A stretch of 64,000 nucleotides of DNA from Streptomyces macrolidinus (lineage in GTDB: Bacteria; Actinomycetota; Actinomycetes; Streptomycetales; Streptomycetaceae): the NCBI RefSeq assembly GCF_023887685.1, contig NZ_JAMWMR010000011.1, forward strand, positions 1 to 64,000. The letters are read 5' to 3'. The number at the start of each line of letters is the position of its first letter. Positions within the stretch are counted from its first letter, which is position 1. Both the position numbers and the translations under genes were made by a program. Positions 1 through 64,000 of the stretch are shown here, piece after piece. The notes below the pieces were generated by a model that saw only the letters and a program-made list of their open reading frames with translations, was not told where the DNA came from and made no database searches.

Positions 1-49
1 AAGTGCGGCCATCGGTCCCGACATGACTCACGCGGTCCTGGACATGACT

Positions 50-93
50 CCGCCCCCAAGATCAGCAACGCGAGCTGAAGATCTTGGGGGCGG
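50..93. terminator. Hairpin downstream of the aminotransferase gene
   Basis: A perfect 14-bp inverted repeat (50-63 against 80-93) with a further 3-bp inner stem. It lies past the 3' end of the leftward aminotransferase gene and is probably a factor-independent terminator of the U-tail-less type common in Streptomyces. It could equally end a rightward gene lying before the window. Confidence 0.6.
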
Positions 94-100
94 TACAAGC

Positions 101-157
101 GATCCGCGCGGATCCCTCGGGCGACCCCCGAGCGATCCCTGGCGATCTCTAGAGATC
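101..157. repeat. Three consecutive short inverted repeats
   Basis: Three adjacent palindromes: 101-114 (perfect, GATC at both ends), 116-132 (6-bp arms, 5-nt loop) and 144-157 (perfect, GATC at both ends). The last one runs into the final codons of the aminotransferase gene. They may add termination structure or form a protein-binding cluster; nothing decides between these. Confidence 0.4.
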
Positions 158-1228
158 CCGGTGGAAGTCCTCCGCCACCTTCATGAAGATGTCGTTCGCC
201 TCGGTCTCGCCGATCGTCACGCGCACTCCTTCGCCCGCGAAGGGCCGCACGACCACACCGGCCTGTTCACAGGCCGCCGCGAAGTCGGTCGTGCGCTCCC
301 CCAGCCGCAACCACACGAAGTTCGCCTGCGTCTCGGGCACCGTCCAGCCCTGGGCACGCAGCGCCTCGAGCACACGCGTGCGCTCGCACACCAGCGAACC
401 GACCCGGCCGAGCAGTTCGTCCTCCGCGCGCAGCGAGGCGATCGCCGCCTCCTGGGCCAACTGGCTGACGCCGAAAGGCACTGCCGTCTTGCGCAACGCC
501 GCGGCCACCGGCTCATGGGCTATCGCGAAGCCGACCCGCAGCCCGGCGAGGCCGTACGCCTTGGAGAACGTGCGCAGCACGCAGACGTTCGGACGCTCGC
601 GGTACAACTCCACGCCGTCCGGCACCTCGATATCACGGATGAACTCCCGGTACGCCTCGTCGAGCACGACCAGCACATCACGGGGCACCCGGTCGAGGAA
701 GCGCTCCAACTCGGCCCGGCGCACCACGGTGCCGGTCGGGTTGTTGGGGTTGCAGACGAAGATCAGCCGCGTCCGGTCGGTGATCGCGTCCGCCATCGCG
801 TCCAGGTCGTGCACATCACCGGGGGTCAACGGCACCTGCACCGATGTCGCACCACTGACCTGCGTGATGATCGGGTACGCCTCGAAGGACCGCCAGGCGT
901 AGATCACCTCGTCGCCCGGACCACTCGTGGCCTGCACCAACTGCTGGGCGACACCGACCGAGCCCGTGCCCGTGGCGATATGCGACTCGGGTACTCCGAA
1001 GCGCTCCGCCAGCTCGCACATCAGCCCCGTGCACGCCATGTCCGGGTAGCGGTTGAACGACAGGGCCGCCGCCGTCACGCTCTCCATCACGCCCGGCAGC
1101 GGTGGGTACGGGTTCTCGTTCGAGGACAGCTTGTAGGCCACCGGTCCGCCGGCCGCCGCAGGCTTGCCGGGCTTGTAAGTGGGGATACCCTCCAGCTCGG
1201 TACGCAGCCTCGGGCTCGTCTCGCTCAC
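149..1228 (-). CDS. Histidinol-phosphate aminotransferase-like PLP enzyme
   Basis: A 359-residue fold-type I PLP aminotransferase of the HisC/Pat family, which moves amino groups between imidazole- or aromatic-type substrates and 2-oxoglutarate. Visible motifs are [10 protein letters not shown] near residue 34, CNPNNPTGT at 159-167, the DEAY motif near 190 and the PLP lysine in [10 protein letters not shown] (about K223). The GTG start at 1228 was chosen because AGGAGG lies just upstream; the longer reading frame to 1276 lacks this. No other his genes are adjacent, so a role as a phenylalanine or aromatic aminotransferase is as likely as histidine synthesis. It diverges from the LacI-family gene across about 380 bp. 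Confidence 0.85.
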
Positions 1229-1610
1229 CGCAGTCCTCCTCACACGCGCCGGCTCATGGCCGCCACCGGCTTCCAATGCTTCTCACCTTATGAGGATTCG
1301 GCGCCGCTGCGAATGGGCTGTGGACAACCGGCTCCGCACCGGCACGCCAGGGGCGCATTGCCGCTCGCCGCGCGCGCGGGTGGCTCACGCCGTGGCGCGC
1401 ATCCCTCGTGAAGGTGAGTTGAGACCGCGTCGGCATCCCGGCGCCTGGGCGGGCGCATGCGCACCGACACATCACGTACGGATGTGGTGACGTTCAATTC
1501 CCCTGCTATTCACCGCATTTGATGCTTGTTGACCATGCAGAAACGTGCCTGCCGAGGGGTGCATATGCGTCCGCGCCCCGCCACCGTATGCGCCCTACTA
1601 TCGGCTCGCC
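1229..1610. promoter_or_regulatory. Divergent intergenic region, aminotransferase and LacI-family gene
   Basis: About 380 bp with no convincing gene; the short frames here have no recognisable content. It must hold promoters for both flanking genes. On the right, TACTAT at 1596-1601 sits about 10 bp before the ATG at 1611 and could be a -10 box for a leaderless transcript. Confidence 0.5.
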
Positions 1611-2723
1611 ATGACAGCAGCAGGGAAGCACCAGGTGAGCCAGGCGGAGACCTCCCGCCGAGGCAACCGGCCGGGCCGAGCGGGCATCAGAGACGTGGCG
1701 GCTGCCGCCGGGGTCTCCATCACGACCGTCTCCGACGCCCTCAACGGCAAGGGCCGGCTGCCGGACGCCACCCGACGCCATGTCCGCGAGGTCGCCGAAC
1801 GGCTGGGCTACCGCCCCTCGGCCGCGGCCCGCACGCTCCGTACCGGCAAGTCGGGCCTCATCGGCCTGACCGTGACGACCTACGGGGATGAACCTTTCAC
1901 CTTCACGGAGTTCGCGTACTTCGCGGAGATGGCCAGAGCCGCCACCTCGGCCGCGCTCGCCCGCGGCTACGCCCTGGTCATCCTGCCCGCGACCTCGCGC
2001 CACGACGTGTGGTCGAACGTCGCCCTGGACGGCACGGTCGTCATCGACCCGTCCGACCAGGACCCCGTGGTCAGCGAGCTGGTGCGCCAAGGGTTACCGG
2101 TCGTCTCCGACGGCCGCCCGGCAGGCGCCCTCCCCGTCACCGCATGGGTGGACAACGACCACGAGGCCGCGGTCCTCGGCATCCTCGACCATCTGGCCGA
2201 GGCGGGCGCCCGCCGGATCGGGCTGCTGACCGGCACCACGACGGACACGTACACCCACCTGTCCACGACCGCGTACCTGAGGTGGTGCGAGCGCGTCGGG
2301 CAGGACCCCGTCTACGAGGCCTACCCGGCCCACGACCCGTGCGCGGGCGCCGTCGCCGCCGACCGACTGCTGGCCCGCCCCGACCGCCCCGACGCGGTCT
2401 ACGGACTCTTCGACCCGAACGGCACGGACCTGCTGGCCGCCGCCCGCCGCTACGGCCTGCGCGTGCCCGACGACCTGCTGCTCGTCTGCTGCAGCGAGTC
2501 CACCGTGTACGCCAACACCGAACCGCCCGTCACCACGCTCTCCCTCAAGCCGCGTCGGATCGGTACGGCGGTGGTGCAACTCCTCATCGACGCCATCGAG
2601 GGTGTCGAGACCGAACAGCCCATCGAGCGGGTGATACCGACGGAGCTGATCGTGCGTACGTCGTCCGAGCGGCGTCCGCCCCGTACGACGATCAGCCCGC
2701 CCCGGTCGCCGGAGAAGGGATAG
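1611..2723 (+). CDS. LacI-family transcriptional regulator with a TTA codon
   Basis: A 370-residue LacI/GalR repressor. The helix-turn-helix (DVAAAAGVSITTVSDALNG, about residues 28-46) and the hinge (ATRRHVREVAERLGYRPSAAAR) are followed by a periplasmic-binding-protein-like effector domain. Leu162 is encoded by TTA (2094-2096), the codon read only by the bldA tRNA in Streptomyces, so translation is probably limited to later growth or development. ATG 1611 was chosen over an in-frame upstream start because the HTH then begins at the usual distance. No Shine-Dalgarno sequence is visible and a -10-like TACTAT lies about 10 bp upstream, consistent with a leaderless mRNA. The effector and targets are unknown. 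Confidence 0.88.
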   Translation: MTAAGKHQVSQAETSRRGNRPGRAGIRDVAAAAGVSITTVSDALNGKGRLPDATRRHVREVAERLGYRPSAAARTLRTGKSGLIGLTVTTYGDEPFTFTEFAYFAEMARAATSAALARGYALVILPATSRHDVWSNVALDGTVVIDPSDQDPVVSELVRQGLPVVSDGRPAGALPVTAWVDNDHEAAVLGILDHLAEAGARRIGLLTGTTTDTYTHLSTTAYLRWCERVGQDPVYEAYPAHDPCAGAVAADRLLARPDRPDAVYGLFDPNGTDLLAAARRYGLRVPDDLLLVCCSESTVYANTEPPVTTLSLKPRRIGTAVVQLLIDAIEGVETEQPIERVIPTELIVRTSSERRPPRTTISPPRSPEKG

Positions 2724-2891
2724 GCCGGCGATGACCCGCGGGGGACACACAGGTCACCCGCACACGCCCGGGAACGACGGCCGGTGTCCCGACGGTGAAA
2801 GCCCTGCCCAATCGGGGCGAATGCCGCGGTGGACCCTGGTCCGTCCCCGATTCACCACCCCTGGGTCATCACACGGCGCGATCCGCATTCC

Positions 2892-2966
2892 TATGATGGG
2901 CCCACGACACCGCGGGCCGCTGCGACCAGGCAGTCCGATGCGGTGCACAGGCAGTCCGATGCGGTG
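2892..2966 (+). promoter_or_regulatory. Candidate promoter and 19-bp direct repeats before the phosphoesterase gene
   Basis: TATGAT at 2892-2897 resembles a -10 box. Downstream, a 19-bp sequence (CAGGCAGTCCGATGCGGTG) occurs twice without mismatch at 2927-2945 and 2948-2966, a period of 21 bp or two helical turns. If the -10 is real, the repeats lie in the untranslated leader. They could be a tandem operator or a leader RNA element. Confidence 0.4.
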
Positions 2967-2994
2967 CGGATGCGGCGCGATGGTGGAGGGGTCG

Positions 2995-4089
2995 ATGACT
3001 CAGGGGGCCGGTCAGGGACCCGAGGTGGAGCGTACGGCGACGGTGCGTGACTTCCGGGTGCCCGCGTATGTCCACCAGGCCGGTCCGTACACACAGAGCA
3101 CGTCCCCGGGCGAGGCCGCCGAACCCGTGGCCGCGCAGAAGTCGTTCGCCCGCGGGTACTCCGACGAGTACACGCCCACCGAGCGCGATCTGCCGGTGAT
3201 CAACCGTGGTGACACGCTCCAGGTGACCGTCGACCCGGTGCCCGTACCCGCCCCGCAGACCTCCGACGGGCCCGGTCCGCTGTTCGTCGTCGGGGATGTC
3301 CACGGCTATCTCGACGAGTTGGTCTCGGCGCTCCAGGAGAAGGGGCTCATCGACGCCGCGGGGAACTGGTCCGCGGGCACGGCGCGGCTGTGGTTCCTGG
3401 GCGACTTCACCGACCGCGGGCCCGACGGCATCGGCGTCATCGACCTGGTGATGCGGCTGTCCGCGGAGGCCGCCGCGGCCGGCGGCTACTGCAAGGCGCT
3501 CCTGGGCAACCACGAGCTACTGCTGCTGGGCGCCAAGCGGTTCGGCGACACCCCCGTCAACTCCGGTGCGGGCACGGCCACGTTCCAGGCGGCCTGGCTG
3601 CTCAACGGCGGCCAGAAGAGCGACATGGACCGGCTCCAGGACCACCATCTGCAGTGGATGGCCCGCCTGGACGCCGTCGAGAAGGTCGACACGTATCTGC
3701 TGGTGCACTCGGACACCACCGCCTACCTCGACTACGGCGACTCCATCGAAGCGGTCAACGACACCATCCGCGAGACACTCACGCGTAATGACCCGGACGA
3801 GGTCTGGGACCTGTTCCGCAAGCTCACCAAGCGCTTCTCCTTCCGCGACGAGGGCGGCGCCGACGCCGTACGGTCCCTGCTGGACACCTACGGCGGTACA
3901 CGCATCGTCCACGGCCACAGCCCCATCCCCTATCTGCTGGGCCAGGTCGGTTCGGAGGACGGCGAGGACGACACGGGTCCGGTGGTCGAGGGTCCACATG
4001 TCTACGCGGACGGACTGGCGATCGCGATGGACGGCGGCGTGACCATGAACGGAAAGCTGCTGGTCCAGCAACTTCCGCTGCGCGGCTGA
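2995..4089 (+). CDS. Calcineurin-like (PPP-type) metallophosphoesterase
   Basis: A 364-residue phosphoesterase carrying the PPP-family metal ligands in order: GDVHG (about residue 98), GDFTDRGP (about 136), GNHE (about 171) and a C-terminal VHGHSPI. The family includes Ser/Thr protein phosphatases and ApaH-like diadenosine tetraphosphatases, so the substrate cannot be named. About 95 N-terminal residues before the catalytic domain are polar and lack signal or membrane segments, so it is cytoplasmic. The start at 2995 follows GGAGGGG; upstream in-frame starts overlap the 19-bp direct repeats and lack this signal. Confidence 0.85.
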   Translation: MTQGAGQGPEVERTATVRDFRVPAYVHQAGPYTQSTSPGEAAEPVAAQKSFARGYSDEYTPTERDLPVINRGDTLQVTVDPVPVPAPQTSDGPGPLFVVGDVHGYLDELVSALQEKGLIDAAGNWSAGTARLWFLGDFTDRGPDGIGVIDLVMRLSAEAAAAGGYCKALLGNHELLLLGAKRFGDTPVNSGAGTATFQAAWLLNGGQKSDMDRLQDHHLQWMARLDAVEKVDTYLLVHSDTTAYLDYGDSIEAVNDTIRETLTRNDPDEVWDLFRKLTKRFSFRDEGGADAVRSLLDTYGGTRIVHGHSPIPYLLGQVGSEDGEDDTGPVVEGPHVYADGLAIAMDGGVTMNGKLLVQQLPLRG

Positions 4090-4288
4090 GCGTTCACAAG
4101 CAGGGAATTCCCCGGAGTGACGGCTGCCGGAGAACGGTGACGGCCGGGGCAATTTCCGGAAACCCCCTGTCACCCTATGGCGTCACCGCTCTACCATCTG
4201 CTTATCCGTAGCAGGCTCCCCTCCGTTTCTGCCCGACGGCTCGTCAGCATGCCGAGCCCCAAGCCCTACGGAGCATCGGGGGATGCAC

Positions 4289-5179
4289 ATGAACAGCGTT
4301 CCGCAGCACCTGCTGAGCGAGGACCGCCAGGACTACGAGCGGATCCTCGATGAGGCGCTGCGCTCCGCAGCACACCGCCCTGAACCGACCGTTGCCGGAC
4401 AGCGACTCACCTTCGACCAGCTCCGCACCATGGCGCTGGACGCCACCGCCCTGATCACCGCGGCGGCGGCCACCGAATACCAGCACTACGTGGAGGTCCG
4501 CGAGGAACTGCGGCGGCCTGCGCCGTCCGCCCCGAGCGTCAAGGAGAGTGCCGCCGACTCTTCTGAACCGGCTCCGGCTCCGAGCCCGAACTCGGCCTCG
4601 GAGCCGGATGGTCCAGGGCTCGCCGCTTCGGTGGGAGAGGCCGCGGCGAGTGCCGGAGCCGGTGCCGTCGTCACGGTGCTCGCCCCCGTCCTCGCCGGCG
4701 CCGCCGCGGCGATCTTCCTGCTCGTGGGCTACCTCCTCAAGATGGTCTATCCCGACGAGGCCTTCGTCCGGACCCTCCTGACCACCGGGTGGGTCTTCGG
4801 CGCGGTGACCGCGGCGGCGATGCTGGTCGCCGCGACAGGACTGCTGCTGACCGCGCTGCGCCACGGCTCCGCCACCGAGGAGGCCGCGGCCCGGGAGGCG
4901 TTGGCGGCGGAGGTGGCCCGGGCCAGGGAGGCCTGGCACGAGGCGCTGCGGGAGCGCGGCATCCTGCCGTTCCTCCGCCGCGCCCTCGTCGTCCCGGACA
5001 CGACCGTGACGAGCCGGAAGGAGCCGGAACCGACCTCCAGCCGTATGCCGCACCTCGGCTACGACCGGCCGGGCTTCAGCAGCCCGGAGAACGGCCCCGC
5101 CTCTGGCCCGCGCCCCCGCTTCAGCAGCCCGGACTTCACGAGCCCGGACTTCGGGGGGCCGGAACACCGGCCGGAGTGA
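4289..5179 (+). CDS. Two-helix membrane protein of unknown function
   Basis: A 296-residue protein I do not recognise as a family. The N-terminal roughly 75 residues are predicted helical and soluble. An acidic Ser/Pro/Glu linker follows, then two hydrophobic segments (about residues 127-152 and 166-192), a charged helical stretch rich in Ala/Glu/Arg, and a C-terminal tail with repeated SSP/TSP-DF units. ATG 4289 was chosen because GGGGGA lies upstream at good spacing; ATG 4283 is possible. A 200-bp gap separates it from the phosphoesterase and the next gene follows in the same direction. Confidence 0.6.
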   Translation: MNSVPQHLLSEDRQDYERILDEALRSAAHRPEPTVAGQRLTFDQLRTMALDATALITAAAATEYQHYVEVREELRRPAPSAPSVKESAADSSEPAPAPSPNSASEPDGPGLAASVGEAAASAGAGAVVTVLAPVLAGAAAAIFLLVGYLLKMVYPDEAFVRTLLTTGWVFGAVTAAAMLVAATGLLLTALRHGSATEEAAAREALAAEVARAREAWHEALRERGILPFLRRALVVPDTTVTSRKEPEPTSSRMPHLGYDRPGFSSPENGPASGPRPRFSSPDFTSPDFGGPEHRPE

Positions 5180-5230
5180 CGGACGTCGTCCATCCGCCCT
5201 TCGCCGGTGCCGCCGCCGAGGGCGGTACCG

Positions 5231-5290
5231 GTACGTCCGCACGGGCGCGCGTACGTCCGGCACAGGCGCGCGTGCGTCCGGCGCGCGCGG
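5231..5290. repeat. Degenerate tandem repeat, about 20-21 bp period
   Basis: Three imperfect copies beginning GTACGTCCG, GTACGTCCGG and GTGCGTCCGG at 5231, 5251 and 5272. The repeat sits just upstream of the YibE/F gene, so it may be part of its regulatory region or simple slippage-prone GC-rich DNA. Confidence 0.4.
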
Positions 5291-5332
5291 GCCGGACCGT
5301 CCGGGGCCGCGCGTTCTTGCAATGATCGGGCG

Positions 5333-6763
5333 ATGACCGCGCCGCAGCATCCGCCGCCCTTCCCGCCCGCCGAGCCGTCTCCGGTCCCTGGTCCGGGCCG
5401 ACCACACCGTCATGACTCCGGTGAGGGGCACGGCTCGGGGGACGGCCGTGCCCATGGACCGGGCGGCGGGCACGGCCACTCCCACAGCCATGGCCCTGCC
5501 GCCCCTGTGTCACGGCATCTGCGCCGCCTCATCGCCGCGGTCCTCGTCCCGTTCACCGCGGCGGTCGTCGTCGGACTCGCCGTGCTCTGGCCCGACGGCC
5601 TGCCCACGCACCCGCGCAGCGGCGTCGGCTTCGACCGGCAGACCCAGCAGGCCACCGTCACCACCGTCACGGACATGCCCTGCGCGTCCGCGAACACGGC
5701 CCCCGGAACCGACCCCGCGTCCGGCTCCGGCGGCACCTCCACCACCGAGGGCGCCCCGACCCGACAGCAAGCCGGGGACTGCAAGAAGGCGACGATTCGC
5801 GTCGACACCGGCACGGGCAAGGGCCGTACGTTCACGGAGATCGTCCGGCCGGACCAGTCACGGCAGTTGCACCAGGGCGAGAAGGTCGTGGTCGCGTACG
5901 AACCCTCCGCGCCCAGGGACTTGCAGTACTCGGTGACCGATGTGAACCGCTCGTTCCCCATGGCGCTGCTCGCCGGGATCTTCGCCGTCGCCGTGGTCGT
6001 CGTGGGACGCATGCGCGGCGTCATGGCGCTGATCGCGCTGACGGTCAGCTTCCTGATCCTGAGCCTCTTCATCCTGCCCGCGATCCTCCAGGGCTCGAAT
6101 CCCCTGCTCGTGGCGGTGATCGGCGCGAGCGCCATCATGCTGATCGCCCTCTACCTGTGCCACGGCCTCTCGGCGCGCACCTCCGTGGCGGTCCTGGGCA
6201 CGCTCATCTCACTGTCCCTGATCGGCGTCCTGGGATCGCTGTTCATGGGCTGGGCCGCGCTGACCGGCAACACGGACGACAACACGGGCCTGATCCATGG
6301 GCTGTATCCGCACATCGACATGAGCGGTCTGCTGCTGGCCGGTGTCATCATCGGTTCGCTCGGTGTGCTCGACGATGTGACGGTGACCCAGACCTCGGCC
6401 GTCTGGGAGCTGCACGAGGCGAATCCGTCGATGGGCTGGCGCGGTCTGTACCGGGCGGGCATCCGCATCGGCCGTGACCACATCGCCTCGGTCGTCAACA
6501 CGCTCGTCCTGGCCTACGCGGGCGCGGCGCTGCCCCTGCTGCTGCTCTTCTCGATCGCCCAGAGCAGCGTCACCACGGTCGCCACCAGCGAGTTGGTCGC
6601 CGAGGAGGTCGTACGCACCCTCGTCGGCTCGATCGGGCTCGTCGCCTCTGTGCCGGTCACGACGGCGCTGGCCGCCCTCGTGGTCTCGGCCGACCGCCCC
6701 GCAGTGACCGCCGCTGCTCCGGCACCGGCACGCGGCGGGAAGAGGCGCCGCCGCAAGCGCTGA
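5333..6763 (+). CDS. YibE/F-family multi-pass membrane protein
   Basis: A 476-residue integral membrane protein of the YibE/F family, whose function is not established. The first 60 residues are soluble and dense in His/Gly (repeats such as HGHSHSHG), a likely metal-binding tail. A single helix near residues 64-84 leads to an extracytoplasmic domain of about 150 residues. The remaining hydrophobic helices carry the family motif GVLDDVTVTQTSAVWEL. The C-terminus is basic (GGKRRRRKR). ATG 5333 was chosen because the His-rich tail starts there; a CAATGAT-like -10 immediately upstream suggests a leaderless transcript. Confidence 0.8.
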   Translation: MTAPQHPPPFPPAEPSPVPGPGRPHRHDSGEGHGSGDGRAHGPGGGHGHSHSHGPAAPVSRHLRRLIAAVLVPFTAAVVVGLAVLWPDGLPTHPRSGVGFDRQTQQATVTTVTDMPCASANTAPGTDPASGSGGTSTTEGAPTRQQAGDCKKATIRVDTGTGKGRTFTEIVRPDQSRQLHQGEKVVVAYEPSAPRDLQYSVTDVNRSFPMALLAGIFAVAVVVVGRMRGVMALIALTVSFLILSLFILPAILQGSNPLLVAVIGASAIMLIALYLCHGLSARTSVAVLGTLISLSLIGVLGSLFMGWAALTGNTDDNTGLIHGLYPHIDMSGLLLAGVIIGSLGVLDDVTVTQTSAVWELHEANPSMGWRGLYRAGIRIGRDHIASVVNTLVLAYAGAALPLLLLFSIAQSSVTTVATSELVAEEVVRTLVGSIGLVASVPVTTALAALVVSADRPAVTAAAPAPARGGKRRRRKR

Positions 6764-6823
6764 AGCGGCCCGCACCGCGCGACGGACCGCGGGAGGCGAA
6801 CCGTTACGGCGCCAGGATCGCCC

Positions 6824-7231
6824 TCAGCCCGCGCTCTGCTCCTCCGCCAGGATCCGGTCCAGGACCTCGTCCAGACGGGCGTCGAAGCCGGAGAGAGATC
6901 CTTCCTGCCCCAGTGGTACGAGCTTGTCCGTACGGTCGAGGAACGCCACGAGCGGCACCGCGCCCGACCGGAACAGGGCCTGGTCGGCGCCCACCTGAAG
7001 CCGGATCAGCACATCGCCGAAGGAGTCCGGTTCGGCGGGCGCGATGTGCACATCTCCGATACCGCACGGCCGACCCACCCCGTCGACCAGCAGCTCACGC
7101 CCGAACGCCCAGGTCACGGGCGCATCACCGGGAAGGTGAAAGGTCAGCCGCACGGCATAGGGATCACATGTCTCGTACCGCAGTTCCACCGGGATACGGA
7201 ACGAAAGCTCGTCCGAGACGAGAAAGCTCAT
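6824..7231 (-). CDS. ssgA: Sporulation-specific cell division protein SsgA
   Basis: A 135-residue SsgA-like protein nearly identical in pattern to SsgA of other streptomycetes (MSFLVSDELSFRIPVELRYET at the start; the AFGRELLVDGVGRPCG core; DRTDKLVPLGQE near the C-terminus). SsgA marks sites of septation and branching, is required for sporulation septa, and helps localise SsgB and FtsZ. It acts in the cytoplasm at the membrane. ATG 7231 is preferred to the immediately preceding ATG at 7234; a GAGG lies upstream. In S. coelicolor the neighbour ssgR encodes its activator; here that gene looks broken, so ssgA control may differ. Confidence 0.93.
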   Translation of the reverse strand: MSFLVSDELSFRIPVELRYETCDPYAVRLTFHLPGDAPVTWAFGRELLVDGVGRPCGIGDVHIAPAEPDSFGDVLIRLQVGADQALFRSGAVPLVAFLDRTDKLVPLGQEGSLSGFDARLDEVLDRILAEEQSAG

Positions 7232-7344
7232 CATGACCTCTGCCTGTACCGACTCACGCATCGCCTACCCCGTCAGTTGCCGTCGACTGGCCAGGAATCG
7301 TCCCCCTGACACCTGCTGGAAGTTTGCTGAAAGTGCACAGCAGA

Positions 7345-8173
7345 TCACAAGGCGTGAGTTTTCAGATGCTGATAGAGAAGGCGCGCGCCCTCGAGGCCTT
7401 CCCGGCCTCCCCCTGCGCCCCACCTGCGCCGAGCAGCGGTCGTTGGCCTGGTACGCGGGCGGACAGACACCCATCATGACGGCCACGTCACGTACCGCAT
7501 AGGGGGTATCGCCCGAACGGGGTAACGGTCGACAGGGCCCCGGCCGGATCCGATCGCTTCGCCGGGCCGGGACCGTAGGCACGGGCCGCTCGCAGAAACG
7601 TGCCCCGCCGAACCCGGGCCGCTCGGCCGCGTCGGGCCGCCCGGGAAGTCGGCGACGCCGCGGATCTCGCTCCCGCTCCGCAGGAGAAGCAGTAGACCAT
7701 GTGGGGCAGCGGAGGCGATCGGATCACGCCATTGTGCGAGGGCATGCGAAGGCGTGCGACGACGTCAGAGGGCGTCACCCTTCAGGCAAGGCATCCATGC
7801 AAGACATCCAGGCAAGGCGTCATCCCTCACGCTGGGACGTCTTCTGCCGGACCGCGTCGCTGCTCAGCCGCTCGGCTGCCTCGCCGAGGAAGAACAGGCC
7901 CTTCTCGCGGCGCAGATAGCCGTCATGGGTCAGGGTGCGCAGCAGGTGGTACGCCGTGGGAAGCGCCAAGCCGACCTCGCGGGCCAGTTGCTTGGCGGGC
8001 GCCCCGTACGCGTGGTCGGCGACGGCCTCCAGCAGCCTCATCGCCCGCTGCACGGATCCGATGAGCGTGGTGGAGTGCGGCTGCACGCGCGGGAGGCAGG
8101 CCTCCGCCGATGAGGTGCGCCGCTGTGCGGGCGGGGCGGGGGGAACTGGGGGTGCGGGGCGGGCCGTGGCCAA
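7345..8173 (-). pseudogene. ssgR: ssgR, IclR-type activator of ssgA, apparently decayed
   Basis: The intact part (7820-8173, 117 codons) encodes a Pro-rich N-terminus and a complete IclR-type helix-turn-helix (GSVQRAMRLLEAVADHAYGA, LAREVGLALPTAYHLLRTL, FFLGEAAERLSS), ending in a premature TGA. IclR regulators normally continue with an effector domain of about 150 residues. Reading on in the same direction, remnants can be recognised in different frames: a stretch containing GHVSASGPCL and DRYPVRAI (about 7508-7680), then TPYAVRD and PAYQAND in another frame (about 7440-7516), then a third frame ending at a TGA at 7345. At least three frameshifts and a loss of several dozen codons are implied. 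Position next to ssgA supports ssgR identity. A functional short HTH-only protein is the alternative. Confidence 0.65.
7783..7821. repeat. Three 13-bp tandem repeats at the premature ssgR stop
   Basis: Three copies with a 13-bp period at 7783, 7796 and 7809 (CAGGCAAGGCATC, CATGCAAGACATC, CAGGCAAGGCGTC). They abut the premature stop codon of ssgR (7820-7822), where intact homologues would continue into the effector domain. A slippage or recombination scar is a plausible reading. Confidence 0.6.
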
Positions 8174-8421
8174 GGATCACTCCCGAAGCGCGAGGAGGGC
8201 CGCCCGTGCGGGGACACGGGAGGTGGATGCGCCACGCGCGGCGCCGGCCGCGCGCCGAACTCGGACTCTAACGGTCCACCGCCACCCAGCGATGGCCCTC
8301 AGGGGAAAACTTCCCTCGGCCGAGCGAACCTCGCCGCCCCGTTATCGACCGGCCGTCACCGCTCGCCCCTGACGCGCCGTTCCCCGCCCGCGCGACGACG
8401 GCGCGGCGCACTCCGAGCGGC

Positions 8422-8634
8422 TCACCAGTCACCGCGTGACGAGGAGTTCGACATGAACTTCCGTACGACGTAGATCAGTCCGCCGACCAGCGCGACGAAG
8501 AGCAGCACCTTGAAGAGGAGCGCGATGACGAAGCCGACGACGCTCGCTATCACGCTGCCGAACACGACCAGAGCGATGACCGGCACCGCGATCCACTTCA
8601 CCCACCACGGCAAACTCGCGAAGATCTCTCGCAT
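8422..8634 (-). CDS. Small DUF5326-like membrane protein
   Basis: A 70-residue protein with two closely spaced hydrophobic segments (about residues 12-33 and 36-58) and a polar C-terminal tail (SNSSSRGDW). It matches the DUF5326 pattern common in Streptomyces; the function is unknown. A clear AAGGACAAGGCG lies before the ATG. It stands alone between the ssgR remnant and the cupin gene. Confidence 0.75.
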   Translation of the reverse strand: MREIFASLPWWVKWIAVPVIALVVFGSVIASVVGFVIALLFKVLLFVALVGGLIYVVRKFMSNSSSRGDW

Positions 8635-8802
8635 CGCCTTGTCCTTGTCTCTCCGCCCGCCGCCCCGCGTCCTGTTCGGGGGCTCCGCTTCCGGGCTCTT
8701 CGGTGTCCTGCCTTCGATGCTAGGGGCGCCAGGGGGCGGACGGGGCGCTCCGCATCCCTTGTCCTCCCCTGATCGTCCCCCTAGGGAACCCCGAGACGGG
8801 CC

Positions 8803-9120
8803 TCAGCTCTCGGGCGGAGAGAACACCACCAACACGCGCAGATCCTCGGTGATGTGGTGGAACTTGTGGGCGACCCCGGCGGGCACATAGACGACGCTGC
8901 CCCGCGCGACCTGGGTGGTCTCCGTACCGACGGTGATCGCGGCCCGGCCGCTCACGACGAAGTACACCTCGTCCTGGCGGTGGGGCTGTTGGGGGTCCAA
9001 GGCGCCCGCGTCGAGTGCGTACAGGCCCACCGACATGTTCCGCTCCCGTAGGAACTGAAGGTAGGCGCCGTCATGGGCGGCGCGCTCCGCGTCCAGTTCG
9101 TCCAGTCGGAATGCCTTCAT
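8803..9120 (-). CDS. Cupin-domain protein
   Basis: A 105-residue single-domain cupin. The first metal-binding motif is visible as HRQDEVYFVVSGRAAI (about residues 47-62) and the second as PAGVAHKFHHI (about 80-90), giving the usual His/Glu ligands. Small cupins of this type may be isomerases, dioxygenases or sensors; the sequence does not say which. ATG 9120 follows AAGGACG. It is divergently transcribed from the phage-holin-like gene with only 57 bp between them. Confidence 0.85.
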   Translation of the reverse strand: MKAFRLDELDAERAAHDGAYLQFLRERNMSVGLYALDAGALDPQQPHRQDEVYFVVSGRAAITVGTETTQVARGSVVYVPAGVAHKFHHITEDLRVLVVFSPPES

Positions 9121-9177
9121 CGTCCTTGTTCCGCCCTTGCTCGCTCGCTGCCGCCCCCGTCTGCCACGATCAGACAC

Positions 9178-9558
9178 ATGAAGCAATTCGTAGTCAAGAC
9201 GATCGCCAACGCCGGGGCCCTGGCCGTAGCCGTCGGGCTGCTCGACAAGATCTCCCTGACAGGTTCCAGCACCGGTAAGAAGGTCGGCACGCTGCTCGTC
9301 GTCGCGCTGCTCTTCGGCCTGGTGAACTTCCTGGTCAAACCGGTCCTCCAGGTGCTGGCCTTCCCGCTGCTCATCCTGACGCTCGGCCTGATAACCCTGG
9401 TCATCAACGCCCTGATGCTGCTGCTCACCTCGTGGATCGCGGGCAAGCTGGATCTGAGCTTCCATGTCTCGGGCTTCGGGACCGCCGTGATGGGTGCCCT
9501 GATCGTCTCGATCGTCTCCTGGGCGCTGAACATGGCCCTGCCGGACGGCAAGGATTGA
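9178..9558 (+). CDS. Phage holin family 4-like (DUF360) membrane protein
   Basis: A 126-residue membrane protein with about four hydrophobic segments (VVALLFGLVNFLVKPVLQVL and LILTLGLITLVINALMLLLT among them). This is the 'phage holin family' or YvlD-like group that is chromosomal in many actinobacteria and not evidence of a prophage. The phosphatase gene starts 4 bp downstream, so the two are probably co-transcribed. Confidence 0.8.
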   Translation: MKQFVVKTIANAGALAVAVGLLDKISLTGSSTGKKVGTLLVVALLFGLVNFLVKPVLQVLAFPLLILTLGLITLVINALMLLLTSWIAGKLDLSFHVSGFGTAVMGALIVSIVSWALNMALPDGKD

Positions 9559-9562
9559 TCGG

Positions 9563-10063
9563 GTGAGCCGTATGTCCTGGCGTATCTGCTTCGTCTGCAC
9601 CGGCAACATCTGCCGCTCCCCGATGGCCGAGTCCGTCTTCCGCGCGCGTATCGAGGAGGCCGGTCTCGACGGTCTGGTCGAGGTCGACAGCGCCGGTACG
9701 GACGGCTGGCACGCGGGAGAGGGCGCGGATCCGCGGACCGTCGCCGTCCTCGAGGCGAACGGTTACGCCGGCGAGCACACCGCGCGGCAGTTCGATCCCG
9801 CGTGGTTCTCCCGTCTCGACCTGGTGATCGCCCTCGACTCCGGCCATCTCAAGGCCCTGCGCCGCCTGGCACCCGGTCCGGAGGACGCGGCGAAGGTCCG
9901 GCTCCTGCGCTCGTACGATCCCGCCGCGCACGAGGACCTCGACGTCCCCGACCCGTATCACGGAGAGACGGACGGCTTCGAGGAATGCCTCGAGATGGTG
10001 GAGGCGGCCAGTACGGGCCTGCTCGCCGCGGTGAGAGAACACATGGAGGGAGGGACCGCATGA
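9563..10063 (+). CDS. Low-molecular-weight protein-tyrosine phosphatase
   Basis: A 166-residue LMW-PTP that removes phosphate from tyrosine residues. The CX5R P-loop is VCTGNICRS with nucleophile C12 and R18, and the general-acid loop is seen as DVPDPYHG near the C-terminus. It resembles PtpA of S. coelicolor, which affects secondary metabolism; I infer but cannot prove that link. The GTG at 9563 is 4 bp after the upstream stop; ATG 9572 is an alternative. The downstream lyase start codon overlaps its stop (ATGA), indicating translational coupling. Confidence 0.9.
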   Translation: MSRMSWRICFVCTGNICRSPMAESVFRARIEEAGLDGLVEVDSAGTDGWHAGEGADPRTVAVLEANGYAGEHTARQFDPAWFSRLDLVIALDSGHLKALRRLAPGPEDAAKVRLLRSYDPAAHEDLDVPDPYHGETDGFEECLEMVEAASTGLLAAVREHMEGGTA

Positions 10064-11214
10064 CGGCACCGGACTTCGACACCTCCGGCGCGCCGGGTGA
10101 CGGTACGCGCGCGGTGCGGGCGGGGCTGCCCGAGCCGGTCAAGTACGAGCCGACGCTCCCGGGGCCCGTCTTCGCCGCCCACTACCACCTGCCGGGCGAG
10201 CCGACAGGTCCGTACACCTACGGGCGGGACGAGAACCCCACCTGGACCCGTCTGGAGCAGGCCATCGGCGAGCTCGAGGCGCCCGGCCGGGACGGCGTCG
10301 AAACGCTCGCCTTCGCCTCCGGCATGGCGGCGATCTCGGCGGTCCTCTTCTCCCAGCTCCGCGCCGGCGACATCGCGGTGCTGCCCGCCGACGGCTACCA
10401 GGTACTGCCCCTGGTCCGCGAGCAACTGACCGCGTACGGCATCGAGGTACGCACCGCGCCGACGGGGGCCGACGCCCAGCTCGGCGTCCTCGACGGCGCG
10501 AAGCTGCTGTGGATCGAGACCCCCTCGAACCCCGGCCTGGACGTCTGCGACGTTCGGCGGCTCGTCGCGGCGGCGCACGCACAGGGCACCCTGGTAGCCG
10601 TCGACAACACCCTGGCGACCCCGCTCGGTCAACGGCCGCTGGATCTGGGCGCCGACTTCTCCGTGGCCAGCGGCACCAAGATGCTCACCGGGCACGGCGA
10701 CCTCCTGCTCGGCTACGTGGTGGGCCGAAACGCCGGGCCGATGGCCGCCGTACGCCGCTGGCGCAAGATCGTCGGGGCGGTCCCGGGGCCCATGGAGGCC
10801 TGGCTCGCGCATCGTTCCCTGGCCACGCTCCAGTTGCGTGCCGACCGGCAGACCGCCAACGCGCTCGCGGTCGCCGAGGCGTTGCGCGGCCGGTCCGAGG
10901 TGAGCGGGCTGCGGTATCCGGGCCTGCCCGAGGACCCCTCCCACGAGATCGCCGCGCGCCAGATGCGCCGCTTCGGCTGCGTGGTGTCGTTCACGTTGCC
11001 CACACGCGCGCGTGCCGACCGCTTCCTCGAGGCGCTGCGCATCGTCGACGACGCGACCAGCTTCGGAGGCGTCCGGTCCACCGCCGAGCGGCGGGGACGC
11101 TGGGGCGGCGACGCGGTGCCGGAAGGCTTCGTCCGTCTCTCGGCGGGCGCCGAGGACCCCGAGGACCTGGTCGCCGATGTGCTGCGGGCGCTGGACGAGT
11201 CGGCCACGCTCTGA
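10060..11214 (+). CDS. Cystathionine gamma-lyase-like PLP enzyme
   Basis: A 384-residue Cys/Met-metabolism PLP enzyme. The family pattern is seen in GPYTYGRDENPTWTRLE, the ETPSNPGL motif, DNTLATPLGQRPLDLGADFSVASG and the PLP lysine in SGTKMLTGHGD. It probably cleaves cystathionine to cysteine, 2-oxobutyrate and ammonia, though cystathionine beta-lyase and gamma-synthase cannot be told apart by eye. The ATG overlaps the phosphatase stop by 4 bp and follows GGAGGGAGGGA. A strong hairpin follows the stop. Confidence 0.85.
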   Translation: MTAPDFDTSGAPGDGTRAVRAGLPEPVKYEPTLPGPVFAAHYHLPGEPTGPYTYGRDENPTWTRLEQAIGELEAPGRDGVETLAFASGMAAISAVLFSQLRAGDIAVLPADGYQVLPLVREQLTAYGIEVRTAPTGADAQLGVLDGAKLLWIETPSNPGLDVCDVRRLVAAAHAQGTLVAVDNTLATPLGQRPLDLGADFSVASGTKMLTGHGDLLLGYVVGRNAGPMAAVRRWRKIVGAVPGPMEAWLAHRSLATLQLRADRQTANALAVAEALRGRSEVSGLRYPGLPEDPSHEIAARQMRRFGCVVSFTLPTRARADRFLEALRIVDDATSFGGVRSTAERRGRWGGDAVPEGFVRLSAGAEDPEDLVADVLRALDESATL

Positions 11215-11290
11215 GGCGCACCGCCGCTGCAGGAAGGTGCCCTTCGACGGGGCGGGTCCTGCGCCCTGGGAGCCCTTCTCCGCACAGCAG

Positions 11291-11325
11291 ACGGTCCGAG
11301 CCTCCCCCCTCGTGGCTCGGACCGT
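11291..11325 (+). terminator. Terminator after the PLP lyase gene
   Basis: A perfect 12-bp stem (11291-11302 with 11314-11325) and an 11-nt loop, about 75 bp after the lyase stop. No U tract follows, as is usual in this genus. It likely ends the holin-phosphatase-lyase transcript. Confidence 0.75.
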
Positions 11326-11405
11326 CCCGGTTCTGCGCGCGAAGAACCGTGCGACCAAGGCTAGTTGACTCTGTGTCAGTGTCCAATCACAGTAGCGACA
11401 GAGAC

Positions 11406-11423
11406 CTATCGACTTATTTATAG
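11406..11423. promoter_or_regulatory. Inverted repeat in the LysR-family promoter region
   Basis: CTAT and ATAG flank a 10-bp AT-rich core, about 39 bp before the LysR gene. It is an unusually AT-rich patch for this genome and resembles the interrupted dyads bound by LysR-type proteins, so autoregulation is possible. A TTGACT at 11365-11370 could be a -35 box. Confidence 0.35.
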
Positions 11424-11461
11424 TTGAGCGCGGCCGAAGGTGCGGGGAGGGGAGGGGCACC

Positions 11462-12367
11462 ATGGATGTGGCCCTGCTGCGCACCTTTGTGACCGTGCAC
11501 CGAGCCGGCTCCTTCACCCGCGCCGCGGCGCTGCTCGGCCTCTCGCAGCCGGCCGTCACCTCCCAGATCCGTACCCTGGAGCGGCAGTTGGGCCGCCCTC
11601 TCTTCCTGCGCCGGGCCCGCGGAGTGACCCCCACGACCATCGGCGACGAACTCGCGCACAAGGCGGCGCCGCATCTGGACGCCCTCGTGGAGATCGCCGA
11701 GGCGGAGCTGGACGAGCATGCGACGCCGCGCACCCTCCATCTCGCGGGCCCGCCCGAATTCACCGCCGAACGCGCCCTGCCGGCACTTGCGGAGCTGACC
11801 GGCGACGACGGCCAGGGGCTTGCCCTGCGCGCCTCTTTCGGGAACGCCGACGAAGCACTGGAAGGGCTCGCCGCCGGGCACCATGACCTGGCCATCACCA
11901 CGGCCCGGCCGCGCGGAGCCCTGCTCACCGCGACCCCGCTCTGCGACGAGGAGCACGTCCTGGTCGCCTCCCCACGCTGGACCTCCTGCCTGGACCCCGG
12001 CGAACTGCGCCGTATGAGCGCGCGGGTGCTCGAGGACTTCCCCGTGGTCGAGGTGCATGAGTCACTGCCGTTCGTCGCCCGCTACTGGGCGTCCGTCTTC
12101 GACTCCCGTCCGGCCGCCTCCGGCACCGTCGTCGTCCCTGATCTGCGTGCGGTCCTCGCCTGTGCCGCCACCGGCGCGGGCCTCGCCGTACTGCCGCGCT
12201 ATCTCTGCGCCCCCGCGCTGGAGCGAGGCGATGTGGTGGCCCTCCATGAACCGGCGGTGCCCCCGCTGAGGACGTACTTCCTCGTGGTCCGCACCGGCAC
12301 GATGGCCATGCCGCACATCGCGCGGGCGCACGAGTGGTTGCTCCGGGCCGCAGCGCACTGGAGTTGA
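11462..12367 (+). CDS. LysR-family transcriptional regulator
   Basis: A 301-residue LTTR. The N-terminal winged HTH (LLRTFVTVHRAGSFTRAAALL, LSQPAVTSQIRTLERQLG, residues 4-55) is followed by the periplasmic-binding-like effector domain with LAVLPRYLC near residue 240. The ATG follows a purine-rich GGGGAGGGGAGGGG. It stands alone between a terminator and a parS-like site, so the target genes are not obvious from context; self-regulation through the dyad upstream is inferred only. Confidence 0.88.
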   Translation: MDVALLRTFVTVHRAGSFTRAAALLGLSQPAVTSQIRTLERQLGRPLFLRRARGVTPTTIGDELAHKAAPHLDALVEIAEAELDEHATPRTLHLAGPPEFTAERALPALAELTGDDGQGLALRASFGNADEALEGLAAGHHDLAITTARPRGALLTATPLCDEEHVLVASPRWTSCLDPGELRRMSARVLEDFPVVEVHESLPFVARYWASVFDSRPAASGTVVVPDLRAVLACAATGAGLAVLPRYLCAPALERGDVVALHEPAVPPLRTYFLVVRTGTMAMPHIARAHEWLLRAAAHWS

Positions 12368-12420
12368 TCGGCAACTGCCCGGGGTCCGCCCGGGTTCGGC
12401 ACCCTGGTGAGGCACGCGAT

Positions 12421-12434
12421 GTTTCACGTGGAAC
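12421..12434. other. Variant parS site (one mismatch)
   Basis: GTTTCACGTGGAAC differs from the perfect site at one position in the right arm. It is the outermost parS-like site in the window, between the LysR and Nudix genes. ParB affinity would be lower than for the perfect sites. Confidence 0.7.
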
Positions 12435-12455
12435 ATGCTGGGCCACATTTCACCC

Positions 12456-12938
12456 ATGACCGTTCGCCCTGTGGTCAAGCGCACCGCCCGCGCCATCCTG
12501 CTCGATGGCGACGACCTGATTCTGATCAAGCGGACCAAGCCAGGCGTCGATCCCTACTGGGTCACACCGGGAGGTGGGGTCGAGCCGTCGGACACGACCG
12601 TCATCGACGCACTCCACCGTGAGGTGCACGAGGAACTCGGCGCCAAGATCACCGATGTGGTGCCCTGCTTCGTCGACACCGTCGAGCACATCGGCGAAGA
12701 CGGTGGCGCGACCGGTGTGAAGGTCCAGCACTTCTTCGTCTGCCACCTCGAGTCCATGGACGCGCATCTGCGGCACGGCCCGGAGGTGGAACAGCCCGCC
12801 GGCACCTACGAGATCGTGCGGGTGCCCTTCACCCGGGTGGGCATCGCCTCCGTCCATCTCGTCCCGCTGTCGCTGCGGCACTACCTCGACGGAAACATCG
12901 AGGGCGTACGGGCCATGCACGCGCCTGACCTGGGCTGA
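12456..12938 (+). CDS. Nudix hydrolase
   Basis: A 160-residue Nudix-fold protein that would hydrolyse a nucleoside diphosphate linked to another group; the substrate is unknown. The Nudix helix is visible as GGVEPSDTTVIDALHREVHEELGA (split here: GGVEPSDT, then REVHEELGA). The first conserved glutamate position of GX5EX7REUXEEXGU is Thr, while the REUXEE core that binds metal is kept. ATG 12456 was chosen because the protein proper (MTVRPVVKRTAR) starts there; ATG 12435 directly abuts the variant parS site and is less likely. No clear ribosome-binding site is seen for either. Confidence 0.82.
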   Translation: MTVRPVVKRTARAILLDGDDLILIKRTKPGVDPYWVTPGGGVEPSDTTVIDALHREVHEELGAKITDVVPCFVDTVEHIGEDGGATGVKVQHFFVCHLESMDAHLRHGPEVEQPAGTYEIVRVPFTRVGIASVHLVPLSLRHYLDGNIEGVRAMHAPDLG

Positions 12939-13009
12939 TACTCGGAAGCGGAGATTCCCTCCAGGACTCCGCTACCCACCGCCGCCCGGTCGGCCCTCAT
13001 CTGCCCGGC

Positions 13010-13633
13010 CTATCGCACCAGTTCATAGGCATCCCACAGATCCCGCCCGGCGTAGGAGTGGGTCGCCCGGTCCGCCAGATGATGGTCCGCATTGACCGCG
13101 ACGGAAACCGGCACGGCATCGAACAGGTCCTTGTCCGACATCGAGTCGCCATAGGCGACGCAGTCGGCGGACCGAACGCCGAACTCCCCGCAGAGTCGCT
13201 CCGCGATCCGCACCTTGGCGGCGGCGCTGAGGATCCGTGCCGGATCCACGGGTTCCGTGAAGGGCAGTGCGGGAAAGCGCGATCCGTAGGCCGCATGCGC
13301 GCCCCACTGCGTCAGCCGCTCCACGAAGAAGGAGGGGGAGAGCGAGATGACGGCGCAGTAGTCACCGTTCTGGCGGATCGCCGCCCACACATCCTCGATA
13401 CGGGACAGCCAGGGGGCTGCAGCGAAGGCCGCCGCCACATGGTCGTCCGTGAGCTGCCCCCACAGGGCGTGTACCTGTATGGAGTACTCCGGGGGGTCGA
13501 TGTGCCCGGCGGAGAGCGCCCGCTCCAGTGCCACGGTCTCCGCCTCCAGGCCGAGCTGCCGTGAGATCTCCACTGGTGCAGTGCTTCCGTGCAGCAGTGT
13601 CCCGTCGAGATCGAAGAGATGAAGTCTCGCCAT
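13010..13633 (-). CDS. HAD-superfamily IB phosphatase
   Basis: A 207-residue HAD phosphatase. Motif I is LFDLDGTLL with Asp8 and Asp10, and motif III/IV is VAYGDSMSDKDLF near residue 160. The insertion between them (about residues 15-110) is helical, as in the SerB/PSP-like IB subfamily. The substrate is unknown. It is convergent with the Nudix gene across a 70-bp gap and divergent from the two-domain GNAT gene, with a parS site between. Confidence 0.85.
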   Translation of the reverse strand: MARLHLFDLDGTLLHGSTAPVEISRQLGLEAETVALERALSAGHIDPPEYSIQVHALWGQLTDDHVAAAFAAAPWLSRIEDVWAAIRQNGDYCAVISLSPSFFVERLTQWGAHAAYGSRFPALPFTEPVDPARILSAAAKVRIAERLCGEFGVRSADCVAYGDSMSDKDLFDAVPVSVAVNADHHLADRATHSYAGRDLWDAYELVR

Positions 13634-13746
13634 GAGCGAGGAGGCTAGCGACTGTTCCCCTCATCGGTACAGAGAGCCCCCGGATCGTATCCGGCCGCGA
13701 CCATTCATCTGCCGACTGCCGACCGGTCATACTCGGGCCGCTCGTT

Positions 13747-13760
13747 GTTTCACGTGAAAC
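13747..13760. other. parS site
   Basis: Perfect GTTTCACGTGAAAC in the divergent gap between the HAD phosphatase and GNAT genes. ParB should load here. Confidence 0.92.
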
Positions 13761-13862
13761 GCCTGCCCATGCACTCCATGGCGGCATGGCATGGCCAAAA
13801 GCCGGTATGTCGATCCACAATCGAGTGGACGCCAGTGCCCCCTGTCAGACAGCCTGATCGGC

Positions 13863-14729
13863 GTGTCGACACCTTCTCTCGCTGCTCTTCCCATCCGTCG
13901 TCTGACGCACCGCGATCTCCTCGCCTGCGCCGACCTGTCCGAGGATCGGGGCTGGCCCCGCGAGGAGCACAAGTGGGGACTGCTCCTCGCCGCCGGAACG
14001 GGCTACGGCATAGACGACCCCGAGGGCGGCCTCGTGACTGCCTGCGTCGTCACCGAGTACGGGCCCCAGTACCGACCGGAGCTGGGGAGCATCGGCATGG
14101 TGCTCGTCGCGGAACGGCACGCTCGTCAGGGGGTCGGCCGGCGACTGATGCAGCATGTGGTGAGTGAGTTGGGCACCACTCCCCTCACGCTGTACGCGAC
14201 GCCGTACGGCCGCCCCCTCTACGAGGAACTCGGCTTCAAGGTCATCGGCCATTCCGAGATGCTGTGCGGGCACTTCACGGCGGGAGGACCGTCTCCCACC
14301 GTTGCCACTCGTGCCGCCACCGCCGAGGACCTCGCCACCCTCGTCCGGCTCGATGAAGAGGTCTTCGGCGTCGATCGCACGCATGTGCTCACGCGACTGC
14401 CCGCCTTCGCCGACCAGGTACGAGTCGCCGAGGAGAACGGGGAGATCACCGGATACGCCGCCGCCTGGCCCAATATGGACACCCATGTCGTGGGTCCGCT
14501 CATCGCGCGTGACACGGAGACGGCGAAAGCACTCGTCGCCTCCCTAGCCGCCCACACCGACCGTCCGCTGCGCACGGATGTCGATGTACGGCACGAAGAG
14601 CTGCTGGCCTGGCTGAAGGAGCGTGGGCTCGCCTCCGTCATGTTGAACGCGATGATGGCGTACGGCATCCCGGACCTGCCCGGTGACTGGACGCGGCGTT
14701 TCGCCCCCGTGACGGTGGCCGCCGGCTGA
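13863..14729 (+). CDS. GNAT-family acetyltransferase with two domain-like halves
   Basis: A 288-residue protein whose first half has the acetyl-CoA loop (GMVLVAERHARQGVGRRLM, then YATPYGRPLYEELGFKVIG) and whose second half looks like a diverged GNAT-type domain (ATAEDLATLVRLDEEVFG, ITGYAAAWP). The substrate is unknown. GTG 13863 (VSTPSLAALPIRRL) was chosen because the GNAT fold begins there; the frame is open back to 13791, partly within the non-coding DNA around parS. No clear ribosome-binding site was found. Confidence 0.75.
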   Translation: MSTPSLAALPIRRLTHRDLLACADLSEDRGWPREEHKWGLLLAAGTGYGIDDPEGGLVTACVVTEYGPQYRPELGSIGMVLVAERHARQGVGRRLMQHVVSELGTTPLTLYATPYGRPLYEELGFKVIGHSEMLCGHFTAGGPSPTVATRAATAEDLATLVRLDEEVFGVDRTHVLTRLPAFADQVRVAEENGEITGYAAAWPNMDTHVVGPLIARDTETAKALVASLAAHTDRPLRTDVDVRHEELLAWLKERGLASVMLNAMMAYGIPDLPGDWTRRFAPVTVAAG

Positions 14730-14764
14730 TTCCTGTCCCTCAACTGCCGCTATAGGGTGCGCAC

Positions 14765-15217
14765 ATGGGAGATCTTGAGATACGTCGCGCGGTCGCGGAT
14801 GATGTTCCCGCGATCGTCGCCATGCTTGCCGATGACCCGCTCGGTGCCCAGCGCGAGTCTCCGGACGACCTGGCGCCGTACCTGAGCGCGCTGGAGAGGC
14901 TGAGCAGCGATCCGAACCAGCACCTCATGGTCGCGGTACGTGAAGGACGGATCGTCGGCACCCTCCAGCTCACGATCATCCCGGGGCTGTCCCGCAAGGG
15001 AGCCACGCGTTCGATCATCGAGGGCGTGCGGATCCACGCGGACGAGCGCGGCAACGGTCTCGGAGCACGGCTCATCGAATGGGCCGTCGACGAGTCCAGG
15101 CGCCAGAACTGCCAGTTGGTCCAGCTCACGTCCGACACCACCCGTACCGACGCCCACCGCTTCTATGAGCGCCTGGGATTCGAGGCGTCCCACGTCGGCT
15201 TCAAACTGCCGCTCTGA
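14765..15217 (+). CDS. GNAT-family N-acetyltransferase
   Basis: A 150-residue single-domain GNAT. The acetyl-CoA-binding motif A is RIHADERGNGLGARLIEWAVDESR and motif B is DAHRFYERLGFEASHVGFK. The acceptor is unknown. TAGGGT at 14753-14758 ends 6 bp before the ATG and no Shine-Dalgarno sequence is present, so the mRNA is probably leaderless. The gene ends just before a palindrome that carries a parS site. Confidence 0.85.
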   Translation: MGDLEIRRAVADDVPAIVAMLADDPLGAQRESPDDLAPYLSALERLSSDPNQHLMVAVREGRIVGTLQLTIIPGLSRKGATRSIIEGVRIHADERGNGLGARLIEWAVDESRRQNCQLVQLTSDTTRTDAHRFYERLGFEASHVGFKLPL

Positions 15218-15230
15218 CACGAGCCATCCC

Positions 15231-15262
15231 AAGGGGCATGTTTCACGTGAAACATGCCCCTT
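15231..15262. terminator. 32-bp perfect palindrome with parS at its centre (bidirectional terminator)
   Basis: A perfect palindrome with 16-bp arms; the parS site GTTTCACGTGAAAC occupies 15240-15253. It separates the convergent GNAT and serine hydrolase genes. As RNA it would fold into a long stem in either direction, so it is a candidate combined ParB-binding site and terminator. Confidence 0.75.
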
Positions 15263-15278
15263 TCGATAGCGGGAGGGC

Positions 15279-16664
15279 CTACGGAAGCCCCCTCCAGCCT
15301 TCCGGATCCACCCCACCCGGCACAGGAGCCGCTTCGTCATACGGCTGGCGGGTGAACACGAACGACCCCAGATCCAGGTGGCTCACGGAGCCGTCCGGTC
15401 GACGGACAACCGTCAGAATCTCCCCCGCGTAATAGCCGTCGAGCCCCGTCCAGGTGCCGTCTCCGCTCGGCCGCAGGCGCGAGCGGCGCCCCTTGCCGGA
15501 CAACGGCTCCAGAGAGACACCGCCGTCCGCGGTCAGGCGCAGCGCGTAGCCCTGCGTCCCCCAGTACCACTGCCCCGCCAGTTCCAGCACCGCCCGGTCC
15601 ACGTCGGGCAGCGGTCGCCACGGCTCGGGGATCCGGGGTTCCGCCTCGGCCACGACGCCGACGAGATCGGCGGCCACAGCCGAAAGTTGCGGCCCGGAGG
15701 TGCAGTTGGCGAGCACCACGGCCGCGATGTCGTCCTCGACGCTGAAGAAGAGGCTCGCGAGGAAGCCCGGCAGGGAGCCGGTGTGACCGACGAGGAGGCG
15801 ACCGTCGTGGTGCCGGGTCTCCAGGCCGAGGCAGTAGGCGTATCCGTCCGCCACATCCGCGGCCGAGGGCGGCGCGGCGGGCCTGCGCATCTCCTGGACG
15901 GACTCCGCGCTCAGCACCCGATCGTCACCCCGGGAGAGGAAGACGGCGAAGCGCGCCAAGTCTCCTGTGGTCGACCACAGTTGACCTGCGGGTGCCATCC
16001 GGCCCAGATCCTCGACCGGCTCCGGCAGCATCACATCCGCCCAGGGGTGCACGGCCCAGCCACCCGCGTGCGGTGCCTGCGGCCGACCGCTCGTACGGTG
16101 CAACCCCAGCGGCTGGAGCACCTCGCGCTGGAGAACGTCCTCCCAGGGAGCCCCGCGCACCTCCTCGACCAACGCGCCCAGGAGCGTATAGCCGGTGTTG
16201 GAGTAGTGGAAGCGGCGGCCGACCGGGTGCCGCAGGGGCTGCTCGCCCAGCACATCCGAGAGTTCAGGGCGCAGCGTGCCCGGCGTGCGCTCCCACCAGG
16301 GCGCGGGCGACTCGGCCGCCAAGCCGCCCGTATGCGCGAGGAGTTCGGCGATGGTGGCCTCCCCCGCACCGGTGCCCGGCAGATGCTTCTCCAGCGGGTC
16401 ACCGAGGTCCAGGAGACCCTCGTCGCGCAGCCGCAGGACGAGGACCGCGGTGAAGGTCTTGGTGATCGAGCCGATCCGGTACTGCACGTTCTCGTCCGGG
16501 CCGTGGCCGTCCACCGAGGTGCGGGAGCCGTGCCACACCGTCCGCCCGTCCCGAACGACCGCCGCCACCAGCGACGGCGCCCGCCCCTCGGTCTGCGCCA
16601 CGGCGATACGGTGCAGCAGGGCCCGGCGCGTCGCGGGAAGCAGCTCATCCTGATAAGTCGTCAT
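15279..16664 (-). CDS. Serine hydrolase, class C beta-lactamase-like
   Basis: A 461-residue penicillin-binding-fold hydrolase. The catalytic SxxK is SITK (S66-K69), the second motif YSN is at 154-156, and HTG (VGHTGSLPG) replaces KTG near residue 300. A C-terminal domain of about 110 residues follows, as in esterase/peptidase members. No signal peptide is visible at the chosen start, which suggests a cytoplasmic esterase or peptidase and not a secreted beta-lactamase. ATG 16664 follows GAGGG. Confidence 0.82.
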   Translation of the reverse strand: MTTYQDELLPATRRALLHRIAVAQTEGRAPSLVAAVVRDGRTVWHGSRTSVDGHGPDENVQYRIGSITKTFTAVLVLRLRDEGLLDLGDPLEKHLPGTGAGEATIAELLAHTGGLAAESPAPWWERTPGTLRPELSDVLGEQPLRHPVGRRFHYSNTGYTLLGALVEEVRGAPWEDVLQREVLQPLGLHRTSGRPQAPHAGGWAVHPWADVMLPEPVEDLGRMAPAGQLWSTTGDLARFAVFLSRGDDRVLSAESVQEMRRPAAPPSAADVADGYAYCLGLETRHHDGRLLVGHTGSLPGFLASLFFSVEDDIAAVVLANCTSGPQLSAVAADLVGVVAEAEPRIPEPWRPLPDVDRAVLELAGQWYWGTQGYALRLTADGGVSLEPLSGKGRRSRLRPSGDGTWTGLDGYYAGEILTVVRRPDGSVSHLDLGSFVFTRQPYDEAAPVPGGVDPEGWRGLP

Positions 16665-16744
16665 GCCCTCAGTCCACCCGAGCCCGCCCCTCACGTCGAG
16701 CGTTTTCCCAGGCCTTCGGACATCACCGACGCATCACTCCGGGA

Positions 16745-18220
16745 TCAGGTCTGCGCCATGTCCACGAAACGGGAGTAGTGGCCCTGGAAGGCGACCGTGA
16801 TCGTCGCCGTCGGACCGTTTCGGTGCTTGCCGACGATGATGTCCGCCTCGCCCGCGCGCGGTGACTCCTTCTCGTACGCGTCCTCGCGGTGCAGCAGGAT
16901 CACCATGTCGGCGTCCTGCTCGATCGAGCCGGACTCACGCAGGTCGGACACCATGGGCTTCTTGTCCGTGCGCTGTTCAGGCCCTCGGTTGAGCTGAGAG
17001 AGCGCGACCACCGGCAGTTCCAGCTCCTTGGCCAGCAGCTTCAGGTTCCGGGACATGTCGGAGACTTCCTGCTGTCGGCTCTCGGACCGCTTGGAGCCGG
17101 ACTGCATCAGCTGCAGGTAGTCGATGACGACCAGCTTCAGGTCGTTGCGTTGTTTGAGGCGGCGGCACTTGGCGCGGATCTCCATCATCGACAGGTTCGG
17201 CGAGTCGTCGATGTAGAGCGGGGCGGCCGACACATCCGGCATACGGCGCGCGAGCCGGGTCCAGTCCTCGTCCGTCATCGTGCCGGACCGCATATGGTGC
17301 AGGGCCACCCGCGCTTCCGCGGACAACAGACGCATCGCGATCTCGTTGCGGCCCATTTCGAGCGAGAAGATCACGCTCGGCAGGTTGTGCTTGATGGAGG
17401 CCGCCCGTGCGAAGTCCAGCGCGAGCGTCGACTTACCCATGGCGGGACGGGCCGCGATGATGATCATCTGGCCGGGGTGCAGACCGTTGGTGAGCTGGTC
17501 GAGATCCGTGAAGCCGGTCGGTACACCGGTCATCTCTCCCGAGCGCGAGCCGATCGCCTCGATCTCGTCGAGGGCCCCCTCCATGATCTCGCTGAGCGGC
17601 AGATAGTCCTCGGCCGTGCGCTGTTCGGTGACCGCGAAGATCTCGGCCTGGGCGCTGTTGACGATCTCATCGACATCGCCGTCGGCGGCGTATCCCATCT
17701 GCGTGATGCGCGTGCCTGCCTCGACAAGGCGACGCAGCACCGCGCGCTCGTGCACGATCTGTGCGTAGTACTCGGCGTTCGCCGCGGTCGGGACCGTCTG
17801 CACGAGCGAGTGCAGATAGGGGGCTCCGCCGACCTTCGTGATCTCGCCGCGCTTGGTCAGCTCGGCCGCGACCGTGATGGGGTCGGCCGGCTCGCCCTTC
17901 GCGTACAGGTCGAGGATCGCCAGGTAGATCGTCTCGTGCGCGGGCCGGTAGAAGTCATGGCCCTTGAGGATCTCCACGACATCGGCGATCGCGTCCTTGG
18001 ACAGGAGCATGCCACCGAGGACGGACTGCTCGGCGTCCAGGTCCTGCGGCGGGACGCGCTCGAAGGACGCACCCGACTCGTTCCACGCCTCGCTGTCCCG
18101 GCCGCGGTCATGCTGCTCTTCGCGGCCCTGATCACCGTCGCGGCGCCGACGGGAGGCGGGTACACGACCGCTGGGGCTGCTGTCGGCCCACGGATCGTCC
18201 AAGGGCTCGGAAATGCTCAC
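16745..18220 (-). CDS. dnaB: Replicative DNA helicase DnaB
   Basis: A 491-residue hexameric helicase that unwinds DNA ahead of the fork. After a charged N-terminal extension of about 45 residues comes the DnaB N domain (PPQDLDAEQSVLGGMLL), then the RecA-like domain with Walker A ARPAMGKST (about residue 258), Walker B LVVIDYLQLM and the arginine-finger region VSDLRESGSIEQDADMV. No intein is present. GTG 18220 follows GGAGGAGG; the frame extends to 18340 without a ribosome-binding site. DnaA boxes lie upstream (18402-18490). Confidence 0.95.
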   Translation of the reverse strand: MSISEPLDDPWADSSPSGRVPASRRRRDGDQGREEQHDRGRDSEAWNESGASFERVPPQDLDAEQSVLGGMLLSKDAIADVVEILKGHDFYRPAHETIYLAILDLYAKGEPADPITVAAELTKRGEITKVGGAPYLHSLVQTVPTAANAEYYAQIVHERAVLRRLVEAGTRITQMGYAADGDVDEIVNSAQAEIFAVTEQRTAEDYLPLSEIMEGALDEIEAIGSRSGEMTGVPTGFTDLDQLTNGLHPGQMIIIAARPAMGKSTLALDFARAASIKHNLPSVIFSLEMGRNEIAMRLLSAEARVALHHMRSGTMTDEDWTRLARRMPDVSAAPLYIDDSPNLSMMEIRAKCRRLKQRNDLKLVVIDYLQLMQSGSKRSESRQQEVSDMSRNLKLLAKELELPVVALSQLNRGPEQRTDKKPMVSDLRESGSIEQDADMVILLHREDAYEKESPRAGEADIIVGKHRNGPTATITVAFQGHYSRFVDMAQT

Positions 18221-18401
18221 CGGGCCGCCTCCTCCCGTCCGCCATGGCGGACTCCGCCGTGCACCTCGTTTCCAGGCCACGACACTGACAAGTGAGTCGC
18301 ATCTCCGATTTCGGACGCGTCGATTCTGCGCGTTCTCCATGGACGCGCGCGGAGCGGACGCCGGACCACGTTAGGCCTGTCGGCACCGTCAGCCAATCTG
18401 G

Positions 18402-18490
18402 TTATCCACAGGGCATGTGGACGACGGCCCCTACTCTGTGGACAACTCCTCAAAACCTGTGCACGACACGGTGGACAGCCCTGTGAACAA
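18402..18490. promoter_or_regulatory. DnaA-box cluster upstream of dnaB
   Basis: Contained in the 458-bp gap between dnaB and the MATE gene. TTATCCACA at 18402-18410 is a perfect E. coli-type box, TGTGGACAA at 18437-18445 is a perfect actinobacterial box on the other strand, and TGTGAACAA at 18482-18490 has one mismatch. A weaker TGTGGACGG lies at 18656-18664. DnaA binding could control dnaB or titrate DnaA. The rest of the gap shows no gene. Confidence 0.65.
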
Positions 18491-18678
18491 GCCCTCACAC
18501 CCTTTCCCGAATCATCTCTGACCTGCATCTTTCCCGTCCACTGGCTGTGCAGAAGAAAAACTTGCCCGACAGGATCAAGATCATCGCCAGTCGTGCACAG
18601 TGCTCCGGCCCACACAAGGCAGAGTAAGGGGCAATCATCCATTGCATCTCTTACCTGTGGACGGTTAGATTGGAGGCC

Positions 18679-20016
18679 ATGACACAGGCTCCCGCGACAC
18701 CCCGCGCCATCCGACGCCGGCACGACCGGGAGATCGTGGCCCTGGCCGTTCCAGCCTTCGGCGCCCTCGTCGCGGAGCCGCTCTTCCTGATAGCGGACAG
18801 CGCCATCGTCGGCCATCTCGGCACCACGCAACTGGCCGGTCTCGCCGTCGCCTCGGCGCTCCTGACCACCGCCGTGAGCGTCTTCGTCTTCCTCGCGTAC
18901 GCCACCACGGCCGCGGTCGCCCGCCGGGTCGGAGCAGGCGATCTGCGGGCCGCCATCGGCCAGGGGATGGACGGTATCTGGCTGGCGCTGCTCCTCGGAG
19001 CGGCCGTCGTCGTCTTCGTCCTGCCCACGGCTCCCACGATCGTCGACCTCTTCGGTGCCTCGCCGGACGCGGCCTCGTCCGCGACAACGTACCTGCGGAT
19101 CTCGGCACTCGGCATCCCGGCGATGCTCGTCGTACTCGCCGCGACCGGTGTCCTGCGCGGTCTGCAGGACACGAAGACCCCCCTGTACGTCGCCGTCGCG
19201 GGCTTCGTCGCGAACGCTGCCCTCAACGCGGCCCTTGTCTACGGCGCCGACCTGGGCATCGCCGGTTCCGCCTGGGGCACCGTCATCGCCCAGTGCGGCA
19301 TGGCCGCCGTGTACCTGTACGTCGTCGTACGCGGCGCCCGCCGCCATGGTGCCTCGCTGCGGCCGGACGCGGCCGGTATACGGGCCTGCGCGCAGGCCGG
19401 AGCGCCCCTGCTGGTCCGCACGCTCTCGCTGCGGGCGATCCTGGTGATCGCCACCGCTGTCGCCGCCCGGCTCGGAGACGCCGACATCGCCGCACACCAG
19501 ATCGTCCTGTCGCTGTGGAACCTGCTCGCCTTCGCCCTGGACGCGATCGCCATCGCCGGGCAGGCCATCATCGGGCGCTATCTCGGTGCGGACGACCCTC
19601 GGGGCGCTCGGGCCGCCTGCCTCCGCATGGTGCAGTGGGGCTTCGTCTCCGGGCTCGTGCTCGGGCTGCTGGTCCTCGTCAGCCGCCCGCTGTACCTGCC
19701 CCTGTTCACCAGCGACGCCTCCGTCCACCATGTCGCCCTGCCCGCCTTGATACTCGTGGCCCTCGGCCAGCCCATCTGCGGCATCGTCTTCGTACTCGAC
19801 GGGGTCTTGATGGGAGCCGGGGACGGGCCGTATCTGGCCTGGGCGATGCTGCTGACTCTGGCGGTCTTCACCCCCGCAGCGCTGCTCGTTCCGGTCCTCG
19901 GCGGCGGGCTGACCGCCGTGTGGGCGGCGATGACGCTGATGATGACCGTACGGATGCTCACCCTGTGGTGGCGTACCCGCTCGGGCCGCTGGCTCGTGAC
20001 GGGTGCGACGCGCTGA
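18679..20016 (+). CDS. MATE-family efflux transporter
   Basis: A 445-residue multidrug and toxin extrusion protein of the DinF type with about 12 membrane helices in two six-helix halves; it starts with REIVALAVPAFGALVAEPLFLIADSAIVGHLG. It exports organic compounds using an ion gradient. ATG 18679 follows TTGGAGG at ideal spacing. It diverges from dnaB and shares the DnaA-box region; it ends before a parS palindrome. Confidence 0.9.
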   Translation: MTQAPATPRAIRRRHDREIVALAVPAFGALVAEPLFLIADSAIVGHLGTTQLAGLAVASALLTTAVSVFVFLAYATTAAVARRVGAGDLRAAIGQGMDGIWLALLLGAAVVVFVLPTAPTIVDLFGASPDAASSATTYLRISALGIPAMLVVLAATGVLRGLQDTKTPLYVAVAGFVANAALNAALVYGADLGIAGSAWGTVIAQCGMAAVYLYVVVRGARRHGASLRPDAAGIRACAQAGAPLLVRTLSLRAILVIATAVAARLGDADIAAHQIVLSLWNLLAFALDAIAIAGQAIIGRYLGADDPRGARAACLRMVQWGFVSGLVLGLLVLVSRPLYLPLFTSDASVHHVALPALILVALGQPICGIVFVLDGVLMGAGDGPYLAWAMLLTLAVFTPAALLVPVLGGGLTAVWAAMTLMMTVRMLTLWWRTRSGRWLVTGATR

Positions 20017-20044
20017 CCGGAACCACCGACCCCGACGGCCGATT

Positions 20045-20070
20045 CGTGGTGTTTCACGTGAAACACCACG
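20045..20070. other. parS site inside a 26-bp perfect palindrome
   Basis: parS GTTTCACGTGAAAC occupies 20051-20064 and the symmetry extends 6 bp on each side. It lies 28 bp after the MATE stop in the gap convergent with rplI, so it may also terminate the MATE transcript. Confidence 0.85.
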
Positions 20071-20107
20071 GTTGCACAGGCCGCCTGCGAAGCCTGAACA
20101 GCCACGA

Positions 20108-20140
20108 AGAAGGGCCGTACCCCAGGGGTACGGCCCTTCT
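20108..20140 (-). terminator. Terminator of the rpsF-ssb-rpsR-rplI operon
   Basis: A perfect 15-bp stem (20108-20122 with 20126-20140) and a 3-nt loop, just past the rplI stop. Strong enough to act in both directions. Confidence 0.85.
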
Positions 20141-20168
20141 CTCAGCTCTTCAAGCCGAGTTGCGGCGA

Positions 20169-20615
20169 TCAGGCCGCGATGACCTCGAGGCTGACCTTGG
20201 CGGCCACCTCGGGGTGCAGACGCACGGACGTCTCGTGAGAGCCCAGCGTCTTGATCGGCGCGCCCAGCTCGATGCGGCGCTTGTCGACCTCGGGGCCACC
20301 GGAGGCCTTGATCGCCGAAGCGATGTCGGCCGGGGTGACGGAACCGAAGAGACGGCCGGAGTCGCCGGAGCGGACGGCCAGACGGACCTTCACACCCTCG
20401 AGCTGGGCCTTGATCTGGTTGGCCTGCTCGATGGTCTGGATCTCGTGGATCTTGCGCGCACGACGGATCTGCGCGACGTCCTTCTCGCCACCCTTGGTCC
20501 AGCGGATCGCGAACTTCCGCGGGATCAGGTAGTTGCGAGCGTAACCGTCCTTGACGTCGACGACGTCGCCGGCGGCACCGAGGCCAGAGACCTCGTGGGT
20601 GAGGATGATCTTCAT
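20169..20615 (-). CDS. rplI: 50S ribosomal protein L9
   Basis: A 148-residue L9 with the usual start [33 protein letters not shown] and a C-terminal domain joined by a long helix. It binds 23S rRNA domain V. The length is normal. It is the last gene of a four-gene operon whose order (rpsF, ssb, rpsR, rplI) is conserved in bacteria; the gap to rpsR is 18 bp. The ATG follows AAGGGTGACG. Confidence 0.97.
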
Positions 20616-20633
20616 GATGTCGTCACCCTTCCC

Positions 20634-20870
20634 TTAGCGCGCGGTGGACGTGTAGGGCAGCAGCGCCATCTCACGGCTGTTCTTCACGGCCGTGGCGACG
20701 TCACGCTGGTGCTGCGTGCAGTTGCCGGTCACGCGGCGGGCACGGATCTTGCCGCGGTCGGAAATGAACTTCCGCAGCATGTTCGTGTCCTTGTAGTCCA
20801 CGTACGTGACCTTGTCCTTGCAGAATGCGCAGACCTTCTTCTTCGGCTTGCGCACAGGCGGCTTCGCCAT
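20634..20870 (-). CDS. rpsR: 30S ribosomal protein S18
   Basis: A 78-residue S18 ([20 protein letters not shown], then [24 protein letters not shown]). It pairs with S6 on the 30S platform. The CAFC pair near residue 14 is kept, so this is the zinc-ribbon (C+) form; Streptomyces genomes often carry a second zinc-free copy under Zur control, not seen here. Confidence 0.96.
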
Positions 20871-20951
20871 GGTGATTCTCCTGTGTGATCAAGAAGTGTG
20901 GGATACGCCCCGCCCTTGACCCGGTCCGGGCCCGAGGCCCGGCCCGAAGGC

Positions 20952-21533
20952 CTAGAAGGGGGGCTCGTCCGAGTAGCCGCCGCCGCTGCCGGAGCCGCCG
21001 CCCCAGCCGCCGCCCTGCTGGCCGCCACCCTGGCCACCGGCCGGAGTGCCGGTCGCCCACGGGTCGTCGGCCGGAGCACCGCCGCCCTGCTGACCGCCGC
21101 CGGGGCCACCGCCCCAGCCGCCGCCCTGCTGGCCGCCACCGCCGCCGTAACCGCCCTGGCTACCGCGGCCGGAGGTCTTGGTGACCTTGGCCGTGGCGTT
21201 GCGCAGGCTCGCGCCGACCTCGTCGACATCGAGCTCGAAGACCGTGCGCTTGATGCCCTCCCGGTCCTCGTAGGACCGCTGCTTCAGCCGGCCCTGCACG
21301 ATGACGCGCATGCCTCGCTGGAGCGACTCGGCGACGTTCTCCGCCGCCTGACGCCAGACCGAGCAGGTCAGGAACAGGCTCTCGCCGTCCTTCCACTCGT
21401 TCGTCTGACGGTCGAAGGTGCGGGGAGTGGACGCGACGCGGAACTTCGCGACCGCCGCACCGGACGGGGTGAAGCGCAGCTCGGGGTCATCGACAAGGTT
21501 GCCGACGACCGTGATGACGGTCTCGCCTGCCAT
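20952..21533 (-). CDS. ssb: Single-stranded DNA-binding protein
   Basis: A 193-residue SSB. The OB fold ([23 protein letters not shown] to about residue 115) is followed by a Gly/Gln-rich flexible linker and the acidic tip YSDEPPF that recruits replication and repair proteins. The location between rpsF and rpsR marks it as the essential housekeeping SsbA. The ATG lies after GGTTCCCCC, with AGAGGTTCC slightly upstream. Confidence 0.95.
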
Positions 21534-21608
21534 GGGGGAACCTCTCGGCGGGTTTGCTGCTGGCTGCTTGTGCTGCTACTCGGATCCCGGGATCCGCTGA
21601 GCGGAAGC

Positions 21609-21899
21609 TCAGTGGGTCTCGGGGCGGAGGACCTTGGTCCGGAGGACCGACTCGTTCAGGTTCATCTGGCGGTCGAGCTCCTTGACGACCGCAGGCTCGG
21701 CCTGCAGGTCGATGACCGAGTAGATGCCCTCGGGCTTCTTCTTGATCTCGTACGAGAGACGACGACGGCCCCAGGTGTCGACCTTCTCGACCTTTCCGCC
21801 GCCGTCACGGACGACAGAGAGGAAGTTCTCGATCAGCGGGGAGACAGCGCGCTCCTCGAGATCGGGGTCGAGGATGACCATCACCTCGTAGTGACGCAT
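21609..21899 (-). CDS. rpsF: 30S ribosomal protein S6
   Basis: A 96-residue S6 ([21 protein letters not shown] at the start, [11 protein letters not shown] in the middle). It forms the S6-S18 pair on the 30S platform. ATG 21899 follows AAAGGAGGTGGG; a longer frame upstream has no support. It is the first gene of the operon. Confidence 0.96.
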
Positions 21900-22106
21900 G
21901 TGGAACCCACCTCCTTTGGACTCAGCGGCCACGGTCGTTCCGTGGCAGGAGGGTCGTGATGCGTTCGCAACGGTATCGGCCGCCACTGACAATCGAGGCC
22001 AGTCGGCGGTTTCCCCGGCTCGGCCTGGGCAGACACCGGTGCAGACGGTACAGAGTACCCGCACACGAGCTTCCGGTTGAAATCCGCCCGTGAGGCCCGT
22101 CAATCT

Positions 22107-22125
22107 GTACACATCGGGTGTGTAC
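22107..22125. promoter_or_regulatory. Operator-like dyad before a small membrane protein gene
   Basis: GTACACA and TGTGTAC flank a 5-bp spacer. TACGAT at 22131-22136 could be the -10 box of the following gene, so the dyad would overlap its -35 region and is placed for repression. The binding protein is unknown. Confidence 0.45.
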
Positions 22126-22162
22126 GGCGCTACGATGCGCCGCCTTCCGCAGGAGGTGCCCC

Positions 22163-22480
22163 ATGGCACAGGTATTGCGACCCAACACCACCGGCTCCCT
22201 CTTCGCCACGGACGGCAAGGCCCACCCCCTCCAGACCACGCTGCTCGTGGTGACTCTGGTGCTGGGGATCACGGCCTTCGTCACGGCGATGTTCCACCAC
22301 CTGCATCTGATCAGCTCCTGGGCCGGCCTGGTGGGGATCTTCACCGGCGCGTACGGGCAGCTCGTCTCCGTCACGACCCGTGAGCGCTTCGGCCTGATCC
22401 TGGGGCTGGGGGCCTCCGCCATCGGCTTCTTCCTCGGCATGGCCCACGGCGGCCTCTTCGGAGGGCTCATCGGCGGCTGA
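22163..22480 (+). CDS. Small integral membrane protein
   Basis: A 105-residue protein with three hydrophobic helices (about residues 24-44, 52-70 and 77-103) and a Gly-rich C-terminus (GLFGGLIGG). I do not recognise its function. ATG 22163 follows AGGAGGTG at good spacing, which is the main support for it being real. A dyad symmetry lies over its putative promoter. Confidence 0.75.
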
Positions 22481-22641
22481 CACGACGTCGACCGGGCGGG
22501 CCCGCAGGGTCTGTTGAACGACCTGACGGGCCCACAGGTCCCATACGGCCAGACGGGGCGCTCGCAGGGCGCAGTAGGCTTCGGCGCGAGAGCCGGAGCC
22601 CCTGAACCCATGGGGACACACCAGCCCGAGGAGCGCCCCGA

Positions 22642-23760
22642 ATGAGCCTGACCCTGAGGACGATCAGCCGCGAGCAGCATCTGGCATACATCCAGAGCCT
22701 GCCGGCGGCGAGCCACATGCAGGTTCCGGCCTGGGCAGACGTCAAGGCGGAGTGGCGCTCCGAGAGCCTCGGCTGGTTCGACAAGAACGGCGCCCTGGTC
22801 GGCGTCGGACTGGTGCTCTACCGCCAGTTGCCCAAGATCAAGCGCTATCTCGCATACCTCCCCGAGGGCCCGGTCATCAACTGGTTCGCGCCGAACCTCG
22901 ACGACTGGCTCCAGCCGATGCTCACGCACCTCAAGCAGCAGGGTGCCTTCTCCGTGAAGATGGGACCGCCGGTGATCATCCGGCGCTGGGAGGCCCCCTC
23001 CATCAAGCAGGGCATCCAGAACCCGGACGTGAAGCGTCTGCGGGACATCGAGGCGGACTTCATCGAGCCGCGCGCCTTCGAGGTGGCCGACAAGCTGCGC
23101 CGCATGGGCTGGCAGCAGGGCGAGGACGGCGGCGCCGGATTCGGCGACGTCCAGCCGCGCTACGTCTACCAGGTTCCGCTCGCCAACCGCTCCCTGGAAG
23201 AAGTCCACAAGAACTTCAACCAGTTGTGGCGCCGCAACATCAAGAAGGCCGAGAAGGCCGGTGTCGAGGTGGTCCAGGGCGGCTACCACGACCTCGAGGA
23301 ATGGCAGCGGCTGTACGAGATCACGGCGGTGCGCGACCAGTTCCGCCCCCGCCCGCTGTCGTACTTCCAGCGCATGTGGACGGCCCTCAACACCGAGGAC
23401 CCCAACCGCATGCGCCTCTACTTCGCCCGGCACAACGGGGTGAACCTGTCGGCGGCGACCATGCTGGTCGTCGGCGGACACGTCTGGTACTCCTACGGCG
23501 CGTCCGACAACATCGGCCGTGAGGTGCGGCCTTCGAACGCCATGCAGTGGCGGATGCTGCGCGACGCCTACGCGCTCGGCGCCACCGTCTACGACCTGCG
23601 CGGCATCTCCGACTCGCTGGACGAGAACGACCACCTCTTCGGCCTGATCCAGTTCAAGGTGGGTACGGGCGGTCAGGCCGCCGAGTACCTCGGCGAGTGG
23701 GACTTCCCGCTCAACAAGCTGCTCCACAAGGCGCTCGACATCTACATGTCCCGCCGCTGA
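22642..23760 (+). CDS. femX: FemX/FemAB-like peptidoglycan bridge aminoacyltransferase
   Basis: A 372-residue FemABX transferase that uses aminoacyl-tRNA to add the branching residue (glycine in Streptomyces) to the lysine or diaminopimelate of lipid-linked precursors. Both GNAT-like halves are present, with the family signature in RNIKKAEKAGVEV and YDLRGISDSLDENDHLFGLIQFK. The position beside an alanine-racemase-like gene matches the S. coelicolor femX locus (SCO3904) as I recall it. ATG 22642 follows GAGGAGCG. It acts at the inner face of the membrane. Confidence 0.88.
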   Translation: MSLTLRTISREQHLAYIQSLPAASHMQVPAWADVKAEWRSESLGWFDKNGALVGVGLVLYRQLPKIKRYLAYLPEGPVINWFAPNLDDWLQPMLTHLKQQGAFSVKMGPPVIIRRWEAPSIKQGIQNPDVKRLRDIEADFIEPRAFEVADKLRRMGWQQGEDGGAGFGDVQPRYVYQVPLANRSLEEVHKNFNQLWRRNIKKAEKAGVEVVQGGYHDLEEWQRLYEITAVRDQFRPRPLSYFQRMWTALNTEDPNRMRLYFARHNGVNLSAATMLVVGGHVWYSYGASDNIGREVRPSNAMQWRMLRDAYALGATVYDLRGISDSLDENDHLFGLIQFKVGTGGQAAEYLGEWDFPLNKLLHKALDIYMSRR

Positions 23761-23887
23761 CCCGACCGGATCACCGTGCCAGGCCGTTCCGACAGCCCGG
23801 CGCCACCCGTCGGTCCGGCGGATCCGTCACAATTCCCTCTCAGACCTCTGATACACGGCAGCCACGAGAAAGGTTCCGGGACCGGCC

Positions 23888-24919
23888 ATGGCGCTCACGC
23901 TCTACGTCGACACCGCGCGCTGGCGGGCACACCACAAGCACGTGCAGGAGCAGTTCCCGGGACTCGTCCCGGTCTGCAAGGGCAACGGCTACGGCTTCGG
24001 CCATGAGCGGCTGGCGGAGGAGGCCACGCGTCTGGGCACGGACATCCTCGCCGTGGGCACGACGTACGAGGCAGCCCGCATCAAGGACTGGTTCAGCGGC
24101 GACCTGCTGGTGCTGACGCCGTTCCGCCGGGGCGAGGAGCCCGTGCCGCTGCCCGACCGCGTCATCCGCTCGGTGTCGTCCATCGACGGCGTCTACGGCC
24201 TCGTGGGCGCCCGTGTGGTCATCGAGGTGATGTCCTCGATGAAGCGGCACGGTGTCAGCGAGCAGGACCTGCCGCACCTGCACGCCGCCATAGAGAACGT
24301 CCGCCTCGAAGGCTTCGCCATCCACCTGCCGCTGGACCGCACCGACGGCTCCGACGCCGTCGAGGAGGTCATCGGCTGGATGGACCGGTTGCGCGCGAAC
24401 CGGCTGCCGCTGCACACGATGTTCGTCAGCCATCTCAAGGCCGACGAACTGGCCCGGCTTCAGCAGCAGTTCCCGCAGACCCGCTTCCGCGCGCGCATCG
24501 GCACCCGGCTGTGGCTGGGCGACCACGAGGCCACCGAGTACCGCGGGGCCGTCCTGGACGTCACGCGCGTCGCCAAGGGCGACCGCTTCGGCTACCGGCA
24601 GCAGAAGGCGGCTTCCGACGGGTTCCTGGTCGTCGTCGCGGGCGGAACGTCGCACGGCGTGGGTCTGGAGGCTCCCAAGGCTCTCCACGGCGTGATGCCG
24701 CGTGCCAAGGGCGTCGCGCGGGCCGGCCTCGCGACGGTGAACCGGAACCTCTCGCCGTTCGTCTGGGCGGGCAAACAGCGCTGGTTCGCCGAGCCCCCGC
24801 ACATGCAGGTCTCGATCCTCTTCGTCCCGGCGGACGCCACCGAGCCGCAGGTGGGCGACGAACTGGTGGCCCATCTGCGCCACACCACCACACAGTTCGA
24901 CCGGCTCGTGGACTGCTGA
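23888..24919 (+). CDS. Alanine racemase-like PLP protein
   Basis: A 343-residue protein of the alanine racemase N-terminal barrel family. The PLP lysine is K31 in VCKGNGYGFGHERLAEEA, and VVIEVMSSMKRHGV and SHLKADELARL match the barrel. The C-terminal beta domain is present but diverged, and I do not see the usual catalytic tyrosine context. It may make D-alanine or another D-amino acid for the wall, or be a PLP homologue with a different role. It follows femX by 127 bp and probably shares its transcript. A strong terminator follows. Confidence 0.78.
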   Translation: MALTLYVDTARWRAHHKHVQEQFPGLVPVCKGNGYGFGHERLAEEATRLGTDILAVGTTYEAARIKDWFSGDLLVLTPFRRGEEPVPLPDRVIRSVSSIDGVYGLVGARVVIEVMSSMKRHGVSEQDLPHLHAAIENVRLEGFAIHLPLDRTDGSDAVEEVIGWMDRLRANRLPLHTMFVSHLKADELARLQQQFPQTRFRARIGTRLWLGDHEATEYRGAVLDVTRVAKGDRFGYRQQKAASDGFLVVVAGGTSHGVGLEAPKALHGVMPRAKGVARAGLATVNRNLSPFVWAGKQRWFAEPPHMQVSILFVPADATEPQVGDELVAHLRHTTTQFDRLVDC

Positions 24920-24951
24920 GCCCGGCGCGGAGACACCCGCGAAGACACACG

Positions 24952-24982
24952 AAGGCCGTACACAGCCCCTGTGTACGGCCTT
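24952..24982. terminator. Bidirectional terminator
   Basis: A perfect 14-bp stem (24952-24965 with 24969-24982) and a 3-nt loop between the convergent alanine-racemase-like gene and the GT87 gene; T-rich just after on the plus strand. Confidence 0.85.
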
Positions 24983-25010
24983 TCGTCCGATGCCCCTCGA
25001 TGTCGTTCGC

Positions 25011-26516
25011 TCAGAGCGAACGGCTCTCCGCGGGCTCCGCGCCCCGGCTGCCCCAGTCCACCTGCGGCCCGTCGCCGCGGGACGTGTGCCGCCGCTGGTC
25101 GGCGAAGCCCAGTACGAAGGCGTCCGGGGCCCCGTCGAGCACCCCGCCGGACGGGTCGTCGTCACCGGCCCGGCGCACCATGTCCCGTTCCGGCAGGAGG
25201 ATGTCGCGTACGACGACGGCGCAGAGGTAGAGCGTGCCCAGCAGATGAACGGCGATGGCCACCTGGTATCCGTCCGTCGGCAGGCCCTTGTGGGCCTCTC
25301 CGCTGGTCGTGTACGCGAGGTACATCCAGATCCCCAGGAAGTACGCCACCTCGCAGGCCTGCCAGATCAGGAAGTCCCGCCAGCGGGGCCGGGCGAGCGC
25401 GGCCAGCGGAACGAGCCACAGGACGTACTGCGGTGAGTAGACCTTGTTGGTGAGGATGAACACCGCGACGATCAGAAACGCCAGTTGTGCGAAGCGCGGG
25501 CGCCGCGGCGCGGTCAGGGTGAGTCCGGCGATGGCGACGCAGGCAGCCACCATCATGATCATCGCGGAGGCGTTGGCCGCGTCCGCCGTGATCTCGATGT
25601 CGAACCAGCGCGAGATGAACAGGAAGACCGAGCCGAAGTCGACGCCGCGCTCCCTGCTGAAGCTGTAGAACTTCGCCCAGCCCTCGGGAGCGAGGAACAT
25701 CACCGGCAGGTTGACGACGAGCCACGCGCCCACGGCACCCAGCAGGGCCACCCCGTACTCCCGCCATTTGCCCGCCCGCCAGCACAGGACGAGGAGCGGT
25801 CCGAGGACCAGGAACGGATAGAACTTGGCGGCCGTGGCGAGCCCGACCAGGATGCCGAAGGCGAGAGCCCGGCCGCGCGACCACATCAGCATCGCGGCGG
25901 CCAGCAGGGCCACGGCGAGCAGGTCCCAGTTGATGGTGGCCGTCAGCGCGAAGGCGGGGGCGAGGGCGACCAGGAGGCCGTCCCAGGGGCGCCGACGGTG
26001 CGTACGCGCGGTGCACACCGCCATGACCGCGGCGCACACCATGAGCATCCCGGCATTGACCATCCAGTACATCTGCTCGCGGTCCTGAAGGGCGCCGCCG
26101 CCCAGGACCGGCCAGGAGGCGACCTCCATGAACACGCCGGTGAGCACCGGATACTCGAGGTAGTCCATGTCGCCGGGGAGCTTGTCGAAGTAAGGCACGA
26201 GCCCGTCGGCGAAACCGCGCCCCTGGTAGAGGTGCGGGATGTCCGAGTAGCACGCGTGTGTGTACTGCGCACCGGCGCCGAAGAACCAGCCGCTGTCGTA
26301 GCAGGGCAGCTTCTGGACCATCCCCAGGGCGAACATGCCGATCGCGACGAGCGCCACGATCCGCACGGGAGTCCACCAGGAGGTCCCGAGCAGTGCGCGC
26401 CGCCCGACGGGACCGCCGATCAGCTCACTACCGGCTGCGGCAACCTCGTCCTCCCTGGTCGGCCGCACGTGATCCGGCTCGGGCACGCTCGCTCGTGTCG
26501 TCTCTGCACTGGGCAT
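25011..26516 (-). CDS. GT87-family (DUF2029) membrane glycosyltransferase-like protein
   Basis: A 501-residue polytopic membrane protein with about ten hydrophobic segments, in the GT87 family of polyprenyl-phosphate-dependent mannosyltransferases. The first external loop carries DYLEYPVLTGVFME, matching the Asp/Glu-rich catalytic loop of GT-C enzymes. It probably transfers a sugar outside the membrane to a wall or lipid glycan. ATG 26516 was chosen for an AGGA about 9 bp upstream; the open frame extends through two parS sites to 26639 and that part is unlikely to be coding. It follows the PBP gene on the same strand. Confidence 0.8.
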   Translation of the reverse strand: MPSAETTRASVPEPDHVRPTREDEVAAAGSELIGGPVGRRALLGTSWWTPVRIVALVAIGMFALGMVQKLPCYDSGWFFGAGAQYTHACYSDIPHLYQGRGFADGLVPYFDKLPGDMDYLEYPVLTGVFMEVASWPVLGGGALQDREQMYWMVNAGMLMVCAAVMAVCTARTHRRRPWDGLLVALAPAFALTATINWDLLAVALLAAAMLMWSRGRALAFGILVGLATAAKFYPFLVLGPLLVLCWRAGKWREYGVALLGAVGAWLVVNLPVMFLAPEGWAKFYSFSRERGVDFGSVFLFISRWFDIEITADAANASAMIMMVAACVAIAGLTLTAPRRPRFAQLAFLIVAVFILTNKVYSPQYVLWLVPLAALARPRWRDFLIWQACEVAYFLGIWMYLAYTTSGEAHKGLPTDGYQVAIAVHLLGTLYLCAVVVRDILLPERDMVRRAGDDDPSGGVLDGAPDAFVLGFADQRRHTSRGDGPQVDWGSRGAEPAESRSL

Positions 26517-26598
26517 GAGAGTCATCCTGCCGCATCCGCCCGGGGGAACGCCGAGGGCCGCCGTACCCGGTCGGTACGACGGCCCCTCGACGATCGGC

Positions 26599-26612
26599 GT
26601 TTCACGTGAAAC
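26599..26612. other. parS site (first of a close pair)
   Basis: Perfect GTTTCACGTGAAAC; the symmetry extends 3 bp on each side. It lies between the PBP and GT87 genes. Confidence 0.93.
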
Positions 26613-26617
26613 GCCCT

Positions 26618-26631
26618 GTTTCACGTGAAAC
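26618..26631. other. parS site (second of a close pair)
   Basis: Perfect GTTTCACGTGAAAC, centre 19 bp from the previous site. It is one of two close parS pairs in the window and would load two ParB clamps side by side. Confidence 0.93.
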
Positions 26632-26645
26632 ACGTTCAATGACGG

Positions 26646-29339
26646 CTATCCGTTCGAGCCTGCGAAGAACCCTCCAGGCTTACCTCGGGAATTTCCCGGG
26701 TCGGCCGTATCGGTAGGCACGGGGTCGGTCTCTCCGCCTGTTCCACCCTGTCCGCCAGGGCCTCCACCAGGGCCGCCGTTGCCGTTGCCGCCCGGTCCGC
26801 CGTTGCCGCCCGGTCCACCCGCTCCGCCGTTGTCGTTGCCACACTTCCAGTCCAAGTAGCCGCAGGAATCAGTCGGCGACGGGGAGGTCGTGGGCGACTC
26901 ACTCTCCGTCGGAGTCGGTGTCGGGCTCGTCTCCTCGGTCGGGGTGGGCGTGGGAGTCGGCGTCGGGCTGGGCCGGGCGTTGACGACCTCACCGATGGGC
27001 TGCGGCGTCGGGAACGCCTTCACCGGCATGTTCCGCATCGCCTCGGCCATGTAGTCGTGCCAGATCTCGGACGGGAACGAGGCACCGTGGATCTTCGCCT
27101 GGCCACCCGTTCCGAACATCTTCAGGAACTTGCGCGAATCGGCCTTCGCCTTGTCGTCCATCCGGAACATGCTGACCGCGGTGGAAAGCTGCGGGGTGTA
27201 ACCGACGAACCAGGCGGACTTGTTCCCGTCGGTGGTACCGGTCTTGCCCGCCACCTCGCGGCCGGGCAGCCGGGCCTTGGTACCCGTACCCTTCTCCACC
27301 ACGGTCTTCAGGACGTCCGTGACGTTGTCGGCGACCAGCGAGGTGAAGGCCTGCTTGGGCTTGGCCTCGTGGGTGAAGACCGTCCCGTCCTTGCTGGTGA
27401 CCTTCTCGACGGAGTACGGCTCGTTCTGCTTGCCGCTCGTCGCGAAGGTGGCGTACGCGCCGGCCATGCGGATCGCGCTGGGGTCGGAGGTACCGATCGC
27501 GAACGAGGGGTAGTTGGTACCGGTGAGCTGCCCCTCCTTCAGACCTGCCTCGAGCGCCGCCTCCTTGACCTTGTCCAGACCGACATCCATGGCCAACTGG
27601 ACGAAGGCGGAGTTCACGGACTGCCTCATCGCCTCGCGGATGTCGATCTGATAGTCCGGCGGAGTGCCGTACGACTCATTACCGTCATTGGTCTGCGACC
27701 ACTCCTCGCCCTTCTCGTTCCTCCAGATCGCCCCGTTGTACTCCTTGACCTTGAACTTGTTCTGACCGCTGAACAGGCTCTTGGGAGAGACGATCGTGCG
27801 CTGGTCCAACGTCTGCTCCGCCCCGAGGTCGGGGTTGCGGACGCCCCACTTCATCGCCGCCGCCAGCACGAACGGCTTGAACGTCGATCCCACCTGGACG
27901 TTGGTCTGGTCGGCGTTGTTGGTGAAGTGCTTGGTGGCGTCCTCGCCGCCGTAGATGGCCTTGATGGCGCCTGTCTGCGTGTCGACCGAGGCCGCGCCGA
28001 ACTGGACGTGGGTATCGGTCTCCGGGCGCTCCTTGGGCTTGATGTTGGCCTTCTGGACCTTCTTGACCGCGGCTTCGAGCGCGTTGACCTTCTTCTTGTC
28101 GAAGGTCGTGTAGATCGAGTAACCGCCCCGTTGCAGATCCACGTCGGTGATCTTCGTGTTGCGGATCAGGTACGCCTTGGCCAGGTCGACGAGATAGCCG
28201 ACCTGGCCACTCAGCCGGCCGTTCGACCGCGGGTTCTCGGTCTTGGGCAGGGTGGTGTACTTCTGCCGCGTCTGGGCGTCCAGATGACCGTACTCGACCA
28301 TCTTGTCGAGGGTGTCCTGCATCTGCCGCAGGGCCCGCCGCTGGTTGTCCTCCGCTGTGGCGGCGGGGTCGACGGAGGTCGCACCCGCCGGGTCGAAGTA
28401 CACGGCGCCCTTGAGCATCGCCGCCAGGAAGGCGCACTCGCCTTCGTTGAGTTCGTCGGCTTCCTTGCCGAAGTACGCGTGCGCGGCTGCCTGAATGCCG
28501 TAGGCACCACGGCCGTAGTACGCGGAGTTCAGATAGCCGGCCATGATCTTGTCCTTGGGGACCTTGGCGCCCACCTTGATCGCGACGAAGATCTCCTTGA
28601 ACTTCCGCGAGATCGTCTGCGACTGGTCGTTCAGCATCGCGTTCTTGACGTACTGCTGGGTGATCGTGGATCCACCCTGCGTCTGACCGCCCTTGGCCAT
28701 GTTGAAGAAGGCACGCGCGATGCCCTTGGGGTCGATGCCGCTGTCGGTCTCGAAGGTCTTGTTCTCCTGCGAGATGACTGCGTATCGCATCGCCTTGGGG
28801 ATCTGGGAGATGTTGACGTTCTGCCGGTTGATCTCACCACCGGTGGAGACCATCTGGCTGCCGTCGGACCAGTAGAAGACGTTGTTCTGCGCGGTCGCCG
28901 TCTTGTTGATGTCCGGGACGCTCACCATGGCGTACCCGATGCCCGCGACGGCCACGAGGCTTCCTATGAAGCCGACGAACAGCCCTGTCACCAGCTTCCA
29001 GGAAGGAAGCCAGCGTCCGGCTCCGTCCTTGCCTGCACGCGGGTAGTCGATGAAGCGCTTCTTGCCGGGAGGGGCACCCCGCCCTCTGCCCTGCCCGCGA
29101 CCACGTCCCGCGCCCTCGGCCGCTCTGCGACGGCCGCCTCCATTCCTCTGTGCAGCCCGCCGGGCCTCGGCACGGCCTGTGTACGGGCGGTCCTCACCTC
29201 CCCCTCCATGGGAACCGGAAGGTGATCCAGTGGCGCCTCGCGGTGCCGCACGGCGGCCGGAGGACGCCGATTGACCGCGTCGGGCCGCGGCACGTCCGCC
29301 TCCCTGCGGCTGCGGCGGTTTGCGACGGTGCTCGCTCAT
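26646..29339 (-). CDS. Bifunctional class A penicillin-binding protein
   Basis: An 897-residue class A PBP that both polymerises glycan strands and cross-links peptides. A basic, Gly/Arg-rich cytoplasmic tail of about 110 residues precedes one membrane helix (about 117-140). The GT51 domain has ENKTFETDSGIDP (about 195) and GGSTITQQYVKN. The transpeptidase has STFK (about 485), SVN (about 575) and KTGTT (about 698). The last roughly 110 residues are a Thr-Pro repeat and a Gly/Asn-rich tail, typical of Streptomyces. The GTx-TP order and length are normal. It diverges from padR. Confidence 0.92.
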   Translation of the reverse strand: MSEHRRKPPQPQGGGRAAARRGQSASSGRRAAPRGATGSPSGSHGGGGEDRPYTGRAEARRAAQRNGGGRRRAAEGAGRGRGQGRGRGAPPGKKRFIDYPRAGKDGAGRWLPSWKLVTGLFVGFIGSLVAVAGIGYAMVSVPDINKTATAQNNVFYWSDGSQMVSTGGEINRQNVNISQIPKAMRYAVISQENKTFETDSGIDPKGIARAFFNMAKGGQTQGGSTITQQYVKNAMLNDQSQTISRKFKEIFVAIKVGAKVPKDKIMAGYLNSAYYGRGAYGIQAAAHAYFGKEADELNEGECAFLAAMLKGAVYFDPAGATSVDPAATAEDNQRRALRQMQDTLDKMVEYGHLDAQTRQKYTTLPKTENPRSNGRLSGQVGYLVDLAKAYLIRNTKITDVDLQRGGYSIYTTFDKKKVNALEAAVKKVQKANIKPKERPETDTHVQFGAASVDTQTGAIKAIYGGEDATKHFTNNADQTNVQVGSTFKPFVLAAAMKWGVRNPDLGAEQTLDQRTIVSPKSLFSGQNKFKVKEYNGAIWRNEKGEEWSQTNDGNESYGTPPDYQIDIREAMRQSVNSAFVQLAMDVGLDKVKEAALEAGLKEGQLTGTNYPSFAIGTSDPSAIRMAGAYATFATSGKQNEPYSVEKVTSKDGTVFTHEAKPKQAFTSLVADNVTDVLKTVVEKGTGTKARLPGREVAGKTGTTDGNKSAWFVGYTPQLSTAVSMFRMDDKAKADSRKFLKMFGTGGQAKIHGASFPSEIWHDYMAEAMRNMPVKAFPTPQPIGEVVNARPSPTPTPTPTPTEETSPTPTPTESESPTTSPSPTDSCGYLDWKCGNDNGGAGGPGGNGGPGGNGNGGPGGGPGGQGGTGGETDPVPTDTADPGNSRGKPGGFFAGSNG

Positions 29340-29713
29340 CGAACGACTACTCCTCGGGCAGGCGCATCCTCGCGCGCCTGGAAACGGCGGCTGGTTTCCG
29401 GTCCCCCCGACGTACGGATGGCGTCGCGTCAGCTCTCACCCGTACTGCACCAGGGACGAGGACGTCCCCAGGCGCCACTCGGTTCCCGGTGGTGTGCATG
29501 GCGCACAGACTACGCACCGTCAAAGCCTGCCTAGTCCCGAACTTCGTCTTAAAAAGGGCAACTTGCTTCCTAGGAATCAGCGATGTGACCCCGTTCACCA
29601 TGGACCCTCTTGTCGCCGCAGGGGGCGCGTTCTATCGTCTTGATGTATCGAGTCGATACATCAGCTCGGCATAATGACCGTGTGGACGAGACAGTCGCAG
29701 GAAGGAGGCGCTC
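29340..29713. promoter_or_regulatory. Divergent region between the PBP and PadR genes, with operator
   Basis: About 370 bp without a gene. The main element is a 10-3-10 dyad at 29641-29663 (TGATGTATCG, AGT, CGATACATCA), matching the ATGT...ACAT symmetry of PadR-type operators. CATAAT at 29670-29675 is a likely -10 box for padR, so the dyad covers its -35 region and self-repression is likely. Confidence 0.65.
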
Positions 29714-30394
29714 ATGAGCCGGCGTTCCGGGATCCTCGAGTTCGCCGTCCTCGGCCTGCTCCGCGAGTCCCCGATGCACGGCTACGAGCTGCGCAAACGA
29801 CTCAACACATCACTGGGTGTCTTCCGCGCGTTCAGCTACGGGACGCTCTACCCGTGCCTCAAGACGCTGGTCGCCAACGGCTGGTTGACCGAGGGATCGG
29901 GCAGTACCTCCGAGGAGGTCCTCGCCGCTACCCGCGCGGGGCGCCGCGCCAAAATCGTCTACCGGTTGACGGCCGAAGGTAAGGAACGCTTCGAGGAACT
30001 GCTCTCACAGACAGGTCCCGACGCGTACGAGGACGAGCACTTCGCCGCTCGCTTCGCCTTCTTCGGCCAGACGTCCCGCGATGTACGCATGCGCGTGCTG
30101 GAGGGCCGCCGCAGCCGGCTGGAGGAGCGCCTGGAGAAGATGCGTGTCTCCTTGGCACGCACCCGGGAACGCCTGGACGACTACACCCTCGAGCTCCAGC
30201 GCCACGGGATGGAGTCCGTGGAGCGCGAAGTGCGCTGGCTGAACGAGCTCATCGAGAGCGAGCGGGCCGGACGGGACCTCAGGGGTTCCGCCGGCGACGG
30301 CTCCACTCGGAACAGCACATCTGGAGAGACGGGCGGCCTGCCCCGGCACCGGGACAGCACCCGGCCGGATCCGTCCGACGACACCACCGCGTGA
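29714..30394 (+). CDS. PadR-family transcriptional regulator
   Basis: A 226-residue PadR regulator. The winged HTH is [26 protein letters not shown] with the wing in [19 protein letters not shown], then a helical C-terminal dimerisation domain (about residues 110-185) and a polar tail. ATG 29714 follows AGGAAGGAGG. The inositol-phosphate synthase gene starts 45 bp downstream, so this regulator is probably transcribed with, and may control, inositol synthesis. A PadR-type palindrome lies upstream. Confidence 0.88.
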
Positions 30395-30438
30395 GGTCCA
30401 GTCGGGGCTTCACCTCGCACACACAGGGAGCAACCGGA

Positions 30439-31521
30439 ATGGGTTCGGTTCGCGTAGCCATCGTCGGCGTGGGCAACTGCGCCGCATCGCTGGTGCAGGG
30501 AGTCGAGTACTACAAGGACGCCGACCCGGCGTCCAAGGTCCCGGGCCTGATGCACGTCCAGTTCGGCGACTACCACGTCCGTGACGTCGACTTCGTCGCC
30601 GCCTTCGACGTGGACGCCAAGAAGGTCGGCCTCGACCTGGCCGACGCCATCGGCGCGTCGGAGAACAACACCATCAAGATCTGCGACGTCCCGTCCACCG
30701 GCGTGACGGTCCAGCGCGGTCACACCCTCGACGGTCTCGGCAAGTACTACCGCGAGACCATCGAGGAGTCCGCCGAGGCCCCGGTCGATGTCGTCCAGGT
30801 CCTGAAGGACAGGCAGGTCGACGTCCTCGTCTGCTACCTGCCCGTCGGCTCCGAGGACGCGGCGAAGTTCTACGCGCAGTGCGCCATCGACGCCAAGGTC
30901 GCCTTCGTCAACGCCCTTCCGGTCTTCATCGCCGGCACCAAGGAGTGGGCCGACAAGTTCACCGAGGCGGGCGTTCCGATCGTCGGTGACGACATCAAGT
31001 CCCAGGTCGGCGCCACCATCACGCACCGCGTCATGGCGAAGCTGTTCGAGGACCGGGGTGTCATCCTGGACCGCACGATGCAGTTGAACGTCGGCGGCAA
31101 CATGGACTTCAAGAACATGCTCGAGCGCGAGCGCCTGGAGTCCAAGAAGATCTCCAAGACGCAGGCCGTCACCTCCCAGATCCCCGACCGGGACCTCGGC
31201 GAGAAGAACGTCCACATCGGCCCGTCCGACTACGTGGCCTGGCTGGACGACCGCAAGTGGGCCTACGTCCGCCTCGAGGGCCGCGCCTTCGGTGACGTCC
31301 CGCTGAACCTGGAGTACAAGCTCGAGGTCTGGGACTCCCCGAACTCCGCGGGTGTCATCATCGACGCCCTGCGCGCCGCGAAGATCGCCAAGGACCGCGG
31401 CATCGGCGGCCCGATCCTGTCGGCGTCGTCGTACTTCATGAAGTCCCCGCCGGTCCAGTACTTCGACGACGAGGCCCGGGAGAACGTCGAGAAGTTCATC
31501 CGCGGCGAGGTCGCGCGCTAG
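30439..31521 (+). CDS. ino1: Inositol-3-phosphate synthase
   Basis: A 360-residue enzyme that converts glucose 6-phosphate to 1D-myo-inositol 3-phosphate with bound NAD+, supplying phosphatidylinositol and mycothiol. The NAD site is [16 protein letters not shown]; conserved blocks include [29 protein letters not shown] and LNVGGNMDF. The length fits the bacterial/archaeal group. ATG 30439 follows AGGGAG. It sits after the PadR gene and ends at a strong terminator. Confidence 0.95.
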
Positions 31522-31544
31522 GACCGTCGGTTCCCGGTTCTGAC

Positions 31545-31573
31545 GGGTCCCCGGGCCATGTGCCCGGGGACCC
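31545..31573 (+). terminator. Terminator after the inositol-phosphate synthase gene
   Basis: A perfect 12-bp stem (31545-31556 with 31562-31573) with a 5-nt loop, 23 bp after the stop. It separates padR-ino1 from the MFS gene. Confidence 0.8.
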
Positions 31574-31597
31574 CACGCGTATGTGAGGCTGTGCCCC

Positions 31598-32860
31598 ATG
31601 TCCGTCGTGCGTGATCTGCGCGTTCTTCTGCGCTTCCGGGGCTTCAGACGCCTGCTCGCGCTGCGGCTGCTCTCCCAAGGGGCCGACGGCGTCTACCAGA
31701 TCGCACTCGCCGCGTACGTCGTCTTCTCACCGGAGAAGGAGACCTCGGCCGCGGCCATCGCCTCCGCGATGGCCGTCCTGCTCCTGCCGTACTCCCTCGT
31801 CGGCCCCTTCGCGGGTGTCCTGCTGGACCACTGGCGCCGCCGCCAGGTCTTCCTCTACGGCAATCTGCTGCGCGTCCTGCTGGCCTGTGCGACGGCCGTC
31901 CTGATGGTGAGCCATGTCCCGGACTGGCTCTTCTACGTCGCCGCGCTGTGCGTGACCGCGGTCAACCGCTTCGTCCTCGCGGGTCTGTCCGCGGCGCTGC
32001 CCCGCGTCGTCGACGCCGAGCGCCTGGTGATGGCCAACTCGCTCTCCCCGACGGCCGGTACGCTCGCCGCGAGCGTGGGCGGCGGCCTCGCCTTCGTCGT
32101 GCGCCTGGTGGCCACCGACTCCGACGCGCCGGTGGTGCTGCTGAGCGCGGCCCTGTATCTGGGGGCGGCCCTCACCGCGCTGAGCCTGGCGCCCGATCTG
32201 CTGGGGCCCGACCGAGGATCGCCACCCCTGCGGCTGAGAACGGCCCTCGCCGGCACCACACGCGACCTGATGGCGGCCATACGGCATCTTGCGGAGCCCA
32301 CGCGGCGGGAGGCCGCCTGGGCGCTCACGGCGATGACACTGATGCGGTTCTGCTACGGCGCGCTCCTGGTCCTGGTGTTGATGCTGTGCCGGTACGCCCT
32401 GTCCTCGACCCCGCAGGAGGGACTCGCCCTGCTGGGGCTGGCCCTGGGGATCTCCGGCGCCGGGTTCTTCGCCGCGGCCGTGGTGACTCCGTGGATGGCG
32501 AAGCGGCTCGGTCCCGGCCGCTGGATCGCGCTGTGCGCCGCGGTCGCCGCGGTTCTGGAACCTGCGCTCGGCCTGCCGTTCGCCACCGCCCCGATGCTGG
32601 TCGCGGCGTTCGTGCTGGGACTGGTCACACAGGGCGCGAAGATCTCCACGGACACGATCGTCCAGTCCACCGTGGACGACGGCTTCCGTGGCCGGATCTT
32701 CTCGGTCTACGACGTCCTCTTCAACGTCGCCTTCGTAGGCGCGGCCGGAGTCGCCGCCCTGATGCTGCCGCCTGACGGCCGCTCAGCCACTCTGGTGGTC
32801 ACAGTCGCCGTTATCTACGCGGCAGTTGCTGCGGCTATGTCCCGGTTCGAACACCAGTAA
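31598..32860 (+). CDS. MFS transporter
   Basis: A 420-residue major facilitator with about 12 hydrophobic helices. The loop 2-3 motif is weakly visible as GPFAGVLLDHWRRRQVF, close to the GxLaDrxGrrxxl consensus of drug exporters. The substrate is unknown. ATG 31598 follows GTGAGG; GTG 31583 is an in-frame alternative. It is flanked by the ino1 terminator and an LppU-like gene. Confidence 0.85.
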   Translation: MSVVRDLRVLLRFRGFRRLLALRLLSQGADGVYQIALAAYVVFSPEKETSAAAIASAMAVLLLPYSLVGPFAGVLLDHWRRRQVFLYGNLLRVLLACATAVLMVSHVPDWLFYVAALCVTAVNRFVLAGLSAALPRVVDAERLVMANSLSPTAGTLAASVGGGLAFVVRLVATDSDAPVVLLSAALYLGAALTALSLAPDLLGPDRGSPPLRLRTALAGTTRDLMAAIRHLAEPTRREAAWALTAMTLMRFCYGALLVLVLMLCRYALSSTPQEGLALLGLALGISGAGFFAAAVVTPWMAKRLGPGRWIALCAAVAAVLEPALGLPFATAPMLVAAFVLGLVTQGAKISTDTIVQSTVDDGFRGRIFSVYDVLFNVAFVGAAGVAALMLPPDGRSATLVVTVAVIYAAVAAAMSRFEHQ

Positions 32861-32977
32861 GTGTCACATCAAGGAAACGGAGCCTCACGGGGCTTCTGGG
32901 TTGTCAGTACGAGCCGATACCTTACGGGCGTCTCAATTCGCGTCATGCGCACCCGTATTCGAGGGGGACCCCCAAAA

Positions 32978-33472
32978 GTGACCACTCCGCCGCCCCAGGG
33001 CCAGAATCCTTACGCCCAGCAGCCCACCCCGCCCATGGGGCAGCAGCCCGGTCAGCCGGGAGTTCCGCCGCAGGGTCCGTACGCACCGTTCCCGAACCAG
33101 GGTGCACCCGCGCCGATGCCGCCGCAGGCCGGGCCGGGCAAGCGCGTCAGCAAGAAGGCCATGCGCGTCATCGGCACGATCATCGTCGCTGTTCTCGTCA
33201 TCGGCCTGAAGTTCGGAGCGGGCTGGTTCCTGAACCGCAATGACGCGGAGACCACGTCGGTGGGCGCCTGCATGCACCAGGAGGGCACGACCTCCGACCC
33301 CGACCTCAAGGAGGTCGACTGCTCGTCCAGCGATGCCCAGTACAAGGTCGTCGAGAAGTTCGACGGCAGCAAAGACCAGGACAAGTGCGAAGGCGTCAAG
33401 GACGCGGAGTTCGCTTACTTCCAGTACGGCGGCGGCCACGACGTGGTGCTCTGCCTGAAGACGAACAAGTAA
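32978..33472 (+). CDS. LppU/SCO3897-family membrane-anchored protein
   Basis: A 164-residue protein with a Pro/Gln/Gly-rich N-terminus (about residues 1-55), one membrane helix (about 65-85) and a small external domain with four cysteines (ACMHQ, DCSSSD, DKCEG, VLCLK) that could form disulfides. This is the LppU/SCO3897 family, of unknown function. GTG 32978 follows GGGGGA; the frame is open back to 32861 but that part is intergenic in character. Two parS palindromes follow. Confidence 0.75.
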   Translation: MTTPPPQGQNPYAQQPTPPMGQQPGQPGVPPQGPYAPFPNQGAPAPMPPQAGPGKRVSKKAMRVIGTIIVAVLVIGLKFGAGWFLNRNDAETTSVGACMHQEGTTSDPDLKEVDCSSSDAQYKVVEKFDGSKDQDKCEGVKDAEFAYFQYGGGHDVVLCLKTNK

Positions 33473-33490
33473 CACGCTGGTCTGCATGTG

Positions 33491-33530
33491 CCGAAGGGGC
33501 GCTGTTTCACGTGAAACAGCGCCCCTTCGG
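33491..33530. terminator. 40-bp perfect palindrome with parS at its centre
   Basis: Two 20-bp arms with no mismatch; parS is at 33504-33517. It is 19 bp after the LppU-like gene stop in a gap convergent with pcnA, and would form a very stable RNA stem. It is both a parS site and a terminator candidate. Confidence 0.82.
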
Positions 33531-33535
33531 TGCTC

Positions 33536-33569
33536 CCGCGGTCCTGTTTCACGTGAAACGGGACCGCGG
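33536..33569. terminator. 34-bp near-perfect palindrome with parS at its centre
   Basis: parS is at 33546-33559 with 9-bp outer arms; the one non-matching pair (33545/33560) would be a U-G pair in RNA. It lies 9 bp past the pcnA stop, pairing with the previous palindrome to separate the two convergent genes. Confidence 0.8.
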
Positions 33570-33577
33570 CTTGTGTC

Positions 33578-35047
33578 TCAGGACCCCTGCTCGGTCCACC
33601 ACTCCTTGAGCGCCGCCACTGCCGCGTCGCGCCCCATCGGGCCATGCTCCAAGCGGAGTTCCAGCAGGAACTTGTAGGCCTGGCCGACGACCGGACCGGG
33701 GCGGATGCCGAGGATCTCCATGATCTCGTTGCCGTCCAGGTCGGGGCGGATCGCGTCCAGTTCCTCCTGCTCCTTCAGATGGGCGATGCGCTTCTCCAGA
33801 CCGTCGTACGCACGGGAGAGCGCCGCCGCCTTGCGCTTGTTGCGGGTCGTGCAGTCGGAGCGGGTCAGCTTGTGGAGACGTTCGAGAAGCGGGCCCGCGT
33901 CACGGACATAACGGCGTACCGCGGAGTCCGTCCACTCGCCCGTGCCATAGCCGTGGAAGCGCAGATGCAGCTCGACCAGGCGTGAGACATCCTTCACCAG
34001 GTCATTGGGGTACTTCAGCGCCGTCATACGCTTCTTGGTCATCTTGGCGCCCACCACCTCGTGATGGTGGAAGGAGACCCGGCCGTCCTTCTCGAAGCGG
34101 CGCGTCCTCGGCTTGCCGATGTCGTGCAGCAGCGCGGACAGCCGCAGCGCCAGGTCGGGGCCGCTCTCCTCCAGCGCCATCGCCTGCTCCAGCACGATCA
34201 GCGTGTGGTCGTAGACGTCCTTGTGCCGGTGGTGCTCGTCACGCTCCAGTCGCAGCGAGGGAAGCTCCGGCAGGACATGGTCGGCGAGTCCGGTCTCGAC
34301 CAGCAGCGTCAGCCCCTTGCGGGGATGCGCGGACAGGATCAGCTTGTTCAGCTCGTCCCGCACCCGCTCGGCGGACACGATCTCCAGACGGCCGTTCATC
34401 TCCTTCATGGCCGTCACGACCTCGGGAGCGACCTCGAAGTCCAACTGAGCCGCGAAGCGTGCGGCGCGCATCATCCGCAGCGGGTCGTCCGAGAACGACT
34501 CTTCGGGGGTGCCCGGGGTGCGCAGCACCCGGGCCGCGAGGTCGCCGAGCCCGCCGTGCGGGTCGATGAACTCCTTCTCGGGCAGCGCGACAGCCATCGC
34601 GTTGACCGTGAAGTCGCGGCGGACCAGGTCCTCCTCGATGGAGTCGCCGTACGACACCTCGGGCTTGCGGGACGTGCGGTCGTACGCCTCCGACCGGTAG
34701 GTCGTCACCTCGATCTGGAAGCGCTGAACGGCGTCGCCGACGCGGGCGTCCTTCTGGGCGCCGACGGTGCCGAAGGCGATCCCGACCTCCCAGATGGCGT
34801 CCGCCCACGGGCGCATGATCTTCAGGACGTCCTCGGGACGGGCATCGGTCGTGAAGTCCAGGTCATTGCCGAGCCGGCCGAGGAGAGCGTCCCGCACCGA
34901 GCCACCGACCAGGGCGAGCGAGAAGCCCGCGCTCTGGAAACGGCGGGCGAGGTCGTCGGCGACAGGGGAGACCCGCAGCAGTTCCGTCACCGCGCGGTGC
35001 TGCACCTGACTCAGGGCACTGGGATTGTCTTCATTGGCGTTCGGCAC
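33578..35047 (-). CDS. pcnA: CCA tRNA nucleotidyltransferase
   Basis: A 489-residue class II nucleotidyltransferase that builds or repairs the tRNA 3' CCA end. The palm has LVGGSVRDALLGRLGNDLDFTTDA (metal-binding DxD), RRDFTVNAMA follows, and an HD domain is seen (RLSALLHDIGKPRTRRF, FHHHEVVGA). GTG 35047 was chosen: it gives the standard N-terminus, and TACCCT about 8 bp upstream with no Shine-Dalgarno sequence suggests a leaderless mRNA. It is divergent from the DUF6049 gene, as pcnA is in mycobacteria (Rv3907c). Confidence 0.93.
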   Translation of the reverse strand: MPNANEDNPSALSQVQHRAVTELLRVSPVADDLARRFQSAGFSLALVGGSVRDALLGRLGNDLDFTTDARPEDVLKIMRPWADAIWEVGIAFGTVGAQKDARVGDAVQRFQIEVTTYRSEAYDRTSRKPEVSYGDSIEEDLVRRDFTVNAMAVALPEKEFIDPHGGLGDLAARVLRTPGTPEESFSDDPLRMMRAARFAAQLDFEVAPEVVTAMKEMNGRLEIVSAERVRDELNKLILSAHPRKGLTLLVETGLADHVLPELPSLRLERDEHHRHKDVYDHTLIVLEQAMALEESGPDLALRLSALLHDIGKPRTRRFEKDGRVSFHHHEVVGAKMTKKRMTALKYPNDLVKDVSRLVELHLRFHGYGTGEWTDSAVRRYVRDAGPLLERLHKLTRSDCTTRNKRKAAALSRAYDGLEKRIAHLKEQEELDAIRPDLDGNEIMEILGIRPGPVVGQAYKFLLELRLEHGPMGRDAAVAALKEWWTEQGS

Positions 35048-35323
35048 AACAGAAAAGGGTACGTGGCCCCGGCGGTCATGGGCGCCTGCATCAACCCTGC
35101 GGAAGCGTTCCGTACGCGTCCCTGTGCATGCCGTATCCGTGGTTCTCTTGATGCGGCTCGGTGCCGGACATACGTGATACGGCTTGTTACGGGAAATAGC
35201 GGACGGCCGGGGGCTTCGTTTCGATCTTGTGGGGCGGACCACGGCACTGCGCCTGCGCGCACATCGTTACGATGCGGGGACGCACATTCCGACGACCACT
35301 GACGACGAGGGACGGGCGAGCGC

Positions 35324-37747
35324 GTGGCCGAGGCGGCAGACTTCCAGGGGATGAGTCCCTCACCTGCCCGCCGGTGGCTCCGGCGCACCAGAGCACTGCT
35401 CGTGGGCGCGCCCCTGCTGGCCGGTCTCGTACAGCTACCCACCGGTGCGGTGGCCCATGCCGCCGAGCAGAGCGCGGTGACGGAGGTCGGCGGTTCTCGT
35501 ACGGTCGCGGTCTCTCTCAACTCGCTCAGCCCCAGCCTGCCGACCGAAGGCGACACCCTCACCCTCTCGGGAACGGTCACCAACAAGAGCAAGCAGGCGG
35601 TCACGGACGCCCATGTGGGGCTGCGCATGGGCCAGCGCCTGACCAGTCGCACCTCCATCGACGACGCCACCCGGCGCACCGGATATCTGGCGGGTGTCGA
35701 CGGCCCCGAGGTCGGCGGCAAGTACGTCGCCGACGTCGCCCGGCTCGCCCCGGGCGCCAAGCAGGACTTCAGCATCTCGGTGCCCGTCAAGGAACTGGAC
35801 CTGGGCTCCACCGGGGTCTACGAGCTGGGCGTCTCGCTCTCCGGCCAGACGGTCGCACAGCCCTACGAGCAGGTGCTCGGTATCCAGCGGACGTTCCTGC
35901 CCTGGCAGTCCGGCAACGCCGACACCAAGACGAAGACGACGTACCTCTGGCCGCTGATCTCCTCGGTCCACCTGGCTTCGGAGACCCTTCCCAACCAAGA
36001 GCAGACGCCCGTCTTCCAGAACGACGACCTCGCCAAGGAGATCGCTCCCGGCGGCCGTCTCTCCCAGCTTCTGTCGCTGGGCAAGGACCTCGACGTCACC
36101 TGGGTCGTCGACCCCGACCTGCTCGCCTCCGTCGACGCGATGACGGACAGCTACAGCATCAAGGGAGAGGGCGACTCCGTCACGGCGGGCAAGCACCAGG
36201 CCGTCGCCAAGCAGTGGCTCGCCGACCTCGAGAAGACGGTCCAGCACAAGGAGGTCGTCGCCCTCCCCTTCGCCGACCCCGACCTGGCCTCGCTCGCCCA
36301 CAACGGCAAGAACGTCACGGGCTCCCTCAGCCACCTCAAGGACGCCACGAACGTCGCCGCGAGCACCGTGGAGACCATCCTCCATGTGAAACCGGACACG
36401 GACTTCGCCTGGCCCGTGGACGGCGCCGTCGACCCCTCGATCATCAAGGTCGCCACGTCCGCGGGTGCCGACAAGGTGATCGCCCGCAGCGACAGCCTCA
36501 AGGAGACGGGCGGCCTGTTCTACACGCCCACCGCGGCGCGCCCCATCGGCGGTGGCACCACCGCGGTGGTCGCTGACGCCCGGCTCTCGACCGCGTTCCA
36601 GGGCGACATGGACGCGGCCGGTGACTCCACGCTCGCCGTGCAGAAGTTCCTGGCCCAGAGCCTGATGATCAGCCTGGAGGAACCGCAGAAGCAGCGCAGC
36701 ATCGTGATCGCGCCGCAGCGGATGCCATCCGCCGGGCAGGCCCGGTCGATGGCCGACGCGCTCACCGCGCTCCAGAGCAGCGGTTGGTCACAGCCGGACG
36801 AGCTGTCCGCGGCCGTCGACGCCAGGCCGGACCCGAATGCCACGACGAAGGTGCCCGCGTCCGGTTACCCCTCCTCGCTCCGCAAGGCGCAGTTGCCGCA
36901 GTCCGCGTTCCAGCAGATCGAGGACACGCAGGGCAAGCTCGACAACTTCAAGGTGATCCTCACCGACCCCGCGCGGGTCGTCACCCCCTTCGGGCGGGCC
37001 ATAGACCGCGCCATGTCCACGTCCTGGCGGGGGCACGCCACCGAGGCGTCCACCTTCCGCCAAGGTGTGGAGTCCTACCTCGATGTACTGGCCGACCAAG
37101 TCCGGCTGATCGAGAAGTCGGAGACCAAGCTCTCGGGCCGCAGTGCCACGATTCCCGTGACGGTGCAGAACAACCTCATGCAGGGGGTCGACCACCTGGT
37201 CCTGCGGCTCACCTCGAAGCAGCCGACCCGGCTGAAGATCGGTGACGGGCCGTACCTGGAGCAGCCCATCACCATCTCGGGCGGGCACAGCCAGTCGGTG
37301 AAGTTCCCCACAGCGGCCAACGCCAACGGCCGGGCCGCCGTGGTCGCCCAGCTCTACACGGAGGACGGCCAGGCCTACGGCCCCGCCGTCACCTTCGATG
37401 TGAACGTCACCGAGATCACGCCGACGGTGATGCTCGTCATCGCCGGTGGTGTCCTGTTGCTGGTGCTCGCCGGATTCCGCATGTACACCCAGCGCAAGCG
37501 CATCGCCGCACGGCAGGCCGAGGAGCAGTCCAAGAGCCCGGACTCCGCCACGGACGACGGGGGACCGAGCGAGGCCGGGGACGGTGCGGTGGGCACTGAC
37601 GACACCTCAGGATCCACGGCGTCACCCGAGAAGGAATCGGCCGCGCGGGCCGGGGAAGACGACCCGGAGCACCAGGGTGACCCGGCCCCGGACACCGCTC
37701 CGGGAAGCTCCGACCCGTCCGGCACGGGTGAGAAGGTGGAGCGTTGA
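35324..37747 (+). CDS. DUF6049-family secreted/membrane protein
   Basis: An 807-residue protein with a signal peptide (RRTRALLVGAPLLAGLVQL, Ala-rich cleavage region), a large external region with Ig-like start and end parts, one C-terminal membrane helix (about residues 704-724, VMLVIAGGVLLLVLAGF) and an acidic cytoplasmic tail. It is the homologue of mycobacterial Rv3909, always next to murJ, and is presumed to act in wall assembly. GTG 35324 follows GAGGGACGGG; ATG 35351 is possible. It is first in a run of same-strand genes through trxA. Confidence 0.82.
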   Translation: MAEAADFQGMSPSPARRWLRRTRALLVGAPLLAGLVQLPTGAVAHAAEQSAVTEVGGSRTVAVSLNSLSPSLPTEGDTLTLSGTVTNKSKQAVTDAHVGLRMGQRLTSRTSIDDATRRTGYLAGVDGPEVGGKYVADVARLAPGAKQDFSISVPVKELDLGSTGVYELGVSLSGQTVAQPYEQVLGIQRTFLPWQSGNADTKTKTTYLWPLISSVHLASETLPNQEQTPVFQNDDLAKEIAPGGRLSQLLSLGKDLDVTWVVDPDLLASVDAMTDSYSIKGEGDSVTAGKHQAVAKQWLADLEKTVQHKEVVALPFADPDLASLAHNGKNVTGSLSHLKDATNVAASTVETILHVKPDTDFAWPVDGAVDPSIIKVATSAGADKVIARSDSLKETGGLFYTPTAARPIGGGTTAVVADARLSTAFQGDMDAAGDSTLAVQKFLAQSLMISLEEPQKQRSIVIAPQRMPSAGQARSMADALTALQSSGWSQPDELSAAVDARPDPNATTKVPASGYPSSLRKAQLPQSAFQQIEDTQGKLDNFKVILTDPARVVTPFGRAIDRAMSTSWRGHATEASTFRQGVESYLDVLADQVRLIEKSETKLSGRSATIPVTVQNNLMQGVDHLVLRLTSKQPTRLKIGDGPYLEQPITISGGHSQSVKFPTAANANGRAAVVAQLYTEDGQAYGPAVTFDVNVTEITPTVMLVIAGGVLLLVLAGFRMYTQRKRIAARQAEEQSKSPDSATDDGGPSEAGDGAVGTDDTSGSTASPEKESAARAGEDDPEHQGDPAPDTAPGSSDPSGTGEKVER

Positions 37748-37792
37748 GCGATGTCGTGGCCGGTGGGCCAGGGACGATGAGGTGGGGTAACC

Positions 37793-40063
37793 ATGAACGC
37801 GCCGTACGACGGTGACCGCGGGCAGGGCGCCGCGGGCAGCTCGGGCCACCCCGAGGGTCCGCCGCCGCACGGCTCCGGTCAGGTGCCGTGGCCGCCTCCG
37901 GCAGACGCGTATGTCCGGGACGCCTACGGCCAGGACCCCTACCGGGCGCAGGACCTGTCCGCGCAGGATCCGGTGACCGAGGCGCTCTACGACCACGCCG
38001 CGCCCCCTCCGCCGCCTGCGGGCGCGTACCAGCCGCAGCAGCCGTCGCACGGACAGCCGACGCCGCAGTACGACGCCCACGACCCGCGCGTATGGACCCA
38101 GCCGCCGACGTCTGCCGGTCCCGCGCAGCATCTGCCGTACGGGGAGGCTCCCCGTACGACGCAGTTCGGGGGCGTCAACGGCCTGGCCGCCCAAGCCGGT
38201 GAGGAGAGCCCCGAACCGGACGCCTTCGCTCATCTCTTCCGGGACCAGCAGCAGAGCGGCGGGCAGCCCTACGCCATGCAGCCGCCGACCGCACCCGGCT
38301 CGGGCCCCGCACCGGGGCCTTACCCCGGCCCCGCCTACGCCCCCGCACCCGCGTCGGCCGCGCCGTACACCCCCATGCCTCCCTCAACGGCGGAAGCCGC
38401 ACCGGCAGCCGCGCCCGCGGAGGCGAAGAAGGGCGGGCGGGCCTCGGGCCTGCTGAAGTCCAGCGCGGTGATGGCGGCGGGCACGATGGTCTCCCGCCTC
38501 ACCGGCTTCGTCCGTTCCGCGATGGTCGTCGCCGCACTGGGCATCGGCCTGCTCGGCGACACCTTCCAGGTCGCCTACACGCTGCCGACGATGATCTATG
38601 TCCTGACCGTGGGCGGCGGCCTCAACTCCGTCTTCGTACCCCAGCTCGTGCGAGCCATGAAGGAGGACGAGGACGGCGGCGAGGCGTACGCGAACCGGCT
38701 ACTGACCCTGGTCATGGTCGCGCTGGGTGCCCTCACCGCTCTCGCGATCCTCGCGGCACCGCTGCTGGTCCGTCTGATGTCCCCGTCCGTGGCCGGCGAT
38801 CCGGCGGCCAACGAGGTCGGCGTCACCTTCGTCCGCTACTTCGTCCCTTCGATCTTCTTCATGGGCGTCCATGTGGTGATGGGGCAGATCCTCAACGCGC
38901 GCGGCAGGTTCGGCGCGATGATGTGGACGCCGGTCCTGAACAACATCGTCATCATCGTGACGCTCGGCGCGTTCATCTGGGTGTACGGCACCGCGGCCGA
39001 CTCCGGTATGAAGGTGTCGACCATTCCGGCCGAAGGCCAGCGGCTCCTCGGTGTCGGCATCCTGCTGGGTCTGGTCGTCCAGGCCCTCGCGATGTTCCCC
39101 TACCTGCGCGAGAGCGGATTCCGTCTTCGCCTGCGCTTCGACTGGCGGGGGCACGGGCTCGGAAAGGCCGCGGCCCTCGCCAAGTGGACGCTTCTCTTCG
39201 TCCTCGCCAACCAGGCCGGCCTGATCGTGGTCAGCCAGCTCTCCACCTCGGCCGGCAAGCACTCGCCCGTCGACGGCACCGGCTACGCCGCCTACGCCAA
39301 CGCCCAGTTGATCTGGGGCCTGCCGCAGGCCATCATCACCGTCTCGCTGATGGCCGCCCTGCTGCCGCGGCTCTCCCGCTCGGCCGCCGAGAACGACCAC
39401 GGTGCGATCCGTGACGACGTCTCCCAGGGCCTGCGCACCACGGCGGTCGCCATCGTGCCGGTCGCCTTCGGCTTCCTCTCGCTCGGCATCCCGATGTGCA
39501 CGCTGATGTTCGGCTCCTCGGGCACCAGCGAGGCCACCAACATGGGGTACATGCTGATGGCCTTCGGCCTCGGCCTGATCCCGTACTCCGTGCAGTACGT
39601 CGTCCTGCGCGCCTTCTACGCCTACGAAGACACCCGGACGCCCTTCTACAACACCGTCATCGTGGCCGGGGTCAACGCGGGCGCCTCGGCTCTGTGCTAC
39701 TTCCTGCTCCCGGCCCGCTGGGCCGTGGTCGGCATGGCCGCCGCCTACGGTCTTGCCTATGCCACCGGCGTGGGCGTCGCCTGGAGCCGTCTGCGCAAGC
39801 GGATCGGCGGCGACCTCGACGGCTCCCGCGTCCTGCGGACGTACGCGCGCCTGTGCATCGCCTCGGTGCCGGCCGCGCTGCTGAGCGGCGCGGCCTGCTA
39901 CGGAATCGGGCACACGCTGGGCCAGGGCGTCGGCGGCTCGTTCGCCGCCCTGGTCGGCGGTGGCGTTCTTCTCCTCGGGACCTTCTACGTCGCCGCACGG
40001 AAGATGCGCATCGAGGAACTCAACTCGATGGTCGGCATGGTCCGCGGGCGTCTGGGGCGCTGA
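37793..40063 (+). CDS. murJ: Lipid II flippase MurJ
   Basis: A 756-residue MurJ/MviN. About 215 N-terminal residues are Pro/Gln/Tyr-rich, low complexity and cytoplasmic, then about 14 membrane helices begin at GLLKSSAVMAAGTMVSRLTGFVRSAMV. It moves lipid II across the membrane for peptidoglycan synthesis. In mycobacteria the same protein carries a C-terminal pseudokinase and external domain; here the protein stops after the membrane part and the pseudokinase is the next gene. It starts 45 bp after the DUF6049 stop. Confidence 0.93.
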   Translation: MNAPYDGDRGQGAAGSSGHPEGPPPHGSGQVPWPPPADAYVRDAYGQDPYRAQDLSAQDPVTEALYDHAAPPPPPAGAYQPQQPSHGQPTPQYDAHDPRVWTQPPTSAGPAQHLPYGEAPRTTQFGGVNGLAAQAGEESPEPDAFAHLFRDQQQSGGQPYAMQPPTAPGSGPAPGPYPGPAYAPAPASAAPYTPMPPSTAEAAPAAAPAEAKKGGRASGLLKSSAVMAAGTMVSRLTGFVRSAMVVAALGIGLLGDTFQVAYTLPTMIYVLTVGGGLNSVFVPQLVRAMKEDEDGGEAYANRLLTLVMVALGALTALAILAAPLLVRLMSPSVAGDPAANEVGVTFVRYFVPSIFFMGVHVVMGQILNARGRFGAMMWTPVLNNIVIIVTLGAFIWVYGTAADSGMKVSTIPAEGQRLLGVGILLGLVVQALAMFPYLRESGFRLRLRFDWRGHGLGKAAALAKWTLLFVLANQAGLIVVSQLSTSAGKHSPVDGTGYAAYANAQLIWGLPQAIITVSLMAALLPRLSRSAAENDHGAIRDDVSQGLRTTAVAIVPVAFGFLSLGIPMCTLMFGSSGTSEATNMGYMLMAFGLGLIPYSVQYVVLRAFYAYEDTRTPFYNTVIVAGVNAGASALCYFLLPARWAVVGMAAAYGLAYATGVGVAWSRLRKRIGGDLDGSRVLRTYARLCIASVPAALLSGAACYGIGHTLGQGVGGSFAALVGGGVLLLGTFYVAARKMRIEELNSMVGMVRGRLGR

Positions 40064-40181
40064 GGCGGGGGTAGGCGCACAACCATCGTCCGCCGCTGTG
40101 TGTCGTGCATAGCGACGGACTGTGGGCACAATTGGTTTCTGCGTCGGAGAGCGCGCAACGGATGGGGAGGCAGGAACGACG

Positions 40182-41879
40182 GTGGCGGAACGGAGCACGG
40201 CTGCCGTCGACGTGGCAGACACCAGCGGCGATGAGTCGCTGACCGCCAAGGCGGACCAGTCCACGTCCGACGGGGTGGCCCAGGAACGGGACACGGACGC
40301 CGACGAGGCGCGCGGGAACGGCGGGCCCGAGCGGCCCGGGGAGGCCTCACCACCCGAATTGCACAGCGGCCACAAGCTCGCCAGGCGCTACCGCCTCGAG
40401 GAGTGCGTCACCCGTCTGGACGGATTCAGCAGTTGGCGTGCGGTGGACGAGAAGCTCCGCCGCGCCGTCGGGGTGCACATCCTGCCCGCGAGCCATGCGC
40501 GGGCCCGCTCCGTACTGGCCGCCGCCCGTGCCTCCGCGCTGCTCGGGGACCCCCGCTTCGTGCAGGTCCTGGACGCCGTCGAAGAGGACGACCTCGTCTA
40601 CGTCGTCCACGAGTGGCTGCCCGACGCCACCGAGCTGACCGCGCTGCTCGCTGCCGGTCCCCTGGAGGCCCACGACGCCTACCAGATGGTCACCCAGGTC
40701 TCCCAGGCGATGGCCGCCGCCCACCGCGAGGGCCTCTCCCATCTGCGACTGAACCCGGGTACCGTCCTGCGCGCCTCCACCGGTCAGTGGCGCATCCGCG
40801 GCCTCGCCGTGAACGCCGCGCTGCGCGGCATCAGCTCCGACACCCCGCAGCGCACCGACACGGAAGCCATCGGCGCGCTTCTGTACGCCGCTCTCACCCA
40901 GCGCTGGCCGTACGAGGACGACGCCTACGGCCTGTCCGGGCTCCCCAAGGGCGTGGGCCTGATCGCGCCCGACCAGGTGCGCGCGGGCATCCACCGCGGC
41001 CTGTCCGAGCTGGCCATGCGCGCTCTTGCCAACGACGGTGCCACCGCCTCCCGCCATGAGTCCCCGTGCACCACGCCCGAGGAGCTGGTGAAGGCGATCG
41101 GTGAGATGCCCCGCATCCGCCCGCCGGAGCCCACGTTCACAGCGCCGCCCGAGTACCAGCGCACGACGTACCAGCAGGGCACCTACGGCCGGCCCGCGCC
41201 CCCGCTCGGCGTCACACAGCCGGTACCGACCCCGCCGCCGCCTCTTCAGAGCCGCACCGGCAAGGCCCTCAAGTGGGCCGTCTCGGCGCTGCTCATCGCC
41301 GCGCTGGGCCTCGGTAGCTGGCAGCTCGCGGAAGCGCTCATGGAGCAGGGCAAGAAGTCGGACACGAACCAGACGCAGCCGCAGGACGACGACGGCAAGT
41401 CGGGGGACGAGAAGAAGAAGGTCGCCCCGCTGAAGATCCAGGGCGCGCAGGAGTACGTCGCGAAGGGCGAGGCCCAGCACCCCAACGACGTCGGCAAGAC
41501 CTACGACGGCAACGCCTCGACGTACTGGAAGACCAACACCTTCCTGGACGGTCCGACCCTCGCGCCGTACAAGCCGGGCGTCGGGATCGTCTACGACCTC
41601 GGATCGGCGCAGGAACTGGATTCGGCGACCATCGGACTCCGGTACGGAGGCAATCACACGACGGTCGACCTGTACGCCGCCGAATCACCGACGTCGTCGA
41701 AGAAGATCGGCAGCGTCACGACGAGCGGAACCACCGCCACGGTGAAGCTGACCAAGCCGGTGAAGACTCAGCACGTCCTCGTATGGCTCACCGCCGTGCC
41801 GTACTCCGGCGAGGACCCGAGCGCTTACTCCAAGAGCGGCTACAAGCAGGCCATCACCGAAGTGAAGTTCTTGGGCTGA
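40182..41879 (+). CDS. Pseudokinase with external discoidin-like domain
   Basis: A 565-residue protein: acidic N-terminus, kinase-like domain (about 68-310), one membrane helix (about 363-385) and an external beta domain of about 160 residues like F5/8-type carbohydrate-binding domains. The kinase is dead by sequence: the glycine loop is CVTRLDGFSSW, the VAIK lysine is missing (AVGVHIL), HRD is replaced by SHLRLNPGTVL and DFG by IRGLAVN. It corresponds to the C-terminal half of mycobacterial MviN, where the phosphorylated pseudokinase binds FhaA to restrain peptidoglycan synthesis. GTG 40182 follows GGGGAGG. Confidence 0.85.
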   Translation: MAERSTAAVDVADTSGDESLTAKADQSTSDGVAQERDTDADEARGNGGPERPGEASPPELHSGHKLARRYRLEECVTRLDGFSSWRAVDEKLRRAVGVHILPASHARARSVLAAARASALLGDPRFVQVLDAVEEDDLVYVVHEWLPDATELTALLAAGPLEAHDAYQMVTQVSQAMAAAHREGLSHLRLNPGTVLRASTGQWRIRGLAVNAALRGISSDTPQRTDTEAIGALLYAALTQRWPYEDDAYGLSGLPKGVGLIAPDQVRAGIHRGLSELAMRALANDGATASRHESPCTTPEELVKAIGEMPRIRPPEPTFTAPPEYQRTTYQQGTYGRPAPPLGVTQPVPTPPPPLQSRTGKALKWAVSALLIAALGLGSWQLAEALMEQGKKSDTNQTQPQDDDGKSGDEKKKVAPLKIQGAQEYVAKGEAQHPNDVGKTYDGNASTYWKTNTFLDGPTLAPYKPGVGIVYDLGSAQELDSATIGLRYGGNHTTVDLYAAESPTSSKKIGSVTTSGTTATVKLTKPVKTQHVLVWLTAVPYSGEDPSAYSKSGYKQAITEVKFLG

Positions 41880-41904
41880 CGTCTCACCGAAGGGGAGGGG
41901 GCTG

Positions 41905-42618
41905 ATGGCGGACGGCACCGGATACGTCGACGTGAGCGACCCCGATCTGCTCGCCCGCCATGTCGAAGGCGACCCCGACGCCTTCGGTGAGCTCGTGCGC
42001 CGGCATCGCGACCGGCTCTGGGCGGTGGCGCTGCGGACGCTGGGGGACCGCGAGGAAGCCGCCGACGCCGTCCAGGACGCCCTGGTCTCCGCCTACCGGG
42101 CCGCCCACACCTTTCGCGGACGGTCGGCCGTCACCACCTGGCTCCACCGGATCACGGTGAACGCCTGCCTGGACCGCGCCCGCAAGGCGGCATCCAGAAG
42201 GACCTCGCCGGTCGACGACGCGGAACGGCTGGAGCAGCTCATGGAGCCGCACGAGGCGGCGTCCGCACCGGCCGAGCGCAATGATCTGCACCGCGAGTTA
42301 CTCAAAGCCCTGGGCACCCTTCCCCCCGACCAGCGGGCCGCCCTTGTCCTCGTGGACATGCAGGGCTACCCGGTGGCGGAAGCCGCCCGCATCCTCGACG
42401 TTCCGACCGGAACGGTGAAGAGTCGTTGCGCTCGAGGCAGAGCCAGGCTGCTGCCGCTGCTCACGCATCTACGGACAGCGGACGGCGGCGAGGAAGCCGG
42501 GACATCGGACGTCGGGCGGAACCGGGTGCACGGGGCATCCGTCCCACCCCCGGCGGGACCACGTGACGCGGGAGCGAGCGATTCAGCGGCTGCGAAGGGC
42601 GGAGGTGAGCGAGCGTGA
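41905..42618 (+). CDS. sigM: ECF sigma factor SigM, with a TTA codon
   Basis: A 237-residue ECF sigma factor. Region 2 spans about residues 22-92 (DAFGELVRRHRDRLWAVALRTL, DAVQDALVSAYR, TWLHRITVNACLDRAR) and region 4 about 130-185 (LPPDQRAALVLVDMQGYPVAEAARILDVPTGTVKSRCARGRARL). The last 45 residues are a Gly/Ala-rich tail. Leu132 is coded by TTA (42298-42300), the bldA codon. The stop overlaps the start of the putative anti-sigma gene by 4 bp (GTGA). The order murJ-sigM-anti-sigma-trxB-trxA matches mycobacterial sigM, supporting the name. Confidence 0.88.
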   Translation: MADGTGYVDVSDPDLLARHVEGDPDAFGELVRRHRDRLWAVALRTLGDREEAADAVQDALVSAYRAAHTFRGRSAVTTWLHRITVNACLDRARKAASRRTSPVDDAERLEQLMEPHEAASAPAERNDLHRELLKALGTLPPDQRAALVLVDMQGYPVAEAARILDVPTGTVKSRCARGRARLLPLLTHLRTADGGEEAGTSDVGRNRVHGASVPPPAGPRDAGASDSAAAKGGGERA

Positions 42619-43544
42619 CATCCACGACCGACATGGCCGAGCACCCGGAGGTCGAGGAACTCTCCGACCTCAGCGAAGGCATCCTTCCGCCTTCCCGCGA
42701 CGCTGACGTGCGACGGCATCTGGACGACTGCGCTCCCTGCGCCGACGTCTACGACTCTCTGGCGGAGATCCGTGGCCTCATGAACACCCTCGCGGACCCA
42801 CCGCGGATGCCTGACGACGTAGCGCTGCGCATCGACGCCGCTCTCGCCGCGGAGCCCCTCCCGGATGCGATCGCGTCCGCCTCCGACACCGCGACCGTTG
42901 CTCCTGCCGTCCTCCCTGTTTCACGTGAAACATCGCCCTCTTCTCCGTCCGATCGCCCCTCGGGTCATGCCCGTGCGGCCACCGGGCCAGGCCGTACGAA
43001 GCGCACCCGGCGGGGCACGCGCAGGGTGGTCGCCCTGGGAGCCGTCTTCACCGCCGCCGCCCTGGGCTTGGGCACACTGCTGGTGCGGACGCTGAGCGAC
43101 GACACGAATACCGCTGCTGCGCCGACGGCCACACGGCAGCACACCGACGCGGCGCACACCTACTCCGAGGGCACCCTGAAGAGTCAGGTGGCAGGCCTGC
43201 TCGCCGCGAGCAGGCCGAGCGAGAAGCGTTCCGGGAGCACCAAGCCCTGGGGTATCGAGTCCGACCCCGACCCGACGGGGGCCGCGACCGGGCGACAGAA
43301 CACGATGTCCCAGGGCGCCACCGTCCCCGTGCCGAGTTGCATAGAGCAGGGGATCCGGAGCAGCGAAACCGTGATCGCCGCCGACAAGGGTGTGTACCGG
43401 GGGACGGTCGTCTATCTCGTGGTCACGCCCGACGCCTCCGACACCTCGAAGGTCACGGCCTACCTCGTCGACGCGGCATGCGTGATGCAGGGCTCGGCAT
43501 CGCCGGGCAGGGTGCTGCTGACCCACTCGTACACCCGCTCCTGA
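42615..43544 (+). CDS. Putative SigM anti-sigma factor (ZAS-type)
   Basis: A 309-residue protein with an N-terminal HXXXCXXC (HLDDCAPC, about residues 36-43) typical of zinc-associated anti-sigma domains, a linker, one membrane helix (about 138-155, RRVVALGAVFTAAALGLGTLLV) and an external C-terminal domain. It should bind SigM at the membrane and release it on a wall or redox signal, like mycobacterial Rv3912 (RsmA). It is translationally coupled to sigM. The linker codes VSRET from an embedded parS site (42918-42931). Confidence 0.78.
   Translation: MTSTTDMAEHPEVEELSDLSEGILPPSRDADVRRHLDDCAPCADVYDSLAEIRGLMNTLADPPRMPDDVALRIDAALAAEPLPDAIASASDTATVAPAVLPVSRETSPSSPSDRPSGHARAATGPGRTKRTRRGTRRVVALGAVFTAAALGLGTLLVRTLSDDTNTAAAPTATRQHTDAAHTYSEGTLKSQVAGLLAASRPSEKRSGSTKPWGIESDPDPTGAATGRQNTMSQGATVPVPSCIEQGIRSSETVIAADKGVYRGTVVYLVVTPDASDTSKVTAYLVDAACVMQGSASPGRVLLTHSYTRS
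42918..42931. other. parS site inside the anti-sigma gene
   Basis: Perfect GTTTCACGTGAAAC within coding sequence, read as V-S-R-E-T in a linker with no visible constraint. The site appears selected as DNA and tolerated in the protein. Confidence 0.92.
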
Positions 43545-43581
43545 GGCATCCCTCCCCTGCCTTCGTGTGCCCCGCCACACC

Positions 43582-43608
43582 GGGAATGCGTGCCCCTTAG
43601 GATCCGTT
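43582..43608 (+). promoter_or_regulatory. SigR-type promoter of trxBA
   Basis: GGGAAT (43582-43587), an 18-bp spacer and GTT (43606-43608) match the SigR consensus GGAAT-N18-GTT used at trxB in S. coelicolor. It sits about 73 bp before the trxB start, so trxBA should be induced by disulfide stress independently of the sigM read-through. Confidence 0.75.
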
Positions 43609-43680
43609 GGGTGGGGTGAGAGTACTGATACAGGCTCCCACCGGCAGTAGCAGCAGTCTCCAGAGACGAGGAATCAGGCC

Positions 43681-44652
43681 GTGAGCGACGTTCGTAACGT
43701 GATCATCATCGGCTCCGGGCCCGCCGGCTACACGGCGGCGCTCTACACCGCGCGCGCGTCGCTGAAGCCGCTGGTGTTCGAGGGCGCTGTCACCGCGGGT
43801 GGCGCGCTGATGAACACCACCGAGGTGGAGAACTTCCCCGGCTTCCAGGACGGCATCATGGGCCCCGAGCTCATGGACAACATGCGCGCGCAGGCCGAGC
43901 GCTTCGGTGCCGAGCTGGTTCCGGACGATGTCGTCTCCGTGGACCTCACCGGTGAGATCAAGACCGTCACGGACACCGCCGGTACGGTCCACCAGGCGAA
44001 GGCCGTCATCGTCACCACCGGCTCCCAGCACCGCAAGCTGGGCCTGCCGAACGAGGACGCCCTCTCCGGACGCGGCGTTTCGTGGTGCGCCACGTGCGAC
44101 GGCTTCTTCTTCAAGGACCAGGACATCGCCGTGATCGGCGGTGGCGACACCGCGATGGAGGAAGCGACCTTCCTCTCCCGCTTCGCCAAGTCCGTGACGA
44201 TCGTCCACCGCCGCGACACCCTGCGTGCCTCCAAGGCGATGCAGGAGCGCGCCTTCGCCGACCCGAAGATCAAGTTCATCTGGGACAGCGAGGTCGCGGA
44301 GATCAAGGGTGACCCGAAGCTGGAGGGTCTCACGCTGCGGAACCTGAAGACCGGAGAGCTCAGCGAGCTGCCGGTGACCGGCCTGTTCATCGCCATCGGT
44401 CACGACCCGCGGACCGAACTCTTCAAGGGTCAGCTCAACCTCGACGAGGAGGGCTACCTCAAGGTGGACGCCCCCTCCACGCGTACCAACCTCACTGGCG
44501 TCTTCGCCGCCGGCGACGTGGTGGACCACACCTACCGCCAGGCGATCACCGCTGCCGGTACAGGCTGCTCCGCCGCTCTCGACGCCGAGCGCTTCCTCGC
44601 CGCTCTCGCCGACAGCGACCAGCAGGCCGAGCCCGAGAAGACCACCGTCTGA
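43681..44652 (+). CDS. trxB: Thioredoxin reductase
   Basis: A 323-residue flavoprotein that passes electrons from NADPH to thioredoxin. The FAD site is [18 protein letters not shown], the redox pair is C136-C139 in [11 protein letters not shown], the NADPH site is [15 protein letters not shown], and [16 protein letters not shown] closes the FAD domain. Length is normal. GTG 43681 is 10 bp after AGGAATCAGGCC. It is transcribed with trxA and preceded by a SigR promoter. Confidence 0.96.
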
Positions 44653-44696
44653 CCCCCCTCTTCCCCCACCGCATCACCGAAGTTAAGGAGCCCACC

Positions 44697-45032
44697 GTGG
44701 CCGGCACCCTGAAGAACGTGACCGACGACTCCTTCGAGCAGGACGTCCTCAAGAGCGACAAGCCCGTCCTGGTGGACTTCTGGGCCGCCTGGTGCGGCCC
44801 GTGCCGCCAGATCGCCCCGTCCCTCGAGGCCATCGCCGCCGAGTACGGCGACAAGATCGAGGTCGTCAAGCTCAACATCGACGAGAACCCGACCACGGCC
44901 GCCAAGTACGGCGTCATGTCGATCCCGACCCTGAACGTCTACCAGGGTGGCGAGGTCGCCAAGACCATCGTCGGCGCCAAGCCGAAGGCCGCGATCGTCC
45001 GTGACCTCGAGGACTTCATCACCGCCAAGTGA
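44697..45032 (+). CDS. trxA: Thioredoxin
   Basis: A 111-residue thioredoxin with the active site WCGPC (C33, C36) and the cis-proline loop MSIPTLNVYQGG. It reduces protein disulfides in the cytoplasm using electrons from TrxB. GTG 44697 follows TTAAGGAGCC. It is 44 bp after trxB and part of the same SigR-controlled unit; a parS site and a terminator follow. Confidence 0.96.
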   Translation: MAGTLKNVTDDSFEQDVLKSDKPVLVDFWAAWCGPCRQIAPSLEAIAAEYGDKIEVVKLNIDENPTTAAKYGVMSIPTLNVYQGGEVAKTIVGAKPKAAIVRDLEDFITAK

Positions 45033-45062
45033 CCGGTGACCGCCGCCTCGGCACGGCGGCAT

Positions 45063-45076
45063 GTTTCACGTGAAAC
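45063..45076. other. parS site
   Basis: Perfect GTTTCACGTGAAAC between trxA and its terminator. Confidence 0.93.
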
Positions 45077-45080
45077 ACGG

Positions 45081-45108
45081 ATGGGCCGGCCCTTCGGGGC
45101 TGGCCCAT
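45081..45108. terminator. Bidirectional terminator with UUCG loop
   Basis: A 12-bp stem (45081-45092 with 45097-45108, one G-U pair) capped by TTCG, between the convergent trxA and GNAT genes. UUCG tetraloops give very stable RNA hairpins. Confidence 0.85.
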
Positions 45109-45132
45109 TGTCATGCGGAAGAGAAGTGACAG

Positions 45133-45750
45133 TCACAGCGGTCGCAGCGCCGGTTCCTTCTGTACGGCTCCGAGGAGGCGGTCGAGCGCCAGCTCCACAT
45201 CCTCCTTCCAGGAGAGCGTGGTCCGCAGCTCCAGCCGCAGTCTCGGGTACGTGGGGTGCGGGCGCACGGTCTTGAACCCCACCGCCAGGAGGTGGTCGGC
45301 GGGCAGCAGGCACGCAGGCTCCTTCCAACGCGCATCACCGAAGGCTTCGATCGCCTTGAAGCCGCGGCGCAGCAGATCCTTGGCAACCGTCTGGACCATC
45401 ACGCGGCCGAGCCCTTGTCCCTGATAGCCCGGCATGACGAAGGCAGTCATCAGTTGCACCGCGTCCGGCGACACCGGACTCGTGGGGAACGCGGTGGAGC
45501 GGGGTACGTAGGCGGGCGGCGCGTACAGCACGAAGCCCACCGGTACGTCGGCCACGTAGACCACCCGGCCGCAGGAACCCCAGTCCAGCAGCACGGCGGA
45601 GATCCAGGCCTCCTTCTCCAGAGCAGCGGTACCGGCCTTTACCGCGGCTTCGCCACTGACCGGGTCCAGCTCCCAGAAGACGCATGAGCCGCAGCGATGG
45701 GGGAGGTCCGGAAGGTTGTCCAGCGTGAGCGGTACGAGCCGACGCCCCAT
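45133..45750 (-). CDS. GNAT-family acetyltransferase near parB
   Basis: A 205-residue GNAT. The acetyl-CoA loop is AFVMPGYQGQGLGRVMVQTVAKDLLRRG. An N-terminal RCGSCVFWELD with two cysteines is distinctive and may bind metal. The acceptor is unknown. The position between trxA and parB is shared by many streptomycetes in my recollection. The ribosome-binding site is weak (GAGGAACTGCC). A short frame (45639-45896) overlaps its 5' end. Confidence 0.82.
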   Translation of the reverse strand: MGRRLVPLTLDNLPDLPHRCGSCVFWELDPVSGEAAVKAGTAALEKEAWISAVLLDWGSCGRVVYVADVPVGFVLYAPPAYVPRSTAFPTSPVSPDAVQLMTAFVMPGYQGQGLGRVMVQTVAKDLLRRGFKAIEAFGDARWKEPACLLPADHLLAVGFKTVRPHPTYPRLRLELRTTLSWKEDVELALDRLLGAVQKEPALRPL

Positions 45751-45896
45751 GAAGGCAGTTCCTCGCTTCCTTCGCCCGCCGCGTCGCGGGCGGCTGTCAG
45801 AGCACTCCGCTCCCGGAGCAGGCTGCCGACGAACCCGCCGACCGCCCCCAGGCTCAGGCCTGCGGCCACCAGACCGCCACGGCTCACGGTTCGCAT
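45639..45896 (-). CDS. Possible small membrane-associated protein overlapping the GNAT start
   Basis: An 85-residue frame starting MRTVSRGGLVAAGLSLGAVGGFVG, with one hydrophobic segment (about residues 8-26). A strong GGGGAGG lies before its ATG, which is the only firm support. It overlaps the first 112 bp of the GNAT gene in another frame, so its last third may be read through noise or the GNAT start may be later. I do not recognise a family. Confidence 0.38.
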   Translation of the reverse strand: MRTVSRGGLVAAGLSLGAVGGFVGSLLRERSALTAARDAAGEGSEELPSWGVGSYRSRWTTFRTSPIAAAHASSGSWTRSVAKPR

Positions 45897-46073
45897 GGCC
45901 CCCGCCTCCCCGATCACGGCCCTGCCGGATGGATGCGCCCTATCTGATCGCATCGTATCCAGGATGCGATTCCGTCGACACCGCCTGAAAGCAAAGAGCG
46001 GGTCGTGTCCGGTGTGTACCGGGCACGACCCGCCTGGCGGTCGGTCGTTCGGACATCGACACGCTTCGTCCGC

Positions 46074-47171
46074 TCAGTCCTCGGACTCCTCGGCACCGCC
46101 GTCCAGGCCCTGCTGGATGACCGGCCCCTCGCCCGGAGCAAGCGTGCCCAGGATCCTCTTCAGATCCTCCATCGACGCGAACTCGACGGTGATCTTGCCC
46201 TTCTTCTGACCGAGGTCGACCTTGACCCGGGTCTCGAAGCGGTCGGAGAGCCGCGTGGCCAACTCGTTGAGCGCGGGAGAGACCCGGCTCCCGGCACGCG
46301 GCCCCTTGGACCGGGTGGCGCTCTGGGGCCGCGACCCCATGAGGGTGACGATCTCCTCGACGGCCCGCACGGACAGCCCCTCGGCCACGATGCGGTGGGC
46401 CAGCCTGTCCTGCTCCTCCGAGTCCTCGACGGACAGCAGAGCCCGAGCATGTCCTGCGGACAGGACACCGGCGGCCACCCGGCGCTGCACCGCCGGGGAC
46501 AGCTTCAACAGTCGCAGGGTGTTGGAGACCTGCGGACGGGACCGGCCGATACGGTCCGCGAGCTGATCGTGCGTGCAGTTGAAGTCCTTGAGGAGCTGGT
46601 CATAGGCGGCGGCCTCTTCCAGCGGGTTCAACTGCGCCCGGTGCAGGTTCTCCAGAAGGGCGTCCAGAAGGAGCTTCTCGTCCTCCGTCGCGCGCACGAT
46701 CGCCGGGATGGCTTCGAGGCCGGCCTCTCTGCAGGCTCGCCACCGCCGCTCGCCCATGATGAGTTCGTAGCGTCCCGGGCCCATCTGCCGGACCACGATG
46801 GGCTGGAGAAGCCCGACCTCCTTGATGGAGGTGATCAGCTCGGCGAGCGCGTCGTCGTCGAACACCTCACGGGGCTGCCGGGGGTTCGGGGTGATGGAGT
46901 CGAGGGGCAACTCGGCGAAGTGGGCCCCCACGGGAGGCGCGGGCGTTCCCGCAGGGCGGTGCGCCGACGGCTCCTCGGTTTCACGTGAAACAGGCGGGAG
47001 CGTGGCCACCTTCGCAGCCGCCACTCCCCGGTCCGTCGCCAGCAGGGGTGCCGAGGAGACGGACGCACCGCCACCCAGCCCACCCGCGGCTGCCGACTTC
47101 TCTCCTGTCGGGGCAGCAGGGATCAGTGCGCCCAGACCACGGCCCAGTCCACCCCTCCGTCGTTCGCTCAC
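46074..47171 (-). CDS. parB: Chromosome-partitioning protein ParB
   Basis: A 365-residue ParB. A linker of about 85 residues precedes the CTP-binding N domain ([38 protein letters not shown] with the GERRxRA motif) and [14 protein letters not shown]. The HTH ([25 protein letters not shown]) binds parS, and the C-terminus dimerises. ParB loads at parS, slides as a clamp and organises the origin during sporulation. The GTG start overlaps the parA stop by 4 bp. A parS site inside the gene codes VSRET in the N-terminal linker. Confidence 0.96.
46978..46991. other. parS site inside parB
   Basis: Perfect GTTTCACGTGAAAC in the N-terminal linker region of parB (VSRET on the minus strand). Confidence 0.93.
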
Positions 47172-48448
47172 TGCATCCCCTCCGCCATGCTCTGTTCCGT
47201 CTGGGCGCCGTTGTGAGCGTGCTGTGCGTCGTACGCGACGCCCACACCCTTCAGCGCGATTTCGCGTGCCGCCTCAAGGTAAGAGAGAGCACCGCTTGAT
47301 CCTGGATCGTAGGTCAGCACCGTCTGCCCATAGCTCGGCGCCTCGGAGATACGGACCGAGCGCGGGATGCTCGTCCTCAGCACCTCGTCGCTGAAGTGGC
47401 TGCGCACCTCTTCCGCGACCTGGGACGCCAGGCGCGTCCGGCCGTCGTACATGGTGAGCAGAATGGTCGACACATGCAGAGCGGGGTTGAGATGCCCCCG
47501 CACCAGGTCGACATTGCGCAGCAGTTGCCCGAGGCCCTCCAGCGCGTAGTACTCGCACTGGATCGGGATGAGCACCTCCTGACCGGCGACCAGTGCATTG
47601 ACGGTCAGCAGGCCCAGCGAGGGCGGGCAGTCGATGAGGATGTAGTCCAGCGGCTGCTCATAGGCCTGGATCGCCCGTTCCAGTCGACTCTCTCGCGCGA
47701 CCAGGGACACCAGCTCGATCTCCGCACCGGCGAGATCGATCGTGGCGGGGGCGCAGAAGAGACCTTCGACATCGGAGACCGGCTGGACGACCTCCGCGAG
47801 CGGCTTGCTCTCGACCAACACGTCGTAGATGGAGGGGACATCCGCGTGATGGTCGATCCCCAGCGCGGTGGACGCGTTGCCCTGAGGGTCGAGGTCGATC
47901 ACCAGGACGCGGCCACCGTGCAGAGCGAGGGAGGCGGCGAGATTGACCGTCGTCGTGGTCTTCCCCACCCCGCCCTTCTGATTGGCCACCACGATGACAC
48001 GGGTCTGACTGGGGCGTGGCAGCCCTTCACCGACCCGACCCATCGCCTCCACCGCACGTTGGGCAGCACGACCGATGGGTGTCTCGTCCATCGGGGGCGG
48101 TGTTTCACGTGAAACACCCTCCCCCATCGACTCGGTACGGGGACCGGGGACCGGATCGGTCATCGGTCCCGCGATGTTGGCGTCGGACCGCAAGGATTCA
48201 CTCTCCTCGACTTCAGGCTCACAGTGAACAGAGCCTCCCATGCCTTCGGGGTCGTGAACCAGTGAGGTCCGGTCTTCTGTGGAGAAATCCACCTCTGTGG
48301 ACAACTCCGTTCCCTCTACGGGGGACAAGGCTCCGCGAGGCGACGGTTCTTCGAGGGATCCGAGGGGCCTACGGTCACGGGGTTCGGCCGCAGCCCGGCC
48401 ACGACTGATGATGCCGTGCAGCAGTGAGCGACGTTTCACGTGAAACAC
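47168..48448 (-). CDS. parA: Chromosome-partitioning ATPase ParA
   Basis: A 426-residue (from the GTG at 48448) deviant Walker ATPase. The Walker A is [11 protein letters not shown] (about 158-168), DLDPQGNAS and [12 protein letters not shown] follow. ParA binds DNA and moves ParB-bound origins into prespores. The 150-residue N-terminal extension is charged and low in conservation, so the true start is uncertain: the GTG lies in the edge of a parS site and has no clear ribosome-binding site, while ATGs at residues 70, 96 and 108 are alternatives. Two parS sites (48102-48115 and 48433-48446) lie in the extension and at the start. Confidence 0.93.
48102..48115. other. parS site inside parA
   Basis: Perfect GTTTCACGTGAAAC with symmetry extending 3 bp on each side; codes VSRET (about residues 112-116) in the ParA N-terminal extension. 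Confidence 0.93.
48433..48446. other. parS site at the parA start
   Basis: Perfect GTTTCACGTGAAAC overlapping the putative GTG start of parA. ParB loading here could repress parAB transcription. No further parS site was seen from here to 64 kb. Confidence 0.93.
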
Positions 48449-48544
48449 GATGCACAGCAGCTCTGACCGAACCCCCGCGACACTCCGTGTCAGGCAGGTT
48501 TGGGTGCTGGGGTGGAGTACCTGAACGTACCCGGATGTCCACCG

Positions 48545-49261
48545 TCAGCGACGACGGCGGGCCCGTCCCGCCCGAGCCGCCTTCGCTCGCTTCGCCGCGA
48601 ACCGCACACCGCCGGGGCTCTCCCCGACCTCCACCCGCACCACGGTCGACAGCGGATCCACGATCCCGTCACCGACATGCAGGATGGACGTCTCCACGGC
48701 GCCGAGCTTGCTCAGAGCGGAAGCAGCGCTCTTCAGCTCTTCCTCCGCGGTATCGCCCTTGAGAGCAAGCATCTCCCCATAGGGACGCAGCAGCGGGATA
48801 CCCCAGGTGGCCAGGCGGTCCAGCGGGGCCACGGCACGGGCGGTAACGACATGGACCTGCGGGATCTTACCCATGACCTCCTCGGCACGGCCGCGGACGA
48901 CCGTCACATGGTCGAGGCCGAGCATCTCGACGACCTCGGTGAGGAAGTTGGTCCGCCGCAGCAGCGGCTCGAGCAGCGTGATCTTCAAGTCCTCACGGAC
49001 GAGCGCAAGCGGGATGCCGGGCAGACCGGCGCCCGAACCGACATCGCACACGGTCACGCCCTCGGGCACGACCTCGGAGAGGACCGCACAGTTCAGCAGG
49101 TGCCGCTCCCACAGACGGGGCACTTCCCGCGGTCCGATCAGACCACGCTGCACACCTGCCTCGGCAAGCAGCTCCGCATAGCGGACCGCGTCCGCGTAGC
49201 GATCACCGAACACCTCGCGCGCCTGCTCGGGAGCAGGGGGAAGCTCTGCTGCTTCCGTCAC
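48545..49261 (-). CDS. rsmG: 16S rRNA m7G527 methyltransferase RsmG
   Basis: A 238-residue SAM-dependent methyltransferase (GidB) that methylates G527 of 16S rRNA; its loss gives low-level streptomycin resistance. The SAM loop is [21 protein letters not shown], with [23 protein letters not shown] and [13 protein letters not shown] following. The C-terminus is very basic ([16 protein letters not shown]). GTG 49261 follows GGAAGGACGG. The order parA-rsmG-jag is conserved. Confidence 0.94.
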
Positions 49262-49370
49262 GGGGACCGTCCTTCCGTACCGCATGAGCGCACTGAGCGC
49301 AGAACCAGGGCTATCAGGGCTCCCGGCTGCCATGACCACAGCCGTGAGGAACTACCAGGCTGACAAAGTT

Positions 49371-49399
49371 CGGCCCCGCCTGCGCAACAGACGGGGCCG
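49371..49399 (-). terminator. Hairpin between jag and rsmG
   Basis: An 8-bp outer and 3-bp inner stem (49371-49378 with 49392-49399) just after the jag stop. It probably ends or attenuates the rpmH-jag transcript before rsmG. Confidence 0.75.
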
Positions 49400-49418
49400 G
49401 AGAAGCGTACGGGCCGAA

Positions 49419-49931
49419 TCAGGCGGGCAGCACGACGACGAAGCGCTGCGGCTCTTCGCCCTCGGACTCGCTGCGCAGGCCCACGGCCTTGACCGCGTCA
49501 TGCACGACCTTGCGCTCGAAGGGCGTCATCGGCTTGAGCTTCACGGGCTCGCCGGTGCTCTTGGCCTCGGCCGCCGCCTGGGCGCCGAGCTTCGAGAGCT
49601 CCGCGCGCTTCTTGGCGCGGTAGCCGGCGATGTCGAGCATCAGCCGACTGCGGTCGCCGGTCTCCCGGTGCACGGCCAGGCGCGTGAGCTCCTGGAGGGC
49701 TTCGAGCACCTCGCCGTCGCGGCCGACCAGCTTCTGGAGGTCGCGGCTGTCCGTGTCACTGATGATCGACACGGAGGCGCGGTCGGCCTCGACGTCCATG
49801 TCGATATCGCCGTCGAGATCGGCGATATCGAGCAGACCCTCCAGGTAGTCCGCCGCGATCTCACCCTCCTGCTCCAGGCGAGTCAGGGTGTCTGCGCCCT
49901 CGGCAGCGGCGGAGGTGGTGCCTTCCGTCAC
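49419..49931 (-). CDS. jag: Jag/KhpB-like R3H RNA-binding protein
   Basis: A 170-residue protein with a KH-like domain (ASVSIISDTDSRDLQKLVGRDGEVLEALQEL, about 50-85) and an R3H domain (LMLDIAGYRAKKRAELSKL, PMTPFERKVVHDAVKAVG). It is a cytoplasmic RNA-binding protein that pairs with KhpA in other bacteria. It starts with GTG after AAGGAG, 15 bp after yidC, in the conserved rnpA-yidC-jag-rsmG cluster. Confidence 0.92.
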   Translation of the reverse strand: MTEGTTSAAAEGADTLTRLEQEGEIAADYLEGLLDIADLDGDIDMDVEADRASVSIISDTDSRDLQKLVGRDGEVLEALQELTRLAVHRETGDRSRLMLDIAGYRAKKRAELSKLGAQAAAEAKSTGEPVKLKPMTPFERKVVHDAVKAVGLRSESEGEEPQRFVVVLPA

Positions 49932-49946
49932 GGGATGGACTCCTTC

Positions 49947-51233
49947 TTACTTCTTGGACGGGGACTTGGGCCGCTGCGGACCCTTGCGCTGGCCGGACTG
50001 GGCCCTGCTGCGGGTACCGTCACCGGGCTTGGACGTCGCCTTCTTGGCGCCACCGGCCGGCTTGGCTTCCTTCTGCTGGGCTTCCTGCGGCTCGTCGGAC
50101 TCGCTCTCGGAAGAGTCGGGCTCGGATCCGCCCGCGGGCTTGGGACCGCCGGACTGGCGCTGCGCCTTGCTCTGCCGCTTGGGCTGCTGACGCTTGGGGG
50201 CGGCGGTGGTCGTCCCGTCCTCGGCGGTGTCGACGGCCACGGCGTCGCTCTTCACCACGGAACCGTCGGACTGGGCCGCGAGACCCGCCTTGCTCAGACC
50301 GTTGATGAACTTGCGCTCGAACTCGTTGCGGTCACGGCCCTTGGCGACGATGGCCTTGACGATGACCTTCTCACGCCGGTTGCGGGTCTTGCCGTGGTGC
50401 GTGATGTGCTTGTGCAGACGCTCCAGGTAGGAGGCCTGAGCCTTGGAACCCGGGGTCGGGTTGTTGTGGATCACGTACATCTGCTGGCCCATGGTCCACA
50501 CGTTGGTGGTCAGCCAGTAGACGAGGACACCGACCGGGAAGTTGATACCGAAGACGGCGAAGATGATGGGGAAGACGTACATCAGCATCTTCTGCTGCTG
50601 CATGAACGGCGTCTTCACCGTCGTGTCGACGTTCTTCGTCATCAGCTGACGCTGCGTGTAGAACTGCGACGCCGACATCAGGATGATCATGATCGCGGTG
50701 ACGACCCGCACATCGGTCAGCGAAGCACCGAGCTGGGAGACCTTGTCCGCGCTGTCCGTGAACTTGGCGGCCAGCGGGGCGCCGACGATATGGGCCTTCT
50801 GCGCGCTGGCGAGCAGGCTGTCGTCGATGACGCCGATGGTCTTGCCCGACGCGATGCCGTTGAGCACGTGGTACAGGGCGAAGAAGAACGGGGACTGCGC
50901 CAGGATGGGAAGGCACGAGGAGAGCGGGTTGGTACCCGACTCCTTGTACAGCTTCATCATCTCTTCGGACTGACGCTGCTTGTCGTTCTTGTAGCGCTCC
51001 TGGATCTTCTTCATCTCGGGCTGGAGCGTCTGCATGGCCCGGGTCGCCTTGATCTGCTTCACGAAGAGCGGGATCAGGCAGATACGGATCAGGATCACCA
51101 GGGACACGATGGACAGGCCCCAGGCCCACCCGGTGTCAGGCCCGAAGATCGCTCCGTACACCTTGTGGAACTGGACGATGACCCAGGAGACGGGCCAGGT
51201 GATGAAACTGAAGAGGCTGGCAATCGTGTCCAC
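49947..51233 (-). CDS. yidC: Membrane protein insertase YidC
   Basis: A 428-residue YidC/Oxa1. The five core helices start near [15 protein letters not shown] and include [31 protein letters not shown]. The C-terminal roughly 130 residues are basic and rich in Lys/Gln/Pro, which suits ribosome contact. It inserts proteins into the membrane with or without SecYEG. It lacks the large external domain of Gram-negative members, as expected for an actinobacterium. GTG start; yidD precedes by 3 bp. Confidence 0.95.
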
Positions 51234-51236
51234 TAA

Positions 51237-51590
51237 TCATGCTCCTTGGGCATGGGACGAGGTCTCTGCGGCCGGGCTCGAAGGAACGTTCCCCTCGATG
51301 GCCGGTTCGGCGGCGGAGGGCCCGCCCTTGCGTGCACGCCAGGCGTCACGCAACATTTCGTGCCACCGCGGACGCTTGCGCGGCGGAACATGGTCCACGC
51401 CGCCCAACGACCACGGATTGCACCGTAGGATCCGCCAGGCGGTGAGCGCCGTCCCCTTGATCGCACCGTGCCGGTCGATGGCCGTATAGCCGTAGTGGGA
51501 ACACGACGGGTAGTACTTGCATACCGGCCCCAGCAGCGGACTGATCGTCCACTGATAGAGCTTGATCAGGGCCAGCAGCGGGTACTTCAT
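51237..51590 (-). CDS. yidD: Membrane protein insertion efficiency factor YidD
   Basis: A 117-residue YidD with the family pattern [27 protein letters not shown] (residues 13-40, three conserved cysteines) followed by [21 protein letters not shown]. It supports YidC-dependent insertion at the inner membrane face. ATG 51590 overlaps the rnpA stop (ATGA), and it lies between rnpA and yidC as in most bacteria. Confidence 0.94.
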
Positions 51591-51961
51591 CGCGCGCCCC
51601 CTCCTCCCGTCAGCCGTTGAAGAGCGGCGTCCAGGTCTCGGGCTAGCTGTGCATGGTCGGCGTCGCCCGCACCGGGCAGCGCTCGTACGACTACCAGGCT
51701 ACCGGGGGGCACCAAGGCCACTCGGTCACGCATCAGATGCCGAAGCCTGCGCTTGACCTTGTTGCGGACGACCGCTCCACCCACAGCCTTGCTCACGACG
51801 AAACCCGCACGCGTCGGGGGAGCGCTCTCCCCAGGCGCGTGCGGGTCCGTGACACCGCTACGAAGGTGGACGACGAGAAGCGGGCGTCCGGCCCGACGTC
51901 CTCGGCGTACCGCGGTCGCGAAGTCCTCGCGCCGCCTCAGCCGTTGTTCGGTAGGCAGCAC
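51587..51961 (-). CDS. rnpA: Ribonuclease P protein component
   Basis: A 124-residue basic protein that helps the RNase P RNA trim tRNA 5' ends. The RNR signature region is [17 protein letters not shown] (about residues 71-87), with [13 protein letters not shown] at the start. GTG 51961, 18 bp after rpmH. Coupled by overlap to yidD. Confidence 0.95.
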
Positions 51962-51979
51962 GTCATGACCTGTTCGCGA

Positions 51980-52117
51980 TCAGGCGGACAGGCGGGCGCG
52001 ACCCTTGCTGCGGCGGGACGCCAGGATGGCGCGGCCGGCACGGGTGCGCATACGCAGCCGGAAGCCGTGGGTCTTCGCGCGACGACGGTTGTTCGGCTGG
52101 AAGGTGCGCTTGCTCAC
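51980..52117 (-). CDS. rpmH: 50S ribosomal protein L34
   Basis: A 45-residue L34 ([31 protein letters not shown], ending in RARLSA), complete and of normal length, too short to be listed by most ORF scans. The GTG at 52117 lies after GGAGCCCCCGA. It is first in the leftward rpmH-rnpA-yidD-yidC-jag operon and divergent from dnaA. Confidence 0.97.
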
Positions 52118-52527
52118 TCGGGGGCTCCAGTAATGATTCGGTGGGTGGCGGGGTGCCGCCTGGCTGTCACCGTGCGCCCACGAGTAGCTCGCATTACGCC
52201 CGAGTGCACCGCTTTCCGATCACCGAAATGCGCCCTTGGTGGACACTGTGCGTGATCTACGCCCATCGGAGGCAGGCGGCAGCAGCCATCGACAACTCGA
52301 CCTCGCTACGGTACGTGGGGCCGCACCGTCCGGTCAAACCCGTGCCCCGTGAGGGACACTTGTCCACAGGCTGGGGACAACGACTTGAACCACGCCGGTC
52401 GCCCTGACTACCGTGGCCGGACTCCGATTCGTTCCCTTGTCCCCACCCCGGCGGTTCCGCCCCGCCTCGACCCACCCCGACTTTCCGCGACCCCTCTGTT
52501 CGCGGGACCTGTGAGAGAGCGTGCCCT
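52118..52527. promoter_or_regulatory. rpmH-dnaA divergent region with two DnaA boxes
   Basis: About 410 bp with no gene. TTGTCCACA at 52360-52368 is perfect and TGGGGACAA at 52372-52380 has one mismatch on the opposite strand. The pair lies about 150 bp before dnaA, where DnaA autoregulation has been described in Streptomyces. Promoters for both flanking genes must be here, but I could not place their boxes with confidence. Confidence 0.7.
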
Positions 52528-54378
52528 GTGGCTGACGTACCTGCCGATCTTGCCGCAGTGTGGCCGCGCGTACTCGAGCAGCTTCTCGGTGAGGGGCGCG
52601 GGCCCGGGGTCGAGGCCAAGGACGAGCACTGGATCAAGCGCTGCCAGCCGCTCGCGCTGGTCGCCGACACCGCCCTCCTCGCCGTCCCGAACGAATTTGC
52701 GAAAGGCGTTCTCGAGGGCCGACTCGCGCCGGTCGTCAGCGACACCCTGAGCCGTGAGTGCGGTCGCCCGATCCGTATCGCGATCACCGTCGACGACTCC
52801 GCGGGCGAGCCCCCGGCCCCGCAGCCGCGCTACGAGGAGCCCGATCTCTCCGCGCCCCAGCGCCGTGACGCGTACGACACCCAGAACGGCTACGAGGGAT
52901 ACGGCCGCCACCGCGCCGACGACCACCGCGCGCCGCGCGCCGACCAACTGCCCCCCGGCTCCGGCGACCAGCTCCCCGCTGTCCGCCCCGCCTACCCGGG
53001 CGAATACCAGCGCCCCGAGCCCGGCGCCTGGCCGCGCCCGTCCCAGGACGACTACGGCTGGCAGCAGCAGCGGCTCGGCTTCCCCGAGCGCGACCCGTAC
53101 GCCACACCGACGCCGGACTACCGCGCGCAGTCGCTGGAGCGGTCCCCGTACGAGCAGCAGCGCCCGGACTACGAGAGCGCACGCCCCGACTTCGACCAGC
53201 ACCGCCCCGACCGCCGCGAACTCCCCGAGTCCTCCGCCGCCGACGGCCAGGGACACCGTGGCGGTCCGGCCGGGCCGGGATCGACCACCGGCGCGACCGG
53301 CCCGCTGGCCGCGAAGCCCGCGCCGGCGACCGGTGCGGGCGAGCCCACCGCGCGCCTGAATCCGAAGTACCTCTTCGACACGTTCGTCATCGGCGCGTCG
53401 AACCGCTTCGCGCACGCGGCGGCGGTCGCCGTCGCCGAGGCGCCGGCCAAGGCGTACAACCCCCTGTTCATCTACGGGGAGTCGGGGCTCGGCAAGACGC
53501 ATCTGCTGCACGCGATCGGGCACTACGCGCGCAGCCTCTACCCCGGCACGCGCGTGCGGTACGTGAGCTCCGAGGAGTTCACCAACGAGTTCATCAACTC
53601 CATCCGCGACGGCAAGGCGGACGCGTTCCGCAAGCGCTACCGCGACATGGACATCCTGCTGGTCGACGACATCCAGTTCCTCGCGCAGAAGGAGTCGACG
53701 CAGGAGGAGTTCTTCCACACCTTCAATACGCTCCACAACGCCAACAAGCAGATCGTGTTGTCCTCGGACCGGCCGCCCAAGCAACTGGTCACTCTGGAGG
53801 ACCGGTTGCGCAACCGCTTCGAGTGGGGGCTGATCACCGACGTCCAGCCGCCCGAGTTGGAGACGCGGATCGCGATCCTGCGCAAGAAGGCGGTGCAGGA
53901 GCAGCTCAACGCCCCGCCGGAGGTGCTGGAGTTCATCGCCTCCCGTATCTCGCGCAACATCCGCGAGTTGGAGGGCGCCCTGATCCGGGTGACGGCGTTC
54001 GCGTCGCTCAACCGGCAGCCGGTGGACCTCGGGCTGACGGAGATCGTCCTCAAGGACCTGATCCCCGGCGGCGAGGACACGGCACCCGAGATCACCGCGC
54101 CCGCCATCATGGCCGCCACCGCCGACTACTTCGGGCTGACGGTGGAGGACCTGTGCGGCACCTCACGCGGACGCGCCCTGGTGACCGCCCGGCAGATCGC
54201 GATGTATCTGTGCCGTGAGCTGACCGATCTGTCGCTGCCGAAGATCGGGGCGCAGTTCGGCGGCCGGGACCACACGACGGTGATGCACGCCGACCGCAAG
54301 ATCCGTGCGTTGATGGCCGAGCGGCGGTCGATCTACAACCAGGTCACCGAGCTGACGAACCGCATCAAGAACGGCTGA
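52528..54378 (+). CDS. dnaA: Chromosomal replication initiator DnaA
   Basis: A 616-residue DnaA. Domain I is [15 protein letters not shown] to about residue 90. Domain II is a long Pro/Arg/Tyr/Gln-rich linker of about 180 residues, typical of Streptomyces and much longer than in E. coli. Domain III has Walker [10 protein letters not shown] and Walker [11 protein letters not shown]. Domain IV has the DNA-binding signature [18 protein letters not shown] 52528 follows GAGAGAGCG. DnaA melts oriC, which lies just downstream. A strong terminator follows the stop. Confidence 0.97.
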
Positions 54379-54401
54379 CGGCGGACCTGGTCCAGGACCA
54401 C

Positions 54402-54440
54402 CGCGAGCGCCCCCGGGAAGCCTTCCCGGGGGCGCTCGCG
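54402..54440 (+). terminator. dnaA terminator
   Basis: A 19-bp-arm palindrome (54402-54420 with 54422-54440), perfect and GC-rich, 23 bp after the dnaA stop. It shields oriC from dnaA read-through. Confidence 0.85.
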
Positions 54441-54742
54441 CCGTTCCCGGCAGGCGTCCCGGCGGGACCCACGGTCACGCCACGGCAGCCCCGTGCTCGG
54501 CCCCATGGCGGCCTCACGAGCCCTCGCCCTCACTCGCCGATGCCGCTCCCGCTCGTCGCACCCGCACCCACATCCACTCCCACAGAGCGCCTCTCGGGAC
54601 CGCGCGGCGCCGCCGCCACCCCTCTCACCGCTCCGCCCCCACGATCTCCCCCGACAACCGGTGTTCGAATACCTGCCGGGGTTACGGTCGTCCTCCACAG
54701 ATTCGGTGACTTTCTTCCATCCACATCCTGGGGACTGCGAAG

Positions 54743-55263
54743 TTATCCAGACTGTGTCCACAGGCTGTGCTGTTGAACGACGATCAGCCCAGCTCAGTCA
54801 CCTGTGGATCGGTGGACAAACGATCTCCACAGGGTGTGGACAAGATGATGATCCACAGGCCGTGCGTCGAGTTGTCCACCGGCAACCCACAGGATGGGGC
54901 GGGTTGTCCCCAGCGATCTCCCGGTTCTCCACATCGTTGTCCACTGTTCGGCAACGTGACGTGCCCTCTCACCGGGGCGAGTGAAAGGCGTCACATCAAG
55001 GTGCCGGAGAGGCCTGTGGGAAAGGCGGCGAAATCTGGGGACAAGGCTGGGGAGAACTAGGCCCAACCTGTGCACGGGGTGTGCAGAACTTTCTGTTCTC
55101 CACAGACAGGCCCGGTTGTCCACCGGCTCCACCCACAGGGTCGGTGGACAAAATCTGGCCGCTGAGCTGGGACAACGCGGTTATCCACCGTTTCCACAGG
55201 CCCTACTACTACTCCCACTCAGAGAGAGCAGGGAATCCGTTTCGAAGTGGGGCCTGTGCACAA
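54743..55263. other. oriC: oriC: DnaA-box array between dnaA and dnaN
   Basis: The 1,064-bp dnaA-dnaN gap contains many DnaA boxes on both strands. Seen by eye: TGTGGACAA at 54835-54843 (perfect); one-mismatch forms at 54743 (TTATCCAGA), 54754, 54811, 54872, 54904, 54925, 54937, 55036, 55096, 55116, 55143, 55181 (TTATCCACC) and 55255; plus weaker ones. The density and the spread over about 520 bp fit the large Streptomyces oriC. The stretch 54441-54742 has few boxes and no gene; 55264-55442 carries the dnaN leader. Confidence 0.93.
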
Positions 55264-55442
55264 CTCGCGCTCCGGTTCACGGCTGCCCCTCGTCACGACT
55301 TGACCCCGAGAGGCACCTACTGTCAGTGCGGTGCGTCAGACTGGTTCCTGGTGTCCTGCCCCGCTCCGGGAGCCGCGACACCAGTCAGACGACGAAGGCC
55401 AAGCAGGGCGAGAGCGCCGGCAACAGCAGGAGGCGGCTTACG

Positions 55443-56573
55443 GTGAAGATCCGGGTGGAACGCGACGTACTCGCGGAGGCAGTGGCCTGGGCTGCGCGCA
55501 GCCTCCCGGCCCGTCCGCCGGCGCCGGTCCTCGCCGGCCTGCTGCTGAAGGCCGAGGACGGTCAGCTCAGCCTGTCGAGCTTCGACTACGAGGTCTCGGC
55601 GCGGGTCTCCGTGGACGCGGAGGTCGAGGAGGAGGGCACGGTCCTCGTCTCCGGCCGGCTCCTCGCCGACATCTGCCGCGCCCTCCCCAACCGTCCGGTG
55701 GAGATCTCCACAGACGGTGTACGGGCGACGGTGGTCTGCGGCTCCTCCCGCTTCACCCTCCACACCCTGCCTGTGGAGGAGTACCCCGCGCTGCCGCAGA
55801 TGCCGAACGCGACGGGCACGGTCCCCGGCGAGGTCTTCGCCGCTGCCGCCGCCCAGGTCGCCATCGCCGCCGGTCGTGACGACACGCTGCCGGTCCTCAC
55901 CGGTGTGCGCATCGAGATCGAGGGCGACACGGTGACCCTGGCCTCGACCGACCGTTACCGCTTCGCGGTCCGCGAGTTCCTGTGGAAGCCGGAGAACCCC
56001 GACGCGTCCGCGGTCGCCCTGGTGCCCGCCAAGACGCTCCTGGACACCGCCAAGGCGCTCACGAGCGGTGACACGGTGACGCTGGCGCTGTCCGGCTCGG
56101 GCGCGGGCGAGGGCCTGATCGGCTTCGAGGGCGCCGGGCGGCGGACGACGACGCGCCTCCTGGAGGGCGACCTCCCGAAGTACCGCACGCTGTTCCCGAC
56201 GGAGTTCAACTCGGTCGCCACCATCGAGACCGCCCCGTTCGTCGAGGCCGTCAAGCGTGTCGCGCTGGTCGCCGAGCGCAACACCCCCGTGCGGCTCAGC
56301 TTCGAGCAGGGCGTGCTGATCCTGGAGGCCGGATCCAGCGACGACGCACAGGCTGTGGAGCGGGTCGACGCCCAGCTCGAGGGCGACGACATCTCGATCG
56401 CCTTCAACCCCACGTTCCTGCTGGACGGTCTGAGCGCGATCGACTCGCCGGTGGCCCAGCTCTCGTTCACGACGTCCACCAAGCCCGCGCTGCTGGGCGG
56501 CAAGCCGGCCGTGGACGCCGAGGCGGACGAGACGTACAAGTACCTGATCATGCCGGTGCGGCTGAGCGGCTGA
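55443..56573 (+). CDS. dnaN: DNA polymerase III sliding clamp beta
   Basis: A 376-residue clamp with three repeated domains (MKIRVERDVLAEAVAWAARSL; GTVPGEVFAAAAAQVAIAAGRDD; FNSVATIETAPFVEAVKRVALVAERN). It tethers polymerase to DNA as a ring dimer. The C-terminus TYKYLIMPVRLSG is standard (PMRL-type end as PVRL). GTG 55443 follows AGGAGGCGG; a longer frame through oriC is not coding. Confidence 0.96.
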   Translation: MKIRVERDVLAEAVAWAARSLPARPPAPVLAGLLLKAEDGQLSLSSFDYEVSARVSVDAEVEEEGTVLVSGRLLADICRALPNRPVEISTDGVRATVVCGSSRFTLHTLPVEEYPALPQMPNATGTVPGEVFAAAAAQVAIAAGRDDTLPVLTGVRIEIEGDTVTLASTDRYRFAVREFLWKPENPDASAVALVPAKTLLDTAKALTSGDTVTLALSGSGAGEGLIGFEGAGRRTTTRLLEGDLPKYRTLFPTEFNSVATIETAPFVEAVKRVALVAERNTPVRLSFEQGVLILEAGSSDDAQAVERVDAQLEGDDISIAFNPTFLLDGLSAIDSPVAQLSFTTSTKPALLGGKPAVDAEADETYKYLIMPVRLSG

Positions 56574-56756
56574 CGACCGTCCGAAGCGTGTCCCGGGCCC
56601 GTGCGATCAGCGGTCCACAGACCCGGGACCGAAGCCGTGGACCGGGGTGCGCGAGCGAGCGTCCGCGCTCTCGGATGTGCATGACCACCCGGGTTTACGC
56701 TCGGACACAGGTACGAACGTGCCTCTCATGCCACATCGCAATCTAAGGAACACTTG

Positions 56757-57632
56757 ATGGAGCTCGGTCTCGTCGGCCTCGGCAAGATGGGCGGCAACAT
56801 GCGCGAGCGGATCCGCCGCGCAGGCCACACCGTCATCGGATACGACCGCAACCCTGACCTCGCCGATGTCCAGAGCCTGGAAGAGCTTGTGGGCAAGCTC
56901 CCCGGTCCCCGAGTGGTGTGGGTGATGGTTCCGGCCGGTGCCCCGACGCAGTCCACGATCGACGAGCTGGCCGAACTCCTGGAGCCCGGCGACATCGTCG
57001 TGGACGGCGGCAACTCCCGCTGGACGGACGACGAGAAGCACGCCGAGGAGCTGGCGGCCAAGGGCATCGGCTTCGTCGACTGCGGTGTCTCCGGCGGCGT
57101 CTGGGGCCTGGAGAACGGCTACGCGCTGATGTACGGCGGCGACGCCGAGCACGTCGCCCGGGTGCAGCCGATCTTCGACGCCCTCAAGCCCGAGGGCGAC
57201 CTGGGCGCGGTGCACGCGGGCAAGGTCGGCGCGGGCCACTTCGCGAAGATGGTCCACAACGGCATCGAGTACGCGATGATGCAGGCCTACGCCGAGGGCT
57301 GGGAGCTGCTGGAGAAGGTCGACTCCGTGGAGAACGTCCGCGAGGTCTTCCGCTCCTGGCAGGAGGGCACGGTCATCCGCTCCTGGCTGCTGGACCTGGC
57401 GGTCAACGCCCTGGACGAGGACGAGCACCTGGACGAGCTGCGCGGCTACGCGCAGGACTCCGGCGAGGGCCGCTGGACCGTCGAGGCGGCCATCGACAAC
57501 GCCGTGCCGCTCCCGGCCATCACGGCGTCGCTGTTCGCCCGGTTCGCCTCGCGCCAGGACGACTCCCCGCAGATGAAGATGATCGCCGCCCTGCGCAACC
57601 AGTTCGGCGGCCACGCGGTCGAGAAGAAGTAA
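56757..57632 (+). CDS. gnd: 6-phosphogluconate dehydrogenase, NAD-type (decarboxylating)
   Basis: A 291-residue short-form enzyme that makes ribulose 5-phosphate and CO2 from 6-phosphogluconate. The NAD site is [31 protein letters not shown], whose D (not R/K) after the second strand favours NAD+ over NADP+. The catalytic block is [28 protein letters not shown] 56757 follows AAGGAACAC. It lies between dnaN and recF, a Streptomyces-type insertion in the usual dnaN-recF pair. Confidence 0.92.
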
Positions 57633-57684
57633 TCCACAGGACCGCCCGGCGGTCCACAACCTCGGGGAGATCGGCGAAACGACC

Positions 57685-58806
57685 ATGCACGTCACGCATC
57701 TGTCGCTGGCCGACTTCCGCTCGTACGCCCGGGTCGAAGTCCCCCTCGACCCGGGCGTCACCGCGTTCGTCGGACCCAACGGCCAGGGCAAGACGAACCT
57801 CGTCGAGGCGGTCGGCTATCTCGCCACGCTCGGCAGCCACCGCGTCTCCTCCGACGCGCCCCTGGTCCGTATGGGCGCCGACCGCGCCATCGTCCGGGCC
57901 GCCGTCCGGCAGGGCGAGCGCACGCAACTGGTCGAGCTGGAGCTGAACCCCGGCAAGGCCAACCGCGCCCGCATCAACAGGTCCTCGCAGGTCAGACCGC
58001 GTGATGTGCTCGGCATCGTACGAACCGTGCTGTTCGCGCCCGAGGACCTCGCCCTGGTCAAGGGCGACCCCGGTGAGCGCCGCCGCTTCCTGGACGAGCT
58101 GATCACCGCCCGCTCCCCGCGCATGGCCGCAGTCCGCTCCGACTACGACCGGGTCCTCAAGCAGCGCAACACCCTCCTCAAGACGGCCGCGCTGGCCCGT
58201 CGGCACGGTGGACGCGCTCTGGACCTGTCCACCCTGGACGTCTGGGACCAGCACCTCGCGCGCGCGGGCGCCGAACTGCTCGCCCAGCGCCTCGATCTGA
58301 TCTCCGCGCTCCAGCCGCTCGCGGAGAAGGCGTACGAGCAGCTCGCCCCCGGCGGCGGCCCGGTCACCCTGGACTACAAGCCGTCGGCGCCCGGCGAGGC
58401 CCACACGCGCGAGGCCCTCTACGAGCAGCTCATGGCCGCCTTCTCCGACGCCCGCAAGCAGGAGATCGAGCGCGGCGTCACCCTCGTGGGACCCCACCGC
58501 GACGATCTGCTGCTGGGCCTCGGCCGACTGCCCGCGAAGGGGTACGCCTCCCACGGCGAGTCCTGGTCCTACGCGCTGGCGCTGCGCCTGGCCTCGTACG
58601 AACTCCTGCGCGCGGAAGGCAACGAGCCGGTGCTCGTCCTCGACGACGTCTTCGCCGAGCTGGACGCCCGCCGCCGCGAGCGCCTGGCGGAGCTGGTCGC
58701 GCCCGGCGAGCAGGTCCTGGTGACCGCCGCGGTCGACGACGACGTACCGGATGTTCTGACCGGGACGCGGTACACCGTGTCCGACGGCACGGTGGAACGC
58801 GCATGA
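57685..58806 (+). CDS. recF: DNA replication and repair protein RecF
   Basis: A 373-residue SMC-like ATPase. It starts [21 protein letters not shown]; Walker A is [10 protein letters not shown] (about 30-39); the signature and Walker B region is [20 protein letters not shown] and [20 protein letters not shown]. It loads RecA at gaps with RecO/RecR. The start overlaps nothing; the DUF721 gene overlaps its stop (ATGA). Confidence 0.96.
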
Positions 58807-59339
58807 GCACCGACGAACCGGCACCGGCACCGAAGACCCCCGAGCTCTCGGGCGTCGACCTCGCGCGCGTGGCGCTCAGAGCCGCGAAGGAGCAGGCACG
58901 CGCGCGTGGCGACGCGGCCCAGCAGAAGCGGCAGGCCCGGCGCGGCGGACTGCGTTCCGGCGCCCGCGCCGACCGCCGCGACCCGATGGAGCTGGGGGCG
59001 GCCATCAACCGCCTGATCACCGAGCGCGGCTGGGAGACCCCGGCCGCGGTGGGCGGGGTGATGGGGCGCTGGCCGCAGATCGTCGGCGAGAACCTCGCGA
59101 AGCACTGCGTTCCCCAGCGGTACGACGAGGACGAACGCGTCCTGACCGTGCAGTGCGACTCCACGGCGTGGGCGACGCAGTTGCGGCTGCTGGCCCCGCA
59201 GCTCGTCGCGCGCCTCAACGAGGACCTCGGGCACGGCACGGTGCGGCTGCTCAAGGTCCAGGGCCCAGGCGGTCCCACCCAGCGTTATGGCCGCCTGCGC
59301 GCCCCCGGGAGCACGGGGCCCGGTGACACCTACGGGTGA
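58803..59339 (+). CDS. DUF721/DciA-like protein
   Basis: A 178-residue protein; the DUF721 domain is [41 protein letters not shown] followed by [27 protein letters not shown]. The family includes DciA, the DnaB helicase-loader/operator of bacteria without DnaC, so a role in loading the DnaB of this window is plausible. The first 60 residues are basic and flexible. The ATG overlaps the recF stop by 4 bp. Confidence 0.88.
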
Positions 59340-61804
<2,465 letters not shown>

Positions 61805-61846
61805 GTCGGTCTCGGCTGACCGCACCAGGAAGGATCTTCACCAGCA

Positions 61847-64000
61847 ATGGCCGACGAGAACACCCCCGTCACCCCGGAAGAGGGCGGCGAACTCGCGATG
61901 CGTGTCGAGCCCGTCGGGCTCGAGACGGAGATGCAGCGCTCGTACCTGGACTACGCGATGTCCGTCATCGTGTCCCGTGCGCTGCCTGACGTCCGGGACG
62001 GCCTCAAGCCCGTCCACCGCCGCGTCCTGTACGCGATGTACGACGGCGGCTACCGCCCCGAGCGCGGCTTCTACAAGTGCGCCCGTGTCGTCGGCGACGT
62101 CATGGGCAACTACCACCCGCACGGCGACTCCTCGATCTACGACGCCCTGGTGCGCCTCGCGCAGCCGTGGTCGATGCGGATGCCGCTGGTGGACTCCAAC
62201 GGCAACTTCGGCTCTCCGGGCAACGACCCGGCGGCGGCCATGCGCTACACCGAGTGCAAGATGGCGCCGCTGTCGATGGAGATGGTCCGCGACATCGACG
62301 AGGAGACCGTCGACTTCACGGACAACTACGACGGCCGCTCCCAGGAGCCGACCGTCCTGCCCTCCCGCTTCCCGAACCTGCTGATCAACGGCTCGGCCGG
62401 GATCGCGGTCGGTATGGCGACCAACATCCCGCCGCACAACCTGCGCGAGGTCGCGGCCGGTGCCCAGTGGTGCCTGGAGAACCCCGAGGCCTCGCACGAG
62501 GAGCTGCTGGACGCGCTCATCGAGCGCATCAAGGGCCCGGACTTCCCGACCGGCGCCCTGGTGGTGGGCCGCAAGGGCATCGAGGAGGCCTACCGCACCG
62601 GCCGCGGCTCGATCACGATGCGCGCGGTGGTCGAGGTCGAGGAGATCCAGAACCGCCAGTGCCTGGTGGTCACCGAGCTTCCGTACCAGGTCAACCCGGA
62701 CAACCTGGCGCAGAAGATCGCCGACCTGGTGAAGGACGGCAAGATCGGCGGCATCGCGGACGTCCGTGACGAGACGTCCTCCCGTACAGGCCAGCGCCTG
62801 GTGATCGTCCTCAAGCGGGACGCGGTCGCCAAGGTCGTCCTGAACAACCTGTACAAGCACACCGATCTGCAGACGAACTTCGGCGCCAACATGCTGGCGC
62901 TGGTGGACGGCGTGCCGCGCACGCTGTCACTGGACGCGTTCATCCGCCACTGGGTGACGCACCAGATCGAGGTCATCGTCCGCCGGACCCGCTTCCGGCT
63001 GCGCAAGGCCGAGGAGCGCGCCCACATCCTGCGCGGCCTGCTCAAGGCCCTGGACGCCATCGACGAGGTCATCGCGCTGATCCGGCGCAGCGAGACCGTC
63101 GAGGTCGCGCGCGGGGGCCTGATGAGCCTGCTGGAGATCGACGAGATCCAGGCCAACGCGATCCTCGAGATGCAGCTCCGGCGGCTGGCGGCCCTGGAGC
63201 GGCAGAAGATCGTCCAGGAGCACGACGAACTCCAGGCGAAGATCACCGAGTACAACGAGATCCTCGCCTCCCCGGTCCGCCAGCGCGGCATCGTCAGCGA
63301 GGAGCTCGCGGCGATCGTCGAGAAGTACGGCGAGGACCGCCGCACCCAACTGGTGCCCTTCGAGGGCGACATGTCCATCGAGGACCTGATCGCCGAGGAG
63401 GACATCGTCGTCACGGTCTCCCGCGGCGGCTACATCAAGCGCACCAAGACCGACGACTACCGCGCGCAGAAGCGCGGCGGCAAGGGCGTCCGCGGCACGA
63501 AGCTCAAGGAAGACGACATCGTCGACCACTTCTTCGTGTCCACGACGCACCACTGGCTGCTGTTCTTCACCAACAAGGGCCGCGTCTACCGGGCGAAGGC
63601 CTACGAGCTGCCCGACGCCGGCCGGGACGCGCGCGGCCAGCACGTAGCGAACCTGCTCGCCTTCCAGCCGGACGAGGCGATCGCCCAGATCCTCGCGATC
63701 CGCGACTACGAGGCCGCGCCGTATCTGGTGCTCGCCACCAAGGGCGGTCTGGTCAAGAAGACGGCTCTGAAGGATTACGATTCGCCGCGCTCCGGCGGTG
63801 TCATCGCGATCAACCTCCGCCAGATGGAAGACGGTTCGGACGACGAACTGATCGGCGCCGAGCTGGCCTCCGCCGCTGACGATCTGCTCCTGATCAGCAA
63901 GAAGGCGCAGTCGATCCGGTTCACCGCGACCGATGAGTCCCTGCGCCCGATGGGCCGCGCCACCTCCGGTGTGAAGGGGATGAGCTTCCGCGAGGGCGAT
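61847..64000 (+). CDS. gyrA: DNA gyrase subunit A (cut by window end)
   Basis: 718 codons are inside the window and the frame runs past 64000; the missing part is the rest of the C-terminal pinwheel. The breakage-reunion domain has the catalytic tyrosine in AMRYTECKM (Y134) and the quinolone region [24 protein letters not shown], with S95 and D99 at the E. coli S83 and D87 positions, so no resistance change is seen. The GyrA box is [10 protein letters not shown] (about residue 540). ATG 61847 follows AGGAAGGATC. Confidence 0.96.

Follow-up and report, generated by a model that had tools for sequence, protein, structure and literature searches.

A TTA codon in the sigT-type ECF sigma factor gene of Streptomyces macrolidinus and its occurrence in a single clade

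Sigma factor gene, anti-sigma partner and TTA codon

The window analysed here, a stretch of 64,000 nucleotides from Streptomyces macrolidinus (hereafter the source strain), harbours a block of genes in the order DUF6049 protein, murJ, kinase-like protein, ECF sigma factor, anti-sigma-like protein, trxB and trxA (Table 1). With murJ upstream and the anti-sigma gene followed by trxB-trxA downstream, the sigma factor gene has the surroundings expected of SigM or SigT. The profile matches of murJ, trxB and trxA bear out the murJ-trx neighbourhood named in the original prediction, and its SigM family name is likewise supported, as the open reading frame scores 292.8 bits against the NCBIfam SigM model NF007225 (cut-off 190). 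Since both sigma domains are present, the SigM model is passed and matches with E ≤0.001 are found in all 61 genomes sampled, the most distant of which may give a paralogue, the open reading frame is regarded as a real gene. The kinase-like protein encoded between murJ and sigT is perhaps a pseudokinase partner of MurJ.

Table 1. Features of the sigma factor locus, numbered from the first base of the window
Feature	Position	Strand	Basis
murJ, lipid II flippase	37793..40063	+	TIGR01695, 501.6 bits
Kinase-like protein, perhaps a pseudokinase, between murJ and sigT	40122..41879	+	PF00069 and NCBIfam kinase matches, all below cut-off
ECF sigma factor, 237 aa (sigT/sigM)	41905..42618	+	NCBIfam SigM; S. 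coelicolor SigT (SCO3892) by synteny
Sigma-70 region 2, residues 30-96	41992..42192	+	PF04542 Sigma70_r2, E 5.4e-19
Sigma-70 region 4, residues 130-182, TTA at its start	42292..42450	+	PF08281 Sigma70_r4_2, E 2e-16
TTA codon for Leu132 of sigT/sigM	42298..42300	+	direct reading
GTGA overlap of sigT stop and downstream start	42615..42618	+	surrounding bases GCGAGCGTGACA.CCACGA in all 8 species compared, source strain included
Putative RstA-like anti-sigma factor, 309 aa	42615..43544	+	position, sequence, two below-cut-off NCBIfam anti-sigma matches
trxB, thioredoxin reductase	43681..44652	+	TIGR01292, 402.5 bits
trxA, thioredoxin	44697..45032	+	TIGR01068, 124.2 bits

By passing the SigM model above its cut-off the gene resembles sigM of Mycobacterium tuberculosis, which has trx and murJ as neighbours as well; mycelial development and bldA control are not known to apply in that organism. 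In S. coelicolor the name SigM denotes a SigB-like factor instead (PMC6295645). There SCO3892 is named SigT (PMC4921905, PMC6295645, PMC3902916, PMC2631018) and SCO3890, two gene numbers away, is the thioredoxin reductase (PMC2631018), matching the trxB found behind the anti-sigma gene in the window; the sigma factor gene therefore corresponds to SigT by synteny. Orthology with SCO3892 is thus assigned from synteny and gene numbers, and the gene will be denoted sigT.

The protein encoded downstream of sigT contains an H-x3-C-x2-C motif, which we take to be a mark of anti-sigma factors, and one likely membrane helix, as judged by eye. A Pfam profile search with this protein returned no match and both NCBIfam anti-sigma matches lie below cut-off; position, motif and these two matches together suggest the role of RstA. 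Across all eight species examined, S. violaceoruber included, the GTGA overlap together with its surrounding 24 bases hardly varies, which makes translational coupling of sigT and rstA likely, and likely old. The overlap is thereby common to the source strain and to S. violaceoruber, a close relative of S. coelicolor. For S. coelicolor itself, binding of SigT by RstA has been reported (PMC5537264), as have negative regulation of differentiation by SigT, protection of SigT from degradation by RstA and degradation of SigT by ClpP/SsrA (PMC6295645, PMC5537264, PMC9775585).

The reading of Leu132 of the sigma factor from a TTA, as originally predicted, is exact. Leu132 is residue 3 of the sigma-4 domain, the limits of which are those of the Pfam match. 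The codon is thus in frame within a real gene, as in bldA-regulated TTA genes. Within the 48 open reading frames called in the window TTA accounts for 2 of 1,659 leucine codons (parA and gidB, removed from this count by a script filter, contain no TTA), and at this frequency a gene of 24 leucine codons should contain about 0.03 TTA. Since TTA occurs in 2 of the 48 called frames, meeting one TTA gene per 64 kb is nevertheless ordinary; the S. coelicolor chromosome is reported to hold 147 TTA genes (PMC4255298). The other TTA among the called frames is codon 184 of a LacI-family regulator (1545-2723), whose 94.9% identical counterpart in the related genome G268 has a TTA at the same codon. In S. 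coelicolor TTA codons are mostly located near the 5′ end (PMC2635970), a tendency rather than a strict rule (PMC4255298, PMC2635970) that the sigT codon, number 132 of 237, does not follow.

Distribution and history of codon 132

Codon 132 was read in 248 Streptomyces loci (L001-L117, L172-L242 and L316-L375), none of which was dropped, corresponding to 225 distinct sequences. This sample leans to close relatives, as it comprises the best 80 matches of one search and the best 30 of each of two others, while 60 of the 248 loci were picked from genomes with weaker matches. The genus sample consisted of 392 genomes, in part of which the codon was read; resampling of the genus around another centre gave a listing that appears to differ by one added genome, G416.

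Among the 225 distinct sequences the codon is CTC in 132, CTG in 71, CTA in 8, CTT in 3 and TTG in 3, the remainder being GTG (3), TTA (2) and GTC, GTA and ATC (1 each). The two with TTA are the source strain (L001 and its duplicate L172) and G268 (L174), and the aligned part of all 248 sigT copies contains no further TTA. Outside the genus, where 13 of 24 genomes were read, TTA is found at this position in none. Conservation of a TTA among orthologues, taken as a trait of bldA-regulated TTA genes, is therefore limited here to 2 of 225 distinct Streptomyces genes from one clade, and the conserved bldA-dependent ECF factor that had been envisaged is not borne out. The original prediction had itself named a uniform CTG among relatives as speaking against it; CTC or CTG in 203 of the 225 sequences comes close to this, yet G268 also has TTA. 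S. violaceoruber has CTC where the source strain has TTA. In conserved TTA genes of S. coelicolor the TTA codons themselves are reported to be often not kept (PMC4255298).

The rare leucine codon CTA at position 132 (L206, L217, L342, L344, L363, L367, L372 and L374) is commoner than either TTA or TTG. Two of the 13 sigma factor genes read outside the genus have a TTA elsewhere, at codon 112 (L118) and codon 103 (L127) in the numbering of the source protein.

The main tree, for which codon 132 was masked, was calculated from 12 rows and 5,968 columns and supports a clade of seven genomes (100/100). Within it G268 (TTA) branches first and the source strain (TTA) second, followed by five genomes of which four have CTG and one, G310, has TTG; support for the node of the source strain (94/96) is just under the star threshold. 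Approximately unbiased (AU) tests rejected the source strain and G268 as one clade, that is, as sisters with a TTA by common descent (p 0.0088), the source strain and G310 as one clade (p 0.0089), and a clade of all three T-bearing genomes (p 2.8e-5). Since the source strain and G268 do not form a sister pair, the codon was either gained once, early, and later lost or gained twice. Counted by hand, these two histories require the same number of changes. An earlier, shorter tree (49 rows, 2,730 columns) supports this clade as well; nine of its rows belong to it (CTG 6, TTA 2, TTG 1), among them the CTG-bearing S. glomeratus and Streptomyces sp. Y2F8-2. It resolves the interior differently, giving no firm order inside the clade and joining the source strain to G310 and G264 in one fork. 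At sites of sigT that encode the same amino acid, the source strain and G268 use different codons in 57 of 204 cases.

Decoding of TTA and its retention in G268

The tRNA needed to read TTA, tRNA-Leu with anticodon UAA, is present in the source genome at G000:C2:21047-21129, as typed by ARAGORN. The tRNA search had yielded 69 hits at E 0.001 and 2 weaker ones, of which 18 chosen stretches were typed, giving 16 tRNAs that include one tRNA-Leu(UAA) and one tRNA-Leu(CAA). The latter, a separate reader of TTG at G000:C50:131555, dismisses the idea that the bldA tRNA is obliged to read TTG too, which stemmed from the lack of CAA among the initial eleven long tRNA regions. A partial tRNA-like stretch at G000:C54:118907-118960 (within L376, G000:C54:118700-119150) is not accepted by ARAGORN, and a partial tRNA hit of similar extent exists in G268 (2818533-2818585); both are possibly remnants of integration sites.

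The source genome also encodes an AdpA-like protein of 411 amino acids with a single TTA at codon 225, between its DJ-1 domain (25-192) and its helix-turn-helix domain (243-332). In NCBIfam no model above cut-off names this protein AdpA; the name AdpA-like is used here for the order of its domains, the position of the TTA and a sequence resembling that of AdpA. A tRNA-Leu(UAA) is present in G268 as well, and the AdpA-like gene of that genome has its TTA at the corresponding codon. For adpA in general a TTA between the two domains has been described (PMC4255298), so that adpA, like sigT here, is a regulator gene with one TTA near a domain boundary. The likeness ends with the distribution, as adpA alone is reported to carry a TTA in every streptomycete analysed (PMC4255298), as opposed to the two sigT sequences above.

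In order to compare the retention of TTA with that of other leucine codons, 544 kb of the source genome were set against 599 kb of G268. Of 430 called open reading frames, 267 have a G268 match that reaches 60% identity and covers 60% or more of the frame. At sites with leucine in both genomes, TTA is kept in 7 of 9 cases, TTG in 98 of 299 and CTA in 23 of 44; one further TTA, aligned to TTT, was left outside this count. Retention of TTA exceeds that of TTG and CTA combined (121 of 343; Fisher p 0.013), also at an identity threshold of 75% (5 of 7, p 0.047). The difference from CTA alone has a p of 0.27, and without sigT and the two codons of a doubtful frame of 86 amino acids 4 of 6 TTA codons are kept (p 0.19). 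These figures give a weak hint, not specific to sigT, that TTA codons as a class may be retained beyond neutral drift.

Possible consequences of the codon

In the source strain ribosomes on the sigT mRNA would need the bldA tRNA at codon 132, upon entry into the sigma-4 domain. As long as this tRNA is scarce they may slow or stall at this point, the truncated SigT chain perhaps being cleared by tmRNA, and translation of rstA, coupled to sigT via the GTGA overlap, would fall too. With sigma and anti-sigma factor falling jointly, the effect on free SigT would be blunted, and that on the regulon would probably be modest and mainly confined to early growth. Dependence on the bldA tRNA is argued here by analogy with SCO6638-SCO6637 of S. 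coelicolor, where the first gene likewise has a TTA and its stop overlaps the start of the second (PMC2000904). A bldA mutant has less SCO6638 transcript and lacks the SCO6638 protein, and in it SCO6637 is reduced at both the RNA and the protein level (PMC2000904). Whereas bldA dependence was measured there, it is deduced for sigT-rstA, and SCO6638-SCO6637 is not described as a sigma/anti-sigma pair. Action of tmRNA at UUA-stalled ribosomes has been proposed without direct proof, and developmental predictions of the same paper were not fulfilled (PMC2635970). On this analogy bldA dependence of SigT in the source strain is mechanically plausible.

The explanation considered probable is that the TTA in sigT is a lineage-specific, labile codon which arose most likely by drift from CTG through TTG to TTA, and that it lowers sigma and anti-sigma factor in a coupled manner with modest effect. 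The TTG in the related G310 suggests such drift rather than a selected switch. A sequencing or assembly error hardly deserves consideration: the source genome is a draft in 137 contigs, yet the single-contig genome G268 shows TTA at the aligned position, too, and G310 has its one-step neighbour TTG, and error as the source of the TTA was rejected on the former ground. Rather unlikely, though well ahead of an error, is that the codon has no measurable effect, UUA being decoded adequately whatever the stage, as in the S. clavuligerus regulator of cephamycin/clavulanic acid, and is thus a neutral oddity. Several TTA genes are reported to be expressed in bldA-deficient strains (PMC4932002) and many, albeit not all, TTA genes of S. 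clavuligerus to be independent of bldA (PMC5133688); in addition the TTA was lost or never gained in five of the seven clade members and its codon lies away from the 5′ end favoured in S. coelicolor (PMC2635970). Against an absence of effect stand the tRNA-Leu(UAA) and the TTA-containing AdpA-like gene of the source genome, as well as a proteome study of S. coelicolor in which the sole TTA-gene product detected was absent from the bldA mutant (PMC2000904).

It seems improbable, to a clearly greater degree, that the sigT-rstA pair was captured adaptively, the TTA being kept in the clade because bldA control delays SigT to the developmental phase. This would agree with the TTA common to G268 and the source strain despite their many differing codons in sigT, with the higher retention of TTA relative to TTG and CTA, and with the role in differentiation reported for SigT of S. 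coelicolor (PMC6295645, PMC5537264, PMC9775585). It is opposed by the same five clade members without TTA, by a retention control that is small and loses significance on trimming, and by a review with a Table 2 of frequent TTA genes, the main text of which contains neither '3892' nor 'SigT'. The corresponding strong form of the mechanism, in which one synonymous change in this clade subjected a sigma/anti-sigma pair that otherwise has no TTA to the bldA tRNA and stalling at the boundary between sigma-2 and sigma-4, with tmRNA action, delays SigT and RstA until development, is considered just as doubtful.

The link between an ECF factor and development, drawn in the original prediction, is not new, as SigT of S. 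coelicolor has already been reported to affect differentiation (PMC6295645, PMC9775585, PMC3902916). A literature search, with most subscription papers outside its reach, found no paper on a TTA in sigT; the only one combining SigT, a TTA codon and Streptomyces names SigT solely in the reference list (PMC5133688). The connection to the literature thus shifts from sigM to sigT, whose role in differentiation is already on record.

On the preferred reading of a labile, lineage-specific codon, the TTA looks like a local change of probably minor weight and not like a developmental switch shared by relatives. If the codon is without effect, a TTA in a lone genome would be weak evidence of bldA control unless relatives are checked. 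If it works, related species that differ at this one site of sigT, having TTA, TTG or CTG, would provide a clean natural test of the effect of a single TTA on a sigma factor together with its anti-sigma factor.
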